A stretch of 64,000 bases of DNA, taken from NCBI GenBank assembly GCA_947450025.1, contig CANFTW010000001.1:124001-188000 (forward strand). Direction: 5' to 3'. Position numbers and translations under genes: made by a program. This document shows, one piece after another, positions 1 through 64,000 of the stretch (position 1 is the first letter of the stretch; each line of letters begins with the position of its first letter). The stretch comes from Bacteroidota bacterium. Lineage in GTDB: Bacteria; Bacteroidota; Bacteroidia; B-17B0; Aurantibacillaceae. The notes under the pieces were generated by a model, which saw only the letters and a program-made list of their open reading frames with translations, had not been told where the DNA came from and searched no databases.

Positions 1-1
1 T

Positions 2-1099
2 AGAGATTATCCTACTGCTGAAGCTTTAGCATCTGCTAACTCAGACACTATTTTTACTTATATCAGAAGCGTCAGTTATCCAAACAACAAAGCAAAACAT
101 TTAGTTAACATGGCTAATATGCTTTTAAATGATTTTGGAGGCGTAATCCCAAGTGAAATCGAACAATTAATTAAATTACCAGGAGTTGGCAGAAAGACTG
201 CAAATGTGGTGGCATCGGTCATATATGACAAGCCTGCGATGGCTGTTGATACGCATGTTTTTAGAGTTTCTAATCGAATTGGACTAACGAAAGCTAAAAC
301 GCCATTACAAAGTGAACATCAATTAATTAAACATATACCTGAACAATATGTGGCTACTGCTCATCATTGGTTAATTTTACATGGGCGTTATACCTGCCTT
401 GCCAGAACCCCTAAATGTGGAGATTGTAACCTCACTGAGTGGTGTCAATATTTTAAAACTAAAACTATAAACAAAAAGTATCCTCATTCGTTATCTCATA
501 AGAAATTAGATTCTATTAAACTAGATATTACAAAAGACACCATGACAAAAACTATTTCATCTAAAAAAACAGCAGTAAAAAAAGTAGCTGCAAAAAAAGT
601 AACGCCTTCTAAAACAACAAAAGAAGTAAAATTCATGACACATTCCACTTCTTTAAAAGTTGGCCATAAAGCTCCAGATTTCTCTGCTAAAGATCAAAAT
701 GGTAAAACCATTTCATTAAAAGATTTTAAAGGCAAAAACATTGTGCTATATTTTTATCCAAAAGACAATACTCCTGGTTGCACCATGGAAGCTTGCAGTT
801 TAAGAGATGAACACACTCATCTAAATAAAAAAAATTATGTTGTATTGGGCGTTAGTGCCGATGATGAAAAAATGCATCAAAAATTTGCAACAAAATATGA
901 ATTACCATTTTCGTTATTAGCAGATACCGAAATGAGTATTATAAAGGCTTACGATGTATGGGGCAAGAAAAAATTTATGGGAAAAATTTATGACGGGATT
1001 ATTAGAACTACATTTATTATTGATGATAAAGGAAAAATAGCAAGAGTTATTACAGATGTTAAAACAAAAGAACACGGAAAACAGATTTTATCTTTATAA
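2..1099 (+). CDS. nth-bcp: Endonuclease III fused to BCP-type peroxiredoxin (5' end outside window)
   Basis: The open frame enters from the left edge, so the N-terminus is missing. The first part is endonuclease III, the DNA glycosylase/AP lyase for oxidised pyrimidines: LPGVGRKTANVV carries the HhH motif and catalytic Lys, VDTH the catalytic Asp, and CLARTPKCGDCNLTEWC the C-x6-C-x2-C-x5-C [4Fe-4S] loop. It does not stop there. A Lys/Ala/Thr-rich linker (about 460-630) leads into a complete atypical 2-Cys peroxiredoxin of the BCP family (KVGHKAPDFSAKD; PGCTMEACSLRD with both Cys five residues apart, codons at 779 and 794). In-frame ATGs at 542 and 635 could start a separate peroxiredoxin. Both domains counter oxidative damage. 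A strong terminator follows. Confidence 0.93.
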   Translation, partial: RDYPTAEALASANSDTIFTYIRSVSYPNNKAKHLVNMANMLLNDFGGVIPSEIEQLIKLPGVGRKTANVVASVIYDKPAMAVDTHVFRVSNRIGLTKAKTPLQSEHQLIKHIPEQYVATAHHWLILHGRYTCLARTPKCGDCNLTEWCQYFKTKTINKKYPHSLSHKKLDSIKLDITKDTMTKTISSKKTAVKKVAAKKVTPSKTTKEVKFMTHSTSLKVGHKAPDFSAKDQNGKTISLKDFKGKNIVLYFYPKDNTPGCTMEACSLRDEHTHLNKKNYVVLGVSADDEKMHQKFATKYELPFSLLADTEMSIIKAYDVWGKKKFMGKIYDGIIRTTFIIDDKGKIARVITDVKTKEHGKQILSL

Positions 1100-1125
1100 C
1101 CCAAAAGGGACACTACATTAAAACT

Positions 1126-1160
1126 AAAAGGGGATTTACAATTGTAAATCCCCTTTTTTT
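1126..1160. terminator. Bidirectional intrinsic terminator
   Basis: A perfect palindrome of 16+16 bp (AAAAGGGGATTTACAA and its complement) ends in a T run. It lies between the convergent nth-bcp fusion and the PD40 gene, whose stop codon is at 1159-1161. Confidence 0.9.
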
Positions 1161-3201
1161 ATTTTTTAATAAAAATCCCTAATCGCTCAAGATCTTCTAA
1201 AAACACTCGTTTTCCATTATACAACATTGTTACAAAGGCATCTTTTTGACCAGCCTCTATCACTTTTAAATTATGCTCATAGGCCTTTCTTAAAGTGGGA
1301 AAGCTACCTCCGATAGTAATACGAGTAATTCCATCGTCTAACAATAAATTCTCAACCTCACCCAATCCATTTAAATGATTGTACACGTAATTTATAGGGA
1401 ATTTATAGGCTGCAATTTGAACTCTAAACTGTAATCCTTCTGCAGAAATATCTCCATACAACGTAGTATAATTTTTTGTTTTTTCTTGCAAAATACTATT
1501 AGGCTTCAGATTTGAATTACTAGCTAATGGTTCTAAAACAGGGGGTACTTTTGCTGAATCTTTAAGTGTTGAAAGAGAATCTTTTTTAGGCTCAATAATT
1601 GGTTCAGGTATAAAATTAACATCAAATATCTTCTCATCATATCCTTCTAAATTTATCGTATTAACCTCTAACGTTTTTAAGGAATACCCTTTAAACTGAT
1701 AAGTTAATTTAAATTGTCCTCCTGAAGGTAATGAGATTAAATAGTGACCATTTATAGAATTACTATTAAACTCACCAAATTTTCGATTATTTTGATCGGT
1801 TACTTCTACTGAAACCTTTGCTTCTATAGGAATATTGTTTTCCGTTAAAACGCCTTTCACTAAATAGGTTGATGGTTTTTTACCAACATAACCTGGATAA
1901 ACAGTGTAAATATCTTTTAATCCAAAACCTCCAGACTTACCAGATGCATAATAACCCCTCTCGCCATTAGCCGACAAAACATAATAAATATCTTCATCAG
2001 TCGTATTTATTGGATAACCTAAATTGATAGGGCTACTAAATGTTGAATCTTTCCTATTTAATTTTGATTGAAAAATATCATAACCTCCCATGCTATTTTT
2101 TCCTTTAGAACTATAAAATAGAGTTATTCCATCTGGATGAATAAATGGAGCATCATCATCTAATGCAGTATTAATAGTGTCACCAAGATTAACAATATTA
2201 CCCCAAGTACTATCTGGTAATAAGGTGGCTCTATAAATATCTTTTCCTCCAAATCCTCCTCCACGTTCGCTACTAAAGTATAACTGTTTACCATCTGCTG
2301 TCATTGAACAACTTCCTTCCCATGAGTAGGTATTAACCAACCCTTTTAATTTTTGAGGTTCAGACCAACTACCGCTTAATGAATTACTCATATAAATATC
2401 TCCATGATCATCTCCACTATCTCTATATACAAATAAATAAGAGCCATCTACACTTAGAGCAATGGCACCATCATGAGATCTAGTATTGACTGTTTCTAAA
2501 GATAGAGGCTTAGACCAATTACCATTTTCTTTTTTAGATTCATAAATATCTTCGTAATACTTTCCATAGGGATCAGATTGTAAAATATCATTTTGTAATC
2601 CACCTTGGCTATTAACTCCTCTATATGTAAATAACATCAAAGATTCATCTGCAGAAATAACTGGAACATACTCCTCGTACTCTGTATTAATCACATTTCC
2701 TATATTTTCAATTTTGGCATCCGTTGCATTAGCATAGAAATTTTTTCCATTCAAACAATAAATCTTTAATTGACTAGCTAGTTTTTTTGTTTCAACTGAC
2801 ACACGTTTATTAACGATACATTTCTCAATCAAGCTTAATGCTTCATCAAATTTGTAATTATAATGATATGCTCGTGCTAAATCATATTCTATGTTTTCAA
2901 CTTTTCTGTTTCGATTATAAACATCAGCAATTAATGTTAATGCCATTTCATGTTTATCACTTCTATATAAGGCACATTTTCCATAGCAATATTTCAGAAA
3001 TTCTTCTTTTGGATGATGATTATATAAATTTTCATACATAGGTAAAGCCATCAAGTAATTACCATCATCTAGCATCATTAAGGCACTTTGCATGGAATCG
3101 TTTTCTGTTTTTCTCCATTTTTTGGTATTTGTAGTTTGAGAAAATATACTGATTTTCATAAAAACAAATAATAGAAGTAGAATGTAAATTTTTGATGACA
3201 T
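1159..3201 (-). CDS. Exported TPR-PD40 repeat protein with C-terminal SPOR-like domain
   Basis: 680 residues with a Sec signal peptide ending near FSQ. A TPR-like region (about 30-150) is followed by several PD40/WD40-like propeller repeats (ISADESLMLFTYRG, MTADGKQLYFSSERGGGFGGKDIYRA, IHPDGITLFYSSKGKNSMGGYDIF). Next comes a carboxypeptidase-regulatory-like beta domain (YLVKGVLTENNIPIEAKVSV), a Pro/Ser/Lys linker and a C-terminal SPOR-like module (LQFRVQIAAYKF ... YNGKRVFLEDL). The arrangement resembles the T9SS/gliding-associated TPR-PD40-OmpA proteins of Bacteroidota, but the usual OmpA peptidoglycan-binding domain is replaced by SPOR, which also binds septal peptidoglycan. I infer a periplasmic cell-envelope scaffold. 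Last gene of a minus-strand run. Confidence 0.85.
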   Translation of the reverse strand: MSSKIYILLLLFVFMKISIFSQTTNTKKWRKTENDSMQSALMMLDDGNYLMALPMYENLYNHHPKEEFLKYCYGKCALYRSDKHEMALTLIADVYNRNRKVENIEYDLARAYHYNYKFDEALSLIEKCIVNKRVSVETKKLASQLKIYCLNGKNFYANATDAKIENIGNVINTEYEEYVPVISADESLMLFTYRGVNSQGGLQNDILQSDPYGKYYEDIYESKKENGNWSKPLSLETVNTRSHDGAIALSVDGSYLFVYRDSGDDHGDIYMSNSLSGSWSEPQKLKGLVNTYSWEGSCSMTADGKQLYFSSERGGGFGGKDIYRATLLPDSTWGNIVNLGDTINTALDDDAPFIHPDGITLFYSSKGKNSMGGYDIFQSKLNRKDSTFSSPINLGYPINTTDEDIYYVLSANGERGYYASGKSGGFGLKDIYTVYPGYVGKKPSTYLVKGVLTENNIPIEAKVSVEVTDQNNRKFGEFNSNSINGHYLISLPSGGQFKLTYQFKGYSLKTLEVNTINLEGYDEKIFDVNFIPEPIIEPKKDSLSTLKDSAKVPPVLEPLASNSNLKPNSILQEKTKNYTTLYGDISAEGLQFRVQIAAYKFPINYVYNHLNGLGEVENLLLDDGITRITIGGSFPTLRKAYEHNLKVIEAGQKDAFVTMLYNGKRVFLEDLERLGIFIKK

Positions 3202-3273
3202 AAATAATTTTTGTAAGTTGATTTTTAAAAATAATAAAAAATATAATAAATACAGTTTTTTAAAGTAAAAAGA

Positions 3274-3897
3274 TTAGCTCAAAATTTCTAAACTACCCAA
3301 ACCTTCTCTTAAAACAATAATTTCATCTGTTGAACAATCAAGCACCGTAGAAGCGTATAAGTTTCCAAAACCTCCGTCAATAACTAAATCTACTTTTTTT
3401 TCATACTCACGATGAATGACTTCTGGATCAGTAAAATAATCCATTATATCATCATCCGTATTATGAAGACTTGTTGTAATTATTGGATTTCCTAACTCAT
3501 TGATAATTGTTTTACAAATCATATTATCAGGAACACGTATTCCTACCGTTTTTTTATTTTGTTTCAATAATTTTGGCACATTATTATTTGCTTCTAAAAT
3601 AAAGGTATAGGGCCCTGGTAAAGCTTTTTTCATAATTCTGAAGAGTGAATTAGAAATAGGTCGTGAATAATTAGATAAATGACTTAAATCGCTACAAACA
3701 AATGAAAAATTTGCTTTATCAGGCTTTATATTTTTCAATCTGCATAACTTTTCAATGGCTTTTGGTCTTGTAATATCGCATCCTATAGAGTACACCGTAT
3801 CTGTAGGATAAATAATAACTCCATCATTTTTCAAACAATCAACAATAAATTGAATATCTTTTGGATGAGGATTATCATAATTAAGCCTTAATAACAT
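3274..3897 (-). CDS. Sua5/YciO/YrdC-family protein (YciO-like)
   Basis: 207 residues of the YrdC fold. GVIIYPTDTVYSIGCD is the hallmark N-terminal motif, and RLKNIKPDKANFSFVCSDLSHL plus LPGPYTFILEA match the YciO branch more closely than classical TsaC. The family makes threonylcarbamoyl-AMP for the t6A tRNA modification; YciO paralogues are usually accessory and less active. Downstream of pafA by 18 bp on the same strand. Assignment to t6A synthesis proper is uncertain, since a dedicated TsaC could be elsewhere in the genome. Confidence 0.88.
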   Translation of the reverse strand: MLLRLNYDNPHPKDIQFIVDCLKNDGVIIYPTDTVYSIGCDITRPKAIEKLCRLKNIKPDKANFSFVCSDLSHLSNYSRPISNSLFRIMKKALPGPYTFILEANNNVPKLLKQNKKTVGIRVPDNMICKTIINELGNPIITTSLHNTDDDIMDYFTDPEVIHREYEKKVDLVIDGGFGNLYASTVLDCSTDEIIVLREGLGSLEILS

Positions 3898-3915
3898 ATT
3901 TTCTAAGTTACGAAA

Positions 3916-5562
3916 TTATTTCACAATAACTTCTTCTAAAGGTTTACCTGTAGTTCCGTTTGGAAAAGACATATGAAGCATTGTGGAAATTGTGGGCGCA
4001 ATATCTACCACATTGACTTTTTTAGTTGAAAATCCTTTTGGTATTCCACTTCCAAAAAACAATAATGGAACATGGGTATCATAACTATATGATGCGCCAT
4101 GAGTTGTTCCTTTATTTTGATATTCCATCCAAGCGGGATTGTATGAAAAAGCAACATTGCCACTTCTTACGTGGTTATATCCTTTTTGAATTAAATATTT
4201 AAAAGATCCGTCAGTATAATTTTCATATTTTAAAACTTCAGATGGATAAGCCTCTGCAATACCATTTATAGACAACATAAAATTAGCCAGAGTATGCTCT
4301 ACTGCAAACTTATTTAAGTTTAGTTCTGACATTTTACTTTCATTTAAAAATAGTTGCTGATTGCTTAATGAAGAAACCAAACTATCACCATACTGATTTT
4401 TACAAAATGTTTTAATAGTCTTAGTTAATTCTTCATTATTCATATAACCTCCTGGAATTTTCAAATCCATTAAATGAGCAGGAACATCACAAGCACCATG
4501 ATCGGCAGTTAAAAACAAAATATAATTATCTTTTCCAACTAATGTATTTAATGAATTAATAAGTTCCTCTAGGTCTTTATCTAATCGCAAATACACATCT
4601 TCAATTTCGACACTTCGAGGCCCATAAGAATGACCAACATAATCCGTAGATGAAAAACTAATACACAACATATCTGTTTGCTGACTTTTTCCTAAATGTT
4701 CTGCTTTTAAACAAGCAATTGCTAAATCCTTGGTAATAGTATTACCGTAGGGCGTAGCTTTAATAATTTCAAAATTATTTTTATCTAACTGCTTGTTGTA
4801 CTGATAAGGAAAAATAGCGGTATCTTTTTTATTTGGAGCTGATTCATAATTATTTTTATCAGCGATACTTTCTGTATAGTCCTTAATGGGATATAATGTA
4901 TTCCAACCTTGAGATAAAAATTTCTTCGCTAATTGTAAATCATTAAACTCATTAAGCCATGTTGGTAATTGCTCCATATAATGAGTACTTGAAATAAATT
5001 TACCATTACTTCCATCAAACCAAAAAGCACCATTAGCAGAATGCCCAGCTGGCAATATTGAACTTCTGTCTTTTAATGAAACAGCAAATACTTTTGATTT
5101 TTGGTTTGTGTTTAATTTTAATTCATCGCCAATGGTAGTTACTAATAAATTTTTCGGTGACATTAAACCTGCCTTACTATCTGTTCCTACTGATTTAACA
5201 GTATTATCCTCTGTACAATAGGTCATTTTACCGGTCTCCTTTACAAACCAATCGTTTGCAATAATCCCATGCGTCGCAGGACTGGTTCCAGTATAAATAG
5301 ACGCATGGCCTGGTCCTGTATAAGTAGGGACATAATTATATTGAGCATTTCTATAAAAATAACCTTCATTAATAATTTTTTTAAAACCTCCATTCCCAAA
5401 TTTATGCCAATAACGATAGATATAATCTTGACGCATTTGATCAACTACTATACCAACAACTAATTTCGGTTGTTTTAAATCGGTTGATACAACAGCAGGT
5501 TTGTTTTGTGCACTAATCGATTTTGTAAAAACAATTAATACTAAAATTAAAAAACGATTCAT
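3916..5562 (-). CDS. pafA: PafA-type alkaline phosphatase, exported
   Basis: 548 residues with a Sec signal peptide (MNRFLILVLIVFTKSISAQ). It belongs to the alkaline phosphatase superfamily of the PafA/PhoA-like type: VVDQMRQDY holds the first metal Asp, YTGPGHASIYTG the nucleophilic Thr, GIIANDWF the Asn, and SLKDRSSILPAGH the Lys-x-Arg pair that binds phosphate in PafA monoesterases. The FLTADHGA and THGASYSYDTHVPLLFFG segments supply the remaining zinc ligands. Expected role: periplasmic release of phosphate from organic monoesters. Coupled to the CapD-like gene by a 1-bp gap. Confidence 0.92.
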   Translation of the reverse strand: MNRFLILVLIVFTKSISAQNKPAVVSTDLKQPKLVVGIVVDQMRQDYIYRYWHKFGNGGFKKIINEGYFYRNAQYNYVPTYTGPGHASIYTGTSPATHGIIANDWFVKETGKMTYCTEDNTVKSVGTDSKAGLMSPKNLLVTTIGDELKLNTNQKSKVFAVSLKDRSSILPAGHSANGAFWFDGSNGKFISSTHYMEQLPTWLNEFNDLQLAKKFLSQGWNTLYPIKDYTESIADKNNYESAPNKKDTAIFPYQYNKQLDKNNFEIIKATPYGNTITKDLAIACLKAEHLGKSQQTDMLCISFSSTDYVGHSYGPRSVEIEDVYLRLDKDLEELINSLNTLVGKDNYILFLTADHGACDVPAHLMDLKIPGGYMNNEELTKTIKTFCKNQYGDSLVSSLSNQQLFLNESKMSELNLNKFAVEHTLANFMLSINGIAEAYPSEVLKYENYTDGSFKYLIQKGYNHVRSGNVAFSYNPAWMEYQNKGTTHGASYSYDTHVPLLFFGSGIPKGFSTKKVNVVDIAPTISTMLHMSFPNGTTGKPLEEVIVK

Positions 5563-5563
5563 A

Positions 5564-7453
5564 TTAGGATTTATCTAGTGTTTGAAATATGGAATTATTA
5601 CTCACAAATTCAGGAACAATTTCTTTCATTTTAGAAACAATTCGCTTATTATCCTGAGTATTAAACAAACCGATTAATTCATTAATAAAATTAGATACCT
5701 CTAAAAATTCATATTCACGCACTTTACCAACCAAAATTTGTTGATGATGGGTTGGCAACGTGTTTTCTGAACTTGCTAACAACTCCTCGTATAATTTTTC
5801 ACCTGGGCGCAATCCCGTGTATATAATTTTAATATCAGTCCCTTCTTTTAATCCTGACAGCATGATCATCTTCCTTGCTAAATCTACAATTTTCACAGAC
5901 TGCCCCATGTCAAATACAAATATCTCGCCGCCAGAACCCATACAACCAGCTTCTAAAACTAATTGACATGCCTCAGGGATAGTCATGAAAAATCGTGTAA
6001 TTTCAGGATGAGTAATTGTGATAGGACCACCATCTTCAATTTGTTTTTTAAACCGAGGGATGACAGAACCATTAGAACCTAGTACATTCCCAAAACGAGT
6101 AGTGATAAATTTTGTTTTAGAAATTTTACCCAAACTTTGAGTGTAAATTTCTGCAATACGTTTAGAAGCACCCATCACATTTGTTGGATTTACAGCTTTA
6201 TCTGTTGAAATCATTACAAATTTTTGAACTTCAAACTCTGCTGCTAAATCGGCAACTGTTTTAGTACCTAAAATATTAGTTAAAATAGATTCGGACGGAT
6301 TATTTTCCATCATCGGCACATGCTTATAAGCCGCCGCATGAAATACTATTTGAGGTTTAAATGTATTAAACACATTATGCATTCGTTCTTTATTACGAAC
6401 ATCCCCAATGACCACTTCATGTTTTTTTAAATTAAATTTTTCATTAAATTCTAATTCTAATTCATGTAATGGACTTTCGGCCTGATCCAGTAATACTAAT
6501 AAAGCAGGATTAAATTTAGCACATTGACGAGCTAATTCACTGCCAATAGAACCAGCTGCACCAGTAATCAATATGACTTTATTACTTATTTGCTCATTAA
6601 TTAAAGCGTTATCAAGTTTAATAGGATCTCGCTCTAATAAATCTTCAATATGAATGCTTTTAATTTGATTAAAACTTAATTCACCATTAATCCACTTTGC
6701 AACAGGTGGAACATTTAAAACTTTAACGCCATATTGCAAGCATTCATTTATGATATTGTTTTTTTGATGTGGGGCTAAATTTTGAATACTAATAATTACC
6801 GATTCTACTTCATTATCTTTTATTAATTCAGCTAATTTAGATGTAGAATAAATAAAAACACCTTCTAAACTTCTTCCTTTTTTCTTTTCATCATCATCTA
6901 CAAATCCAACAACTTTATAACGAACAGCTGCATCTCTATCCAATGTTCGTTTAGTAATAATTCCACTTTCCCCTGCCCCATAAATAATCACTTGGGTTTT
7001 TTGTTTTTCAGGATTTTTATTTTCAAAATAAATCGCTTTAATGGCTAAACGTGAGCTAATCATGATAAAAATGGTCACCAAAGCATCAATCACAATAACA
7101 GAATGAGGTATAATATAGTAACCTAATAAAATTTGACGAGTAAATAGGTTAATTATAAAAAGAAAAAAACTACTCAGTAACACTATGACAAAAATACGCG
7201 TAGCATCTTTTGCTCCTGTATATCTCACAACTCCTTTATAGGTTTTTGAGACAACAAATGCGATTAATCTAACCGATAAAACCAAGGCATAATCATATGG
7301 TAAATTTTTTAAGTCTTCTGTTGGAATTGATTTAAAATTGAATCTTAAAAAAAAAGCAAGTGTTAATGAAAATGCACAAATAATTAAATCAATAATTAAA
7401 ATTGACCATCGAGGTAAATTATACTTCCAAAAATAAACAAGTATTTTATGCAT
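5564..7453 (-). CDS. CapD/FlaA1-like membrane nucleoside-diphosphate-sugar dehydratase/epimerase
   Basis: 629 residues. Four N-terminal membrane helices (about 15-130) precede a first Rossmann-like domain (VIIYGAGESGIITKR) and a second catalytic SDR domain (ILITGAAGSIGSELARQ, MISTDKAVNPTNVMGASKR). This is the WbpM/CapD layout, in which UDP-GlcNAc-type sugars are 4,6-dehydrated to start synthesis of rare surface-glycan sugars. The classical Tyr of YxxxK is Met (MGASK), as in the FlaA1/CapD inverting dehydratases. A good promoter lies immediately upstream, so close that the mRNA may be nearly leaderless. Confidence 0.92.
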   Translation of the reverse strand: MHKILVYFWKYNLPRWSILIIDLIICAFSLTLAFFLRFNFKSIPTEDLKNLPYDYALVLSVRLIAFVVSKTYKGVVRYTGAKDATRIFVIVLLSSFFLFIINLFTRQILLGYYIIPHSVIVIDALVTIFIMISSRLAIKAIYFENKNPEKQKTQVIIYGAGESGIITKRTLDRDAAVRYKVVGFVDDDEKKKGRSLEGVFIYSTSKLAELIKDNEVESVIISIQNLAPHQKNNIINECLQYGVKVLNVPPVAKWINGELSFNQIKSIHIEDLLERDPIKLDNALINEQISNKVILITGAAGSIGSELARQCAKFNPALLVLLDQAESPLHELELEFNEKFNLKKHEVVIGDVRNKERMHNVFNTFKPQIVFHAAAYKHVPMMENNPSESILTNILGTKTVADLAAEFEVQKFVMISTDKAVNPTNVMGASKRIAEIYTQSLGKISKTKFITTRFGNVLGSNGSVIPRFKKQIEDGGPITITHPEITRFFMTIPEACQLVLEAGCMGSGGEIFVFDMGQSVKIVDLARKMIMLSGLKEGTDIKIIYTGLRPGEKLYEELLASSENTLPTHHQQILVGKVREYEFLEVSNFINELIGLFNTQDNKRIVSKMKEIVPEFVSNNSIFQTLDKS

Positions 7454-7458
7454 ACCCG

Positions 7459-7490
7459 TAAAAGTACGTTTTTAGGCGGAATAGACAAAA
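7459..7490 (-). promoter_or_regulatory. Bacteroidota-type promoter of the capD-like gene
   Basis: Read on the minus strand, TTTTG (7490-7486) is followed by exactly 19 bp and then TACTTTTA (7466-7459), matching the -33 TTTG / -7 TAnnTTTG pattern. The ATG is at 7453, so the predicted transcript start is almost at the start codon. Confidence 0.65.
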
Positions 7491-7505
7491 TGAAGCGTCG
7501 ATTTA

Positions 7506-8432
7506 TTAATAACTCAAATAAGGCAATATTAAGTTCAATTTTTCATCAGAAAAGACACCTAACCCTTTGATATCAACTTCGGATAATTTACCATGTTTTA
7601 ATCTGAAATTTATAATGGCTTGAGCTGACTGAAAGTTAAAATAAGGATGTCTTCTCAAAGAATTGAAATCGATTGTGTTAATTGGGATTTTTTGTATTGC
7701 ATAGGCATCTAATTTTATTTGAGAACTCAGCAATACAAAAGTACTATCTGTCATTCCATACACTTCTTTTAATTGATTTATTGAATGAAAGCCTCCCAGC
7801 ATAGCCCTATATTTCAATATTCGCTTGGTAAACCCAGGTCCTATTCCTTTTAAGTATACTATAGATAAACTATCTGCAGTATTTAATTCAACTAAGGATT
7901 TAATAGAATTCTTTTTTTCATAATTACGAGGTGAATTAAAAAAAACTGAATCGCGCTTGTATGATGATTTAATTGATGAAATTAAAATATAAGGCTCTAA
8001 ATTTTCATACAATTTTGAAGATAAACCATATAGTTTTTTTAAATCTTCTGGTTTAAAAAACTTTCCTCCTTTATTTCTAAAATTCACTAATGTTAAACTT
8101 AATTTTTTTGAGAATCCCAATTTCTGAGCATCATCAAACGATACCGTATTAGGGTCGAATACGAAAAGTTCAGGATTTGTTGATTGATGTGAAGTCAGTT
8201 TTTTTTCGGGTAAATCAACAGATGTTTGATTAATTTCAAACGAATCAAGATGAGATGATTTTATAATTTCAGCACTAAACTGAATTTGCTCAGATGAATT
8301 ATAAAAAAAAGGCATTAAAAGCCTCAAGCTAAATAAAAGTAAAATAATACAACAAAGCACAAAAACTCCATTTCGTTCTTGTTTATTGAAATGAAAAAAA
8401 TTAAACAAAAATGATTTAATTTTCTGAAACAT
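7506..8432 (-). CDS. Membrane-anchored helix-hairpin-helix protein (ComEA-like repeats)
   Basis: 308 residues. One N-terminal membrane helix (VFVLCCIILLLFSLRLLMPFF) is followed by repeated HhH units: FDPNTVSFDDAQKLGFSKK, LNTADSLSIVYLKGIGPGFTKRILKYRAMLGGF and INTIDFNSLRRHPYFNFQSAQAIINFR. The FDPNTV/LNTADS starts are typical of the Bacteroidota 'helix-hairpin-helix domain-containing protein' group related to the ComEA DNA-uptake receptor. DNA binding is known for the motif; a role in this organism is inference. The start overlaps the upstream permease by 17 nt, implying translational coupling. Confidence 0.82.
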   Translation of the reverse strand: MFQKIKSFLFNFFHFNKQERNGVFVLCCIILLLFSLRLLMPFFYNSSEQIQFSAEIIKSSHLDSFEINQTSVDLPEKKLTSHQSTNPELFVFDPNTVSFDDAQKLGFSKKLSLTLVNFRNKGGKFFKPEDLKKLYGLSSKLYENLEPYILISSIKSSYKRDSVFFNSPRNYEKKNSIKSLVELNTADSLSIVYLKGIGPGFTKRILKYRAMLGGFHSINQLKEVYGMTDSTFVLLSSQIKLDAYAIQKIPINTIDFNSLRRHPYFNFQSAQAIINFRLKHGKLSEVDIKGLGVFSDEKLNLILPYLSY

Positions 8433-9864
8433 GTTGTTTTGCGCGTTTAAACAAAAAGTAAACTGGTATACCTAAACCAATGATAAGTAGTCCCATACCA
8501 CAATTAAAAGTTTTATAAACCAATAAATCAATACATATCAAAGAAGTTAAAACAATATATAATGCAGGAACAACTGGGTATCCAAATGCTTTATAAGGTC
8601 TTTCGGCATCAGGCATTTTTTTGCGCAGTACAAATAATCCTGTGATGGTTATAATGTAAAAGATTAACGAAGAAAACGTACAGTAATCTAACAAATCACC
8701 ATAAGAACCACTTAAGCATAGAATAGCAGCCCAAATCCCTTGAAAGGTCATTGCTCGAGCTGGCACATTAAATTTATTGAGTTTAGCAGTGCTTTTAAAA
8801 AACAATCCATCTTTTGCCATGGATTGAAATAAACGAGAACCCGCTAATATTAATCCATTATTACACCCAAAAGTGGAAACCATAATTAAAGCTGCCATTA
8901 AATATTTGGCAATATTACCAAACACCACAAATAGTGCGGCTGTTCCTACTCTGTCTTTTTGAGCGAACATGATGCCTTGTTCAGCAACTGTTTGAGCATT
9001 TACATTCCCTTCCAAAGGCAAAAGGCATAAATAGGCCACATTAGCTAACACATAAATTAGAGTCACAATACATACACCGAAAAACAAACCTAAAGGGATA
9101 TTACGTTTTGGATTTTCTACTTCACCTGCAATAAAGGTAACATTGTTCCAAGCATCACTACTAAATAATGAACCAATCATTGCTAATCCTATAGCAGTAG
9201 CTAAAGACATTCCTGATAATTCATTGAACCCAGAGAACAATCCTCCATTAATATTATTTACTTGTTTAGCTTCCCATGCATGCGACATATTATTAGAAAA
9301 TACATCGCTATGAAATCCATAATAAATCCCTACGATGATTAAGGCAAATAAGGCAATTAATTTAGCGGAAGTAAAAATACGTTGAATGGCTTTTCCGTTT
9401 TCAATACCACGAGTATTAATAAAAGTGAGCAAAGCGATAATAAAAATGGCAAGTAGCTGAGCACTTGTAATTTTAAGTCTTAAAATTTGAAATAACACAT
9501 TTCCTTCCTCGAAAAAAGGGATAAACACTCCCGTAAATTTAGCAAAAGCAACTGCCACTGCTGCAATCACTCCCGTTTGAATGACTAAGAAAACAGTCCA
9601 TCCATAAACAAAGGCTACTAAATCGCCAAAGGCTTTTTTAATGTAAACAAATTGTCCACCTGCTTGAGGCATCATGCCAGCTAGCTCTCCATAACTCAAT
9701 GCCGCAAACAAGGTAATCACTCCTGAAAGAATCCAAACCACTAACAGCCAACCTGCCGAACCAACCACGCGAGCTATATCCGCACTCACAATAAAAATCC
9801 CTGAACCTATCATAGATCCAGCTACTAAAAGCGTGGTGTCAAATAAGTTCAGGGATTTTTTCAT
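8416..9864 (-). CDS. APC-family amino acid permease (LAT-like)
   Basis: 482 residues with about 12 membrane helices. The N-terminal motif LLVAGSMIGSGIFIV is the substrate-binding loop of TM1 in APC transporters, and LSYGELAGMMPQAGGQFVYIKKAFGDLVAFVYGW is the conserved TM2-3 region. Expected to be an inner-membrane amino acid uptake or exchange carrier; the substrate cannot be read from sequence. Second of two adjacent permeases, 19 bp from the next. Confidence 0.9.
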   Translation of the reverse strand: MKKSLNLFDTTLLVAGSMIGSGIFIVSADIARVVGSAGWLLVVWILSGVITLFAALSYGELAGMMPQAGGQFVYIKKAFGDLVAFVYGWTVFLVIQTGVIAAVAVAFAKFTGVFIPFFEEGNVLFQILRLKITSAQLLAIFIIALLTFINTRGIENGKAIQRIFTSAKLIALFALIIVGIYYGFHSDVFSNNMSHAWEAKQVNNINGGLFSGFNELSGMSLATAIGLAMIGSLFSSDAWNNVTFIAGEVENPKRNIPLGLFFGVCIVTLIYVLANVAYLCLLPLEGNVNAQTVAEQGIMFAQKDRVGTAALFVVFGNIAKYLMAALIMVSTFGCNNGLILAGSRLFQSMAKDGLFFKSTAKLNKFNVPARAMTFQGIWAAILCLSGSYGDLLDYCTFSSLIFYIITITGLFVLRKKMPDAERPYKAFGYPVVPALYIVLTSLICIDLLVYKTFNCGMGLLIIGLGIPVYFLFKRAKQHVSEN

Positions 9865-9883
9865 AATGTCCTTAAAGGATTAA

Positions 9884-11350
9884 TTATTCGATTCCTTTTT
9901 TCTCTAAATTACTATGACGTTTACTATATACAAAATAAATTATCAACCCTAAACCTAACCATGCAAAAGAAAATAATTGTGCATTTTTATCTAATTTAAT
10001 CATCAAATACGTATTAATTAAAATTCCACATACAGCAATTACAGGAAGAGCAGGTACTTTAAAATTACGTTGTAAATTAGGCTGTTTCACTCTTAATAAC
10101 CAAACAGCTATACATACCATTGTAAATGCGAACAGAGTTCCGAAACTAGTCATATCTGCTAGAGTACTGATAGGAGTAAATCCAGCAACTAAAGCAATAA
10201 TAACTCCTAAAAACATGGTATTCTTATAAGGAGTTTTATTCACAGGGTGCAATTCTGAAAAGAATTTAGGTATTAAGCCATCTTTTGACATCCCTAAGAA
10301 TATACGAGACTGTCCTAACATCATAACCATTAAAACCGATATTAAACCAACGGTTGCCGCAATAGTCACAATAAAAACAGCCCAAGGCATGCCTGCAATT
10401 TCAAATGCCATCGCAACAGGAGCTTTAATAGCATTTGGGTATTGGCCCATTGGATTAAAATCTTTATAATTCATCATACCTGTTAATACTAATGACACTA
10501 AGATATATAAGGCTGTACAAACCATTAATGATGTAATAATTGCAAACGGCACATCTTTTTTAGGATTAATAGCTTCTCCTGCTTGTGTCGAAACTGCATC
10601 AAATCCGACATAAGCAAAAAATATTGCCGCAGCTCCTGATATAATTCCATTCCATCCGTATACTAAACGGCTTTCTCCATGATCCATAATAGTAGTCTCA
10701 TCCGGAATAAATGGAACCCAATTGGCAGTATTGATACAAAAGGCTCCAACAATAATAACAAATAATACAGCTGCTATTTTAATAATCACAATAACGTTAT
10801 TTGCTTTAGCGGCTTCTTTTGTTCCTTTAACTAATAAAGCGGTCACTAATAATACAATTATCGTTGCTGGTAAATTCATCGAAAATCCTGATCCCGAATA
10901 ACTACCTGGATCTTGAGTTAAATAATCGGGTAAATGCAAATGAAATAAACCTAAAAATTTATTAAAATAACCACTCCAACTCACCGCAACGGTCATCGAT
11001 CCCATCGCATACTCCAGAACTAATCCCCAACCAATAATCCAAGCAAACATTTCTCCAATTGTTCCATAGGCATAGGCATAGGCTGACCCTTCAACAGGTA
11101 TCATACTTGCAAACTCACTATAACATAGTGCTGCAAACACACAAGCAATACCTGCTATGACAAAGGACAAAGCTAATGCTGGTCCGGCATGAAAATAAGC
11201 ACCTGTTCCAGTAAGCACAAATATTCCACCTCCTATAATAGCCCCAATCCCAATTGCGGTTAAACTCCATTTACCTAAAACTCTTTTTAATTCGCTTTTT
11301 TTCATATCTGCTTCAAAAGCAGATACTGGTTTTATTCTCCAAATTGACAT
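9884..11350 (-). CDS. APC-family amino acid permease (CAT-like)
   Basis: 488 residues with about 12 helices. IGIGAIIGGGIFVLTGTGAYFHAGPAL and YSEFASMIPVEGSAYAYAYGTIGEMFAWIIGWGLVLEYAMG match the cationic-amino-acid-transporter type of the APC superfamily; FFAYVGFDAVSTQAGEAINPKKDVPFAI is another family signature. The N-terminal MSIWRIKPVSAFEADMKK is a usual extension in this group. A minus-strand TATATTTG (11399-11392) forms a plausible -7 element upstream. Confidence 0.92.
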   Translation of the reverse strand: MSIWRIKPVSAFEADMKKSELKRVLGKWSLTAIGIGAIIGGGIFVLTGTGAYFHAGPALALSFVIAGIACVFAALCYSEFASMIPVEGSAYAYAYGTIGEMFAWIIGWGLVLEYAMGSMTVAVSWSGYFNKFLGLFHLHLPDYLTQDPGSYSGSGFSMNLPATIIVLLVTALLVKGTKEAAKANNVIVIIKIAAVLFVIIVGAFCINTANWVPFIPDETTIMDHGESRLVYGWNGIISGAAAIFFAYVGFDAVSTQAGEAINPKKDVPFAIITSLMVCTALYILVSLVLTGMMNYKDFNPMGQYPNAIKAPVAMAFEIAGMPWAVFIVTIAATVGLISVLMVMMLGQSRIFLGMSKDGLIPKFFSELHPVNKTPYKNTMFLGVIIALVAGFTPISTLADMTSFGTLFAFTMVCIAVWLLRVKQPNLQRNFKVPALPVIAVCGILINTYLMIKLDKNAQLFSFAWLGLGLIIYFVYSKRHSNLEKKGIE

Positions 11351-11473
11351 ATATGTATGTGTTTTTTAATAATGAAATTGTCTTAACTATCCAAATATAT
11401 ATAATTTTATTTAAAAACATATAATCCATTATCTTTACAGAAATTTAAATACATTATCTTTTATATAATACCC

Positions 11474-12472
11474 ATGTTGGAACCAATAGAGCCTGATCAA
11501 CAGCCTGAAAATGAATTAAAAGAATCTTCATCCTCAGAAGAGGAAATTAAACCAGCGATATTACCGAAACCTATTTTGATGCAGGATAAAAAAAACTGGG
11601 TTCGGAAATCTTTGTTAAGTTTGGGGATCTATGCGTTTTTATTCTATTTCATTTTTGACGGAGATATTTCATACATAGCAGCTGTTTTGGTTGCACTTCT
11701 GATTCATGAATTTGGTCATTTTTTTGCGATGAAAGCATTTAACTATTCAAATGTAAAATTATTTGTGCTTCCCTTATTAGGAGCATATGTTACAGGTAAA
11801 AAATCCATTATCTCACAACGACAAATGAGTATCGTTATTTTAGCCGGGCCTTTACCTGGTATTGTTATTGGTTTTTGTTTATTAATAAGTACTTTATTTT
11901 TTCCTAACGAACGAATTGAAATGTTAGGTAATATTTTTTTCATTTTAAATTTATTTAATCTTTTGCCGTTTGTTCCGCTAGATGGAGGAAGATTGTTAGA
12001 GACGTTATTCATTAGCCATAATCATACTATTCGCGTCATATTTACGGTTATCTCAATTATCGTATTAGCGTTAGTTGCAATATTAACTCATAGCCTGATA
12101 TTTTTAATTATTCCTGTTTCTATGATTTTTGATTTAATCATGGAGGTGAAAAATCAAAAAATTAGAGATTATCTAAAACAAGAAAACATTAATTTTACTT
12201 CTGATTATGATAGTTTACCCAATACCAATTATTGGACTATTAGAGATTGTATTTTATTATCATTTAATAAACGATACGCTGGTATTCAAGCAGGAGTTCA
12301 CCAATACAGTGTTTTAGAAGGTGGATTAATTCAACATGTAATTGCTATTTTAAAAACACCTTTTATCAAAGACATGACAATTCTTGAAAAAATTGGTATT
12401 ATATTTACTTATATTTTATTTTTAGTAATATTACCAATTTTCACATTTATACTAATTAAATTAATTAATTGA
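11474..12472 (+). CDS. Site-2 protease (M50) family membrane metalloprotease
   Basis: 332 residues. A charged N-terminal tail (about 1-45) precedes 6 or so membrane helices. LLIHEFGHFFAMK is the HExxH zinc motif and NLLPFVPLDGGRLLETLF the second M50 motif supplying the Asp ligand. S2P enzymes cut membrane-bound substrates, often anti-sigma factors, but there is no PDZ domain or sigma/anti-sigma pair nearby, so the substrate is unknown. Its TGA overlaps the TTG start of the next gene (TTGA), indicating coupled translation. Confidence 0.88.
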   Translation: MLEPIEPDQQPENELKESSSSEEEIKPAILPKPILMQDKKNWVRKSLLSLGIYAFLFYFIFDGDISYIAAVLVALLIHEFGHFFAMKAFNYSNVKLFVLPLLGAYVTGKKSIISQRQMSIVILAGPLPGIVIGFCLLISTLFFPNERIEMLGNIFFILNLFNLLPFVPLDGGRLLETLFISHNHTIRVIFTVISIIVLALVAILTHSLIFLIIPVSMIFDLIMEVKNQKIRDYLKQENINFTSDYDSLPNTNYWTIRDCILLSFNKRYAGIQAGVHQYSVLEGGLIQHVIAILKTPFIKDMTILEKIGIIFTYILFLVILPIFTFILIKLIN

Positions 12473-13053
12473 AATTTTTATTTTCTATACTTTTATTTTT
12501 TATTGGCTTTGAAACTCAGGCTCAATCCCTAGATTTTTCGATGCTTCGTAAAATCAATCAGCATGAGCATCCTAATTGGGATAAAACCATGCGAATAACC
12601 TCTACCTCCATTTATCCTTTGATGGTTGCTGCACCAACCTCCTTATTATTAACTGGCTATGTCAATAATGATAAGATTATGATGCGTAACGGCGTAAAAA
12701 CCGGTGTTGCTTTAGGGTTTAATATTTTATTGACATCAGGTTTAAAATATACCATTAATCGTCCACGTCCATTTGTGCAATATCCCAATGAAATTGTCAA
12801 GCGAACAGATGCTGGAAAATATTCATTCCCTTCAGGACATACCTCTTCTGCCTTTGCTATGGCAACAGCCTTAACTCTCTCTTCTAAAAAATGGTATGTA
12901 GCGGTTCCTTCATATGCATATGCCTTAGCAGTAGGTTATTCTCGTATGAGATTAGGCGTGCATTTTCCGAGTGATGTATTGGGCGGAATGATTGTTGGTA
13001 TAGGTTCATCCTTACTGATTTTTCAACTCGATAAGTGGCTTCAAAAACAATAA
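12469..13053 (+). CDS. Exported PAP2-family phosphatase
   Basis: 194 residues, TTG start chosen because it gives a clean signal peptide (MKFLFSILLFFIGFETQAQS) and overlaps the upstream stop codon. The three PAP2 motifs are present: KYTINRPRP, PSGHTSSAF, and SRMRLGVHFPSDVLGG. The family dephosphorylates lipid phosphates such as undecaprenyl pyrophosphate or phosphatidylglycerol phosphate. Coupled to the M50 protease. Confidence 0.9.
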   Translation: MKFLFSILLFFIGFETQAQSLDFSMLRKINQHEHPNWDKTMRITSTSIYPLMVAAPTSLLLTGYVNNDKIMMRNGVKTGVALGFNILLTSGLKYTINRPRPFVQYPNEIVKRTDAGKYSFPSGHTSSAFAMATALTLSSKKWYVAVPSYAYALAVGYSRMRLGVHFPSDVLGGMIVGIGSSLLIFQLDKWLQKQ

Positions 13054-13162
13054 TTCTATGAGCTAAATCATGTTTTTTTGTTGTTAATTTATGTTTATTT
13101 CAGATGCTTTCCTTTTTAAAATTGTATTTTTACATTTAGTAATCACTATTTGACTTGAATCC

Positions 13163-13801
13163 ATGAAGAATCTATTTATCATAAGCCTACTTTTAATTTC
13201 CGTAAATTTATTCTCACAAACTAATTCCTCTCATACAGTTACACCTGAAAAATATCTTCAAATATCAGGTGTGGTGTTAGATGATAGTTTGCAACCATTA
13301 CCTTTTGTATCAATCATGCTAAAAGGCACTCGTTCAGGAACAGTGAGTGATTTTTATGGCTTTTTTACCATTGTTGCCAGACCAGGAGATGAAATGCAAT
13401 TTTTTTCTATTAATCATAAAAGTAAAGCCTACAATTTATCAGATACCTTAACAGGTAAACACTACTCTATTATTCAAATTTTAACAAAAGATACCATTCA
13501 ATTAGAAACAGTAAATGTTTTTCCTTGGCCAAGTAAAGAACAATTTAAACGCGCTATCTTAAATTTAGATTTAAGTGACACAGACATTGAACGAGCTTAT
13601 AAAAACATGGACAATGAAGACGTAAGAGCCTCTATAAAAGGTGGCAACATGGATGCCGCTTCAAATTATCGTGTTCGAATGCAACAACAGTATACGAGAC
13701 TATATCAAGCAGGACAATATCCTAGCGTAAGTTTATTAAACCCTGTTGCTTGGGCTCAATTTATTGATGCTTGGCGCAAAGGAAAACTAAAGATTAAGTA
13801 A
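13163..13801 (+). CDS. Exported protein with carboxypeptidase-regulatory-like domain
   Basis: 212 residues with signal peptide (MKNLFIISLLLISVNLFSQ). LQISGVVLDDSLQPLPFVSIMLKGTRSGTVSDFYGFFTIVARPGDEMQF is a CarboxypepD_reg-like beta-sandwich of the kind found at the N-terminus of SusC/TonB receptors. Here it stands alone with a helical C-terminal region ending in PVAWAQFIDAWRKGKLKIK. Such stand-alone proteins are common in Bacteroidota and of unknown function. Confidence 0.82.
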   Translation: MKNLFIISLLLISVNLFSQTNSSHTVTPEKYLQISGVVLDDSLQPLPFVSIMLKGTRSGTVSDFYGFFTIVARPGDEMQFFSINHKSKAYNLSDTLTGKHYSIIQILTKDTIQLETVNVFPWPSKEQFKRAILNLDLSDTDIERAYKNMDNEDVRASIKGGNMDAASNYRVRMQQQYTRLYQAGQYPSVSLLNPVAWAQFIDAWRKGKLKIK

Positions 13802-13825
13802 AAAGCTTAAATTCTTGACAAATAC

Positions 13826-14125
13826 TTAATCTATACTTATAGGTAAATAGAATTTTGCACTTTTGAGTTTATACTGCCTAAATAATTTTTTATTAGATTT
13901 TAATCCAGAACTTGTAAAGACTCCACTTAGTAAAGATTTAATCCATAAATTAATAACTAATTTTTCTTGATTTCTTATAAAGAAAATTCTTGAGTGTTTA
14001 TTATTATTTACATGGAAAACGATATCATTAGCTGAAAAATTAATGACATCGTTGATGAGTTTCTTGTCATTTTCTCCAAAGCCACTTTGCCTATTTATAT
14101 TAAGTTGTTTATAAAAAAACTTCAT
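13826..14125 (-). CDS. Hypothetical protein, 99 aa
   Basis: Not recognised. The frame is open for 99 codons in the gap between two plus-strand genes. It is preceded by AGGAGAA directly before the ATG, which would be a strong Shine-Dalgarno match but is unusual for this phylum. The protein is basic and Lys/Asn-rich with no membrane helix or signal peptide. It might be an orphan gene or a decayed fragment. Confidence 0.4.
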   Translation of the reverse strand: MKFFYKQLNINRQSGFGENDKKLINDVINFSANDIVFHVNNNKHSRIFFIRNQEKLVINLWIKSLLSGVFTSSGLKSNKKLFRQYKLKSAKFYLPISID

Positions 14126-14205
14126 TTCTCCTATAGAGGCCTCAATTTAGACCAAAATTCCATTTCTTTTTACAATATTTGTAGTTTAAGTTCGTTATTT
14201 AACTT

Positions 14206-16701
14206 GTGGTGCAAAAACACTTTTATACTTTATTATTATTATTACTAAGTCTTATCTGTTTTGGTCAAACTGCAATCATTTCAGGGACCCTAAAAGATGA
14301 GGAAGGTGTGACTATACCCGATGTTCAAATTGCCATCTTAGAAGATGGGTCTTTTAATACAACAACTGATTTAAATGGAAAATTTTCAATAGTAGTTCCA
14401 GCTAATAAAGATATAACCTTATCAATATATAATATCAGTTATAAGCAGATTAATCAAAAATTTAATTTAAAGGCTGGCGAAAAAGTAACATATAGTCCGC
14501 GCTTAATTTCAAAAAACAATATTGCTGAAGTCAATATTGTCTCCGAGAATCGTGCTGTAGAAATTACTCGTATTGACCCTAAAAACATTTTTTATATACC
14601 TAGCCCTAGCGGCAACATTGAGGATATTATAAAAACACAAATTGGTGTAAGCAGTAATAATGAATTGAGCAGTGGCTACTCGGTTCGTGGAGGAAATTTT
14701 GATGAAAATTTAGTATATGTTAACGACATTGAAGTATATCGTCCTTTTTTGGCGCGCAGTGGTCAGCAAGAGGGATTAAGCTTTGCTAACCCTGACATGG
14801 TAAGTAATATCAATTTTTCGGCAGGGGGCTTTGAAGCAAAATATGGCGATAAGATGTCTTCTGTATTAGATATTACTTATAAAAAGCCTTTAAAATTTGG
14901 AGGGACCGTTAGCGGAAGTTTATTAGGTGGAAGTATGCATTTACAAGGCGTTTCTAAAAACAGAGTAGTTGCATGGAGCTTAGGATCAAGATATAAATCA
15001 AATGCTTATTTATTAAAAAGCATGGATACAAAAGGTGAATACCGCCCAAGGTTTTATGATGTACAATCTTTTATCACATTTACTTTAAATGAAAAATGGA
15101 GTATTGAATTTTTAGGAAACATCGCCAATAATCAATACTTAGTAATCCCTGCAAACCGAGAAACCACTTTTGGCACAGTAAACAATGCTGTAAAACTTAG
15201 TATTTATTTTGATGGACAAGAGCTCATGCAATACACAACTATGATGGGAGGTCTATCAACAACGTTTAGACCAAATTCAAAAACAAAATTAAAGCTTATT
15301 ACCTCTGCTTATAACGCTAACGAAGAAGAAAAATATACTGTTCAAGGTCAATATTATATTGATCAATTAGAGGCTGATTTTGGGAAAGATAATTTTGGGC
15401 AAGTGGCCTTTAACCGAGGCATAGGAACCTTTTTAAATAATGGGCGTAATCGAATTGATGCATCAGTTTATAACATTGAACACAAGGGAACACGTATCAT
15501 CAGCAGCCATAGCGAGTTATTATGGGGAGGAAGATTTCAACATGAGAGTATTAAAGATAAATTAAGCGAATGGAGAACGATTGATTCTGCTGGTTATGTG
15601 GCTCCATACAATCCAAACGAAATTAATTTAATTGATGTGGTTAAATCAAAGATTAATTTAGAAACTAACCGCGTGCAAGGATACGTGCAATATGTTTACA
15701 GTAAATTATTAGCAGATTCTTCGACATTAACTTTAACAGGAGGTGTAAGAGCAAACTATTGGGACTATAATAAGCAAACCGTTTTCTCTCCTCGCATAAC
15801 CTTATCGTTTAAACCTAATTGGAAAAAAGATTTTGTATTTAAAGCATCTTGGGGGTACTATTACCAACCACCATTTTATAGAGAAATGAGAGGTTTTGAT
15901 GGTAAATTAAATCCTAACATTAAAGCCCAACAATCCATCCACTATTTATTGTCAGGTGATTACAATTTCAATTTATGGCATAGACCATTTAAAGTCATTT
16001 TAGCTGGATATTATAAAGAGATGAAAGATTTAATTCCTTATGAAATTGACAACACTCGTATTCGTTACTTTGCAAAAAACAATTCTATTGGATATACCAC
16101 TGGGGCTGACATGAGGATCAATGGGGAATTTATTAAAGGAATTGAATCTTGGGCGACACTTGGTTTTTTAAAAACCATGGAAAATATTAGTGGAGATCGA
16201 AAAGTAACTTATTATAATAGCGATGGCGATACCATTGTGAATGGATACACCTTCAATAATAAAGCTGTTGATAGTACGGTGATTAATCCTGGCTATATTC
16301 CAAGACCAACAGATCAGCGTATAACTTTTGGCATGTTTTTTCAAGATTACATCCCTAAATTACCAGCTTGCAAAATGTATTTAAACATGCAATTTGGAAC
16401 GGGGTTACCTTTTGGTCCTCCAGGTCATGAACGATGGAAACAAGTGTTTAGAATGCCACCTTATCGAAGAGTCGATATTGGTTTTGCATACCAAATAATT
16501 AAAGAAGATCATCACCTACCAAAACAAAACCCATTCCATCATTTAAAAGGAATGTTTATTAGCATTGAAGTTTTCAACCTATTACAAATTAACAACACGG
16601 TCTCTTATACTTGGATTACAGATGTTACCAATCGCCAGTACGCCGTGCCAAATTATTTAACTAAACGTACACTTAATTTAAAATTACAAGTGAAGTTTTA
16701 A
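14206..16701 (+). CDS. TonB-dependent receptor with N-terminal regulatory domain
   Basis: 831 residues, GTG start giving a signal peptide ending in LICFGQ. Order: carboxypeptidase-regulatory-like domain (about 20-105, TAIISGTLKDEEGVTIPDVQ), plug (about 120-225; IEDIIKTQIGVSSNNELSSGYSVRGG, then AGGFEAKYGDKMSSVLDI), and a beta barrel ending in aromatic LNLKLQVKF. It lacks a SusD partner next door, so it is a stand-alone outer-membrane importer rather than a glycan PUL receptor. Cargo unknown. The plug and barrel look complete. Confidence 0.92.
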   Translation: MVQKHFYTLLLLLLSLICFGQTAIISGTLKDEEGVTIPDVQIAILEDGSFNTTTDLNGKFSIVVPANKDITLSIYNISYKQINQKFNLKAGEKVTYSPRLISKNNIAEVNIVSENRAVEITRIDPKNIFYIPSPSGNIEDIIKTQIGVSSNNELSSGYSVRGGNFDENLVYVNDIEVYRPFLARSGQQEGLSFANPDMVSNINFSAGGFEAKYGDKMSSVLDITYKKPLKFGGTVSGSLLGGSMHLQGVSKNRVVAWSLGSRYKSNAYLLKSMDTKGEYRPRFYDVQSFITFTLNEKWSIEFLGNIANNQYLVIPANRETTFGTVNNAVKLSIYFDGQELMQYTTMMGGLSTTFRPNSKTKLKLITSAYNANEEEKYTVQGQYYIDQLEADFGKDNFGQVAFNRGIGTFLNNGRNRIDASVYNIEHKGTRIISSHSELLWGGRFQHESIKDKLSEWRTIDSAGYVAPYNPNEINLIDVVKSKINLETNRVQGYVQYVYSKLLADSSTLTLTGGVRANYWDYNKQTVFSPRITLSFKPNWKKDFVFKASWGYYYQPPFYREMRGFDGKLNPNIKAQQSIHYLLSGDYNFNLWHRPFKVILAGYYKEMKDLIPYEIDNTRIRYFAKNNSIGYTTGADMRINGEFIKGIESWATLGFLKTMENISGDRKVTYYNSDGDTIVNGYTFNNKAVDSTVINPGYIPRPTDQRITFGMFFQDYIPKLPACKMYLNMQFGTGLPFGPPGHERWKQVFRMPPYRRVDIGFAYQIIKEDHHLPKQNPFHHLKGMFISIEVFNLLQINNTVSYTWITDVTNRQYAVPNYLTKRTLNLKLQVKF

Positions 16702-16707
16702 AATAAA

Positions 16708-17724
16708 TTACAATTTCTTTAATATCTCTACTACTCTAGTTAACATTTCATCTGTAAAATCTAAATGGGTAACAAAACGTATGGTTTGCTTTCCAAAAGC
16801 TGCAAGTTTAATATGATAAGGCTTTAATGCTTCTTCAAAACTTACAGCAGTATACTTATCTGTCAAATTAAAAATCACAATATTAGTATCCACTGGCATC
16901 ACACTTTCTACATAGGACAAGGTACTTAACACATTACCTAGTTCTTTAGCCCTGACATGATCGTCTTTTAAACGAGTGATATGGTTGTCTAAGGCATAAA
17001 TTCCTGCGGCTGCTAAAAAACCTGCTTGACGCATCCCTCCACCAAATACTTTACGCACACGACGCGCTTTTTTAATAAATGCTTTGGTGCCAATTAATAA
17101 TGAACCCACAGGCGCTCCCAATCCTTTACTTAGGCAAATTGAAATAGAATCAAATTCTCTACCGATATCCTGAGTGGTATAATTATTCTCAACAATGGCA
17201 TTAAAAATACGAGCACCATCTAAATGCAAAGGCAAATGATGTTTATCGCATACGGCTTTAATTTGTTGAATGGTTTCTAAATCATAGAAGCTCCCTCCTG
17301 CTCTATTCACGGTATTTTCTAAACACACCAAAGCAGTGTGTGTTAACCAATCATAATCGGCATTGATATTATCTTCAATATGTTTGGCAGTAATTCTTCC
17401 TCTATTTCCTGGCAACAATTTTGCCTGCACACCCGAGTTAGATGAAATACCTCCACCTTCATAATTATAAATATGAGAGTTGACATCGCATAACAATTCA
17501 TCGCCTGGAACGGTGTGACACTTAATAGCAATTTGATTAGTCATAGTGCCGCTAGGACAAAACAAAGCCGCTTCTTTACCAAATAATTGAGCCACTTTTT
17601 CTTCTAAAGCTAATACAGTTGGGTCTTCATTAAACACATCATCACCAACTAGAGCAACCATCATAACATCTAACATAGCCTTAGTAGGTTTAGTTACTGT
17701 ATCGCTTCTTAAATCAATAATCAT
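16708..17724 (-). CDS. ltaE: Low-specificity L-threonine aldolase
   Basis: 338 residues, normal for the family. PLP enzyme cleaving threonine/allo-threonine to glycine and acetaldehyde. Seen: MIIDLRSDTVTKPTKAM at the N-terminus, EAALFCPSGTMTNQIAI, LHLDGARIFNA (PLP-binding Asp) and ISICLSKGLGAPVGSLLIG with the Schiff-base Lys. Its 3' end converges on the TonB receptor with 6 bp between stops and no obvious terminator; its 5' end is divergent from the photoprotection island. Confidence 0.93.
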   Translation of the reverse strand: MIIDLRSDTVTKPTKAMLDVMMVALVGDDVFNEDPTVLALEEKVAQLFGKEAALFCPSGTMTNQIAIKCHTVPGDELLCDVNSHIYNYEGGGISSNSGVQAKLLPGNRGRITAKHIEDNINADYDWLTHTALVCLENTVNRAGGSFYDLETIQQIKAVCDKHHLPLHLDGARIFNAIVENNYTTQDIGREFDSISICLSKGLGAPVGSLLIGTKAFIKKARRVRKVFGGGMRQAGFLAAAGIYALDNHITRLKDDHVRAKELGNVLSTLSYVESVMPVDTNIVIFNLTDKYTAVSFEEALKPYHIKLAAFGKQTIRFVTHLDFTDEMLTRVVEILKKL

Positions 17725-17805
17725 AAATTTTATTATTTTATCTGTAAACTTAGCAGAATATTTTTAATATATAAACAATTTAGACTTTGCTTTGTTTCTA
17801 TATTA

Positions 17806-18486
17806 ATGAAAACAACACTTATCATTGGCGCATCATCTGGAATTGGGAAAACACTAGCGAACAATTTAATCCAAAAAGGAGAATCTGTTATTTCAATTTC
17901 TAGACAATTACCAGATGCAACATTTAGTCAATATCATCAACATGATATTTTATCTGAAGGCGAATTACCAAAATTAGAAGGTGCTATTGATGGGTTAGTA
18001 TATTGCCCTGGCTCTATCACTTTAAAACCCTTTAGAACTTTAAAACCACAAGATTTTGAAGCTGACTTTGAATTAAATGTGTTAGGGGCAATTAAGTGTA
18101 TACAATCTTATCACCAAAATTTACAATTATCAAAAAACGCCTCTATCATTTTATTTAGCACAGTAGCAGTTCAAACAGGAATGCCGTTTCACTCGTCAGT
18201 AGCGATTAGTAAAGGAGCTATAGAAGGCTTAACTAAGGCATTAGCAGCGGAATTTTCTCCAAAAATCAGAGTGAACTGTATCGCCCCATCGTTAACCAAC
18301 ACCTTAATGGCCGAAAAATTTATTAATACACCAGAGAAATTAGAAGCCAGTAATAATCGTCATCCTTTAAAACGTATTGGCCAAGCAGACGATATTGCTC
18401 ATACTGCCGAATTTTTATTATCAACCTCATGGGTTACAGGTCAGGTATTTCATGTAGACGGAGGAATGTCAACCTTAAAAGTTTAA
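17806..18486 (+). CDS. Short-chain dehydrogenase/reductase lacking the catalytic Tyr
   Basis: 226 residues. TLIIGASSGIGKTLAN is the NAD(P)-binding TGxxxGxG motif, and WVTGQVFHVDGGMSTL closes the fold as in FabG-type SDRs. Ser118 (LFSTVAV) and Lys136 (AISKGAIEGL) are in place. The position four before the Lys, normally Tyr of YxxxK, is Val132, so ordinary SDR proton transfer should be impaired. First gene of the photolyase island, 3 bp from the flavin-reductase-like gene. I believe related SDRs occur near photolyases in other Bacteroidota, which would suggest the substitution is a lineage trait. Confidence 0.88.
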   Translation: MKTTLIIGASSGIGKTLANNLIQKGESVISISRQLPDATFSQYHQHDILSEGELPKLEGAIDGLVYCPGSITLKPFRTLKPQDFEADFELNVLGAIKCIQSYHQNLQLSKNASIILFSTVAVQTGMPFHSSVAISKGAIEGLTKALAAEFSPKIRVNCIAPSLTNTLMAEKFINTPEKLEASNNRHPLKRIGQADDIAHTAEFLLSTSWVTGQVFHVDGGMSTLKV

Positions 18487-18489
18487 TTC

Positions 18490-19155
18490 ATGGAAACTCA
18501 CTCTCAACGCTATTTTTCTTTTGTTGACTTAATGGGATTGGAACAACGTTATAGAGCTTCATTCGTAAATTCCTTATCCGGTTTTAAAAGTGTGGCTTTA
18601 ATAGGAACATCTAATAGTAGCAAACAAACCAATCTGGCAATATTTAATTCGTTAATACATATTGGCGCTAATCCTCCTTATATTGGATTTATATCTCGTC
18701 CGGATTCTGTCGATAGACATACCCTATCTAATATTATGGAAACAGGTTACTATACAATCAATCATATCAACGAAGCTATCTTTAAACAAGCTCATCAAAC
18801 ATCGGCTCGTTATCCAAGAGATATTTCCGAATTTGACGCCACTCATTTGACAGCTGATTACAAATTAGGATTTAAAGCCCCATTTGTAAAAGAAAGTTTC
18901 ATACAAATGGGCATTCAGTTTAAAGAACGGATTCATATTACGACCAATAATACGGTTTTAGTAATAGGACAAATAAATCAGGTTTACTTCCCTAACGATT
19001 GTTTATGCAATGATGGCTTTTTGGATATTGAAAAAGCAAAAACCATTACATGCAGTGGTTTGGATAGCTATCATAAAACTGAACGGTTAGCCAGATTAAC
19101 CTATGCAAAGGCTGATAGAGATTTAAGCATTGCAAAGCTTGGTTACATTGAGTAA
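18490..19155 (+). CDS. Flavin reductase-like (FMN-binding split barrel) protein
   Basis: 221 residues. [44 protein letters not shown] matches the N-terminal part of flavin-reductase-like split barrels, and the family binds FMN. In the island it could supply reduced flavin to, or act as a redox partner of, the FAD-containing photolyases or the SDR; this is inference from context. The 3' end overlaps the next gene's probable TTG start by 8 nt. Confidence 0.82.
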
Positions 19156-20632
19156 AGAGCAATTAAATATAGTATGGTTTAAACGCGATTTAAGATTCAC
19201 TGATCACGAACCATTATATTCTGCTCAGCAGCATCATTTACCGGTTCTATTTATATATTGCTTTGAGCCTTCAATTATTGCTTACCACGATAGCGATATA
19301 AGACATTGGCGATTCATACATGAATCACTGATGGAAATGAATGATAAATTAAAAAACATTAAAGCTCAATTATATATTTTTCATCAAGAAGCTTTATTTG
19401 TATTTCAGCAATTAGCCAATCAGTATTCCATTCAAAATATATTTTCGCATCAAGAAATTGGGAATAAATTAACCTATGACAGAGATATTTGTCTTCAACA
19501 ATTTTGCAAGCAACACAGCATTAATTGGCATGAATATCAATTGCACGGTGTTATTCGTAAATTAAAATCAAGACAACATTGGGAGAAATTATGGGAAGAT
19601 AAAATGACCGAAACTCCTAAACTAGTTAATGAGAATAATTGGAAAATTGTACAACTAAATATCGATTTGTACAATTCCATTAAAGGTCAGCCACTCTCAA
19701 ATGGTATCACAACACGCAATAAAAATTTTCAGCAAGGAGGTGAATATTGGGCATGGAGATACATGGACAGCTTTATTAGAGAACGTCATATAAATTACAG
19801 TAAACACATTTCAAAACCTTTATTGAGTAGGAAAGGTTGTAGTCGTTTATCACCTTATTTAACGTATGGAAATATAAGTATGCGAATGGTATTTCAATAC
19901 ACCAAACAACATTACAATACTTCGCAAAATAAAAGAGCACTCACCAATTTTGTTTCTCGTTTACACTGGCATTGCCACTTTATGCAAAAATTTGAAGATG
20001 AATGTCGTATGGAATTTGAAAATGTAAACAAGGCTTACGACGCATTAATTAAACCGAAAAACGAAATTTATATAAAAGCTTGGCAAGAAGGACAAACAGG
20101 AGTACCGATTATTGATGCTTGTATGCGATGCTTAGTTGCTACAGGCTATATCAATTTCAGAATGCGTGCTATGGTCGTATCTTTTTTTGTTTTTAATCTT
20201 TGGCAAGATTGGAGAGAATTACATTTTTTGGCGCGTCAATTTTTGGATTATGAGCCGGGCATCCATTACCCTCAATTACAAATGCAATCAGGTGTTACCG
20301 GAATAAATACCATTCGTATTTATAATCCTATTAAAAATTCTGAAGATCATGACCCTGAGGGTTTATTTATTAAACAATGGCTTCCTGAACTAAAAGAAAT
20401 TCCAACACATTTAATTCATGAACCCTGGAAGTTGTCAGTTTTAGAGCAACAATTGTATAACTGCGAAATAGGCAAAAATTACCCAAGGCCAATAGTCGAT
20501 ATTGAAGAAACAAGGAAATCCGCTAGTGAAATTGTTTGGGCCTATCGTAAAAAAGAAGAGGTAAAGCAAGAAGGTAAACTTATCTTACAAAAACATGTGA
20601 ATAATCCAAAATCACACTTAACAAAAAAATAA
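19148..20632 (+). CDS. Photolyase/cryptochrome family protein with altered Trp/Asn motif
   Basis: 494 residues from TTG 19148 ([16 protein letters not shown]); TTGs at 19130 and 19139 are also in frame and no ATG is available. An N-terminal antenna Rossmann domain is followed by the C-terminal FAD domain ([57 protein letters not shown]...[16 protein letters not shown]). Compared with E. coli PhrB from memory, the NNGGWQW segment reads GIHYPQL (residues 371-377), so the flavin-N5 Asn and the two nearby Trp of the electron-transfer path are absent. HNR also reads NFR. It may be a sensor or use a different electron route. Confidence 0.88.
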
Positions 20633-20633
20633 A

Positions 20634-21101
20634 ATGAATAAATATCTTAAACTAGCACTTTGCATAACAGCTCCATTAATAATTGGTGGCATATCAGGAA
20701 TTTCAACAGCAGCAGGAATTTCAGATTGGTATACAAATATTAACAAACCCTCTTTCAATCCTCCAAATTTTATTTTTGGACCAGTTTGGACAATGTTATA
20801 TATTTTAATGGGAATTTCATTTTACTTAATATTGCAATCACCATTCAATTTTCATAAGAAAAAAGCTATTGTATTTTTTTGCATGCAATTAATTTTAAAT
20901 TTCTTTTGGAGCATCATATTCTTTAATTTTCATTGGTTAGAACTGGCCTTCATTGAAATAATTATGATATGGATAAGTATTTTAGCTATGATTCTGGTTT
21001 TTTACAAAATTAATAAAGCAGCTGCTTATCTTCAAATCCCTTATTTACTATGGGTAAGCTTTGCAAGTATTTTAAGCGGTACTATTTGGATTTTAAATTA
21101 A
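20634..21101 (+). CDS. tspO: TspO/MBR-family tryptophan-rich membrane protein
   Basis: 155 residues with five membrane helices. WYTNINKPSFNPPNFIFGPVWTMLYILMGISFYL is the family signature. TspO proteins bind porphyrins and are linked in bacteria to light and oxidative-stress control. It starts 1 bp after the photolyase stop, clearly in the same operon, which supports a photoprotective role here. Confidence 0.93.
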   Translation: MNKYLKLALCITAPLIIGGISGISTAAGISDWYTNINKPSFNPPNFIFGPVWTMLYILMGISFYLILQSPFNFHKKKAIVFFCMQLILNFFWSIIFFNFHWLELAFIEIIMIWISILAMILVFYKINKAAAYLQIPYLLWVSFASILSGTIWILN

Positions 21102-21132
21102 ACTTTACTCTTTATATTTTGTTTTATTTCTG

Positions 21133-21276
21133 ATGCAAGGCGTAAAAAAACAATACTTACCATATAAAATTTGCATGACTTGTGAAAAACCATTTTCATG
21201 GCGCAAAAAATGGGAAAAGAATTGGAATGACGTAAAATACTGCAGCGATAAATGTCGTTCAATAAAAAAGAAATAA
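21133..21276 (+). CDS. DUF2256 small zinc-binding-type protein
   Basis: 47 residues. Two Cys pairs, ICMTCEKPF and KYCSDKCR, flank a Trp/Lys-rich middle (WRKKWEKNWNDV), the pattern of DUF2256. The four Cys suggest a zinc finger. From established genome context DUF2256 is often next to photolyase/cryptochrome genes. The 3' end overlaps the start of the FeS photolyase gene by 25 nt. Confidence 0.9.
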   Translation: MQGVKKQYLPYKICMTCEKPFSWRKKWEKNWNDVKYCSDKCRSIKKK

Positions 21277-22805
21277 AAACACTACGTTTAATATTAGGAG
21301 ATCAATTAAACCATCAACACTCCTGGTTTAAAGAAGTTAATCATAATATCACCTATGTCTTAATGGAAATAAGGCAAGAGACTGACTATGTTAGCCATCA
21401 TATTCAAAAAGTAGTAGGCTTTTTTGCCGCTATGCAGAACTTTGCAAGAGAATTAAAAAACAAAAATCATCAGGTTATTTACATATCCTTAAATGACAAA
21501 GAAAATCAACAATCGTTTGATAAAAATCTTCTTCATTTAATCTCTAAACATCAAGTCTCTCATTTCGAATACCAATTACCAGATGAATACAGATTAGACC
21601 AACATTTCAAATCATTCAGTCAAACATTATCTATTACTCATCAGGCAGCAGACACTGAACATTTTCTGAGTCATAAGGAAGAATTAGGTGTTTTTTTTAG
21701 AGGTAAGAAAACATTCCTAATGGAAAGCTTCTACCGATATATGCGTAAAAAGCATAAAGTATTAATGAATGGCGGCGATCCATTAACTGGTAAATGGAAT
21801 TACGATGAAGATAATCGCAAAAAACTACCAACTAATCATAAAGCGACACCACCTTTAATATTTGATAATGATGTTACTGCTATTCTTAAAGAAATTGAAT
21901 TAAGTGATGTTAAAACTATTGGAAGTATTGATGCTCAAAATTTTATCTGGCCTATCAATCGAGACCAATCATTAAAGCTGCTCGATTTTTTTGCGGAAGA
22001 ATGTTTACCCCTATTTGGGACTTATGAAGATGCCATGACTCCAGATGATTGGTCATTATATCATTCGCGCTTGTCCTTCTCTATGAATACAAAAATGCTT
22101 TCTCCTTTAGAAGTAATTAATAGAGCTATTAAAGAATGGGAAACACGTCCTGCACAAATTGAGTTTAATCAACTAGAAGGTTTTGTAAGGCAAATTATTG
22201 GCTGGAGAGAGTATATGAGAGGCATATACTGGCTAAAAATGCCTGACTTTTCGAAAATGAACTATTTTAATCATCAAGAAAAATTACCTGATTGGTATTG
22301 GACAGGCAATACAAAAATGAAATGTTTAAGTCATTCAATTAAACAATCATTAGAGTATGCCTACGCTCACCATATTCAACGTTTAATGATAACGGGTAAT
22401 TTTGCCCTATTGGCAGGTGTTCATCCTGATGAAGTGGATAATTGGTATTTAGGAATTTACATAGATGCCATTGAATGGGTTGAAATTACCAATACTCGTG
22501 GAATGAGTCAGTTTGCCGATGGAGGAATTATCGGAACAAAACCATATGTCAGTTCAGCATCTTATATCGATAAGATGAGTCATTACTGCAAAACCTGCCA
22601 TTACAAAAAATCAACTAAAACAGGAGATAAAGCATGCCCGTTTAATAGTTTATATTGGAATTTTTACGATAGGCATTCTAATTTACTCAGTAAAAATCCA
22701 CGTATTGGCATGATGTATAATGTATGGAACAGAATGGAACCAAAAGCAAAAGCAGAATTACTGGATCAAGCAGATTATTATTTAAAACATATTAATGAAT
22801 TGTAG
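21252..22805 (+). CDS. Iron-sulfur bacterial cryptochrome/(6-4) photolyase (PhrB/FeS-BCP type)
   Basis: 517 residues. LRLILGDQLNHQHSWF and TYVLMEIRQETDYVSHHIQKVVGFFAAM mark the deoxyribodipyrimidine-photolyase-related family. Cys358, Cys446, Cys449 and Cys462 (MKCLSHS, YCKTC, ACPF) have spacing 88, 3 and 13, identical to the [4Fe-4S] ligands I recall for Agrobacterium PhrB. FVRQIIGWREYMRGIYW and ALLAGVHPDEVDNWYL line the FAD pocket. Members repair (6-4) photoproducts or act as photoreceptors. Sits between DUF2256 (overlapping) and the Cry-DASH gene (2 bp). Confidence 0.93.
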   Translation: MSFNKKEIKTLRLILGDQLNHQHSWFKEVNHNITYVLMEIRQETDYVSHHIQKVVGFFAAMQNFARELKNKNHQVIYISLNDKENQQSFDKNLLHLISKHQVSHFEYQLPDEYRLDQHFKSFSQTLSITHQAADTEHFLSHKEELGVFFRGKKTFLMESFYRYMRKKHKVLMNGGDPLTGKWNYDEDNRKKLPTNHKATPPLIFDNDVTAILKEIELSDVKTIGSIDAQNFIWPINRDQSLKLLDFFAEECLPLFGTYEDAMTPDDWSLYHSRLSFSMNTKMLSPLEVINRAIKEWETRPAQIEFNQLEGFVRQIIGWREYMRGIYWLKMPDFSKMNYFNHQEKLPDWYWTGNTKMKCLSHSIKQSLEYAYAHHIQRLMITGNFALLAGVHPDEVDNWYLGIYIDAIEWVEITNTRGMSQFADGGIIGTKPYVSSASYIDKMSHYCKTCHYKKSTKTGDKACPFNSLYWNFYDRHSNLLSKNPRIGMMYNVWNRMEPKAKAELLDQADYYLKHINEL

Positions 22806-22807
22806 CC

Positions 22808-24124
22808 ATGAACACATCTATTGTTTGGTTTAAAACTGATTTAAGACTTCATGATAATGAAACATTGATTAAAGCTATAGAACAAAGTGATAACATCATA
22901 CCTGTATATTGTTTTGATGATGACCATTTTAAATTAACGGAGTTTGGCTTTCATAAAACCGGAAATTTCAGAGCTCAGTTTTTATTAGAATCATTAAAAG
23001 ATTTAGATGAAAATTTAAGAAAGTTAGGCTCTGGTTTAATTATCGTAAGAGGAAAGCCCGAATATGAACTTTTTAAACTTGTGCAAAAATATCAGGTAAA
23101 AAAAGTGTTTACTAAAAAAGAAGTGGCTTATGAAGAAAAGCAAACCGAAGAACGTGTTGAGAAAGAATTATGGAAATTAAAATGCGAACTCGAAACATTT
23201 AGCACAAGCACTTTGTATCATGCTCAGGACTTACCATTTTCTATAAAAGATATACCAGATATATTTACCAATTTTAGAAAAAGAACCGAAAAGGAATCTC
23301 AAATTAGAAGTATTTTCGCGGCACCTAAAGAAATAAAATCTCCTCCCATACCGGAACTTACATTACCAAAATTAAAACAATTTGGATTACCACAAATCAT
23401 AAAAGACCAAAGAACAGCCTTTCCTTTTAAAGGAGGAGAAACAGAGGCTTACCAAAGACTGCACTATTATTTCAGTGAAACCAAATACATTTCAAAATAC
23501 AAAGAAACTAGAGACAGTTTAATGGGTTCGGATTACTCTTCTAAATTTTCTCCATGGTTAGCTATTGGTTGCTTATCACCAAGAGAAATATATTATGAAC
23601 TCAAAAAATACGAAGATGAGTTTGGCTCCAATGAATCCACATATTGGTTAGTATTTGAATTATTATGGAGAGATTATTTTAGGTTCATGATGAAGAAACA
23701 TAGACATCATTTTTTTTTACAAACTGGAATAAAATCAACAGATACTCATACGAATCAAAACAATCAAGATTTACTCGATAAATGGATAAATGGAAATACT
23801 GGGCTTGATTTTATTGATGCTAATATGATAGAATTAAAACTAACTGGATTTATGAGTAATCGCGGTAGACAAAACGTTGCCAGTTATTTATGTAATGATT
23901 TAAAATTAGATTGGCGTTACGGAGCAGCTTATTTTGAACAACAATTAATAGACTATGATGTTTGCAGTAATTGGGGCAATTGGGCTTACTTGGCAGGTGT
24001 TGGCAACGACCCTAGAGGCAACCGTTATTTCAACACAGATAAACAAGCAGAAGCATACGATTCAAAAAAACAATATAGAAGTTTTTGGCTTGTAAAAAAT
24101 CAAAGGCGCAAGCTTTTTAAATAA
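22808..24124 (+). CDS. Cryptochrome DASH
   Basis: 438 residues. SIVWFKTDLRLHDNETLIKAI starts the antenna domain. KFSPWLAIGCLSPREIYYELKKYE, FMSNRGRQNVASYL and DVCSNWGNWAYLAGVGNDPRGNRYFN are strong Cry-DASH signatures of the FAD domain, with the canonical Asn/Trp positions retained, unlike the 19148 protein. Cry-DASH proteins mainly repair CPDs in single-stranded or looped DNA and may signal. Third flavoprotein photolyase homologue in the island. Confidence 0.94.
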   Translation: MNTSIVWFKTDLRLHDNETLIKAIEQSDNIIPVYCFDDDHFKLTEFGFHKTGNFRAQFLLESLKDLDENLRKLGSGLIIVRGKPEYELFKLVQKYQVKKVFTKKEVAYEEKQTEERVEKELWKLKCELETFSTSTLYHAQDLPFSIKDIPDIFTNFRKRTEKESQIRSIFAAPKEIKSPPIPELTLPKLKQFGLPQIIKDQRTAFPFKGGETEAYQRLHYYFSETKYISKYKETRDSLMGSDYSSKFSPWLAIGCLSPREIYYELKKYEDEFGSNESTYWLVFELLWRDYFRFMMKKHRHHFFLQTGIKSTDTHTNQNNQDLLDKWINGNTGLDFIDANMIELKLTGFMSNRGRQNVASYLCNDLKLDWRYGAAYFEQQLIDYDVCSNWGNWAYLAGVGNDPRGNRYFNTDKQAEAYDSKKQYRSFWLVKNQRRKLFK

Positions 24125-24238
24125 TTACAAAAAGTGAAACTCAAATTACTAAAAACCAATTATACATATAAATCTAAACAATTGTCCTTTTTCAATGTTA
24201 CATATATAATATCAATTAACATTAAATAGTTTCGACAC

Positions 24239-24415
24239 ATGTTTAAAAAATTTACAATAGCAGATAAATTATTATTTGTTTCAGCCTTATTATCTCTTAT
24301 CTATTCTGAGATTTTATTCTTTTCAGGAGAAAAACAAAACGCCACTTTTATTGGCATTTGGGTTCCATCAATATTAGCCTTCGGCATATATTTAAAACTA
24401 ATTAGATCTAAATAA
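24239..24415 (+). CDS. Small membrane protein, 58 aa
   Basis: Not assigned to a family. ATG to TAA encodes 58 residues with two hydrophobic segments (LLFVSALLSLIYSEILFF and TFIGIWVPSILAFGIYLKL) and a basic end. It lies in the gap between Cry-DASH and DUF2805 and is followed after 1 nt by a 29-codon ORF. Orientation and membrane character suggest a genuine small gene. Confidence 0.6.
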   Translation: MFKKFTIADKLLFVSALLSLIYSEILFFSGEKQNATFIGIWVPSILAFGIYLKLIRSK

Positions 24416-24416
24416 C

Positions 24417-24506
24417 ATGGTAGAATTAATTCCTTATTTCGCGGGGCTTATTACAATAATATTTGGAATAGGATTTTATTTTTCTCTTCAAGAAAAAGAA
24501 AAATAG
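24417..24506 (+). CDS. Putative single-helix membrane peptide, 29 aa
   Basis: Starts 1 nt after the stop of the 58-aa ORF (TAA-C-ATG), so translation could be coupled. Encodes one hydrophobic helix (LIPYFAGLITIIFGIGFYF) and a charged LQEKEK tail. Too short to assign. Small paired membrane peptides of this kind often accompany transporters, but none is adjacent here. Confidence 0.45.
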   Translation: MVELIPYFAGLITIIFGIGFYFSLQEKEK

Positions 24507-24634
24507 AAAACTTCTAATAAAAAAATTATTTATATATTTTATTTTTTATAGATTATATTTTGATAATTTAAATTCATAATAACTTTTTGAACACTCCCAA
24601 TTTAACATGCTATTACAGCGATTTGCCCTCACCA

Positions 24635-24949
24635 ATGGCGTATTTACTTTTACAAGAAAAAGAAGCGCATATTATACCAAAACTATTTTCTGAAAAGGAT
24701 ATTAATCGCATTATTGAAATGGCATGGGAAGACAGAACTCCTTTTGAAGCCATTGAATTTCAGTTCGGGTTAAAAGAAAAAGAAGTAATTGAGTTTATGA
24801 GAAAAAACTCATTACCATCTAGTTTCATAATGTGGCGAAAACGGATGAAATCAAGAAAAACAAAACATTTAAAATTAAGAGAACAATCAACGATGCGTTT
24901 TAAATGTAATAGACAAAGAGGAACCGGAAATAAAATTAGTAAACGGTAA
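24635..24949 (+). CDS. DUF2805/TIGR03643-family protein
   Basis: 104 residues from ATG 24635; a TTG at 24587 would add 16. The core FSEKDINRIIEMAWEDRTPFEAIEFQFGLKEKEVIEFMR...LPSSFIMWRKRMKSRKTKH is the TIGR03643 signature, probably a helix-turn-helix-like fold. This family co-occurs with photolyase/cryptochrome and DUF2256 genes, so it belongs functionally to the island although 460 bp separate it from Cry-DASH. The basic Arg/Lys tail would suit nucleic-acid binding. Its stop lies 1 bp from the convergent GT39 gene's stop. Confidence 0.87.
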   Translation: MAYLLLQEKEAHIIPKLFSEKDINRIIEMAWEDRTPFEAIEFQFGLKEKEVIEFMRKNSLPSSFIMWRKRMKSRKTKHLKLREQSTMRFKCNRQRGTGNKISKR

Positions 24950-24950
24950 A

Positions 24951-26687
24951 TTAGTTTTCATTAGGCATTCGTACATAAAAAATAAATCCATTTTGACGAT
25001 ACAACTCCTTTAATTGCTTACAATCTCTTTTTACAACGTCTTCATCTGTCACTTTTGCAACAAAGCATGCTGGACGATCACCGTAACCATCCAATAACCA
25101 ATGAGTTCTAATTAAACCATAAGACACTTCGATATTAATACCTTTAGCCTCTAGCTCTTGTCTTCGCATTTCAATGTATTTTTTAAATGACTCATTGCTT
25201 TTAAATGATGGGGAAATTTCTCCATAAAATAAAGTTGCATAACTTTTAAAACCAATGGTTTCTACATTAAATTCATGCCTAGCACATTGTTTGTAAAACT
25301 CAATTGCAGCTCGCTGCGAATACTGTTCTATTTTAGGAACTACAACCATCATCACGCTATAAATGGCAAACAAAGACCCAAAAAATAACAAGTAAATAAA
25401 CTTAAATCTTCCTGTTTTAATTTTTGCTAAACTAAAATGGCTTATGCCCAGAAACACCATACCGATTAACCATTCATAACCGCTCCAATGTACATTAGCT
25501 TTTAAGTTTTCGATAGCAAATTGATCGCTGATCATGTTACTTGAAATTAGCCAAGGCTTTAAAATTGGCACACAACCAATCAACAAAAAAGCTAATCCTA
25601 ACAAGGTACTAACAACAACAAATAAACCATGAAACCATTTTTTCCAAGGATACTGACCTGACATTAGTTTTTGAATAGCATAGGTTGCTAAATAGGTTAA
25701 TGGAAAATAACATAAAGATGAGTAATGCACAATCTTGGTTTGTACAATCGAGAATAGAACTAATACCACCCAAAACAAACTCATCATCCATCGTTTGGTA
25801 TGTATTTGATACGGTGTATCTGTATTAGATTTTTTATGTGCTAATATTAAAAATAAAGATGAAGGGAAGCAACCAATTAATAATACAACAAAGTGGTAAA
25901 TAAATGGTCCGCCATGGTCACTATCTTCTGTATTAAATAATCGCACCTGATAATCAATAAATTCTTTAATCACAGAGCCATGACCTTTTAAATACATAGT
26001 AGCAAACCAACTTAAACCTGTAATTAAAAATGCCAGAAAAAAAGCAGCCATAAATTTAAAGGATGATATTTTTTTTAATCGCCCTAAAACAAAAAAAACA
26101 GTAACGGTTAACCCAACTAAAATTAAGGCAGCAGGCCCCTTGGTTAATAATGCTAGGCCTAAAAAGAAACCTGCCATAATTGCTGTTTTGTATCCAAATT
26201 TACCAATAGGATTATTGGTATGTTGTATTAAATAATAGACTGATACGTATATAAATAAATTAAACCAAGGGTCTATAATGCCACTTTTAAAAAACAAATG
26301 AGGTAATAAAGTTGATGCATATACAAAAGCCCAAGTCAAACCAAATTTTTGATCGTTTAATTCCTTTCCTGTTTTGTATAATACCAATAAGGTAATTACG
26401 CCACATAAAGCATTTGGAAAACGTGCAGAAAATTCATTTATACCAAAAAGATTCATACTGATTGCCTGAAGCCAAATAAACAAAGGAGGTTTTTCCCAAA
26501 ATGAATGAAAATATAATTGCACATCAGAATAATTATTAGAGACTAACATTTCTCTGGCACATTCTGCAAAATTGATTTCATCCCAATCAAACAATGGCAT
26601 GTTACCAATAAAAGGAATATAGAGCAAACAAGCTATTATAAACACAAAAGCATATGCCTTAAAATCTGTATTTAATACTTTAAACAC
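24951..26687 (-). CDS. ArnT-like GT39 glycosyltransferase
   Basis: 578 residues, about 11-13 membrane helices. PLFDWDEINFAECAREML has the Asp/Glu motif of the first periplasmic loop, and SFWEKPPLFIWLQAI follows as in ArnT and protein mannosyltransferases. Such enzymes move a sugar from a polyprenyl phosphate donor to lipid A or protein. Downstream partner of PAP2 (3 bp gap) and an exported protein, suggesting a lipid-carrier-linked envelope modification unit. Acceptor unknown. Confidence 0.87.
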   Translation of the reverse strand: MFKVLNTDFKAYAFVFIIACLLYIPFIGNMPLFDWDEINFAECAREMLVSNNYSDVQLYFHSFWEKPPLFIWLQAISMNLFGINEFSARFPNALCGVITLLVLYKTGKELNDQKFGLTWAFVYASTLLPHLFFKSGIIDPWFNLFIYVSVYYLIQHTNNPIGKFGYKTAIMAGFFLGLALLTKGPAALILVGLTVTVFFVLGRLKKISSFKFMAAFFLAFLITGLSWFATMYLKGHGSVIKEFIDYQVRLFNTEDSDHGGPFIYHFVVLLIGCFPSSLFLILAHKKSNTDTPYQIHTKRWMMSLFWVVLVLFSIVQTKIVHYSSLCYFPLTYLATYAIQKLMSGQYPWKKWFHGLFVVVSTLLGLAFLLIGCVPILKPWLISSNMISDQFAIENLKANVHWSGYEWLIGMVFLGISHFSLAKIKTGRFKFIYLLFFGSLFAIYSVMMVVVPKIEQYSQRAAIEFYKQCARHEFNVETIGFKSYATLFYGEISPSFKSNESFKKYIEMRRQELEAKGINIEVSYGLIRTHWLLDGYGDRPACFVAKVTDEDVVKRDCKQLKELYRQNGFIFYVRMPNEN

Positions 26688-26690
26688 GTG

Positions 26691-27356
26691 TTATGAATTT
26701 TTAATTAATAATTTGGGTAATGTTGTATTTAATTTTGGCCATTTTTTTGAATCATAAAATACAACATAAAATAACATCGAAAAACAAACGCCTATAATTG
26801 ATCCCACATAAATATCAATTAACCAATGTTGAGATAAATATACTCTACTAAAAGCAGCTAAAATAGCCAATAAAAAACATCCAGATTTTATAAGATGACT
26901 TTTTGAAACTAATAATAAACAAAAAAACAAAGCAAATGCTGATAAAGCATGTCCACTAGGAAAAGAGTGTAAGGCTACTAAATCAACTCCGTCTACTTCT
27001 TTTAAATTTTCTCTTACAAAATATTGAAAAACAAAATGTGGTCGATAAATGTCTGGATAAACAACATGCTTTAAAAAGGAGGAAACAATGGCAGCACCTC
27101 CATAGGATAATAATATGTATAGAGAAACACGAATACTAAAAAACACCATCACTACTGCAACCATAAAGGCAAAAATACCATCTCCTAAATGAGTTATATA
27201 TTTTAAAAAAACATCAATTAACCCATTTCCTACCAAGGAATTAATAGCCTTGTGAATTTGAATTTTACCATTAAACAACAAAACGCCTCCTACTAAAAAC
27301 AATAAGCCTGAATAAATAATAAGATAAATACGATTATTTTTAAAAATGCTTTTCAC
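26691..27356 (-). CDS. Membrane PAP2-family phosphatase
   Basis: 221 residues with about six helices. SFLKHVVYPDIYRPHF stands at the first motif, LHSFPSGHALSAFALFF is PSGH, and FSRVYLSQHWLIDIYVGSIIG is SRxxxxxHxxxD. LpxE/LpxF-like or undecaprenyl-pyrophosphate phosphatase activities are known in this family. Between the GT39 gene and an exported protein gene, with 3-bp gaps on both sides: likely one operon. Confidence 0.88.
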   Translation of the reverse strand: MKSIFKNNRIYLIIYSGLLFLVGGVLLFNGKIQIHKAINSLVGNGLIDVFLKYITHLGDGIFAFMVAVVMVFFSIRVSLYILLSYGGAAIVSSFLKHVVYPDIYRPHFVFQYFVRENLKEVDGVDLVALHSFPSGHALSAFALFFCLLLVSKSHLIKSGCFLLAILAAFSRVYLSQHWLIDIYVGSIIGVCFSMLFYVVFYDSKKWPKLNTTLPKLLIKNS

Positions 27357-27359
27357 GAA

Positions 27360-28025
27360 TTATTTATTAGAACTAGATTTTTTCTTATCATCTGACTGAA
27401 TGGCTTGAGAAGATTTTATTTCTTTTTTAAAAGGTTTATCCTGAGCCTCAATATCACATGATATTTTTATAGCTTGTTTCATCACTTTCATTACACATTC
27501 AGAAGGTTGAACATAAATTTGTTTGACTGAACTATCTGGCATTGTAAAAGACATATCTGTTGCAAAACTTTTTGGTCCCTCAAACAAAAAAGGATCTTTA
27601 AAATAATCTTCTAAATGTATGTCTTTTATGTGAATTTTCTTTCCTAAAACCATAGTATATAATTCAAATACAGCTCTTGTAATCTTAATAGATATTACAT
27701 TAGATTTATTATCATAGATGATTTTTACATGCCCAATAACCTCAGATTGATAACTGAATGGACCGACATCTACTTTTGCATTACAGGTAAAATCACTACT
27801 ATCTGGCTTAAAATTAATTTTAGGATTTATGATTTTCCATTTATAATGCCCTTTAATCAGACCCAAAACTTCATAGGCGCTAGTTCCATTAATTTCTCCT
27901 ATAGCAGCAAACACTTTATTTACAGACCGTTCACTTAAAACAAAAGCAAAATCAATAGGCGACTGACCCACTAAAAGAGATGAAAAATGAATAAAAAAAA
28001 GAATAATAATTTTCTTAAATTGCAT
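27360..28025 (-). CDS. Exported protein of unknown function
   Basis: 221 residues from ATG 28025 (MQFKKIIILFFIHFSSLLVGQ signal peptide); an ATG at 28094 is in frame, but the extra residues are less signal-like. The mature part is beta-rich (KVDVGPFSYQSEVIGHVKIIYDNKSNVISIKI) with a Ser/Lys tail (SDDKKKSSSNK). No family recognised. First gene of the GT39/PAP2 operon, so probably a periplasmic or outer-membrane accessory. Confidence 0.78.
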   Translation of the reverse strand: MQFKKIIILFFIHFSSLLVGQSPIDFAFVLSERSVNKVFAAIGEINGTSAYEVLGLIKGHYKWKIINPKINFKPDSSDFTCNAKVDVGPFSYQSEVIGHVKIIYDNKSNVISIKITRAVFELYTMVLGKKIHIKDIHLEDYFKDPFLFEGPKSFATDMSFTMPDSSVKQIYVQPSECVMKVMKQAIKISCDIEAQDKPFKKEIKSSQAIQSDDKKKSSSNK

Positions 28026-28122
28026 GCTGTAAATATATAATTTTGCTGTTCTTATACCTCGATAAAAATAAATACTAAATAATATAAAAAACATTCATTT
28101 TTCTTTTTTTAACTAACATATT

Positions 28123-29397
28123 ATGATAATAAAAGCTAATAATCCTGCACTTTCATCTTGGATTCCTGTTGATTCGAACTCTGACTTTCCTATACAAAAC
28201 TTACCTTTTGGTATTTATTCAGATTCAACTGTAAAACACCATACGTGTTCTGCTATTGGCAATTATGTTATTGATTTATATGAATTAGCTAATCATGGCT
28301 ATTTTAGCGATTTAAAAATCACTAAAGATGTTTTTAACCAAACCTATTTAAATGATTTTATAGAATTAGGGAAAGAAACCACACGATTAATTCGCGAGAG
28401 ATTATCTGACCTATTAAATACTAATAATCCAGAATTGCAAAGCAATAAATCTGCTTTTGATACAATTTTCAAGATTCAATCAAGTATTCAATTATTATTA
28501 CCGGTGAAAGTTGGAGATTATACAGACTTCTACAGCAGCATTGATCATGCCACCAATATAGGAACTATGATTAGAGATCCTAAAAATGCGTTAATGCCTA
28601 ACTGGAAATATATTCCTGTTGGTTACCATGGAAGAGCTAGTAGTATCACTGTTAGCGGAACTCCACTACACCGTCCTAAAGGACAAATGAAACCAGCTGA
28701 TGCAGAGGTTCCTACGTTTGGGCCATGTAAGTTACTTGATTTTGAATTAGAAACAGCCTACATTATTGGTAAATCAAGCAAACTTGGAGAGAGTATTAGT
28801 ACTGAAAAGGCAGACGATTATATTTTTGGGATGGTATTATTTAATGATTGGAGTGCTCGTGATATACAAACTTGGGAATACATTCCTTTAGGGCCCTTTT
28901 TATCTAAAAATTTCGCTTCTACCATTTCTCCTTGGATTGTAACGTTAGATGCATTGGAACCATTTAGAACAAAAGGTTACGACCAAGAGCCTAAAGTGTT
29001 TCCATATTTAGAATATACAGGAAATAAAAATGTTGACATCAAATTACAAGTAGCCATACAACCAGAAAATGGGGAGGAAACTGTTATTTGTAACTCTAAT
29101 TATAAATACATGTATTGGACAATGGAACAACAATTAGCTCATCATACCGTAAATGGCTGTAATGTTAATGTTGGTGATATGATGGGAAGTGGCACTATTA
29201 GTGGTCCAAAACCACATGAATATGGCAGTATGATGGAATTGAGCTGGAAGGGAACAAAACCATTAAAGTTAAATGATGGAAGTGAACGTAAATTCATTAA
29301 TGATAATGATACTGTTATTTTAAGAGGCCATTGTCAAAATGACCAAATAAGAATTGGATTTGGTGAATGTAAAGCAAAATTACTACCGGCAATTTAA
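28123..29397 (+). CDS. fahA: Fumarylacetoacetase
   Basis: 424 residues, full length for the bacterial/animal FAH enzyme, the last step of tyrosine degradation (fumarylacetoacetate to fumarate and acetoacetate). DYTDFYSSIDHATNIG carries the metal Asp and catalytic His region, GYHGRASSI and FELETAYIIGK further pocket residues, and NDWSARDIQTWEY the second metal site. The N-terminal SH3-like domain is present. Other tyrosine-pathway genes are not in the window. Confidence 0.96.
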   Translation: MIIKANNPALSSWIPVDSNSDFPIQNLPFGIYSDSTVKHHTCSAIGNYVIDLYELANHGYFSDLKITKDVFNQTYLNDFIELGKETTRLIRERLSDLLNTNNPELQSNKSAFDTIFKIQSSIQLLLPVKVGDYTDFYSSIDHATNIGTMIRDPKNALMPNWKYIPVGYHGRASSITVSGTPLHRPKGQMKPADAEVPTFGPCKLLDFELETAYIIGKSSKLGESISTEKADDYIFGMVLFNDWSARDIQTWEYIPLGPFLSKNFASTISPWIVTLDALEPFRTKGYDQEPKVFPYLEYTGNKNVDIKLQVAIQPENGEETVICNSNYKYMYWTMEQQLAHHTVNGCNVNVGDMMGSGTISGPKPHEYGSMMELSWKGTKPLKLNDGSERKFINDNDTVILRGHCQNDQIRIGFGECKAKLLPAI

Positions 29398-29427
29398 TTC
29401 AAAATGATTATTTAGACCTTATGATGT

Positions 29428-29655
29428 ATGAACAGTCATCAAAAACCAAGAAAGGAAACATTAGAAAAATGGCATAAAGATCCTAATAATTGGAAATTAG
29501 GTATTTTCTACTTTAATAAACAAGATAAGCGAATTTTTCCTCCTAAAAAACTTGCCCAATTTGGATGGACCGTCAATTTTGCTAATCCAATTTCCATACT
29601 TGCGATTATTTTAATCATTACTGTTACTATTTTAATTACAAAATTACGTAGTTAA
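29428..29655 (+). CDS. DUF5808 small membrane protein
   Basis: 75 residues. WHKDPNNWKLGIFYFNKQDKRIFPPKKLAQFGWTVNFANP is the DUF5808 signature, followed by one C-terminal membrane helix (SILAIILIITVTILITKL). Function unknown. Thirty base pairs after fahA, probably co-transcribed. Confidence 0.85.
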   Translation: MNSHQKPRKETLEKWHKDPNNWKLGIFYFNKQDKRIFPPKKLAQFGWTVNFANPISILAIILIITVTILITKLRS

Positions 29656-29765
29656 AATACTTATTTCCGAAACTAAGTCAATCGCTACTTTTTTAATAGA
29701 AGTATAATCCATCTAAGAAAATCTCCCTTAAGTATCTTTTGTGTTAAAACTAACTTAACTCAGTG

Positions 29766-29791
29766 CTAAAAATGATATTAATCATTTTTAG
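29766..29791. promoter_or_regulatory. Palindrome with Crp/Fnr-like core
   Basis: CTAAAAATGAT and its exact complement are separated by ATTA. The centre, TGAT-N4-ATCA, resembles the FNR/CRP-family half-sites TTGAT-N4-ATCAA. It lies 44-69 bp before the universal stress gene. It could equally act as a weak terminator hairpin for fahA-DUF5808. Confidence 0.45.
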
Positions 29792-29834
29792 TAGGGACAT
29801 ATAGAGTAACTTCATGGTACTAAAAAAAACAACC

Positions 29835-30668
29835 ATGTCTAAAATCGTCATCACCACAGACTTTTCAAGTAATTCAAAATCAGGAATTAAATTTGCTTTT
29901 CAGTTTGCCTCTAAAACAAACAGTGAAATTATTTTTTATCATGTATTCGAAGGATTTTCTGACAATAGCTGGGAACCAAAAAAAGGGAAAGAAAAAAACC
30001 AAAATGAAATCAGTTTAGAAAAACTTAAAAAATATATTCAAAAAATAATTTCAGAAAGTAATTTACCTTATGCTAAGTATAAATGCATTGTTGAAACAGG
30101 TATAGATACAAAAAACATGATTTTAGATTATGCAAAAAAATGTAAGGCAAATTATATTTGCATTAGTTTACGAGGCGCTGGCATTGCAAAAAAAATATTA
30201 GGCTCTAATACGTCTTTTTTAATTCAGCATTCAACTATTCCATTAATTGTAATACCTAAATCTTATCGTGTAAGTGAATATAAAGAAATTTGGTATTCCT
30301 CAGATTTAACAAATTTAAAATCCGAATTAAATCAAGTTCAAAAATTTGCTAGTAATTTAAAAGCACCAATACATGTATATAACTATGAGTATATGATAGA
30401 GGTAGATGAAATTAAAAACAAATTAGTTAAAATGGCTTCTAAATATGAATCTGAAAATATTCATTTTCATTTTAGAAAAATGAAAATTGAAAATACTTTA
30501 TCTGAAAATTTACAAAGCGACTTAAAAAAACATAAACCATCCATGATTGTGTTATTTACAAAACTCAACAAAAGTTGGTTTGAAAGATTATTTTATAGAA
30601 ACAATACCGCAGAGGTAACTTTTGACACAAAAACACCACTATTAATACTTAGAAAAAAAACAAAATAA
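29835..30668 (+). CDS. Universal stress protein, tandem UspA domains
   Basis: 277 residues from ATG 29835 (MSKIVITTDFSSNSKSGIKFAFQFA); a start at 29814 would add seven residues. Two UspA domains: the first is complete, with ILGSNTSFLIQHSTIPLIVIP matching the usual G-x2-G-x9-G(S/T) end. The second is divergent and ends in NTAEVTFDTKTPLLILRK. Cytoplasmic stress protein. A Crp/Fnr-like palindrome lies upstream. Confidence 0.87.
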   Translation: MSKIVITTDFSSNSKSGIKFAFQFASKTNSEIIFYHVFEGFSDNSWEPKKGKEKNQNEISLEKLKKYIQKIISESNLPYAKYKCIVETGIDTKNMILDYAKKCKANYICISLRGAGIAKKILGSNTSFLIQHSTIPLIVIPKSYRVSEYKEIWYSSDLTNLKSELNQVQKFASNLKAPIHVYNYEYMIEVDEIKNKLVKMASKYESENIHFHFRKMKIENTLSENLQSDLKKHKPSMIVLFTKLNKSWFERLFYRNNTAEVTFDTKTPLLILRKKTK

Positions 30669-30684
30669 ACCCTTAATAGCCAAA

Positions 30685-30720
30685 AAAAAAGCGACTTAGT
30701 ATATACTAAGTCGCTTTTTT
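30685..30720. terminator. Bidirectional intrinsic terminator
   Basis: Perfect 18+18 bp palindrome (A6 then GCGACTTAGTAT and complement) with T6 at each end. Lies between the usp gene and the end of the convergent cys/met operon. Confidence 0.92.
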
Positions 30721-30736
30721 GTTTAAAATAGATAAA

Positions 30737-31186
30737 TTAATTCAAATCAAATGTTTCTTTTTCAGCAAGCGTTAATAATCCTTTTCCGAATTTTTGCATT
30801 CGATCTGCGAAGCGTTGTTTAACTCTTTCAGAAATTGGAATTGGATTCCCTTCTTCATCAATTCTAACAAATTTAACATTAGTATGTGTTACAATCTCTT
30901 GTTCTCCAGTATATACATTGTGTTTTCTAATTTCCATATAGAGTTCTAAAGAAGACGTACCAAACTTTAAAACATTACCATAGATTTTTAAAATACTACC
31001 AACCTTTACTGGTTTTTTAAATACTAATTCATCAAATTTTATTGTCACCATTCGAGGAGTATCGCATAACTGAGAGGCATATGAACCTGCTGCATCATCA
31101 ATTAAAGACATTAATGTTCCGCCAAACATATTGTCATGAATACCGATATCAAATTTCTTGCAGATATATGTTGTAATTAATTCCAT
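30737..31186 (-). CDS. Acyl-CoA thioesterase (hotdog, YciA/ACOT-like)
   Basis: 149 residues. HDNMFGGTLMSLIDDAAGSYASQL is the active-site helix of the acyl-CoA hydrolase hotdog group, and RMVTIKFDELVFKKPVKVGSILKIYGNVLKFGTSSLELYMEI the central sheet. Hydrolyses acyl-CoA esters; chain length is not visible. It follows cysN by 12 bp and is the last gene before the terminator, so it probably rides on the sulfur operon. Confidence 0.88.
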   Translation of the reverse strand: MELITTYICKKFDIGIHDNMFGGTLMSLIDDAAGSYASQLCDTPRMVTIKFDELVFKKPVKVGSILKIYGNVLKFGTSSLELYMEIRKHNVYTGEQEIVTHTNVKFVRIDEEGNPIPISERVKQRFADRMQKFGKGLLTLAEKETFDLN

Positions 31187-31198
31187 TTATAATTTATT

Positions 31199-32443
31199 TT
31201 AATTTATTGTTCCAGCAGCTATCGTATTATTTGTATTTTCACTAATTAAAATAAAAGCTCCAGTGTTTCGATTATCAATATAACGATCAAAACAAATAGG
31301 CTCTGCTGTTTTTATTAAGACTTTACAAATATCATTTAATCTCATTGTTCCATCACTTTCTTTTTCTATTGATGAATGAATATCTATTTTACTAATCACT
31401 TCTTTAACAACCGCTTTCGTTCTAAAAGAATTTTGCTGAAAAAGTATTTTTTGACCTGGAACATAATTGGCACTATCCATCCAGCAAATAATAGCTATTA
31501 TTTCTTTTTCTATTTTTGGTAAATCTTCTGTAAGAACAATACTATTTCCACGACTTATATCTAAATCATCTTTAAAATGAAAAACAATTGGAGCGTTTGT
31601 TTCTGCAACATTAACTTCATGCTGATTCATTTCAATTTTATCTATGATCGTTTCAATTCCTGAAGGTAATACGGTAACTTTTTGTCCTTTTTTATAAGTC
31701 CCACTTAATACTTTTCCTGCAAAACCTCTATAATCGTGTAATGTATTTGTTTGAGGACGGATAATATATTGAACTTGAAAACGAGATTGGTTACTTAACT
31801 TTGGTTTATCAATTTCAATGATCTCCAAAAAATTTAATAGAGATTTTCCTTGATACCATAACATGTTTTTTGATTGACTTACAACATTATCTCCTTGCAA
31901 AGCACAAACGGGAATAAATGAAATATCATTAAGCTGTAATTGCCTCGAAAACTCCATATAATCATTTTCAATTTGCTTGTATTTCTCTTCAGAGTAATTT
32001 ATCAAATCCATTTTATTGATACAGATGACAACATGAGGTATTCTAAGTATCGATGCAATAATAGAATGCCGTTTAGTTTGATCGGTCAAACCATTTCTTG
32101 CATCTATTAAAATGAGTGCTAATTCAGCAGTAGAGGCTCCCGTAAACATGTTTCGAGTATATTCAAGATGACCAGGAGTATCGGCCACAATAAATTGACG
32201 GTTGCCAGTAGTAAAATATTTATAAGCAACGTCAATTGTAATACCTTGTGTTCTTTCTGCTCTTAATCCATCCGTTAATAAAGCTAAATCAATTTCGGTG
32301 TCACCTCCTTTTACTTTACTTTGCTTTGTTAATGTTTCAATAATGTCAGTTGAAATAGCATGACTATCATACAACAAACGACCAATCAGTGTACTCTTAC
32401 CATCATCTACATTTCCTGCTGTAAAAAATCTTAATAGTTGCAT
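31199..32443 (-). CDS. cysN: Sulfate adenylyltransferase subunit 1 (GTPase)
   Basis: 414 residues. GTPase motifs are intact: GNVDDGKSTLIGRLLYDS, DTPGHLEYTRNM and CINKMDL, followed by EF-Tu-like beta-barrel domains. With CysD it activates sulfate to APS. No APS kinase (CysC) domain is fused, so PAPS formation, if any, needs another gene. 3 bp downstream of cysD. Confidence 0.95.
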   Translation of the reverse strand: MQLLRFFTAGNVDDGKSTLIGRLLYDSHAISTDIIETLTKQSKVKGGDTEIDLALLTDGLRAERTQGITIDVAYKYFTTGNRQFIVADTPGHLEYTRNMFTGASTAELALILIDARNGLTDQTKRHSIIASILRIPHVVICINKMDLINYSEEKYKQIENDYMEFSRQLQLNDISFIPVCALQGDNVVSQSKNMLWYQGKSLLNFLEIIEIDKPKLSNQSRFQVQYIIRPQTNTLHDYRGFAGKVLSGTYKKGQKVTVLPSGIETIIDKIEMNQHEVNVAETNAPIVFHFKDDLDISRGNSIVLTEDLPKIEKEIIAIICWMDSANYVPGQKILFQQNSFRTKAVVKEVISKIDIHSSIEKESDGTMRLNDICKVLIKTAEPICFDRYIDNRNTGAFILISENTNNTIAAGTIN

Positions 32444-32446
32444 AAG

Positions 32447-33355
32447 CTAAAAATACCCTCCTTTCTTTCTATCCTCCATAGCCGCTTCGCTTATTCTATC
32501 GTCCATTCGGGTAGCGCCACGTTCACTAATTTTAGTTTCTAATAATTCTTTTATAATATCATCTACGGTGGAAGCTTTACTTTCTATTGCTGAAGTGCAA
32601 GTCATATCTCCTACTGTTCGATATCTGACATTTTTTTTAACAACGACATCATTTTCTTCACGCTGCACAAATTCATTCGTATTCATTAGCTGGCCATTTT
32701 CAGTTAAAATACACTCTCGAGAATGGGTAAAATAAATAGAAGGTAAATGAATGTTTTCTCTTTTGATATAATTCCAAACGTCTAATTCTGTCCAATTGCT
32801 GATTGGAAATACACGAACGTTTTCGCCTTTATTAATTTTACCGTTATAAATGTTCCATAATTCAGGGCGTTGCATCTTTGGATCCCATTGTCCAAATTCA
32901 TCTCGTACTGAAAAAATTCTTTCTTTAGCCCTAGCCTTTTCCTCATCTCTTCGAGCACCTCCTATACAAGCATCAAACTCAAACTCTTCAATCACATCTA
33001 GTAAGGTGTATGTTTGTAAAGGATTTCTGGTAGGAAATTTGCCTTTTCCATCTTGTAATTTCTTATTCAAAATTGTATCTGCTACATAACGAACAATTAA
33101 TTTTTCATCAATTTTCTTTACTAAATTATCTCTAAAAGAAATAGTTTCTTGGAAATTATGTCCAGTATCAATATGCACTAATGGAAACGGAAATTTACTT
33201 GGGCGAAATGCTTTCAAAGCTAAATGCACTAAACAAATACTATCTTTTCCACCACTAAACAACAAGGCTGGTCTTTCAAACTGACCCGCTACCTCTCTCA
33301 GAATATATATGGCTTCTGATTCTAATTCATCAAGGTAATCTAGTGGTTTACTCAT
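32447..33355 (-). CDS. cysD: Sulfate adenylyltransferase subunit 2
   Basis: 302 residues, full length. PALLFSGGKDSICLVHLALKAF is the PP-loop; GGARRDEEKARAKERIFSVRDEFGQWDPKMQRPELWNIYNG is a strong CysD signature, and the C-terminus ERGATRMDDRISEAAMEDRKKGGYF is conserved. ATP sulfurylase catalytic subunit. Between the MetZ-like gene and cysN, with gaps of 2-3 bp. Confidence 0.97.
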   Translation of the reverse strand: MSKPLDYLDELESEAIYILREVAGQFERPALLFSGGKDSICLVHLALKAFRPSKFPFPLVHIDTGHNFQETISFRDNLVKKIDEKLIVRYVADTILNKKLQDGKGKFPTRNPLQTYTLLDVIEEFEFDACIGGARRDEEKARAKERIFSVRDEFGQWDPKMQRPELWNIYNGKINKGENVRVFPISNWTELDVWNYIKRENIHLPSIYFTHSRECILTENGQLMNTNEFVQREENDVVVKKNVRYRTVGDMTCTSAIESKASTVDDIIKELLETKISERGATRMDDRISEAAMEDRKKGGYF

Positions 33356-33357
33356 TT

Positions 33358-34527
33358 TTAATTTTCTAATGCTTGTAGCAAATCTTTTAAAATATCTTCT
33401 TTATTTTCTAGTCCTATTGATACTCTTATTAATCCTGGGGTTATTCCAACATTTAGTCGTTCTGTTTCACTTAACTTACAATGTGTTGAAGAAGCAGGAT
33501 GAGTGACGATACTTCTAGCATCCCCTAAGTTAGGAGATATTTTAATCATTTTTAATGAATCTAAAAACTTTTTTGCTGGTTCGTAACCACCCTTAACTGA
33601 TACTGTAATAATTCCTCCACCAGCTTTCATTTGCTTTTTAGCAATAGCATGATAAGGATGAGATGGAAGAAATGGGTAAGACACATTCTCTAATTTGGAA
33701 TGTCCTTCTAATTGCTGAGCTACATATAAAGCATTATCACAATGTCTATCCATACGTAGGGCTAATGTTTCTAAACTCTTGCTTAATACCCAGGCATTAA
33801 ACGGACTCATAGATGGACCCGTTAATCTTCCAAACAAATAGATATCATGTATCAATTCTGTTTTACCTACCACTACTCCTCCTAATACTCGCCCCTGTCC
33901 ATCCATATATTTAGTAGCTGAATGAATGACTAGATCAGCGCCAAATTTAATTGGCTGTTGTAAATAAGGAGTAGCAAAGCAATTATCAACAATTAATAAA
34001 ATATGATATTTTTTAGCCACAGATGCAACCAATTCTAAATCAATTAATTCGATTGCTGGATTAGTAGGTGTTTCTAAATAAATAAATTTAGTCGCTGGTT
34101 TAATTAATTTCTCAATATCGGTAACACTATTCGTATTAAAATAAGAATGAGAAATATTCCATTTAGGAAAATACTTTGTGAAAATAGCATGTGTAGCTCC
34201 AAATACAGAAGAACATGACACAACATGATCTCCTGACTTTAAGAGTGCCATAAAAGTTGTGTAAATAGCTGACATGCCAGAAGCTGTCGCAAAGCCTGAC
34301 TCTGCTCCTTCTAATAAACATATTTTATTAATAAATTCGTTGGTATTTGGGTTCACATAACGAGAATAAATGAAATCATCTGATTCTTCATTAAATGCAG
34401 CACGCATATCTTCTGCCGAATCAAAAACAAAACTAGATGTTAAAAACAAAGGAGCTGAATGTTCATTATAATCGGTTCGTTCTAATTGGGCTCTGATAGC
34501 TTTTGTTTCAAATTGTTTATTTTCCAT
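33358..34527 (-). CDS. metZ: Cys/Met-metabolism PLP enzyme, O-succinyl/acetylhomoserine sulfhydrylase-like
   Basis: 389 residues of the cystathionine-gamma-synthase family. YSRYVNPNTNEFINKICLLEGAE, and DLVIHSATKYMDGQGRVLGGVVVG with the PLP Lys. The SATKYMDGQGRVLGG string is what I associate with MetZ rather than MetB or CGL. It is the second PLP sulfur enzyme of the operon besides MetY, so it may work with another nucleophile or substrate. Exact reaction uncertain. Confidence 0.85.
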   Translation of the reverse strand: MENKQFETKAIRAQLERTDYNEHSAPLFLTSSFVFDSAEDMRAAFNEESDDFIYSRYVNPNTNEFINKICLLEGAESGFATASGMSAIYTTFMALLKSGDHVVSCSSVFGATHAIFTKYFPKWNISHSYFNTNSVTDIEKLIKPATKFIYLETPTNPAIELIDLELVASVAKKYHILLIVDNCFATPYLQQPIKFGADLVIHSATKYMDGQGRVLGGVVVGKTELIHDIYLFGRLTGPSMSPFNAWVLSKSLETLALRMDRHCDNALYVAQQLEGHSKLENVSYPFLPSHPYHAIAKKQMKAGGGIITVSVKGGYEPAKKFLDSLKMIKISPNLGDARSIVTHPASSTHCKLSETERLNVGITPGLIRVSIGLENKEDILKDLLQALEN

Positions 34528-34530
34528 ATT

Positions 34531-34950
34531 CTAGATTAATGTAACCTTGTAAGTAATTTTTGCTGTTGGCTCCAGAGTTTTAGTAACCGAACAATATTTT
34601 TCCATTGATAATTTCACTGCTCTTTCTGCTTTTTCTATATCAATATTTCCTTTTAAAATAAAATTTACTTCAATTGTTTTAAATAAAGAATATCCTTCCA
34701 CACCAACTGGTTCTCGATCCCCATCAACTACAATTTCAAATGAATCAACCTCTTGTTTTTGTTTACGCAAAATAGAAACAATATCAATTGCACTACATCC
34801 CCCAATAGCAGCTAATAATAATTGCATTGGTCGCATTCCTTTATTATGCCCTCCAATATAAGATGAAGCATCAATCAAAACAGAATTACCATCCTCGTTT
34901 GTAGCTTCAAAATTAAAATTCGAATCAATTCTCTTTACATTAATACGCAT
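34531..34950 (-). CDS. OsmC-family protein
   Basis: 139 residues. LLLAAIGGCSAIDIVSILRKQKQEV and SMEKYCSVTKTLEP carry the two active Cys of OsmC/Ohr-type thiol peroxidases. Cytoplasmic detoxification of hydroperoxides, or handling of sulfur species, is the family role. Its presence between a homoserine-pathway gene and the sulfhydrylase suggests a sulfur-related substrate (inference). Confidence 0.9.
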   Translation of the reverse strand: MRINVKRIDSNFNFEATNEDGNSVLIDASSYIGGHNKGMRPMQLLLAAIGGCSAIDIVSILRKQKQEVDSFEIVVDGDREPVGVEGYSLFKTIEVNFILKGNIDIEKAERAVKLSMEKYCSVTKTLEPTAKITYKVTLI

Positions 34951-34979
34951 GATAAGTTTTATTTCAAATATAACTATTT

Positions 34980-35888
34980 TTAAAACTTTTGAGGATAGGT
35001 ATTAAGTGCAGAAAAATAAATTTCATACCAATCTTGTTTATCCAAATTAACATTTACAGATGTGGTTGCATTTTTAATACGACTAATGCTATTTGTACCC
35101 ACAATAGGTAAAGCGCCTAATTTTAATAGCCAGGCAATTGCTAATTGTTCTTCATTAACATTATAATTAGCTGCTATTCTTTTTAAGGTAGAACGAATAT
35201 TAAACGTAGATTCATCATTCTTATCTTCTAATCGTCCGCCAGCTAATGGCGACCATGCTAATGGGCGACTATATTGTTGTTTTATAAAATCAATAGTACC
35301 ATCTGTAATAGATTTCACATTTAGCAAATTAAGCTCCAAGTGATTTGTAATAATAGGGATACTTAAACGAGATTGCAATAATTGATGCTGATGTACTGTA
35401 AAATTAGCAACCCCAACATGTTTTATTGTCCCTTTTTTTACAAGTGTAGTTAATACCGAAGCTGTTTCATCGGCATCCATTAAAGGATCTGGATGATGAA
35501 GCAATAAAATATCAATATAATCCGTTCCTAAATTTTGTAACGAACGCTCCACACTTTTATTGATATGATCTGGACTACTGTCGTAAAAACGAGTACGATA
35601 TTCAGGACGAGATGAATCAATTATGTTAATTCCACATTTAGTAGATAATACGATATCTTCTCGTTTAATTTTACTTTCCTTAATGGCTTTACCAAATAAT
35701 GATTCTATTTGATAATTACCATATATATCAGCATGATCAAAAGTAGTAATACCTAAATCTAAACAAGCATGTAATTTTGCTTGTACTGTTTTATATGAAA
35801 TTCCATCGGGATCTTCCAAAGCTCTCCAAAAACTATATATTACAGGGGATACTTCTGGTCCGTTTTCTCCTAAACTAATCTTTTCCAT
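34980..35888 (-). CDS. Aldo/keto reductase, YdhF-like
   Basis: 302 residues, TIM-barrel AKR. FDHADIYGNYQIESLFGKAI holds the catalytic Asp and Tyr, VLSTKCGI the Lys, and LLLHHPDPLMDADE the His. It is close to E. coli YdhF. Placed directly after hom with a 1-bp gap. A role in reducing aspartate semialdehyde-like aldehydes would be speculation. Confidence 0.9.
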   Translation of the reverse strand: MEKISLGENGPEVSPVIYSFWRALEDPDGISYKTVQAKLHACLDLGITTFDHADIYGNYQIESLFGKAIKESKIKREDIVLSTKCGINIIDSSRPEYRTRFYDSSPDHINKSVERSLQNLGTDYIDILLLHHPDPLMDADETASVLTTLVKKGTIKHVGVANFTVHQHQLLQSRLSIPIITNHLELNLLNVKSITDGTIDFIKQQYSRPLAWSPLAGGRLEDKNDESTFNIRSTLKRIAANYNVNEEQLAIAWLLKLGALPIVGTNSISRIKNATTSVNVNLDKQDWYEIYFSALNTYPQKF

Positions 35889-35889
35889 C

Positions 35890-37140
35890 TTAATAACTAA
35901 CTAATTCTTTTTTGAATACTGTTTTCTTTGATTCTTCCTTTGCTAAACTTACTTTTTCATCAACTAATGAAATAAATAAGTTGTTTTTTAAAATATAATC
36001 ACGGTTTGCGATCAGGTGAGTTAGATTTACCTTGCCAACAACATAGTGATAGTCCTTACTTGTATATTTTTCTGAAATTTCATCAAATATAATTTGCTTT
36101 AAATCATCATTATTATTGTATCTAAAATACGCTTCAATAACTACATCATTAGTAAATGTCGGAGCATGTTTTTGAGCATATTTTTTAAACTCGTATTTAT
36201 ATCCATGAGATAAGGCTGAAATATCTGATAACACGGCTGCACCAGTTGGATAAGACCCAGCGCCTCTTCCTTGTAAGAACTGTTCTCCAGAGAACTTACC
36301 CTCTACAATCACTCCATTAAACTCATTATCGACGTTATACAAATGATTGTGTTCTTTAATAAATCGAGGTGCAACAAATACGCTTACTTTATCATCATCT
36401 AAACGTTGAATAATGGGGGTCAATTTAATCTTATAACCTTTTTCGGAAGCATATTTTATATCATTTTCATGCAAAGTTGTAATACCAATATTCAAAACTT
36501 CTTCTTGTTTTATAATTAAGCCAAAAGCATGCAAAGCTATAATCACTGCTTTAAACTTCGCATCAAAACCTTCTACATCATTAGTAGGATCTGACTCGGC
36601 AAAACCTTTATCTTGAGCTTGTTTAAGAGCATTTGCATACGATAATTTTTCGGCAATTGTTTTTGTTAAAATATAGTTAGTTGTTCCATTAAAAATACCC
36701 GACACTTTTTCTAATTCTTCATTATCAAAATATTCTTCTAAAGAACGAATGATTGGAATACTTCCACAAGCAGATGCTTCATATAATAACGATACATTAT
36801 TTTCTTGTTGCAAACGATACAACTCTTCTAAATGAGTAGCCAATAATTTTTTATTAGCCGTTACAACATGTTTCCCTTTTTTTAATGCTTCACTTACTAT
36901 ATGAAATGCTTCTTCTGCATCATCAATTAATTCAACTACCACATCAATTTCAGGGTTATTTAAAATTTCCCATTTATCATATGTAATTAATTCTTTACCT
37001 ACGATACGAGGTTTAGTTTTGTTTTTTACTGCAATCTTGGCAATATCAGCTTTAAAACCCGTACTATTATTTAAAACGTGATAAAGTCCTTGTCCAACGC
37101 ATCCAAATCCAAATAATCCTATTTTTAATTTTTTGCTCAT
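35890..37140 (-). CDS. hom: Homoserine dehydrogenase
   Basis: 416 residues. IGLFGFGCVGQGLYHVL is the NAD(P) site, VTANKKLLATH and GIFNGTTNYILTK are catalytic-domain signatures, and AESDPTNDVEGFDAKFKAVIIALHAFG carries the active-site acidic cluster. The C-terminal part lacks a recognisable ACT motif. Converts aspartate semialdehyde to homoserine, the precursor used by MetX next door. 3 bp after metX. Confidence 0.95.
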   Translation of the reverse strand: MSKKLKIGLFGFGCVGQGLYHVLNNSTGFKADIAKIAVKNKTKPRIVGKELITYDKWEILNNPEIDVVVELIDDAEEAFHIVSEALKKGKHVVTANKKLLATHLEELYRLQQENNVSLLYEASACGSIPIIRSLEEYFDNEELEKVSGIFNGTTNYILTKTIAEKLSYANALKQAQDKGFAESDPTNDVEGFDAKFKAVIIALHAFGLIIKQEEVLNIGITTLHENDIKYASEKGYKIKLTPIIQRLDDDKVSVFVAPRFIKEHNHLYNVDNEFNGVIVEGKFSGEQFLQGRGAGSYPTGAAVLSDISALSHGYKYEFKKYAQKHAPTFTNDVVIEAYFRYNNNDDLKQIIFDEISEKYTSKDYHYVVGKVNLTHLIANRDYILKNNLFISLVDEKVSLAKEESKKTVFKKELVSY

Positions 37141-37143
37141 AAT

Positions 37144-38238
37144 TTATATGTTTACTGTATATGTTTTTACTTTTATTGTTTGATAAAAATGTTTGATATG
37201 ATCTGTTAACTGTTTGGTTTCAATCAAGAATCCATCATGACCATATAATGAATCAATCTCCTTATAAATAGCAGTTTTTATTCCTTTTGCTAATAATTGT
37301 TGCTCATTTACTGGAAACAAAACATCAGAAGTAACCGCAATTACTAAAGTTGGAATTTCAATTTCATTTAAAACTGTTTCCATACTATAAGCTCTTTCTC
37401 TTGCTAAATTATGAGAATCCATTGCCTCTGATAAACGTACATATGAATACGCATTAAATCGTTTAACTAATTTCTCCCCCTGATATCTTTGATAGGAAGA
37501 TGCAGCATGATTATGAATATTATTGTTTCCAGTATTTTTTTGAGTACTGTTATATGTATCATAATTTCTATAACTTAATAAGGCAATGCTTCGTGCAGCT
37601 TGAAGCCCTTTTTCTCCTCCATTTGTTGTATTTCCAAAATATGTTCTATCCGCTTTAATAGCCAATCGTTGCGATTCATTAAAGGCTATTCCCCAAGGAG
37701 AATGCTGAGCATTAGTTGCTATTAATATTATATTCTCTGTCACTTCAGGATGTTGCAAAACCCATTCTTGTGCAATTTGTCCACCTTGAGAGCCACCTAT
37801 TAAAGTATGAATCTTAACAATACCTAAATGATTTTTTAAAACTTGAAGAGTATTAGCCATATCCCTTATGGTGATTTGTGGAAAATAACTGAACCAAGGC
37901 TCATTTGTATCTATATTGATAGATAAAGGACCTGTAGTTCCATAACATGACCCTAAATTATTTGCACATATTATAAAATAATCTTTCGGATTATATAAAT
38001 CATTTTCTCCAAATAATCCTGGCCACCATTCAAAGACGTCACTATTAGCTGTTAAAGCATGCGATACCCAAATGACATTACTCTTATCGGCGTTTAACGT
38101 TCCATAGGTATGGTATGCAATTTCTAATTGAGGTAATGACAAACCACTATCTAACTGAAATCTTTTTTTATAAAGGAATGTATGATTCATAGATTTTATT
38201 TTAACTCCTCTCAAATGATGAGAGGAGTTTACTTTCAA
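37144..38238 (-). CDS. metX: Homoserine O-acetyltransferase
   Basis: 364 residues, alpha/beta hydrolase fold of the MetX type. VSHALTANSDVFEWWPGLFG, TLIGGSQGGQIAQEWVLQHP with the nucleophilic Ser, VIAVTSDVLFP with the Asp and LYGHDGFLIET with the His form the triad. Makes O-acetylhomoserine for MetY. Located 1 bp after metY. Confidence 0.96.
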   Translation of the reverse strand: MKVNSSHHLRGVKIKSMNHTFLYKKRFQLDSGLSLPQLEIAYHTYGTLNADKSNVIWVSHALTANSDVFEWWPGLFGENDLYNPKDYFIICANNLGSCYGTTGPLSINIDTNEPWFSYFPQITIRDMANTLQVLKNHLGIVKIHTLIGGSQGGQIAQEWVLQHPEVTENIILIATNAQHSPWGIAFNESQRLAIKADRTYFGNTTNGGEKGLQAARSIALLSYRNYDTYNSTQKNTGNNNIHNHAASSYQRYQGEKLVKRFNAYSYVRLSEAMDSHNLARERAYSMETVLNEIEIPTLVIAVTSDVLFPVNEQQLLAKGIKTAIYKEIDSLYGHDGFLIETKQLTDHIKHFYQTIKVKTYTVNI

Positions 38239-38239
38239 T

Positions 38240-39619
<1,380 letters not shown>

Positions 39620-39639
39620 TTATTTATTTTTGTTTGTAG

Positions 39640-39697
39640 TCTCAAAGGAGCGATAAAACGTAAACTTTAAAAAAACGTTTTAAAGCTCCCTTTTGAC
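39640..39697 (-). promoter_or_regulatory. Long imperfect hairpin between 78-aa ORF and metY
   Basis: On the minus strand, TCAAAAGGGAGC...AAAACGT pairs with ACGTTTT...GCTCCTTTGA around a T-rich loop, with two bulges and a small internal loop. It starts 8 nt past the small ORF's stop and ends about 55 nt before metY. No T tract follows it, so a classical terminator is unlikely. A regulatory or mRNA-stability structure fits better. Confidence 0.6.
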
Positions 39698-39704
39698 TGG
39701 CTAA

Positions 39705-39941
39705 TTAGTTACTAAATATTGATTCGGAAAAAATCAATTGTTTGTTTTCTTGAGAACTTAAGATATTGACATCGCTAACTAGACGTCTTTTATGCCCTTC
39801 ATTAGCATATGGTAATTGTACTCCTCCTCTTTGAGAAAAACCATATGCAGCTTGGAGTTTTAAAAATTGACGGTGATTAAATGTTCCTATTAAATTTGAA
39901 TCAGCTTGGTTTTTTGTTTGAATATATTTTTTTGAGTTCAT
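39705..39941 (-). CDS. Hypothetical 78-aa protein in met leader
   Basis: ATG 39941 (MNSKKYIQTKNQADSNLIG) is preferred; the frame stays open to an ATG at 40034, but that extension crosses the region of the leader hairpin. No Cys, membrane helix or known domain; basic middle section (QLPYANEGHKRRLVSD). It lies between the Cys/Met leader peptide and metY. It may be a real small protein of the sulfur operon or a second leader ORF. Confidence 0.5.
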   Translation of the reverse strand: MNSKKYIQTKNQADSNLIGTFNHRQFLKLQAAYGFSQRGGVQLPYANEGHKRRLVSDVNILSSQENKQLIFSESIFSN

Positions 39942-40035
39942 GATATTTATTTTTGAAATTTTTGAAATAATACATTGAGAATAATTGTGCTTCTTAGAAA
40001 AAAGAATACAACAAAGTGACCTCGGACTTACCAAG

Positions 40036-40071
40036 ATTAATTTTTCGGGAAGATTAAATCGAAAAAATTAG
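40036..40071 (-). promoter_or_regulatory. Hairpin directly after the Cys/Met leader peptide
   Basis: On the minus strand, CTAATTTTTTCG pairs with CGAAAAATTAAT (one bulged base, 12-nt loop). It begins 1 nt after the leader peptide's stop codon, so a ribosome stalled in the Cys run would cover part of its 5' arm. No T tract follows. Confidence 0.55.
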
Positions 40072-40072
40072 C

Positions 40073-40192
40073 TTAGCACATGCAACAACAGCAGCACATA
40101 CAAGCCATCATGAAAAAAGGAGTAATAGAATTAAGAGTTACATTAAAGTAGCTTCGTTTTGATTGATTTTTTTTTGATGCCGTGTGTTTCAT
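40073..40192 (-). CDS. Cys/Met-run leader peptide, 39 aa (candidate attenuator)
   Basis: ATG (40192-40190) to TAA (40075-40073) encodes 39 residues: a basic N-terminal half (MKHTASKKNQSKRSYF), then ITPFFM and the tail MACMCCCCCMC. Seven of the last nine codons are Cys and two are Met. The start codon is 11 nt past the 3' strand of riboswitch stem P1. The run of exactly the amino acids made by the operon is the classic mark of a ribosome-stalling attenuator; poly-Cys uORFs of similar logic are known upstream of sulfur genes in mycobacteria. The alternative, a Cys-rich metal-binding peptide, fits the position less well. Confidence 0.8.
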   Translation of the reverse strand: MKHTASKKNQSKRSYFNVTLNSITPFFMMACMCCCCCMC

Positions 40193-40203
40193 TTTTCTAT
40201 TTT

Positions 40204-40335
40204 TTAATTTATTTTCCTCCGTTTTTCATCGGAGTAGGAGTTGGCACCGGTTTTCCAATTTCGTTTTACCGAAACTTTTAGTTGGTTGCCAGTGGGTCAA
40301 TGAGCCTATTCTCTCGCCACTTCTTAATAAATTAA
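40204..40335 (-). promoter_or_regulatory. SAM-I riboswitch (S-box)
   Basis: All helices can be read on the minus strand. P1: TTAATTTATT (40335-40326) with AATAAATTAA (40213-40204), 10 bp. P2: AGTGG with CCACT, with TTGACC at the kink-turn region. P3: GGCAACC opposite GGTGCC. The conserved GGTGCCAACTCCTAC follows. P4: CTCCG-loop-CGGAG. It precedes metY as expected for S-box control. No T-run terminator follows P1, and the next start codon belongs to the leader peptide 11 nt away, so translational control of that peptide is likely. Confidence 0.94.
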
Positions 40336-40366
40336 TTACACACAAAAGAGGTAACTAATTCTGATG

Positions 40367-40399
40367 CAAATTTAAGACAATATTTTTCATACTTCCAAA
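40367..40399 (-). promoter_or_regulatory. Promoter of the sulfur-amino-acid operon
   Basis: Minus-strand TAAATTTG (40374-40367) matches the -7 consensus TAnnTTTG. TTTG (40399-40396) lies 21 bp upstream as a -33 element. Transcription would begin about 25 nt before riboswitch stem P1. Confidence 0.6.
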
Positions 40400-40471
40400 T
40401 AAATTTGAAAATAATTTTTAAATGCTTGATTTTAAAGGGAATTGTAAAGAAAAATGTGCTAAATAATATAG

Positions 40472-40906
40472 TTACACATTTGCAGATAGATCAGCTATAT
40501 GATTCATTTCTGACATAGTTCGATTTCTTACTCTTTTAATAAAAAGATAAACATAAATTGGCCCTATGTATAAGAAAAACGTAAACACTAAAATTAACAC
40601 AAAACCAACAGGACTAAGTTCTGTTCTTCCGGTTAACTTTAATCGATTATTTTCAGTTCCTTCAATTGGTTCAACTTGAACTGAATTTTTTATAAAGTGA
40701 TTATCTAAATAGGTTAATCTGATTAAAATAAAATCAGTATGTTTTTTTATAAAATAAACTTTTTTTAATTCATTCTTGTATCTTCCATTCATCCTCTGCC
40801 AATCTTTATTAACGTTCTTTTCTACAGAGTAAGCGTAATTAATGTACATGTAAGTAATGATAAATAAAAACATGCTAATGCAAAAGTGAAAAAGTAAAAT
40901 GTTCAT
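40472..40906 (-). CDS. Hypothetical two-helix membrane protein
   Basis: 144 residues, not recognised. An N-terminal helix (LLFHFCISMFLFIITYMYINY), a polar central region (about 25-100) and a second helix (VGFVLILVFTFFLYIGPIYVYLFI) with a charged end (KRVRNRTMSEMNH). Membrane location is clear; function is not. Lies upstream of, and in the same orientation as, the met operon's promoter. Confidence 0.62.
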   Translation of the reverse strand: MNILLFHFCISMFLFIITYMYINYAYSVEKNVNKDWQRMNGRYKNELKKVYFIKKHTDFILIRLTYLDNHFIKNSVQVEPIEGTENNRLKLTGRTELSPVGFVLILVFTFFLYIGPIYVYLFIKRVRNRTMSEMNHIADLSANV

Positions 40907-40990
40907 AGTCCAAATAATTAAAGAGTCAATAACTTATTTTTCAGTAAAACTATTCTATCAATTTTCTTTTACCTAAATCATTTTTATTTT

Positions 40991-41059
40991 TTCCAAAAAT
41001 CGGAAAAGCTTTGATTACATGGCCGATACAAAGAGTTTTTGTTTTTCCAAAAAATGGAA
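40991..41059. repeat. Two matching palindromes TTCC-N7-GGAA
   Basis: TTCC-AAAAATC-GGAA (40991-41005) and TTCC-AAAAAAT-GGAA (41045-41059) lie 54 bp apart, close to five helical turns, in the divergent region before the Hpt gene. Both are flanked by T tracts. They look like paired operator sites for a dimeric regulator. No promoter element is certain nearby. Confidence 0.45.
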
Positions 41060-41188
41060 TTAAAACAAGAAATAAATAAATAACAAGGTAAATTAATTGA
41101 ATTTTGACGTACGAATGTTTCTGATATATAAAAAATGAACTATCATTTCTTTATAAATTTCAATCAAATACATTTATTTTATAAAAAG

Positions 41189-41554
41189 ATGCAAAAGAAC
41201 AAAGACGTTCATAAAGAATATTATAATCTTTCTAACTTGAAAGATATTTCTGATAATAATGAAGTGTTTTTTAGAAGAATGATTGAGTTATTTATTAAAA
41301 ATGCAACATCTTCCATTATTGAAATTAAAAAATCTTACAAAGTTGTTGATTTTGAAAAAATGAGCATTATTGCTCATAAAATAAAACCATCTATTGATTT
41401 AGTATGCAATGATGAATTAAAAGCACTTGTTAGAAGTATAGAATTGGAAGCAAAAACCAAATCATACTCGCAAAAATTAAAACAAAATATTGCTTTATTT
41501 TCTTCGCTTTTAAAAAACATCATTAACGACTTGAAGAAGCTTCCAAAAACATAA
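41189..41554 (+). CDS. Orphan histidine phosphotransfer (Hpt) protein
   Basis: 121 residues from ATG 41189; an ATG at 41135 would add 18 residues of odd composition. FFRRMIELFIKNATSSIIEIKKSY and MSIIAHKIKPSIDLVCNDELKALVRSIE form an Hpt helix pair with the phosphorylatable His in AHKIKPS. Small relay proteins pass phosphate between hybrid kinases and response regulators; none is adjacent, so partners must be elsewhere. Preceded by the paired TTCC-N7-GGAA sites. Confidence 0.75.
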   Translation: MQKNKDVHKEYYNLSNLKDISDNNEVFFRRMIELFIKNATSSIIEIKKSYKVVDFEKMSIIAHKIKPSIDLVCNDELKALVRSIELEAKTKSYSQKLKQNIALFSSLLKNIINDLKKLPKT

Positions 41555-41585
41555 GCATTTATTATTATAAATAGTACATTTACAT

Positions 41586-42479
41586 GTGCTAAAAAACATC
41601 AATAAACATCATTTTCTATTACATTTTATTGTATTTATTTGGGGATGGTCTCCAATACTAGGCAAAGGCATTAGTGCAGACGCACTTCAACTTGTATGGT
41701 TCAGAATTGCCATCACTATTTTTTTAATGGCATTTTATCTCATTTATATAAAAGCAGATTTAAAAATTTCTTTAAAAAAACTACTTCAACTTAGTGGTAT
41801 AGGATTTATTATTTGCATTCATTGGCTATGTTTTTATGGTGCTATAAAAGTTTCTAATGTTTCTGTAACCATGGCAGCCTTTAGCACTGGCACGCTTTTT
41901 ACTGCCATTACAGAACCATTAATTTATAAACGTAAATTCATTTGGTATGAATTGGTGATTGGTTTAATCATTATTGGGGCAATATGTCTCATTTTTTCAG
42001 TAGAATTTAAATATGGATTAGGAATTTTAATGGGAATTTTTGCTGCCTTTACAGCTTCCATATTTAGCGTTTTAAATGGCGTTTTAATACAAGATCAAAA
42101 GAATCCAATATCTTCTCCTGTTTTATCATTTATTGAATTATTAATGGCTTTGGTTGGGTTAAGTGCCTTTTTATTATTTAATGGTAGTTTTTCAGCCTCT
42201 TTTTTTACGATTAACCAAAAAGATATTTTATTAATCTGCATCCTAGCAGCCGTTTGCACTGTATATCCATTTATTGCGAGTGTTAATTTAATGAAACACC
42301 TTTCTCCTTATACCATCAATTTAACCGTTAATTTAGAAGGTGTTTACGGTATTATTCTAGCAGGACTTATATTTCATGAAAATAAAGATTTATCCATTAC
42401 ATTTTATATCGGTTTTGGGATAATTTTGTCAGTTATCTTCATCAATGCGATTCTTAAACAAAAGTTTAATAAAGCATAA
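41586..42479 (+). CDS. EamA/DMT-family transporter
   Basis: 297 residues, ten hydrophobic helices arranged as two EamA repeats, GTG start. FIVFIWGWSPILGKGISADALQLVWFRI begins the first repeat and SVNLMKHLSPYTINLTVNLEGVYGIILAGLIFHE ends the second. Probable exporter of amino acids or metabolites; substrate unknown. Confidence 0.88.
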   Translation: MLKNINKHHFLLHFIVFIWGWSPILGKGISADALQLVWFRIAITIFLMAFYLIYIKADLKISLKKLLQLSGIGFIICIHWLCFYGAIKVSNVSVTMAAFSTGTLFTAITEPLIYKRKFIWYELVIGLIIIGAICLIFSVEFKYGLGILMGIFAAFTASIFSVLNGVLIQDQKNPISSPVLSFIELLMALVGLSAFLLFNGSFSASFFTINQKDILLICILAAVCTVYPFIASVNLMKHLSPYTINLTVNLEGVYGIILAGLIFHENKDLSITFYIGFGIILSVIFINAILKQKFNKA

Positions 42480-42528
42480 CAACATTCAAACATAAAAACC
42501 TTACTTTAGCAGCAACAAAAATAAGGTC

Positions 42529-43884
42529 ATGCAATTTGAGTTAAACTCAGAATATTTAAACCAATTAAAAACAGCCATTGTTGAACAGAACGATGTGTTT
42601 TTAAAATCACAACTCTCAGAGTTGTACGCGGTTGATATTGCCTTAATTTTAAATCAGCTAGATTTAGAGGAATCCATTTATTTATATGATCAGATTGACG
42701 AAGAACTATCATCTGACGTATTATTGGAAATGGAAGACGAGAAACGAGAAGCTTTATTAGCAACGTTTTCTACTAAAGAAATTGCTGAGCAATTAGATAA
42801 TATGGATTCTGATGATGCGGCCGATGTCATCAATGAATTACCAGAAGAAATTCAAGAAGAAGTATTATCACAAATTGAAGATATTGAGCAAGCTAGCGAT
42901 ATTGCTGACTTAATGAGCTTTGAAGAAGGTACTGCGGGTTCCTTAATGGCAAAGGAATTAGTAAGCGTTCATGCTCATGAAACAGTAAGCGCTTGTATCG
43001 ATGAAATAAGAAGACAAACCGAAAGTGTGGATGTTTTATACGCCGTTTATGTGGTGGATGAACACGAAAAATTAATAGGGATGCTATCTCTAAAAAAGTT
43101 AATCATTTCCCATCCGCTAGCGAAAATTGAAGAAATTTTTGATGGAGATGTTATTTCTGTAAAAACATCCGCTTCTAGTGAAGAAGTCGCTGATTTAATT
43201 AGAAAATATGATTTAGTTGTATTACCTGTTATTGATCAATTGGGTAGATTAGTAGGTAGAATTACAGTGGATGATGTGGTTGATGTGATGCGAGAAGAAG
43301 CTGAAAAAGACATTCAACTCATGAGTGGTATTACTGACGATGTAGACAGTAATGATAGCTTGTGGCGTTTATCAAGAGCTCGGATTCCATGGTTACTCGT
43401 AGGAATGTGCGGTGGAATCGTAGGCTCAAGAATCATAGGAAGTTATGAGGACCAAATTCAAATACGTCCTGAAATGGCATTTTTTATTCCTTTAATAGGT
43501 GCTACTGGAGGAAATGTTGGTGTTCAATCATCTGCAATTATTGTTCAAGGATTAGCAAATAATACATTAATTGCTGATAAAATTGCGCCTAAACTTTTAA
43601 AAGAATTAAGCGTTGGATTAATTAACGGTGTTATTTGCTCTAGTTTAATTTTAGGCTATAATTTATTAATAAATGAGTCTTGGGCATTAGCTGGTACAGT
43701 TAGCGTAGCGTTATTTACAGTCATTTTATGCGCTTCCTTTTTAGGGACTTTTGTTCCATTGATGATGAATCGATTCAAAATAAATCCTGCTTTAGCTACT
43801 GGGCCATTTGTAACTACTCTAAATGATATCATTGGCATTTCGATATACTTTTTAGTAGGTCGTATATTATACGGAATTCTTTAA
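42529..43884 (+). CDS. mgtE: MgtE magnesium transporter
   Basis: 451 residues, full length. The N-terminal MgtE_N superhelical domain (about 1-130; DSDDAADVINELPEE) is followed by a CBS pair (about 135-255; FEEGTAGSLMAKELVSVHAHETV...VGRITVDDVVDVM) and a five-helix pore domain (about 280-451) with GATGGNVGVQSSAIIVQGLA and NDIIGISIYFLVGRILY, where the pore Asp sits. Mg2+ channel gated by Mg2+ at the cytoplasmic domains. Confidence 0.96.
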   Translation: MQFELNSEYLNQLKTAIVEQNDVFLKSQLSELYAVDIALILNQLDLEESIYLYDQIDEELSSDVLLEMEDEKREALLATFSTKEIAEQLDNMDSDDAADVINELPEEIQEEVLSQIEDIEQASDIADLMSFEEGTAGSLMAKELVSVHAHETVSACIDEIRRQTESVDVLYAVYVVDEHEKLIGMLSLKKLIISHPLAKIEEIFDGDVISVKTSASSEEVADLIRKYDLVVLPVIDQLGRLVGRITVDDVVDVMREEAEKDIQLMSGITDDVDSNDSLWRLSRARIPWLLVGMCGGIVGSRIIGSYEDQIQIRPEMAFFIPLIGATGGNVGVQSSAIIVQGLANNTLIADKIAPKLLKELSVGLINGVICSSLILGYNLLINESWALAGTVSVALFTVILCASFLGTFVPLMMNRFKINPALATGPFVTTLNDIIGISIYFLVGRILYGIL

Positions 43885-43927
43885 AGTCAAAAATGATTTT
43901 TCAATCAATGCTTTTCTTTAGTCCAAC

Positions 43928-45223
43928 TTATTTTCTTAAAGAATTAAACCGCTTAATGGCAACTAGCTGGTCGTAATAGGTACCTCGCTGACGATGGTAC
44001 ACATAAATTGTATAATCATTTTCAGTTTCCCAATGATTCCCTTCACTTAAAGTTTCATCGCCCCCCTTTTTCTCATCTTGCAAATACACATAAGTGTAAT
44101 TATAATAACCCTGTTTTAAATATAAATCACATTCATAACCGAATTTTTTATAATTATAAGTCATACGATTGGTTTTATTCAAACGCCATTCGGTTAACTT
44201 ACCTAACACATAAAAATTACCGGCTCCTTGAGCATTATCATAGGGCAAAAAGAAATGTACCAAAGCATAATCTGCTTCAATATCAGGGCTTCCAACCATG
44301 TCCTTATTTTTGATTAAAAAACCACCGTTTAAATCATTATAAAATGTATAATTTTTAAATGTTCGTAATTCATCTGTCTTCAATTCAATATGATATTTAT
44401 AGGCACTATCACGTGAAATATTATACACTCTTTCGGTATACGTTCTTAACGAGCGTGTATCAAAATAACGAAATTCATTACCGCCATTAAAAGTTGATTT
44501 ATCATCTAACGAATAGGTTAACTGACGAGGGTCTGAAAACGTTGGTTTAATATTATTAACAGCATTATCCCAACGATTATTTTGAGTAATGATGGCTTTC
44601 ATATCAGTATAAGGATTTGTTAATTCATATTGACTATTAATGATATTAAAATCAATATGTTGTTTTTCAAATTGTTCATCATTTCCTATTGCTTGACGAA
44701 CGTTTGCTACAACAGTAACTTTATTCTCGTAAATCATGAAACGTTTAGTAAGCACAATCTTTTCTTTATTGTTATCTTGATAAACAAATACAATATAATT
44801 TCCGGTTTTCGAAAACTGCATATTAGCTTGTGGAAATAAAATTGAATAATGTGTGTATTTTTGAATGGTATTAGTTGAGTAATCAAAATTTAAAATATTT
44901 GCTTCAAAAAATCCATTCATATATTCCGAACTCACTAAATCAGAAGGCTCCCAATTAGCAGAGCAGTGAACAAAACTTATGGAATAGCTTTTTTTATCTG
45001 CTTCTAGGTCATCAAAACTTAACTCTAGTTGTTCTCCAGAATTAAATTGCAAAATAGCAGGATTAGCATCAAATGTTGATTCGTGAAGTTGAACAGTTTG
45101 AATTGTGGATTTGTAAACCCAATCCTCATAACGCATTTGATTGTCATTAGCATAATCATCTTGAGAGAACATCTGCCATGTTATCAGAAAAAACAATATG
45201 CTAAAACATGTCTTATTAATCAT
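43928..45223 (-). CDS. T9SS plug protein (DUF5103)
   Basis: 431 residues with signal peptide (MINKTCFSILFFLITWQMFSQ). YEDWVYKSTIQTVQLHESTFDANPAILQFNSGEQLELSFDDLEADKKSYSISFVHCSANW and SEYMNGFFEANILNFDYSTNTIQKYTHYSILFPQ are characteristic of DUF5103, the family of the plug that closes the SprA translocon. Confirms a type IX secretion system, consistent with the sorting-tail substrate at 59184. Confidence 0.88.
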   Translation of the reverse strand: MINKTCFSILFFLITWQMFSQDDYANDNQMRYEDWVYKSTIQTVQLHESTFDANPAILQFNSGEQLELSFDDLEADKKSYSISFVHCSANWEPSDLVSSEYMNGFFEANILNFDYSTNTIQKYTHYSILFPQANMQFSKTGNYIVFVYQDNNKEKIVLTKRFMIYENKVTVVANVRQAIGNDEQFEKQHIDFNIINSQYELTNPYTDMKAIITQNNRWDNAVNNIKPTFSDPRQLTYSLDDKSTFNGGNEFRYFDTRSLRTYTERVYNISRDSAYKYHIELKTDELRTFKNYTFYNDLNGGFLIKNKDMVGSPDIEADYALVHFFLPYDNAQGAGNFYVLGKLTEWRLNKTNRMTYNYKKFGYECDLYLKQGYYNYTYVYLQDEKKGGDETLSEGNHWETENDYTIYVYHRQRGTYYDQLVAIKRFNSLRK

Positions 45224-45307
45224 AATTAAAGTAAAAATACCTCTTTTAACGTTTGATTAAAGTTAAATTTATAAAAATAGAAATACTAAAATAGAAGTAA
45301 GAGATAA

Positions 45308-46045
45308 CTACTCTTTAATTAAATCACCTTTATTATTCCTTGTTAAATGTATTGTGCTGGGATTACCAGTATAATATACATTCCCAGCTTTATCAATAAT
45401 AATATCCATTAAGCCATTTTCGGGGGCTTTAATATGTGCGTGCCCCAGAGATACGCTATGCAAATAAGCATAACCATTAATTGTTAGGTTAGATGCATAA
45501 AAATAATTAGTTCCAGTATAATCAGTTTCTAACCTATCTGTGTATCCACTTAAATAAGTATCCCCATTACCATGTGCGCTACACGTCACTGTTCCAGTGT
45601 TTAAAGCCAATCTATAATCGCCAGAATTTTCGGTTCTTATTGAAATATGGTCTTGGGTAATTGTATTTTCTGATTTAATAGTACCTAATCCGGCATGTCT
45701 CAAATATTTAAAATATGGTGCAGTAATATAAATTTTAATATCATGCTTATATCCTCTTACCCAGTTACAACGATTATTATTAAATACTTTTAATGTTTCA
45801 CCATCTAATTCTGTTTTAATTAATCGCTGAAGATTTGCGCCAGCCTCTACCCTCACTTCAAACACAGGACCTTGCGTTAAATATAAATCCATTTTGTCTC
45901 GTAAATAAATACAATTAAAATCTTTTACATTATGATAAATCACATTTGTAGGACCAGTTGATTTAACACAATCACACATGCTTTCTCTCTTACAGGAGTT
46001 AAATAAGAATATAGTGATAATCAATATAATTAGTTTATAATGCAT
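45308..46045 (-). CDS. Lipoprotein with DUF2807 (GIN) beta domain
   Basis: 245 residues. The lipobox LFNSC is at the end of the signal sequence. FNCIYLRDKMDLYLTQGPVFEVRVEAGANL starts the right-handed beta-solenoid of the 'head GIN'/putative adhesin family. LRHAGLGTIKSENTITQDHISIRTENSGDYRLALN shows the regular repeats. Likely surface or periplasmic. Overlaps the preceding deacylase gene by 11 nt. Confidence 0.85.
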   Translation of the reverse strand: MHYKLIILIITIFLFNSCKRESMCDCVKSTGPTNVIYHNVKDFNCIYLRDKMDLYLTQGPVFEVRVEAGANLQRLIKTELDGETLKVFNNNRCNWVRGYKHDIKIYITAPYFKYLRHAGLGTIKSENTITQDHISIRTENSGDYRLALNTGTVTCSAHGNGDTYLSGYTDRLETDYTGTNYFYASNLTINGYAYLHSVSLGHAHIKAPENGLMDIIIDKAGNVYYTGNPSTIHLTRNNKGDLIKE

Positions 46046-47159
46046 TTGTTTTTTTCTTTTTTAAACTAAATCTATAGCCAATTCCATAATCAAAATGTGC
46101 GGCAACTGCCCAATGCGACTTCATCGTAAAATTAAACATTAATCCATTTTTACAATAATATCTAATTCCTATTCTATGAAATATTGGCCCATCCTCTTTT
46201 GGTTTTGAAACCGCATAATAACCCATCTCTATTGGCAAACTAACCCGTCCGATGTTATAAGCATAACAAGCTTTAACGCCCAATTGTAGAATATCAGTCC
46301 AACTATTAGCTGGATGGCCAGAGGTTTCTAAATGATAGGCATTTTGAGTATCATAACTCACATCAATTCCTGCACCCCATTTATGGGTATTTCTGACATT
46401 ATAATAATAATTTGCACCAAATGTATTAGCGAAATATTTTGGCCCTCCAGGAGGTTCATGTTCATTAAATCCTACAGCATCCCAAATTAAAAATTCATGC
46501 TTACTTGGCCATGTTGAAGAAGAATCAATCAAATCAGACTTTAATACTTCTCCATTAATTTTATAATTGACTCCTAAATTCAGTGAAACAACATTTAATC
46601 CCAAATTTGGAACTTGAGATCTTCCATTTGAAGCATGCGCGAAAGATAGGCCTGGCTCTAACCTGATTTTATTGTTAAGGTCTAAATGCCATAACATTTT
46701 CCATTGAACAAAAGTATTCCAATGACTAGCAATAGCTATGTTTTTTGGATTTTCATTAATATCAAACTTTTTAGTTAAATAAGATACACCCCAACAAATA
46801 CGAAGCACAGGCCTCGAGGCTCTTTCTTTTTTGTTAAGTGGAATCTCAACATAAGGAGATAATGCATAGCAATAACCTAATTGTTTAGGATTCGCAAAAT
46901 CAATGAAATTAAACGATAATCCAACTTCTAAAAAATTATTTTCTCGATGCCAGCGCTTACTTCCAGTTGTAGGTTTTACAAAATCCACTTCAATACCTGG
47001 AATATAGCCTTTTACCAAATTACCAATCGTACTTCGATGCTCAAATATAAACCCATAAGTAGGCGCTACTTTTATATAAAAATCTTTCGACCCTGTCATC
47101 TTTTGCTGAGAAAAAGAAAGGATAGGTATACAAAAAAGAAGATATTTAACTAATTTCAT
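46035..47159 (-). CDS. Acyloxyacyl hydrolase/PagL-like lipid A deacylase
   Basis: 374 residues with signal peptide (MKLVKYLLFCIPILSFSQQ) and an outer-membrane beta-barrel pattern ending in aromatic YGIGYRFSLKK. LSFAHASNGRSQVPNLGLNVVSLNLG contains the His-x-Ser pair of PagL catalytic sites. MKSHWAVAAHFDYGIGYRF is the C-terminal signature of the Bacteroidota acyloxyacyl hydrolase family. Would trim the lipid A 3-O-acyl chain. The 280 bp upstream, before nusB, hold no gene I can support. Confidence 0.85.
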   Translation of the reverse strand: MKLVKYLLFCIPILSFSQQKMTGSKDFYIKVAPTYGFIFEHRSTIGNLVKGYIPGIEVDFVKPTTGSKRWHRENNFLEVGLSFNFIDFANPKQLGYCYALSPYVEIPLNKKERASRPVLRICWGVSYLTKKFDINENPKNIAIASHWNTFVQWKMLWHLDLNNKIRLEPGLSFAHASNGRSQVPNLGLNVVSLNLGVNYKINGEVLKSDLIDSSSTWPSKHEFLIWDAVGFNEHEPPGGPKYFANTFGANYYYNVRNTHKWGAGIDVSYDTQNAYHLETSGHPANSWTDILQLGVKACYAYNIGRVSLPIEMGYYAVSKPKEDGPIFHRIGIRYYCKNGLMFNFTMKSHWAVAAHFDYGIGYRFSLKKKKTNAL

Positions 47160-47440
47160 AAAATATAAGTCCCGAATTTAATCATAGATTTTTAAAAATG
47201 ATGAATATTAAAGTATTATTTTATCGATAAAAACTCTAAATTAGCGCCGAAAAAAACTTACCCTTGTTATAAAGGTGAAATTTATTAAAGATATATAGCT
47301 TGCACTAAATCATTCTTATAAAGAAAATTGCAAGTAAATAATTTTGATACAATTTTATTTTGATTTATTACAAGAATAAGATATTTAAAATAAATATACA
47401 TTACTAATAATATCAATACAACCCTTAAAAAACGTTCTTT

Positions 47441-48379
47441 ATGCTAAACAGACGCTACCTTCGAATCAAAACCATGCAAACTTTGTATTCTTATTTTCAA
47501 CAAGACAAACCGGATATTGTTACGTATGAAAAAGAGTTATTTAAAAGTTTAGATAAAATCTATGACTTATATGTTTATGTATTGGTTTTAATAACGGATA
47601 TTCACCACACTGCTCTTTTAGTGACAGAAGAGAATAAAAACAAGCGATTACCAAGTAAGGAGGATTTAGAACCTAACTTACGTTTTATTGAGAATATATT
47701 ATTGGTTTCGCTTTCAGAGAGTTCTGAATTAAAAAAAGAAGTTGCCAATCGTAAAATTTCATGGCAAAATGATTTTGATTTAGTTCGTAAATTATATGCA
47801 GAACTAAGAACTACCGATTTCTATAAAGAATATATGTCTTCATCCTCTTCATCTGCAAAAGAAGACAAACAGTTTTTAATGACTTTAACCACCGAATTTT
47901 TATATAACCATGAATTGCTAAATCATATTTTTGAAGAAAAAAATATTCATTGGGCCGACGATACCTTTGGCGCTTTTACAATGGTAGCAAGAACATTAGA
48001 GAATTTCACAGGAAAACTTAATTTAGTTCCTTTATATAAAGATGCAGAAGACGATAAACAATTTATTTCGACATTATTTAGAAAAACAATTGCCGGTGAT
48101 AAAGAGTTTGAGAAATTAATAGAAGAAAAAACAAAAAACTGGGAATTAGAGCGCATCGCATCCATGGACATTTTATTGATGAAAATGGCATTAGCTGAAT
48201 TTTTATACGTTAGTAATGTACCTGTTAAAGTATCTTTAAATGAATACATTGATATTTCCAAAGAATACAGCACTCCTAACAGTAAAGTATTTATAAATGG
48301 GGTATTGGATAAAATTATTGCTGATTTAAAGCATGATAATAAAATCCAAAAAACAGGCCGCGGATTAATGGAAGGTTAA
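47441..48379 (+). CDS. nusB: Transcription antitermination factor NusB (long form)
   Basis: 312 residues, twice E. coli NusB but normal for Bacteroidota. MLNRRYLRIKTMQTLYSYFQ is the NusB N-terminal helix, and the C-terminal half carries the canonical NusB fold (NWELERIASMDILLMKMALAEFLYV...VPVKVSLNEYIDISKEYSTPNSKVFINGVLDKI). Binds boxA RNA with S10 during rRNA transcription. Heads the operon to coaE; TTG-started amidotransferase gene follows after 5 bp. Confidence 0.95.
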   Translation: MLNRRYLRIKTMQTLYSYFQQDKPDIVTYEKELFKSLDKIYDLYVYVLVLITDIHHTALLVTEENKNKRLPSKEDLEPNLRFIENILLVSLSESSELKKEVANRKISWQNDFDLVRKLYAELRTTDFYKEYMSSSSSSAKEDKQFLMTLTTEFLYNHELLNHIFEEKNIHWADDTFGAFTMVARTLENFTGKLNLVPLYKDAEDDKQFISTLFRKTIAGDKEFEKLIEEKTKNWELERIASMDILLMKMALAEFLYVSNVPVKVSLNEYIDISKEYSTPNSKVFINGVLDKIIADLKHDNKIQKTGRGLMEG

Positions 48380-48384
48380 TTAGT

Positions 48385-48969
48385 TTGATTAAAACTCATC
48401 CTCTGAAATTATTAATCTTAGATAATTACGACAGTTTCACTTATAACTTGGTTCATTTAATTGAAAAAGTAAGTGATATGCCGTTTGACGTTTTCAGGAA
48501 TGACAAAATTTCAATTGATGCCGTTGGAACTTATGATAAAATTTTATTATCCCCAGGACCTGGTTTACCAAAAGAGGCAGGTATTATGCCTGACATACTG
48601 AAACACTACAAAACAAGTAAAAGTATTTTAGGTGTCTGTTTAGGCTTACAAGCTATTAGCGAAAGTTATGGGGGCACTTTAAGGAATTTAAACTCTGTTT
48701 GTCATGGCATAGCATCCCCAATATCCATTATATCAGACGATCTCTTATACAAAAATTGTCCAACTCAATTTAATGTAGGACGATATCACTCTTGGGTTGT
48801 AAACCAACACAAACTTCCTAGTGATTTAGAAATTACATCTCTAGATTTAGAAGGAAATATTATGTCTTTAAAACATAAAACAGATCAAGTAAGAGGTGTT
48901 CAATTTCATCCAGAATCCATCCTTTCAGAATTTGGAGAAACAATCATTAAAAATTGGATGGAAGAATAG
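48385..48969 (+). CDS. Glutamine amidotransferase, anthranilate/aminodeoxychorismate synthase component II
   Basis: 194 residues, TTG start 5 bp after nusB. LILDNYDSFTYNLVHLIE, ILLSPGPGLPKEAGIM, GVCLGLQAISESYGG (catalytic Cys) and GVQFHPESILS (His, Glu) form a complete class I glutaminase. Component II of TrpE or PabB. No trp gene or pabB is in the window, so it could serve both (amphibolic), or be the dedicated PabA of folate synthesis. Confidence 0.92.
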   Translation: MIKTHPLKLLILDNYDSFTYNLVHLIEKVSDMPFDVFRNDKISIDAVGTYDKILLSPGPGLPKEAGIMPDILKHYKTSKSILGVCLGLQAISESYGGTLRNLNSVCHGIASPISIISDDLLYKNCPTQFNVGRYHSWVVNQHKLPSDLEITSLDLEGNIMSLKHKTDQVRGVQFHPESILSEFGETIIKNWMEE

Positions 48970-49074
48970 GCTATTTTTTTCTATATATTAAAAGTTAAAA
49001 CAGCTTATAAAAAATTGTAAATTTTATCCAAAAAAAACGGTATAAAATACTAAATTTGCTATCAATTAATAATT

Positions 49075-49554
49075 ATGAAAGCAATTTATCTTTTAGCGAT
49101 ATCCTTAATTCTATTAACAAGTTCATGTAATGAGCATTCTAAAGAAATCTCAACAAACGATGTCATGAATACAAAATCTGCAGACGGAAATACCCATGGA
49201 GATTTACCCGAAATTAAATTTGAAGAAGAAACTCATGATTTTGGTCGCATTACACAAGGAGAGAAAGTAACCTATGCTTTTAAATTTAAAAACACAGGGG
49301 GCGCTAATTTAATTATTTCATCAGCTAATGGTAGTTGTGGATGTACAGTTCCTGAATATCCTAAAAAACCGATTTTACCTGGAGAAGAAGCCGTAGTTAA
49401 TGTGGTATTTTCTAGTGAAGGAAAATCAGGTCTAGTAGAAAAATCAGTAACACTTGTCACAAATTGTGAACCTAGTACAAAGATTATTTATATCAAAGCA
49501 AATATTATTATACCAACAAGTGCCAATCCAAGTGAATTACCAACGGCACATTAA
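49075..49554 (+). CDS. DUF1573 lipoprotein
   Basis: 159 residues with lipobox (LLTSSC). PEIKFEEETHDFGRITQGEKVTYAFKFKNTGGANLIISSANGSCGCTVPEYPKKPILPGEEAVVNVVFSSEGKSG is the DUF1573 Ig-like/ASH-type fold with its CGC motif. It precedes yajC in many Bacteroidota; role unknown. TAAATTTG at 49051-49058 is a perfect -7 element just upstream, suggesting an internal promoter of the operon. Confidence 0.9.
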   Translation: MKAIYLLAISLILLTSSCNEHSKEISTNDVMNTKSADGNTHGDLPEIKFEEETHDFGRITQGEKVTYAFKFKNTGGANLIISSANGSCGCTVPEYPKKPILPGEEAVVNVVFSSEGKSGLVEKSVTLVTNCEPSTKIIYIKANIIIPTSANPSELPTAH

Positions 49555-49601
49555 TAAAATTTAAATCAAATAAAAACAACAAATATCTAACAACAAAAAA
49601 C

Positions 49602-49925
49602 ATGAACAATTTAGTAATTTTAATGGGTGGAAGCGCCGCTGGAGGAAATCCTATCACACAAATAGTACCATTAGTGTTAATCGTGGTCGTATTTTATTTC
49701 TTTATGATTCGCCCTCAGATGAAAAAACAAAAAGAAACAAAAAAATATATTGAGTCATTAAAAGTAAACGACAAAATTTTAACTATTGGTGGTATTTATG
49801 GTACGATCAGTAAAATGAATGATGACGGTACAATCATCATCGCAGTTGAAGACGGTTCAAAAATGAAAATTTCTAAAAACGCCGTTTCTCAAGATGCTAC
49901 ATCAACATTAAACCAAACTGCCTAA
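49602..49925 (+). CDS. yajC: Preprotein translocase subunit YajC
   Basis: 107 residues. One membrane helix (IVPLVLIVVVFYFFMIRPQMKKQKE) and the SLKVNDKILTIGGIYGTISKMNDDGTIIIAVEDGSKMKISKNAV domain are typical YajC. Auxiliary Sec component with SecDF. 47 bp after DUF1573 and 3 bp before the YbbR-like gene. Confidence 0.96.
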   Translation: MNNLVILMGGSAAGGNPITQIVPLVLIVVVFYFFMIRPQMKKQKETKKYIESLKVNDKILTIGGIYGTISKMNDDGTIIIAVEDGSKMKISKNAVSQDATSTLNQTA

Positions 49926-49928
49926 TTT

Positions 49929-50894
49929 ATGAATTCGTCAAATGCTATAACTCGCATGAGACGTTTGCTTTTAAGCAAAAAAGTTGGCGCATTTTTAATA
50001 TGTTTAGGTATTGCATCACTATTATGGGTGGTGCATACCTTAAACAGAAATTACAAATACACCTTACAAGTTCCGATTACTTTTCTAAACCTACCTACCA
50101 ACAAACTCATAGTTGGGGAATTACCCGAAAAACTCGATGTTGAAATAAAAACAAGTGGCTTAAAACTTATTTTCATCATCCTTAAAAAAAACATAAATTC
50201 CGTTATAGTTGATTTTAATTTATTAAAAAATAATGCAAAGTCACAAGCATATTCGATTAGAAATAGTGATTTTAATATTAAGAATGCTATCAATTTTGAT
50301 GTTGAAATCATAAAAATAAGACCAGACACTCTTTTCTTCTCTGGAAACAAAAGTAATTCTAAACTACTTCCTGTTAAAGCAAATTTAAAGGTCGATTGTA
50401 GACCTGGCTATTCTATTGTTTCTAAAACCAATATTACTCCAGCTTATATAACAGTTTCTGGAGACAGTGCTGAATTATCTAAACTAGATACGATATATAC
50501 CTATTTTTTAAATTTAAAAGATATTCATCAAAATTACTCATCTTCTCTTCTTTTAAAAAAGTCTCATTCATCAATCAATTATAATGTAAAAGACGTTCAA
50601 TTGATGTTTAACGTTGATAAATTAACAGAGTCTACAATTCAAGTTCCAATTAAAATCCTAAATAATCCCGGGAACGAAACCATAAAATTAATTCCAAATG
50701 TTATAAATATAAACTATTTGGTAGCCATGAATGAATATGAAAGCATAAATACATCATCATTTAAAGCGGTTGTAAATTATGATCATATCAAAGAAAAACG
50801 AAAACAGCTACAAGTAGATATTATTCGTTCGCCATCAGAAGTTAAAATTATTCGAAAAGAACCTGAAACTATTTCTTATTTAATATTTAAGTAA
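49929..50894 (+). CDS. YbbR-like (CdaR-type) protein
   Basis: 321 residues. A single N-terminal membrane helix (VGAFLICLGIASLLWVVHTL) is followed by repeated YbbR beta domains (VPITFLNLPTNKLIVGELPEKLDVEIKTSG; VKANLKVDCRPGYSIVSKTNITPAYITVSGD). CdaR regulates c-di-AMP cyclase in Firmicutes; in Bacteroidota the gene is usually between yajC and coaE as here, role unproven. Stop overlaps coaE's ATG by one base. Confidence 0.88.
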   Translation: MNSSNAITRMRRLLLSKKVGAFLICLGIASLLWVVHTLNRNYKYTLQVPITFLNLPTNKLIVGELPEKLDVEIKTSGLKLIFIILKKNINSVIVDFNLLKNNAKSQAYSIRNSDFNIKNAINFDVEIIKIRPDTLFFSGNKSNSKLLPVKANLKVDCRPGYSIVSKTNITPAYITVSGDSAELSKLDTIYTYFLNLKDIHQNYSSSLLLKKSHSSINYNVKDVQLMFNVDKLTESTIQVPIKILNNPGNETIKLIPNVININYLVAMNEYESINTSSFKAVVNYDHIKEKRKQLQVDIIRSPSEVKIIRKEPETISYLIFK

Positions 50895-51478
50895 TGATTA
50901 TAGGCTTAACTGGAGGCATAGGAAGTGGCAAATCAACTGTTTCAAAATTATTTGAAACGATGAATTGCCCTATTTATAATTCAGATGAAAAAGCGAAAGA
51001 TCTATATTTTAAACCTAGTATAAAATCTTCAATCATCAATCTATTAGGTCAAGAAGCCTATTTAAATGAAAAAGAAATTAATAAAACCTACATTTCTAAA
51101 AAGGTATTTTATGATGATTATTTATTGCAACAATTAAATCAAATAATACATCCAGCCGTCCAAGAAGATTTCACCGTATTTAAAAACAAATACGCATCTG
51201 AATCAATCATTATAAAAGAAACGGCCTTATTATTTGAAACTGATATTTATAAAGAGGTCACAGCTAGTATTCTGGTAACTGCTCCTGTCTATTTAAAAAT
51301 AGAAAGAGTCCAAAAAAGAAATTCATTACCAATAGAAGAAGTTGAAAAACGAATGAAGGCTCAATGGTCCGATGAACAAAAAATTCCTTTAGCTGACTTC
51401 ATTGTCAATAATGATGGCGATACGGCTATTATTCCTCAAGTATTATCCATTCTTAAAAAACTAACGACTAATGCTTAA
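50894..51478 (+). CDS. coaE: Dephospho-CoA kinase
   Basis: 194 residues. MIIGLTGGIGSGKSTVSKLFE is the P-loop, YNSDEKAKDLYF the substrate Asp motif, and RVQKRNSLPIEEVEKRMKAQWSDEQKIPLADFIVNNDGD the lid and C-terminal signature. Last step of CoA synthesis. Start overlaps the YbbR-like stop (TAATG); its 3' end overlaps the next gene by 8 nt. Confidence 0.96.
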   Translation: MIIGLTGGIGSGKSTVSKLFETMNCPIYNSDEKAKDLYFKPSIKSSIINLLGQEAYLNEKEINKTYISKKVFYDDYLLQQLNQIIHPAVQEDFTVFKNKYASESIIIKETALLFETDIYKEVTASILVTAPVYLKIERVQKRNSLPIEEVEKRMKAQWSDEQKIPLADFIVNNDGDTAIIPQVLSILKKLTTNA

Positions 51479-51884
51479 ACGAGATTATCTAGTAAAGCAA
51501 TTTGAAGAGTTTGGCAAAGTAATGGCAGTTTTATTAGGGCTAAAGCGTGATGGTAAATTTTCCGAATTAAGTAGTTTAATTTTTGATTCTGCTATTAAAT
51601 ATACTTCTACTGAAATTGATTTTGTTGAATCATTAAAGAATGATGAATTAGTTTCAATGCTCACTCAAGAAAAGAAATTAAGTGATGAGCAATTAAAAAT
51701 GTTAGCTGATTTATTATTTGAAAAAGCAAGTTTTTACTCAACAAATAACTCTGATGAACTACAATCAGATAATTGTTATAAAAAATCCTACCTAATATAT
51801 TCTTTTTTAAAGGAACATGCCACTCTTAATTATTCTCTAGATATGCATTATAAGCTAGAAGTATTAGAGAAAATGAAATTATAA
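51471..51884 (+). CDS. Hypothetical helical protein, 137 aa
   Basis: Not recognised with certainty. All-helical, charged and soluble (LVKQFEEFGKVMAVLLGLKRDGKF; LSDEQLKMLADLLFEKASFY). It overlaps coaE by 8 nt and so is the last gene of the nusB-coaE operon. Small proteins of similar look follow coaE in other Bacteroidota. Its stop overlaps the convergent methyltransferase stop by 6 nt. Confidence 0.7.
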   Translation: MLKRDYLVKQFEEFGKVMAVLLGLKRDGKFSELSSLIFDSAIKYTSTEIDFVESLKNDELVSMLTQEKKLSDEQLKMLADLLFEKASFYSTNNSDELQSDNCYKKSYLIYSFLKEHATLNYSLDMHYKLEVLEKMKL

Positions 51885-53057
51885 TCTCATTAATTTTTCT
51901 AAATGATGAAATCCAATACCAAAGTATTGTTTTGAATCTTTAATCTTTTTAAGAATTTCTTGTTTTTGAATATCTGTTTTAAATTTCTTCTCAGCAACTA
52001 TCATTACATTTTTAGGTGTGTGTGCCTCCGAAATAAACTGAAAAATTTTCGTTGTATATCCAAAATACTCTAATATTAACGAGCGCAATCCATCTGTCAA
52101 CATCTCAGCTTGACGTTCTAAAAATATTCCATGTTTAATTAAAAAATCTAAATCATTTTTCTGTTTATGGTTTTCTAATTCACGTCTTATTTGTTTATGA
52201 CAACAAGGTGCTACCACTATTAAATCAGCATTAGCCGAAATACCTTTATAAATAGCATCATCCGTAGCTGTATCACAAGCATGTAAAGCAATTAAAATAT
52301 TAGTATTAGAAGCATCACAATCCATAATGGTTCCTTGATTAAATTTTAAATCATGAAAATCTGATTTCTTAGCAATATCATTACATAAATCCACTAAATC
52401 TTTTCTAAACTCAACACCTGTAACCGATGCTTTTAAATGCAGTACCTGGTTTAAATAATCATACAACGCAAAGGTTAAATAACCTTTGCCTGCACCCATA
52501 TCTAATACACTAAGATTATCATACTTTGGCAAATTTTTAATTAATGGACTTAATAATTCAACAAAATGGTTAATTTGTTTGAATTTATCCTGCGAACTAG
52601 GAATCACAATCCCTCTATCATCGGTTATTTTTAATTGTTTTAAATACACTTTACCTTGAGTTGTCAGTAATCTGTTTTTTTGAATATTATGATCTAATGA
52701 AGGGAGTTCCTGATGAGTAGGTTTATTTTTTTTAAAAGTTGTTTTACCATGACTAAGTAGTTCAAAAATGACATCACTTTCTAATGTCAATAAAGCAGCA
52801 TGTCTAAAATCACCACTTTCTAAAAACTCTGTAATAAATTTTATTGCTTCGTCAATAGAAAAATTTTTGACAATATCTTTCTTTTGATAACGATAGGTAA
52901 AACTTAATTTATCTTCTTGTTTTATAACTATTTTTTTAATATAACAATTTTTAAGCCCATCAATAGAACCTTTATAGTTACCTAATGACATTTTTACAAA
53001 TGTATTGTCATTAAACGCTTTTTTTAAAGATGATATATATTGTTCTAAATGTGTCAT
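51879..53057 (-). CDS. SAM-dependent methyltransferase (class I)
   Basis: 392 residues. The C-terminal half has the Rossmann SAM site (LSVLDMGAGKGYLTFALYDYL), an acidic loop (VTGVEFRKDLVDLCNDIA) and the motif IALHACDTATDDAIYKGI followed by LIVVAPCCHKQIRREL. The HACDTATD/PCCHKQ combination is shared with GSTCD/TRM13-like RNA methyltransferase relatives; the N-terminal half is family-specific. Substrate not determinable; tRNA or rRNA is a guess. Confidence 0.85.
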   Translation of the reverse strand: MTHLEQYISSLKKAFNDNTFVKMSLGNYKGSIDGLKNCYIKKIVIKQEDKLSFTYRYQKKDIVKNFSIDEAIKFITEFLESGDFRHAALLTLESDVIFELLSHGKTTFKKNKPTHQELPSLDHNIQKNRLLTTQGKVYLKQLKITDDRGIVIPSSQDKFKQINHFVELLSPLIKNLPKYDNLSVLDMGAGKGYLTFALYDYLNQVLHLKASVTGVEFRKDLVDLCNDIAKKSDFHDLKFNQGTIMDCDASNTNILIALHACDTATDDAIYKGISANADLIVVAPCCHKQIRRELENHKQKNDLDFLIKHGIFLERQAEMLTDGLRSLILEYFGYTTKIFQFISEAHTPKNVMIVAEKKFKTDIQKQEILKKIKDSKQYFGIGFHHLEKLMRL

Positions 53058-53183
53058 AAAAATTAAAAATGAATAGATAAGAGGCTACTAAGATACATTA
53101 ATCGTTATTAAAAACTGAGTAAAAAATAATAGTCGATTTTACACTCTAATAAAAATAGTTTTGTATATTCGTTTATACCCGAT

Positions 53184-54038
53184 ATGTATAAATTAACCTT
53201 CATATGTTTACTTTTATCTTTGCTCTGTAAGTCACAGCAAAATGAATTTGATAAATATGGTCCCTTTGGAACAAAAGTATTTACTGATTTAAAAACAGCA
53301 TTAGAGATTGAGAAAAATGTCTATAAAATGGATTTAAGTTATCAAAAACTTGATCCTAAACTATATGCCAAATTGGGAAAATTAAAAGATCTCCAAGCCC
53401 TAAAACTAAGTGGCAATGAAATCAATACATTTCCGCCTAATTTTGGAGACTTATACAACCTACTCTATTTTGCAAGTTATAATAACGAATTCAAATCACT
53501 TCCTACTGACTTTAGAAAACTTTCAAACTTAAATTATTTTGAACTTTTTGGAAGCAAAATAGATAGTATACCTTCAGATATAGCATATTTAAGTAGACTA
53601 AAAACATTGAAAATATCTGCAACAAATGATACCTTAAAAATACCAAGTACTTTAAAATATTTAAAAAATCTAAAAGATGTAACAATTGAAAATTGTGTTT
53701 TAGATAGTTTTCCTAAAGAGATTTTTAAAATTCCAAACCTTGTATTTTTAAATCTAACAAACACTAACTTATTCTATATCACCAGGCATTTCGAACGTTT
53801 CATAAATTTAGAAGTTCTAATTTTAGATTCCAATGAACTTCAAAATTTACCATTTGAAATTTACAAAGCAAAAAAACTACGTTTTTTATCTGTAAAAAAT
53901 AATCATTTACAAAAAATGCCAGATACCATTTGTCAGCTAGAAAACTTAACTGTATTAGATGTAAAAGGCAATGGATTTTCAAAGACCTACATAGAAGAGT
54001 TAAAGGCACTTCTTCCTGGTTGCGAAATCAGATATTAA
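53184..54038 (+). CDS. Exported leucine-rich repeat protein
   Basis: 284 residues with a signal peptide (MYKLTFICLLLSLLCKSQQ). About nine LRR units of 22-24 residues follow (LGKLKDLQALKLSGNEINTFPPNFGDL; LKNLKDVTIENCVLDSFPKEIFKIPNLVFLNL). Leucine-rich repeats bind proteins; there is no membrane anchor or sorting tail, so it is probably periplasmic or secreted. TAGTTTTG at 53156-53163 is a possible -7 element. The 3' end overlaps the thioesterase gene tail-to-tail by 4 nt. Confidence 0.85.
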   Translation: MYKLTFICLLLSLLCKSQQNEFDKYGPFGTKVFTDLKTALEIEKNVYKMDLSYQKLDPKLYAKLGKLKDLQALKLSGNEINTFPPNFGDLYNLLYFASYNNEFKSLPTDFRKLSNLNYFELFGSKIDSIPSDIAYLSRLKTLKISATNDTLKIPSTLKYLKNLKDVTIENCVLDSFPKEIFKIPNLVFLNLTNTNLFYITRHFERFINLEVLILDSNELQNLPFEIYKAKKLRFLSVKNNHLQKMPDTICQLENLTVLDVKGNGFSKTYIEELKALLPGCEIRY

Positions 54039-54448
54039 TTAGAATTAAACGTTTTTGTAAAAGCTTTCATAAACCATTCTGGTGGATGCATAGGCTTATT
54101 TTTGATTTTATCAATAAATACCAAAGTAACAGAACCCGTATTTAATAATTCATGATGTTGATTAAAACACTGATAATGAAATGTAATTCTCACTCCTGGC
54201 ATTTCATTTACGGTTGTAACAATTCTTACTTCATCATCATATTTTGCAGGCTTTTTGTAATTAACCGTTAAGTTAATAACAGGCATTAACACGCCACTTT
54301 CCTCCATTTCGCGATAACTAAAACCAAGACTTCTCATGGCTTCTACTCTGCCTACTTCATAATACTGAGCGTATACTCCATAATAAACAAAGCCCATTTG
54401 ATCAGTTTCTCCGTAACGTACTCTTAACGTTGTTTCCGTTTTAATCAT
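54035..54448 (-). CDS. 4-hydroxybenzoyl-CoA thioesterase family (YbgC-like) thioesterase
   Basis: 137 residues, hotdog fold. TTLRVRYGETDQMGFVYYGVYAQYYEVGRVEAMRSLGFSYREMEESGVLMPV contains the catalytic Asp and the YxxxYYE helix of the 4HBT/YbgC group. Hydrolyses short acyl-CoA or acyl-ACP. Unlike the thioesterase at 30737, it is a single-gene unit. Confidence 0.92.
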   Translation of the reverse strand: MIKTETTLRVRYGETDQMGFVYYGVYAQYYEVGRVEAMRSLGFSYREMEESGVLMPVINLTVNYKKPAKYDDEVRIVTTVNEMPGVRITFHYQCFNQHHELLNTGSVTLVFIDKIKNKPMHPPEWFMKAFTKTFNSN

Positions 54449-54495
54449 ACAAATTATGTATTATATTTAATGCATCTAATTTAGTTTACTATTTC

Positions 54496-55248
54496 ATGAA
54501 TTTTCTATATAAAATATTATTTTTTTCAGCATTGATTAGTTTATATGCCTGCTCGAAAAAAACATCAATCTCTAATATCACAGAATCTCACATCATTATT
54601 AATGACCCTAAAATTGATAGCGCTCTATTTAAAACAATTAGACCTTATAAAAAATCACATGATGAACAAATGTCTTCAATCATTGCAATAAGTGATGCTG
54701 CATTAGTAAAAGGAGATTTAGAAAGCACACTAGGGAACTTTTTTTGCGATGCTGTAATTTATGAAACAAAAAAACTCTTAGGTAAAGACTCTACCTTACT
54801 GGATGTGGCAATTTTTAATAAAGGAGGGCTAAGAAATTCATTGCCAAAAGGGAATATTACCATAGGTAATGTGTTTGAATTAATGCCATTTGATAATGAA
54901 TTAGTCATGCTAAAATTAAGCAGCCAACAGTTTAAAGATATGTGCTATAAAATAGTTGAGAAAGGCGGCATTCCCATTGGCGGTATGCAATTTAAAATAG
55001 TAAATAATATCCCTACTGACATTACAATTAATGGGAAATCTTTTAATGAAAATAATGACTATTGGGTCGTAACATCTGATTATTTAGCTAACGGTGGAGA
55101 TAATTATACATTTTTTAAAAATGCGAAAGAAAAAAAAATAATGGATATACTCCTTCGAAATGTCATCATAAATTACTGTGAAGACATCTCTAAATTAAAT
55201 CAAACGATTAAACCAAATTTAGATGGCAGAATTCAAGTATCAAAATAG
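54496..55248 (+). CDS. 5'-nucleotidase C-terminal domain lipoprotein
   Basis: 250 residues with lipobox (LISLYAC). LESTLGNFFCDAVIYE, FNKGGLRNSLPKGNITIGNVFELMPFDNELVML and YLANGGDNYTFFK form the substrate-binding C-terminal domain of UshA-type 5'-nucleotidases, without any metallophosphoesterase part. That part is the next gene, overlapping by 26 nt. The two likely assemble into one enzyme at the envelope. Confidence 0.93.
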   Translation: MNFLYKILFFSALISLYACSKKTSISNITESHIIINDPKIDSALFKTIRPYKKSHDEQMSSIIAISDAALVKGDLESTLGNFFCDAVIYETKKLLGKDSTLLDVAIFNKGGLRNSLPKGNITIGNVFELMPFDNELVMLKLSSQQFKDMCYKIVEKGGIPIGGMQFKIVNNIPTDITINGKSFNENNDYWVVTSDYLANGGDNYTFFKNAKEKKIMDILLRNVIINYCEDISKLNQTIKPNLDGRIQVSK

Positions 55249-56155
55249 ACGCGACTTTTTAAAATACTTTATTGGGACATCTGCTGTATTAGCAGGATTT
55301 CCTGCTTTATCAAAGGACGTATTAAAAAATAAAGATTTATCTCACTTAACCATTTTATACACGAACGATATTCATAGTAGAATTGAGCCATTTCCAAACA
55401 ATGACCCTAAATTTGCTAATCAAGGAGGGTTTGCTAGAAGAGCTGCTGTTATTAATGAAATAAAAAAAGAAAATGATAATATATTATTATTAGATGCAGG
55501 AGATATTTTTCAAGGCACTCCTTATTTCAATTTATTTAGCGGCGAAGTAGAATATAAATTAATGAGTATGATGAATTATGATGCAACTACCATTGGTAAT
55601 CACGATTTTGATTTAGGCATTGATAATATTACTAAACAAATGGCTCATGCGAATTTTGCATTTATTAATTGCAACTATAATTTTTCAAACACAAGTTTAC
55701 ACGATAAAATAGTTCCATATAAAATCTTTAATAAACAGGGAATTAAAATTGGTGTATTGGGCTATGGAATTGAATTAGAAGGCTTAGTGGATGAAAAGAT
55801 GTATAAAGAGACTATTTACCAGAATCCTATCCCAATAGCTAATTCTACTGCCAAATTATTAAAACAAGATTTAGGTTGCGATTATGTGATTGCTTTATCT
55901 CATTTAGGTTACTCTTTTCCAGATAAAAAATTATGTGATATAAGCATGGCTCCTGAAACAGAAAATATCGATTTAATTATTGGAGGTCATTCTCATACTT
56001 TTCTTGAACATCCAACTAAATTGCTTAATAAAGCTGACAAGGAAGTTTATGTAACACAAGTTGGTTGGGCTGGAATTTGGTTAGGTAAATTAGATTTGTA
56101 TTTCTCTCATAATAGCAAAAAAATTTCACATAATTCAAATAATAGAAAAATTTAA
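55223..56155 (+). CDS. 5'-nucleotidase N-terminal metallophosphoesterase, Tat-type signal
   Basis: 310 residues. RRDFLKYFIGTSAVLAGFPALS is a twin-arginine-like signal. TILYTNDIHSRIEP, LLDAGDIFQGTPYFNLF, TIGNHDFDLGID, VIALSHLGYSFPD and LIIGGHSHTFLE carry the dimetal ligands of the UshA catalytic domain. The C-terminal substrate domain is encoded separately and first in this operon. The unusual exit (Sec lipoprotein plus Tat partner) would let the metal site fold in the cytoplasm. Confidence 0.93.
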   Translation: MAEFKYQNRRDFLKYFIGTSAVLAGFPALSKDVLKNKDLSHLTILYTNDIHSRIEPFPNNDPKFANQGGFARRAAVINEIKKENDNILLLDAGDIFQGTPYFNLFSGEVEYKLMSMMNYDATTIGNHDFDLGIDNITKQMAHANFAFINCNYNFSNTSLHDKIVPYKIFNKQGIKIGVLGYGIELEGLVDEKMYKETIYQNPIPIANSTAKLLKQDLGCDYVIALSHLGYSFPDKKLCDISMAPETENIDLIIGGHSHTFLEHPTKLLNKADKEVYVTQVGWAGIWLGKLDLYFSHNSKKISHNSNNRKI

Positions 56156-56205
56156 AAAAACAAGCCCAAAATGAAAATTTTTTTAAATTATTTATTGATT
56201 TTTTC

Positions 56206-56236
56206 CTTGCGAGATTAAATAATCAGTATATATTTA
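56206..56236 (+). promoter_or_regulatory. dnaA promoter P1
   Basis: CTTG (56206-56209) is followed by 19 bp and TATATTTA (56229-56236), the Bacteroidota -33/-7 layout. It lies 59 bp before the dnaA start codon. Confidence 0.65.
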
Positions 56237-56246
56237 CAAACTCGAA

Positions 56247-56277
56247 CTTGTTAATAATACTAAACATTATATATTTA
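56247..56277 (+). promoter_or_regulatory. dnaA promoter P2
   Basis: CTTG (56247-56250), 19 bp, then TATATTTA (56270-56277): the same elements and spacing as P1, exactly 41 bp downstream and 17 bp before the ATG. Confidence 0.65.
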
Positions 56278-56294
56278 ATAACTTTTTTAATACT

Positions 56295-57725
56295 ATGAAG
56301 GAAAAGACAGCTGAAACGGTGTGGAAGAATTGCCTAAGAGTAATTCAGGATAATGTAAGCCCTCAAAATTTTGCAACTTGGTTTGAACCAATCAAGGCGA
56401 TTAAAATTCAAGACAACGTATTAAACATTCAAGTGCCTTCTCAATTTTTTTACGAATGGCTAGAAGAGCATTATATTACTATTATCAAAAAGGTAATTCG
56501 TAAAGAATTAGGGGCAGAAGGTAGAATCGAATACAGCATCGTTATGGATAATGGAACAGGTAAATCTGAAAAAGCCGTTATGCTAAAAGTACCAAACATT
56601 AATACTAATTTAAGAAACAATCCAGTTTCAATGCCAATTGATAGTGGATCTATTAGAAACCCATTTATTATTCCAGGTCTTAAAAAAGTATCTGTTGAAT
56701 CTCAGTTAAACCCTAACTACTGTTTTGATAATTTCGTAGAAGGTGATTGTAACCGTTTAGCTCGCTCTGCTGGTTATGCTGTATCTCAAAAACCAGGTGG
56801 TACTGCTTTTAACCCATTATTATTATACGGTGGTGTTGGTTTAGGTAAAACTCACTTAGCTCAAGCTATTGGAATTGATATTAAAAAGAACTTTCCAAAC
56901 AAAACAGTTCTTTATGTTCAATCAGAAAAATTTATTGCTCAATTTATTGACTCAATCAAAAATAATAATCAAAATGATTTCGTTCATTTCTACCAAATGA
57001 TTGATACATTAATTATTGATGATATTCAATACTTAGCAGGAAAAGAAAAAACTCAAGACGTATTTTTCCATATCTTCAATCACTTACATCAATTAGGAAA
57101 ACAAATCATCTTAACAGCTGATAGAGCTCCAGTTGAAATGCAAGGAATTGAGCAACGTTTATTATCTCGTTTCAAATGGGGATTAAGCGCGGATTTGCAA
57201 ACTCCAGGCTTAGAAACTCGTATTGCTATCTTAGAGAAAAAGGTATACAACGAAGGAATTCAATTACCAAAAGAAGTTTGTGAATACTTAGCTTATAGCA
57301 TTACCTCTAACGTCCGTGAATTAGAAGGAGCATTAATTTCGTTATTAGCTCAATCTTCTTTAAACAAGAAAACAATTACATTAGAATTAGCTAAGCAAAT
57401 GATTGACAAATTTGTTAAATCTACTGCTCGTGAGGTTTCTATAGATTATATCCAAAAAGTAGTTTGTGATTATTTCGATTTAAACATCGATTTAATGAAA
57501 TCCAAAACTCGTAAACGTGAAGTTGTTCAAGCTCGTCAAATTGCTATGTATTTTGCTAAATGTATGACAAAATCTTCTTTAGCTACAATCGGTATGCATT
57601 GTGGAGGTAAAGATCATGCTACAGTATTACATGCTTGTCGCACAGTTAATAACTTGATGGATACGGATAAACGCTTTAAGGCTTATATTGAAGAATTAGA
57701 TAAAAAAATCAGCATCAATAACTAA
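56295..57725 (+). CDS. dnaA: Chromosomal replication initiator DnaA
   Basis: 476 residues, full length. Domain I (about 1-85), a short linker, AAA+ domain with Walker A GGVGLGKTH (179-187), Walker B LIIDDIQYLAG, sensor ILTADRAP and arginine-finger region QRLLSRFKWG, and the C-terminal DNA-binding domain with KDHATVLHACRTV. Opens the replication origin. Codon use looks more biased (GGT, GCT, CGT) than in neighbours. Flanked by tandem promoters and a terminator; no cluster of DnaA boxes was seen nearby. Confidence 0.98.
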   Translation: MKEKTAETVWKNCLRVIQDNVSPQNFATWFEPIKAIKIQDNVLNIQVPSQFFYEWLEEHYITIIKKVIRKELGAEGRIEYSIVMDNGTGKSEKAVMLKVPNINTNLRNNPVSMPIDSGSIRNPFIIPGLKKVSVESQLNPNYCFDNFVEGDCNRLARSAGYAVSQKPGGTAFNPLLLYGGVGLGKTHLAQAIGIDIKKNFPNKTVLYVQSEKFIAQFIDSIKNNNQNDFVHFYQMIDTLIIDDIQYLAGKEKTQDVFFHIFNHLHQLGKQIILTADRAPVEMQGIEQRLLSRFKWGLSADLQTPGLETRIAILEKKVYNEGIQLPKEVCEYLAYSITSNVRELEGALISLLAQSSLNKKTITLELAKQMIDKFVKSTAREVSIDYIQKVVCDYFDLNIDLMKSKTRKREVVQARQIAMYFAKCMTKSSLATIGMHCGGKDHATVLHACRTVNNLMDTDKRFKAYIEELDKKISINN

Positions 57726-57743
57726 TTCATTTTTCATACTTAT

Positions 57744-57779
57744 AAAATCCCTTAGTCCATGGCTGAGGGATTTTTTTTT
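57744..57779 (+). terminator. dnaA intrinsic terminator
   Basis: AATCCCTTAG pairs with CTGAGGGATT (one G-T wobble) around a 7-nt loop, followed by a run of nine T. The next gene starts 9 bp later, so any read-through would supply its transcript. Confidence 0.88.
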
Positions 57780-57787
57780 AACCACTC

Positions 57788-59137
57788 ATGCTCAATTCAG
57801 AACAATTAGATTTAATATTCCCTATGGCTGGTGCAATATGCGGCGCTCTGCTATGGTTGAGTTACTTTAAAAGGATTGATGTTTTAGAAAGTGAATTAGA
57901 TACCGATATCATTATTGCATTTTGCATAGGCTTTTTAACTCCAACATTAGCATTATGGATTTATTATGGATTAGAAATATCAGGATTCAATTTTAACGGT
58001 CAGTATATCAATGATTTTATCTATTCGATATTTGGCGTAGGTGTTACAGAAGAAATATCTAAATTAATTGGAGTTTTAATTGTATTTAAAATCATAAAAA
58101 AGCGAATAAATGAACCTATTGATTATTTAGTATTTGCTGGTATAGTCGCGCTTGGGTTTTCTGTTAGAGAAAATTTCATTTATTACAACAATTACGGTTC
58201 TCAAATAGCTACGGGCAGAACGTTGATTTCATGCTTAATCCATATTATTAATACTAGCATCTGCGTTTATGGAATCTATAGATTTAGACTATTTAACAAA
58301 GGCAACAAGATTATTAATGCTGTCATAGGGATTAGTATCGCTGTTCTATCACATGGCTTATTTGATTTCTTTTTAGTTCAACCTTTCCTAGGTGATTTCA
58401 CCTCAATTCTAGCAACCATAGTATATCTTGTAGGGATTAACTTTTGGCTTCAGATGATTAATAATTGTGTTAATTTTTCTCCATTTTTTAATTATCAAAA
58501 ATTAGCTTCGACTACTAAATTATACACAACCATATTTACATGGTACATCATTTTACTATTAATCGAATTAGCATATGGTTATATTTATTTTAATGTACAT
58601 TATGCATTAACTCAAATTTACACAAGCATCATTAGAGAAGGTTTCCTTTTAGTTATTGTATCAATTAGAGCTAGTAGATTAAAAATAAATAAGCGAAAAT
58701 ATTTAGCGATTAAACTTCAGTTACCTTTTTACTTTACTAAAAATGAGGACGAAGATTTTAAGCTATTATGGATTCCGATAAAAATACGAGGAGAAAATGA
58801 AAAAGAATTTCAGTTCATAAAATACATGGGGAAAGATATCCTAATTTATGATGTTACACAAAGTAACCCTATCTCTAACGAAGGAAAAAAAGGACGTTTA
58901 TTGAAAAAATATTTTCTGAAAAATGACACCGTCACTTATTTAATAGAAATAGACAATAACGATCAGACTAGTAACATTTACTTATTAAAACCTAAAACAT
59001 CAGGTATAACGTATATAAATGGTATTTATCCAATAGGTAATTTATATGATTACAATATCATTAATCATGAAGAAGTTCAGTTTAGCAACATTTCATATAA
59101 AGATTTGAAATACATCCATGATGTCTATATCATTTAA
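57788..59137 (+). CDS. PrsW-family intramembrane metalloprotease
   Basis: 449 residues. The first about 300 are membrane helices with the PrsW motifs: GVTEEISKLIGV (EExxK), VFAGIVALGFSVRENFIYY (F...ExxxY) and SHGLFDFFL (HxxxD). The C-terminal 150 residues are a soluble beta-rich domain I cannot assign. PrsW site-1 protease relatives cut anti-sigma factors or similar membrane proteins. The TAA lies inside the terminator palindrome. Confidence 0.85.
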   Translation: MLNSEQLDLIFPMAGAICGALLWLSYFKRIDVLESELDTDIIIAFCIGFLTPTLALWIYYGLEISGFNFNGQYINDFIYSIFGVGVTEEISKLIGVLIVFKIIKKRINEPIDYLVFAGIVALGFSVRENFIYYNNYGSQIATGRTLISCLIHIINTSICVYGIYRFRLFNKGNKIINAVIGISIAVLSHGLFDFFLVQPFLGDFTSILATIVYLVGINFWLQMINNCVNFSPFFNYQKLASTTKLYTTIFTWYIILLLIELAYGYIYFNVHYALTQIYTSIIREGFLLVIVSIRASRLKINKRKYLAIKLQLPFYFTKNEDEDFKLLWIPIKIRGENEKEFQFIKYMGKDILIYDVTQSNPISNEGKKGRLLKKYFLKNDTVTYLIEIDNNDQTSNIYLLKPKTSGITYINGIYPIGNLYDYNIINHEEVQFSNISYKDLKYIHDVYII

Positions 59138-59168
59138 AAAGGCTGCGCAATTGCGCAGCCTTTTTAAA
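59133..59168. terminator. Bidirectional terminator overlapping prsW-like stop codon
   Basis: Perfect 36-bp palindrome built from two 18-bp arms (TTTAAAAAGGCTGCGCAA and complement). The TAA stop is within its 5' arm at 59135-59137. The convergent T9SS substrate gene ends at 59184. Confidence 0.92.
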
Positions 59169-59183
59169 TGATATTAAATAATA

Positions 59184-60551
59184 TTAATCAATAATAACTT
59201 TACTTACCGAAGATTCATTTCCGTTTTTAATGTTAATCGAATACAATCCTTTTGACAAAAAACTTAAATTGATTTGTTTTTTATCACCAACATTAGTCGT
59301 AACCATTCTCTCAGAATAAACCACCTTACCTAATATATCGATAACTTCAATTAAACAACCACTTTTAGCTGCTGGAAGAACAAAAGAAACTAATCCATTT
59401 GAAGGATTAGGGAAAACATTAAATTCATGTTTATAGGCAAATGGTATTAAAGAGGTTGCTGTTCCAGAATATTTATAAATACCACCAACGCTTGCAGTTG
59501 CTTGATCAGAAAATGTTCCTGCCCAACCGGTTATATTATCCACAAAATCAACATTTAAATATTGAATATTAGTACTCCCCCAATCTACCCATGTAGCACC
59601 ATCATCTGTTGAATATGAAATAATATTATTTCCAGTACCTGCTCCGCAAGAAGCATAAGTTGATGTTCCAGGTATAGCACAAATATCATTTTGTCCAAAT
59701 GTAGAAGAAACTCCAATATTTGTCCAAGTTGAACCACCATCTGTTGTTTTATACAATCCTGTTACGGGAGATGCAGTCGTTCCGCTAAAAGCTATACACA
59801 AACCATTCAGATTGTCTCTAAAAGCCAAACGAGAAACGCCAACTGTGGCACCAGTAATTGTCCCTACGGTCCAAGTTAATCCTGCATCAGATGAATGATA
59901 GACTCTGCCATTATTAGAACCAAACCAAATATGATTTCCGTTTTTTGTATAAACACCAGTTAAACCATATTCTGAAGCATTTAAAGGATTAGGAATATTC
60001 GCTCCACTAACTTGAGACCAAGTTAAACCACCATCAGTAGTTCTATGAATTTCATATTCCCCAGAAACTGGATCACCAAGTGTTATACCTATTAAAGGAC
60101 TAGTAAAACAAGTGAAATCAGCAAAAGACGCGGTATTTGTAAACATATTAACCGCAGCTACATTTGCCCAAGTTCCTCCTGAATTAGATGTTTTATATAC
60201 AACACCTTTGTTCCCAGTAGCTTTAGTATATGCTGTTACAAAAGCTGTGGAAGCGTTAATACCTTCTATGGAAGATATTATATAGGTATTTGTATCTGCA
60301 AATACGTTACCTGATGTAAAGGTGTTACCTCCATCACTAGATGTAGTAAACCAATTATAACTACTTCCTGATGATAACCCATCATAGCCTGTGGCCCATA
60401 CCACATTTGCATCAACCGCATCTAAATAACGAATACCAGCTGCTGTTTGCGGAAAATTAGTGTTTTGTGTTGTAGCCCAATCTGGACTTTGAACTTGAGC
60501 ATGCGTTACAATATTTGCAAACATACTAAAACATAGTAATTGTTTTTTCAT
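59184..60551 (-). CDS. T9SS-secreted BNR/YCF48-like repeat protein
   Basis: 455 residues with signal peptide. Repeats of the sialidase/BNR-YCF48 beta-propeller kind (TTSSDGGNTFTSGNVF, TTDGGLTWSQVSGANI, SSDAGLTWTVGTI, TTDGGSTWTNIGVSS, STDDGATWVDWG) make up most of the protein. The C-terminal 80 residues (NVFPNPSNGLVSFVLPAAKSG...LSKGLYSINIKNG...KVIID) are a type A sorting domain. Expected to be exported and attached to, or released from, the cell surface. No catalytic signature is seen. Confidence 0.92.
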   Translation of the reverse strand: MKKQLLCFSMFANIVTHAQVQSPDWATTQNTNFPQTAAGIRYLDAVDANVVWATGYDGLSSGSSYNWFTTSSDGGNTFTSGNVFADTNTYIISSIEGINASTAFVTAYTKATGNKGVVYKTSNSGGTWANVAAVNMFTNTASFADFTCFTSPLIGITLGDPVSGEYEIHRTTDGGLTWSQVSGANIPNPLNASEYGLTGVYTKNGNHIWFGSNNGRVYHSSDAGLTWTVGTITGATVGVSRLAFRDNLNGLCIAFSGTTASPVTGLYKTTDGGSTWTNIGVSSTFGQNDICAIPGTSTYASCGAGTGNNIISYSTDDGATWVDWGSTNIQYLNVDFVDNITGWAGTFSDQATASVGGIYKYSGTATSLIPFAYKHEFNVFPNPSNGLVSFVLPAAKSGCLIEVIDILGKVVYSERMVTTNVGDKKQINLSFLSKGLYSINIKNGNESSVSKVIID

Positions 60552-60579
60552 AGAAATAATTGTTTAGTTAATTAATAAT

Positions 60580-60611
60580 TAAATATAATTAATTGTTGTT
60601 AAAATTCAAAA
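60580..60611 (-). promoter_or_regulatory. Promoter of the T9SS substrate gene
   Basis: On the minus strand TTTTG (60611-60607), 19 bp, TATATTTA (60587-60580). Start codon at 60551, giving a 5' leader of roughly 20-25 nt. Confidence 0.65.
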
Positions 60612-60637
60612 CAAACAACAATACAACTATTAAAATC

Positions 60638-63232
60638 TTATTTATTTACAAATACAAATTTTTTATCGATTACATCAACCACAATTTCTTTGTCCTTATT
60701 AACTGTATCTGCTAATATTTGCTTAGATAATTCATTTAAGATTTGCTTTTGCATCACTCTTTTTACTGGTCTAGCTCCATAATGCGGATCGTAACCTAGC
60801 TGTGCTAACCAATCAATCGCTTCATCAGTTGCCGAAATCGACATATGTTGTTCTGCTAATCTATCAGCAATTTGTTTAAATTGAATTTTCACAATATTAT
60901 TCACGTCATCTCTATTCAAAGGCTCAAACATGATTACTTCATCGATTCTGTTTAAAAACTCAGGACGAATTGTTTTCTTTAATAATTCAAATACCTCTGA
61001 TTTAGTTTTTGCCAAAACTTCTTCTTTATTAAATTCATCTAACTTATCAAAATTATCTTGAATCAAATGAGAACCAATGTTAGAGGTCATAATCACTATT
61101 GTGTTTTTAAAATTCACTGTTCTTCCTTTGTTATCAGTTAAACGTCCATCATCCAATACCTGTAATAAAATATTAAATACATCAGGATGCGCTTTTTCAA
61201 TCTCATCTAACAAGATAACAGAATAAGGCCTTCTTCTCACAGCTTCCGTTAATTGGCCACCTTCATCAAATCCAACATATCCTGGAGGCGCTCCAATTAA
61301 ACGACTCACCGCATGACGTTCTTGATATTCACTCATATCAATACGAGTCATTGCATTTTCATTATTAAATAAATAATCAGCTAATGCTTTCGCTAATTCT
61401 GTTTTTCCAACACCTGTTGTTCCTAAAAATATAAAAGATCCAATTGGTTTTTTTGCATCTTGCAACCCTGCCCTACTTCTTCTCACGGCATCTGCAATCG
61501 ATTCAATAGCTTGATGTTGACCAACAACACGTTTGTGCAATTCTTCTTCTAAGTTTAATAATTTTTCTCTTTCGCTTTGTAGCATTCGTGATACTGGAAT
61601 TCCAGTCCAAGCTGCAATCACATCAGCAATATCTTCGCTATCTACTTCCTCTTTTAATAATTGAGAACCGCTAGCTTTTGCTTCACTTAATTTATCTTCC
61701 AATGAAGTTAATAATGCTTCCGCTTCTTGAATCTTACCATAACGTATCTCAGCAACTTTTCCAAAATCACCTTGTTTCTCGTAATTTAAAGCTTCGTATT
61801 TATAGTCTTCAATTTGTGCTTTTACTTTTTGAACACCTTCAATCGCTTCTTTCTCACTTTGCCATTTAGCTTTTAAAGCAATACGTTTATCATTTAAATC
61901 TGCTAATTCCTTATTCAATGCTTCAACTTTTGCATCTTCTTCTTCACGCTTCATGGCTTCACGTTCAATCTCTAATTGCATTATTTTGCGCTCTAACTCA
62001 TCTAACTCAATAGGCATTGAATTAATTTGCATCCGTAATTTAGATGCCGCCTCATCCATTAAGTCAATTGCTTTATCTGGTAAAAAACGATCGCTTATAT
62101 AACGTGTTGATAATTCTACAGCAGCAATAATTGCTTCATCTTTAATACGCACTTTATGGTGCGCTTCATATTTTTCTTTAATACCACGTAAGATAGATAT
62201 CGCATCTTCTTCACTTGGCTCATCTACCATTACTTTTTGAAAACGACGCTCTAATGCTTTATCCTTTTCAAAATACTTTTGATACTCGCTTAAAGTTGTT
62301 GCACCAATAGCTCTTAATTCGCCACGAGCCAAGGCTGGTTTCAAAATATTAGCGGCATCCATTGCTCCTTCTCCGCCACCTGCACCGACTAATGTATGTA
62401 TCTCGTCAATAAATAAAACAACATCTCCATCACTACTAATAACTTCTTTCACAACCGATTTTAATCTATCTTCAAATTCACCTTTATATTTAGCGCCAGC
62501 AATTAAAGCACCCATATCTAATGAATATACTTGCTTAGATTTTAAATTTTCAGGAACATCGCCTGCAATAATTCGATGCGCTAAACCTTCAGCAATAGCA
62601 GTTTTACCAACACCTGGTTCACCAACTAAAATGGGATTATTCTTTGTACGACGAGATAAAATTTGTAATACTCTTCGTATTTCTTCATCACGACCAATAA
62701 CAGGATCTAACTTGCCATTACGAGCTTGGGTATTTAAATTAATCGCATACTTATTTAACGCATTGTAATTTTCATCGGCCGACTGACTTGTCACTGTGGA
62801 ACCTTTTCTCAATTCAGTGATAGCAGCATTTAATTCTTTTTCTTTGATGCCATTATCCTTCATTAATTGAGCAACAGAATCTCCACTTGCTAAAATACCT
62901 AACAATAAATGTTCAATAGATACATATTCATCCTTAAACTCTTTCAAATAACTAGTAGCTTTTGATACTGTTTTATTCGCATTATTAGATAAATAAGGTT
63001 GCCCTCCACTTACCTTAGGATATGAATTTACGATAGCATCAACCGTTTTGGTAAACATCGCCTGATTAACTCCTAGTTTTTTTAAAATAAATGGAGTTAC
63101 ATTTTCATCAACTTCCAAAATGGCTTTTAAAATATGCCCATTTTCAATAGCTTGCTGTCCATTAACTGTAGCAATTTGCATGGCTTGTTGAATTGCCTCT
63201 TGTGATTTAATTGTAAAGTTATTTAAGTTCAT
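60638..63232 (-). CDS. clpB: ATP-dependent disaggregase ClpB
   Basis: 864 residues from ATG 63232 (MNLNNFTIKSQEAIQQAMQIA); an upstream in-frame ATG at 63253 would add seven. Clp_N double repeat (about 1-145), AAA1 with GEPGVGKTAIAEGLA, a coiled-coil middle domain (about 400-520; ELERKIMQLEIEREAMKREEEDAK), AAA2 with GTTGVGKTELAKALA and the C-terminal D2 domain. Works with DnaK to dissolve aggregates after heat stress. A 9-bp inverted repeat lies 57-92 bp upstream. Confidence 0.97.
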   Translation of the reverse strand: MNLNNFTIKSQEAIQQAMQIATVNGQQAIENGHILKAILEVDENVTPFILKKLGVNQAMFTKTVDAIVNSYPKVSGGQPYLSNNANKTVSKATSYLKEFKDEYVSIEHLLLGILASGDSVAQLMKDNGIKEKELNAAITELRKGSTVTSQSADENYNALNKYAINLNTQARNGKLDPVIGRDEEIRRVLQILSRRTKNNPILVGEPGVGKTAIAEGLAHRIIAGDVPENLKSKQVYSLDMGALIAGAKYKGEFEDRLKSVVKEVISSDGDVVLFIDEIHTLVGAGGGEGAMDAANILKPALARGELRAIGATTLSEYQKYFEKDKALERRFQKVMVDEPSEEDAISILRGIKEKYEAHHKVRIKDEAIIAAVELSTRYISDRFLPDKAIDLMDEAASKLRMQINSMPIELDELERKIMQLEIEREAMKREEEDAKVEALNKELADLNDKRIALKAKWQSEKEAIEGVQKVKAQIEDYKYEALNYEKQGDFGKVAEIRYGKIQEAEALLTSLEDKLSEAKASGSQLLKEEVDSEDIADVIAAWTGIPVSRMLQSEREKLLNLEEELHKRVVGQHQAIESIADAVRRSRAGLQDAKKPIGSFIFLGTTGVGKTELAKALADYLFNNENAMTRIDMSEYQERHAVSRLIGAPPGYVGFDEGGQLTEAVRRRPYSVILLDEIEKAHPDVFNILLQVLDDGRLTDNKGRTVNFKNTIVIMTSNIGSHLIQDNFDKLDEFNKEEVLAKTKSEVFELLKKTIRPEFLNRIDEVIMFEPLNRDDVNNIVKIQFKQIADRLAEQHMSISATDEAIDWLAQLGYDPHYGARPVKRVMQKQILNELSKQILADTVNKDKEIVVDVIDKKFVFVNK

Positions 63233-63288
63233 AGGTGTATTTTTTTGTTTCAATTCGTCAAATTATAGTCCAAGTGAAAATACCTGAA

Positions 63289-63324
63289 ATTAAGTCTGAA
63301 AAACATGATATAAAAAGACTTAAT
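63289..63324. repeat. Inverted repeat upstream of clpB
   Basis: ATTAAGTCT (63289-63297) and AGACTTAAT (63316-63324) are exact complements separated by 18 bp. They lie in the divergent clpB/ydcF intergenic region. Arm length equals that of the CIRCE heat-shock operator, but sequence and spacing differ. Possible operator or 5'-UTR hairpin. Confidence 0.45.
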
Positions 63325-63327
63325 GTC

Positions 63328-63339
63328 TGATTATAATCA
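63328..63339. promoter_or_regulatory. TGAT-N4-ATCA palindrome in clpB/ydcF intergenic region
   Basis: TGATTATAATCA is a perfect 12-bp palindrome with the same TGAT-N4-ATCA core as the site at 29773-29784. Resembles Crp/Fnr-family sites but is short and AT-rich. Confidence 0.35.
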
Positions 63340-63415
63340 TAAAAACTGACGTTTTATCTCATTTTGTTTATAATATTTGCGTCCATAAAATCAAAAGTTT
63401 TAGTTAATTTAGAGT

Positions 63416-64000
63416 ATGTTTTTTATATTATCTAAAATTTTAGCATTCATTATAGCACCATACACATGGTTATTTTTTGGCTTGTTATTTCTTTTAAAAA
63501 AATTATGGAATACACCCTATAAAAAATGGATTTTATGCTTTACAATTTTTACATATATCATCTCTAATTCCTTTTTAGTAGATGAAATTGTAAGATCATG
63601 GGAGTTCAGAGATAACGATGTTTATTTAAAAAACACCAAATATGATTTAGCCATTGTATTAGGAGGTATGGGCAGAATCGATGAACGGCAAAATAAATTT
63701 GATTTTGGTCAATCTGGAGATAGATTATTTCAAACATTAGAATTGTATTATAAAAAGCGAGTAAATAAAATACTTATATCAGGAGGTTCTGGCAGTATTA
63801 GTAAACCAAATCACAGAGAAGCGATATACATAAAAAAATATTTAGAGACCATTTTAATTCCTGATAGCAATATTATAATTGAAAATAAGTCGAAAAACAC
63901 TTATGAAAATGCTGTTTTTAGTAAACAGATATTAGATAGTCTTCAATTTAATGGTTCAATATTATTAGTTACTTCATCATATCACATGAAGCGTTCGTTG
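63416..64000 (+). CDS. DUF218/YdcF-ElyC-type membrane protein (3' end outside window)
   Basis: 195 codons from ATG 63416 to the window edge with no stop. Two N-terminal membrane helices (LAFIIAPYTWLFFGLLFLL; WILCFTIFTYIISNSFLV) precede the DUF218 domain: YDLAIVLGGMG, ILISGGSG, IENKSKNTYENAVFSKQIL and VTSSYHMKRS. Related E. coli proteins (ElyC, SanA, YdcF) act in envelope integrity. Divergent from clpB. Confidence 0.9.
   Translation, partial: MFFILSKILAFIIAPYTWLFFGLLFLLKKLWNTPYKKWILCFTIFTYIISNSFLVDEIVRSWEFRDNDVYLKNTKYDLAIVLGGMGRIDERQNKFDFGQSGDRLFQTLELYYKKRVNKILISGGSGSISKPNHREAIYIKKYLETILIPDSNIIIENKSKNTYENAVFSKQILDSLQFNGSILLVTSSYHMKRSL

Follow-up and report, generated by a model that had tools for sequence, protein, structure and literature searches.

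A riboswitch detects a metabolite directly; a leader peptide serves as a sensor of charged tRNA. Bacteroidota ribosomes mostly ignore Shine-Dalgarno sequences, and leader regulation in this phylum has been little studied. The closest published combinations are the ppe2 B12 riboswitch with its uORF (PMC11260477) and the tandem attenuators of mgtCBR (PMC3641672). The M. tuberculosis ppe2 element resembles the one reported here in being an OFF riboswitch at the level of translation that acts first on a short uORF (uPPE2), itself needed for downstream expression; however, uPPE2 is coupled to downstream translation by stop-start overlap and not by codon-run sensing, and the ligand is B12. The Salmonella mgtCBR leader, with tandem mgtM and mgtP, likewise contains two serial sensors, one of them an amino-acid codon-rich ORF, but ATP and proline are sensed there by two ORFs, whereas here a metabolite riboswitch is followed by an ORF. 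Ribosome-mediated attenuation with tandem Cys codons is also known from uORFC-8-2 in Rhodobacterales (PMC8632094), which differs in having two Cys codons, an intrinsic terminator, no riboswitch and cysS, the gene that it precedes, as its target.

Poly-Cys leaders have been described for mycobacterial and actinobacterial cys operons (PMC1262725; Canestrari 2020, via PMC13236596). They share with the present leader a Cys run by the stop codon and sulfur genes downstream; no intrinsic terminator was found for them, and Rho was proposed to act instead (PMC1262725). As far as these reports were consulted, they describe no riboswitch ahead of these leaders, whereas the Bacteroidota leader has a SAM-I aptamer ahead of it and belongs to a different phylum. 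With SAM-I (S-box) riboswitches of RF00162, our element shares the Rfam model match, met genes downstream and a P1 that is the ligand-closed helix. Unlike in the usual SAM-I, P1 in this family runs straight into the start of a leader ORF, without a terminator or gene start, and the predicted sequestering strand is located 5' of the aptamer. Thus, SAM-I and poly-Cys leaders are each known, and their pairing seems new: the literature searched (mostly without subscription journals) yielded no publication in which a SAM riboswitch is combined with a leader peptide carrying an amino-acid run, which agrees with the statement in a preliminary description of this DNA that no such system was known to it.

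The window (the whole 64-kb stretch of DNA analyzed) contained a single RNA in an Rfam scan, RF00162 at 40333-40206 of the minus strand. The features of the locus are as follows.

40367..40399, minus strand: promoter of the Bacteroidota type, recognized from sequence, with TTTG at 40399-40396, a 21-nt spacer and the -7 box TAAATTTG at 40374-40367
40335-40326 (5' strand) and 40213-40204 (3' strand), minus strand: extended P1, 10-bp form
40206..40333, minus strand: SAM-I aptamer, subtype with an all-A/U P1 (cmscan RF00162, 69.6 bits)
40073..40192, minus strand: leader peptide ORF of 39 codons, MKHTASKKNQSKRSYFNVTLNSITPFFMMACMCCCCCMC (ORF reading; conserved in 45/48 type-1 loci, defined below)
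40073..40102, minus strand: Cys/Met control codons and stop, TGT ATG TGC TGC TGT TGT TGC ATG TGC TAA
39705..39941, minus strand: conserved small protein of 78 aa, with no Cys and with the start as its sole Met
38240..39586, minus strand: metY, O-acetylhomoserine sulfhydrylase (TIGR01326, 668 bits, above cut-off)
37144..38238, minus strand: metX-like homoserine O-acetyltransferase (TIGR01392, 337 bits, and PRK00175, 319 bits, each below the curated cut-off)
35890..37140, minus strand: hom, homoserine dehydrogenase (PRK06349, 350.6 bits, above cut-off)
31199..33355, minus strand: cysD and cysN, predicted sulfate adenylyltransferase subunits, closing the gene string (named from sequence and known families)

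The aptamer had been called complete, and its match indeed spans the full model (1-108) at a score well above the gathering score of 44.4. Both parts of the conserved core, GGCAACC and GGUGCCAA, are present, and the aptamer is predicted to bind SAM. The 39-codon ORF ends in FFMMACMCCCCCMC with TAA (40075-40073) directly after, exactly as had been read. The distance of 11 nt claimed between P1 and the ATG holds for the 10-bp extended P1; counted from the Rfam boundary, the distance is 13 nt. It had also been stated that the next genes make homocysteine and APS. The gene order past the leader, all on the minus strand, is 78-aa protein, metY, metX, hom, aldo-keto reductase, osmC, OSHS-like, cysD and cysN; the immediately adjacent gene is that of the small protein, not metY. 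The small protein matched neither Pfam nor NCBIfam, and a comparable small ORF of 68-81 aa lies between the leader and the met genes in most family members (e.g., L022, L029 and L037). Judging from the position of the promoter, the transcript is predicted to start at ~40360.

Several products of this gene string are poor in sulfur amino acids. MetY has no Cys and 2 Met in 448 aa, and Hom, with a length of 416 aa, has 2 Cys and a single Met. Among window ORFs of at least 200 aa, the four lowest contents of Cys plus Met were those of MetY (0.45%), Hom (0.72%), the aldo-keto reductase (1.32%) and MetX (1.72%), compared to a mean of 3.42% for such ORFs outside the met gene string. The low content in the head enzymes of the operon fits their use under sulfur shortage. 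The genome of the window contains a second SAM-I (G000:C1:85603), which is located before metH and has no leader.

Occurrence of the leader was assessed by scanning 60 relatives and then GTDB contigs carrying the P1/P2 signature of the window's aptamer. The signature search yielded 47 loci, all from uncultured Bacteroidota, and the combined set comprised 48 distinct aptamers, designated type 1; the family as a whole is uncultured. A short ORF with a Cys/Met tail was found behind 45 of the 48 aptamers, although these loci are related by descent and the counts are not independent events. The three loci without a proper leader were L034 (degenerate tail), L039 (an orphan copy) and L079 (masked by N). 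Under a strict test, which required an ATG shortly after P1, a length of 20-70 aa and 4 or more Cys among the final 14 residues, 41 of 47 aptamers of the subtype had such an ORF; dinucleotide shuffles gave an expectation of 0.015. A leader ending in MCCCCCCC also follows a divergent aptamer, L013. The genetic context is conserved as well: metX, with or without metY, was downstream in 47 of the 48 type-1 loci, and a matching promoter pattern was present ~27-37 nt 5' of the aptamer in 44/48 (0.8 expected). These data confirm that the pairing of SAM-I with a Cys-tail ORF in the window is real and conserved across the family. The serial control by SAM-I and a Cys-run leader that had been suggested for this locus is therefore supported at the sequence level, and the conservation of ORF and tail behind homologous riboswitches, which the preliminary description had named as a check, is evident in these 45 loci.

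Conservation is concentrated in the tail. Over the 45 leaders, the last 12 residues contained on average 6.4 Cys and 2.7 Met, and only 7 Cys occurred in the 1228 residues outside the tail. Met was the next-to-last residue in 36 of the 45. Tail Cys codons were mixed (148 TGC and 141 TGT), implying selection on the amino acid and not on DNA. The leader peptide had no NCBIfam match and only a sub-threshold match in Pfam. One may ask whether the ORF encodes a functional Cys-rich small protein, involved in metal or redox binding and merely co-regulated by SAM with the met operon. Cys-rich tails can bind metals, which would suit such a role, and the ORF is strictly first in the operon. However, the N-terminus drifts freely and length varies from 29 to 64 aa, with only the run at the stop retained; the last codon and the stop are engaged in RNA pairing; the orphan copy has shrunk to MKHVF-stop; and in a second family, described below, ORFs before metY, metX and a cysH-like gene carry a similar Cys run, although their N-termini are unrelated. 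We consider this explanation very improbable.

Additional observations were made during these scans. L039 (genome G020) is a third SAM-I of the same subtype, located before a chitinase-like gene, with its leader cut to five residues; it is a natural copy under relaxed selection. Compared to its close relative L043, locus L044 carries a 42-nt GC-rich in-frame insertion in the leader ORF (VSIAIASQASRHTF region) with the Cys tail intact, and this insertion looks like a small repeat element. Type-2 aptamers in L002-L051, comprising the copies before metH in this family and SAM-I from other families, were in no case followed by a Cys-tail ORF in a scan that ignored start codons. The poly-Cys DNA pattern was also followed across the class; among the minority of listed matches whose flanking DNA was read, most of those outside the window's family lay within or opposite longer frames, as expected of chance.

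Based on the sequences, we propose as the probable mechanism a two-stage sulfur sensor in one 5' leader, in which SAM-I would gate the Cys-run leader peptide. At low SAM, the 5' end of the transcript would form its own hairpin, P1 would stay open and ribosomes would initiate at the leader. Upon SAM binding, P1 would close and the freed 5' segment could pair with the first codons of the leader (helix P0), thereby blocking leader translation; in other genera, the freed segment would instead pair with bases just before the leader AUG. The riboswitch thus appears to decide whether the tRNA sensor gets read at all. The elements of this first stage are the following.

40330..40360, minus strand: 5' hairpin (anti-P1), arm AAUUAGUUAC at 40360-40351 with GUAAUUAAUU at 40339-40330 (fold z-score)
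40338..40345, minus strand: P0 5' strand UUGUGUGU (MFE fold; its partner is leader codons 2-5 when P1 is closed)
40180..40187, minus strand: P0 3' strand ACACACGG, within leader codons 2-5 (Lys-His-Thr-Ala)

The second arm of the 5' hairpin overlaps the P1 5' strand, and this hairpin is the expected SAM-free form. Its fold z-score averaged -4.1 over 44 loci and was below -1 in 43 of them. P0 pairing was found with different sequences in other loci, e.g., GUGCGUUUU with AAAACGCAC in L063 and GUGUAGUU with AACUACAC in L093. The 5' segments of L084, L086, L046, L081, L031 and L045 pair immediately 5' of the leader AUG (such as CGUAAUU with AAUUACG). Shuffles of the leader start within each locus gave p < 0.05 in only 8 of 44 loci, a weak comparison since the shuffle keeps AC dinucleotides, and were replaced by a test of matched versus swapped partners. 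Matched P0 partners outscored swapped ones, and the observed sum was reached in 6 of 20,000 permutations, a value that covers 37 distinct combinations and is inflated by shared ancestry. The covariation of P0 corresponds to what is expected of a translational riboswitch, namely that the leader start is masked by an alternative helix once the ligand has closed P1; the pairing is weaker in genus g8, where P0 is down to 4 bp in several members. That SAM closes P1 and blocks translation of the leader had been deduced earlier from proximity only, and the covarying P0 pairing now speaks for such a step.

Spacing and the mode of initiation are relevant here. The gap between the P1 3' strand and the AUG measures 11-15 nt in 39 of 45 loci, too short to hold a terminator. 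Initiation in Bacteroidota is hindered by structure around -20 to +20, and in Flavobacterium it depends on structure and on adenines upstream of the start (PMC6847099); given such structure-sensitive initiation, P0 pairing should matter. A different explanation is that the two elements are independent, i.e., a conventional SAM-I control and a separate, adjacent Cys-run attenuator, with no gating of the leader by SAM. The unpaired probability averaged around the leader AUG did not distinguish real 5' segments from shuffled ones (22 of 44 loci) and so did not discriminate in favor of gating. In the second family, a separate leader stands behind a SAM-I equipped with an intrinsic terminator, so that two independent stages are workable. 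In the window's family, however, the narrow spacing between P1 and AUG offers no space for a conventional platform, and there is covariation between the 5' segment and the start of the leader. We therefore regard independence of the two elements as unlikely for this family, and gating by SAM-I is retained below.

The second stage would begin once the leader is translated and the ribosome meets the Cys/Met codons. Three putative attenuator arms were identified around and past the leader end.

40060..40078, minus strand: arm 1, UGCUAAGCUAAUUUUUUCG, comprising the last Cys codon, the stop and the next bases (folds with arm 2)
40029..40047, minus strand: arm 2, CGAAAAAUUAAUCUUGGUA (1:2 pairs conserved)
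40019..40025, minus strand: arm 3, CCGAGGU, which pairs with AUCUUGG (40037-40031) of arm 2 and excludes 1:2

When charged tRNA-Cys is scarce (perhaps tRNA-Met too), the ribosome would linger at the leader end and cover arm 1, and the resulting 2:3 helix is taken as the ON form. If the leader is untranslated, or the ribosome has finished and gone, 1:2 would form and the operon would be OFF. This assignment follows from the first stage: for a block on leader translation to act as repression, OFF has to be the form without translation, 1:2. The operon would then be fully on only if SAM is low and cysteinyl-tRNA is short, and the logic may be that of an AND gate rather than of two equal repressors. 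Sensing of Met via the conserved Met codons of the tail is possible. In such an arrangement, a compact gate with two inputs, made by nature, would connect cysteine supply with SAM, the end of the methionine pathway.

In the window, the 1:2 helix consists of UGCUAAG (40078-40072) with CUUGGUA (40035-40029), lengthened by an A/U stem. Among 17 close relatives, 1:2 pairs were formed in 91% of cells, versus 32-72% for slid controls; covariation of these pairs is weak alone, with 27 to 195 of 500 shuffles reaching the observed values. When the first 18 nt were blocked in the folding, to mimic a ribosome at the leader end, many members switched between 1:2 and 2:3 relative to the unblocked fold. Competing 1:2 and 2:3 helices were present in 20 of 45 loci, compared to 1.7 expected, and the strict form was missing in the other 25; they also occurred in the distant loci L038, L045, L046, L060, L078 and L084 despite changed sequences. 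What the sequences show is a conserved ORF with its tail, a covarying P0, the 5' hairpin and competing hairpins; leader translation, ribosome stalling, the directions of both switches and the output step are what we infer.

Geometry bears on the direction of the second switch. If stalling occurs at the first Cys codons, arm 1 is left uncovered, so that the ON/OFF assignment depends on late stalling in the run. The logic could in principle be the opposite, with a ribosome at the stop (Cys sufficient) giving 2:3 and ON, and with stalling or no translation giving 1:2 and OFF. The same geometry suits this version, as arm 1 is completely covered once the ribosome has reached the stop and stays free in a first-Cys stall; moreover, in genus g5 (L031 and L045), a terminator-like hairpin downstream involves arm 3, and 2:3 would thus be ON. 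Such wiring, however, would shut off cysD and cysN, which lie in the same gene string, exactly under Cys shortage, and the low Cys and Met content of the first enzymes argues for their use under sulfur shortage. The opposite logic is accordingly judged quite improbable, and stalling late in the run with 2:3 as ON is preferred.

As to the output, an intrinsic terminator after the leader was detected in 11 of 45 loci (7.3 expected), which is no enrichment, and classical trp-type attenuation by a hairpin with a U-tract was rejected on this basis; terminator-like hairpins occurred only in single genera, such as that of L031 and L045. A translational attenuator acting by sequestration of the next start codon was also rejected, as accessibility of the next gene start was the same with the leader end free (0.69) or blocked (0.68) over 45 loci. 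Our guess is that the output might be Rho-dependent termination, adopted as the likeliest step because the actinobacterial poly-Cys leaders also lack terminators and Rho was proposed there.

A phylum-wide search sampled 69 SAM-I loci and revealed a convincing poly-Cys ORF in one of them, L154. Its family (f36) was then sampled with 90 loci. SAM-I is usually followed there by an intrinsic terminator. A Cys-run ORF was then present before metY in 12 of 20 cases and before metX in 1 of 4 (13/24 together), and none of 60 loci with hom, trans-sulfuration-like or metH genes downstream had one (Fisher p 4e-9 for metY/metX versus other genes; 0.0 expected from shuffles). The order aptamer, terminator, leader, metY was observed in L154, L210, L216, L222, L250, L259, L262, L263 and L275.

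Judging from these sequences, the pairing of SAM-I with poly-Cys leaders would be either old or the product of two separate origins, and the presence of two architectures in two families allows a comparison of how it arose. We lean towards the view that both represent a recurrent design in Bacteroidia, in which SAM-I gates or precedes a poly-Cys/Met leader, so that sulfur incorporation is placed under an AND gate requiring low SAM together with a shortage of cysteinyl-tRNA. This design would exist in two forms: in one, SAM blocks leader translation via a strand 5' of the aptamer, and in the other, SAM terminates transcription first and the leader acts downstream.

SAM-I with a Cys-run ORF was also found elsewhere in f36, before a gene with a PAPS-reductase domain (L285; PF01507, 4e-36), a secreted protein (L247) and a receptor-like protein with a carboxypeptidase-regulatory domain (L280). 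These targets may mark sulfur-uptake genes.
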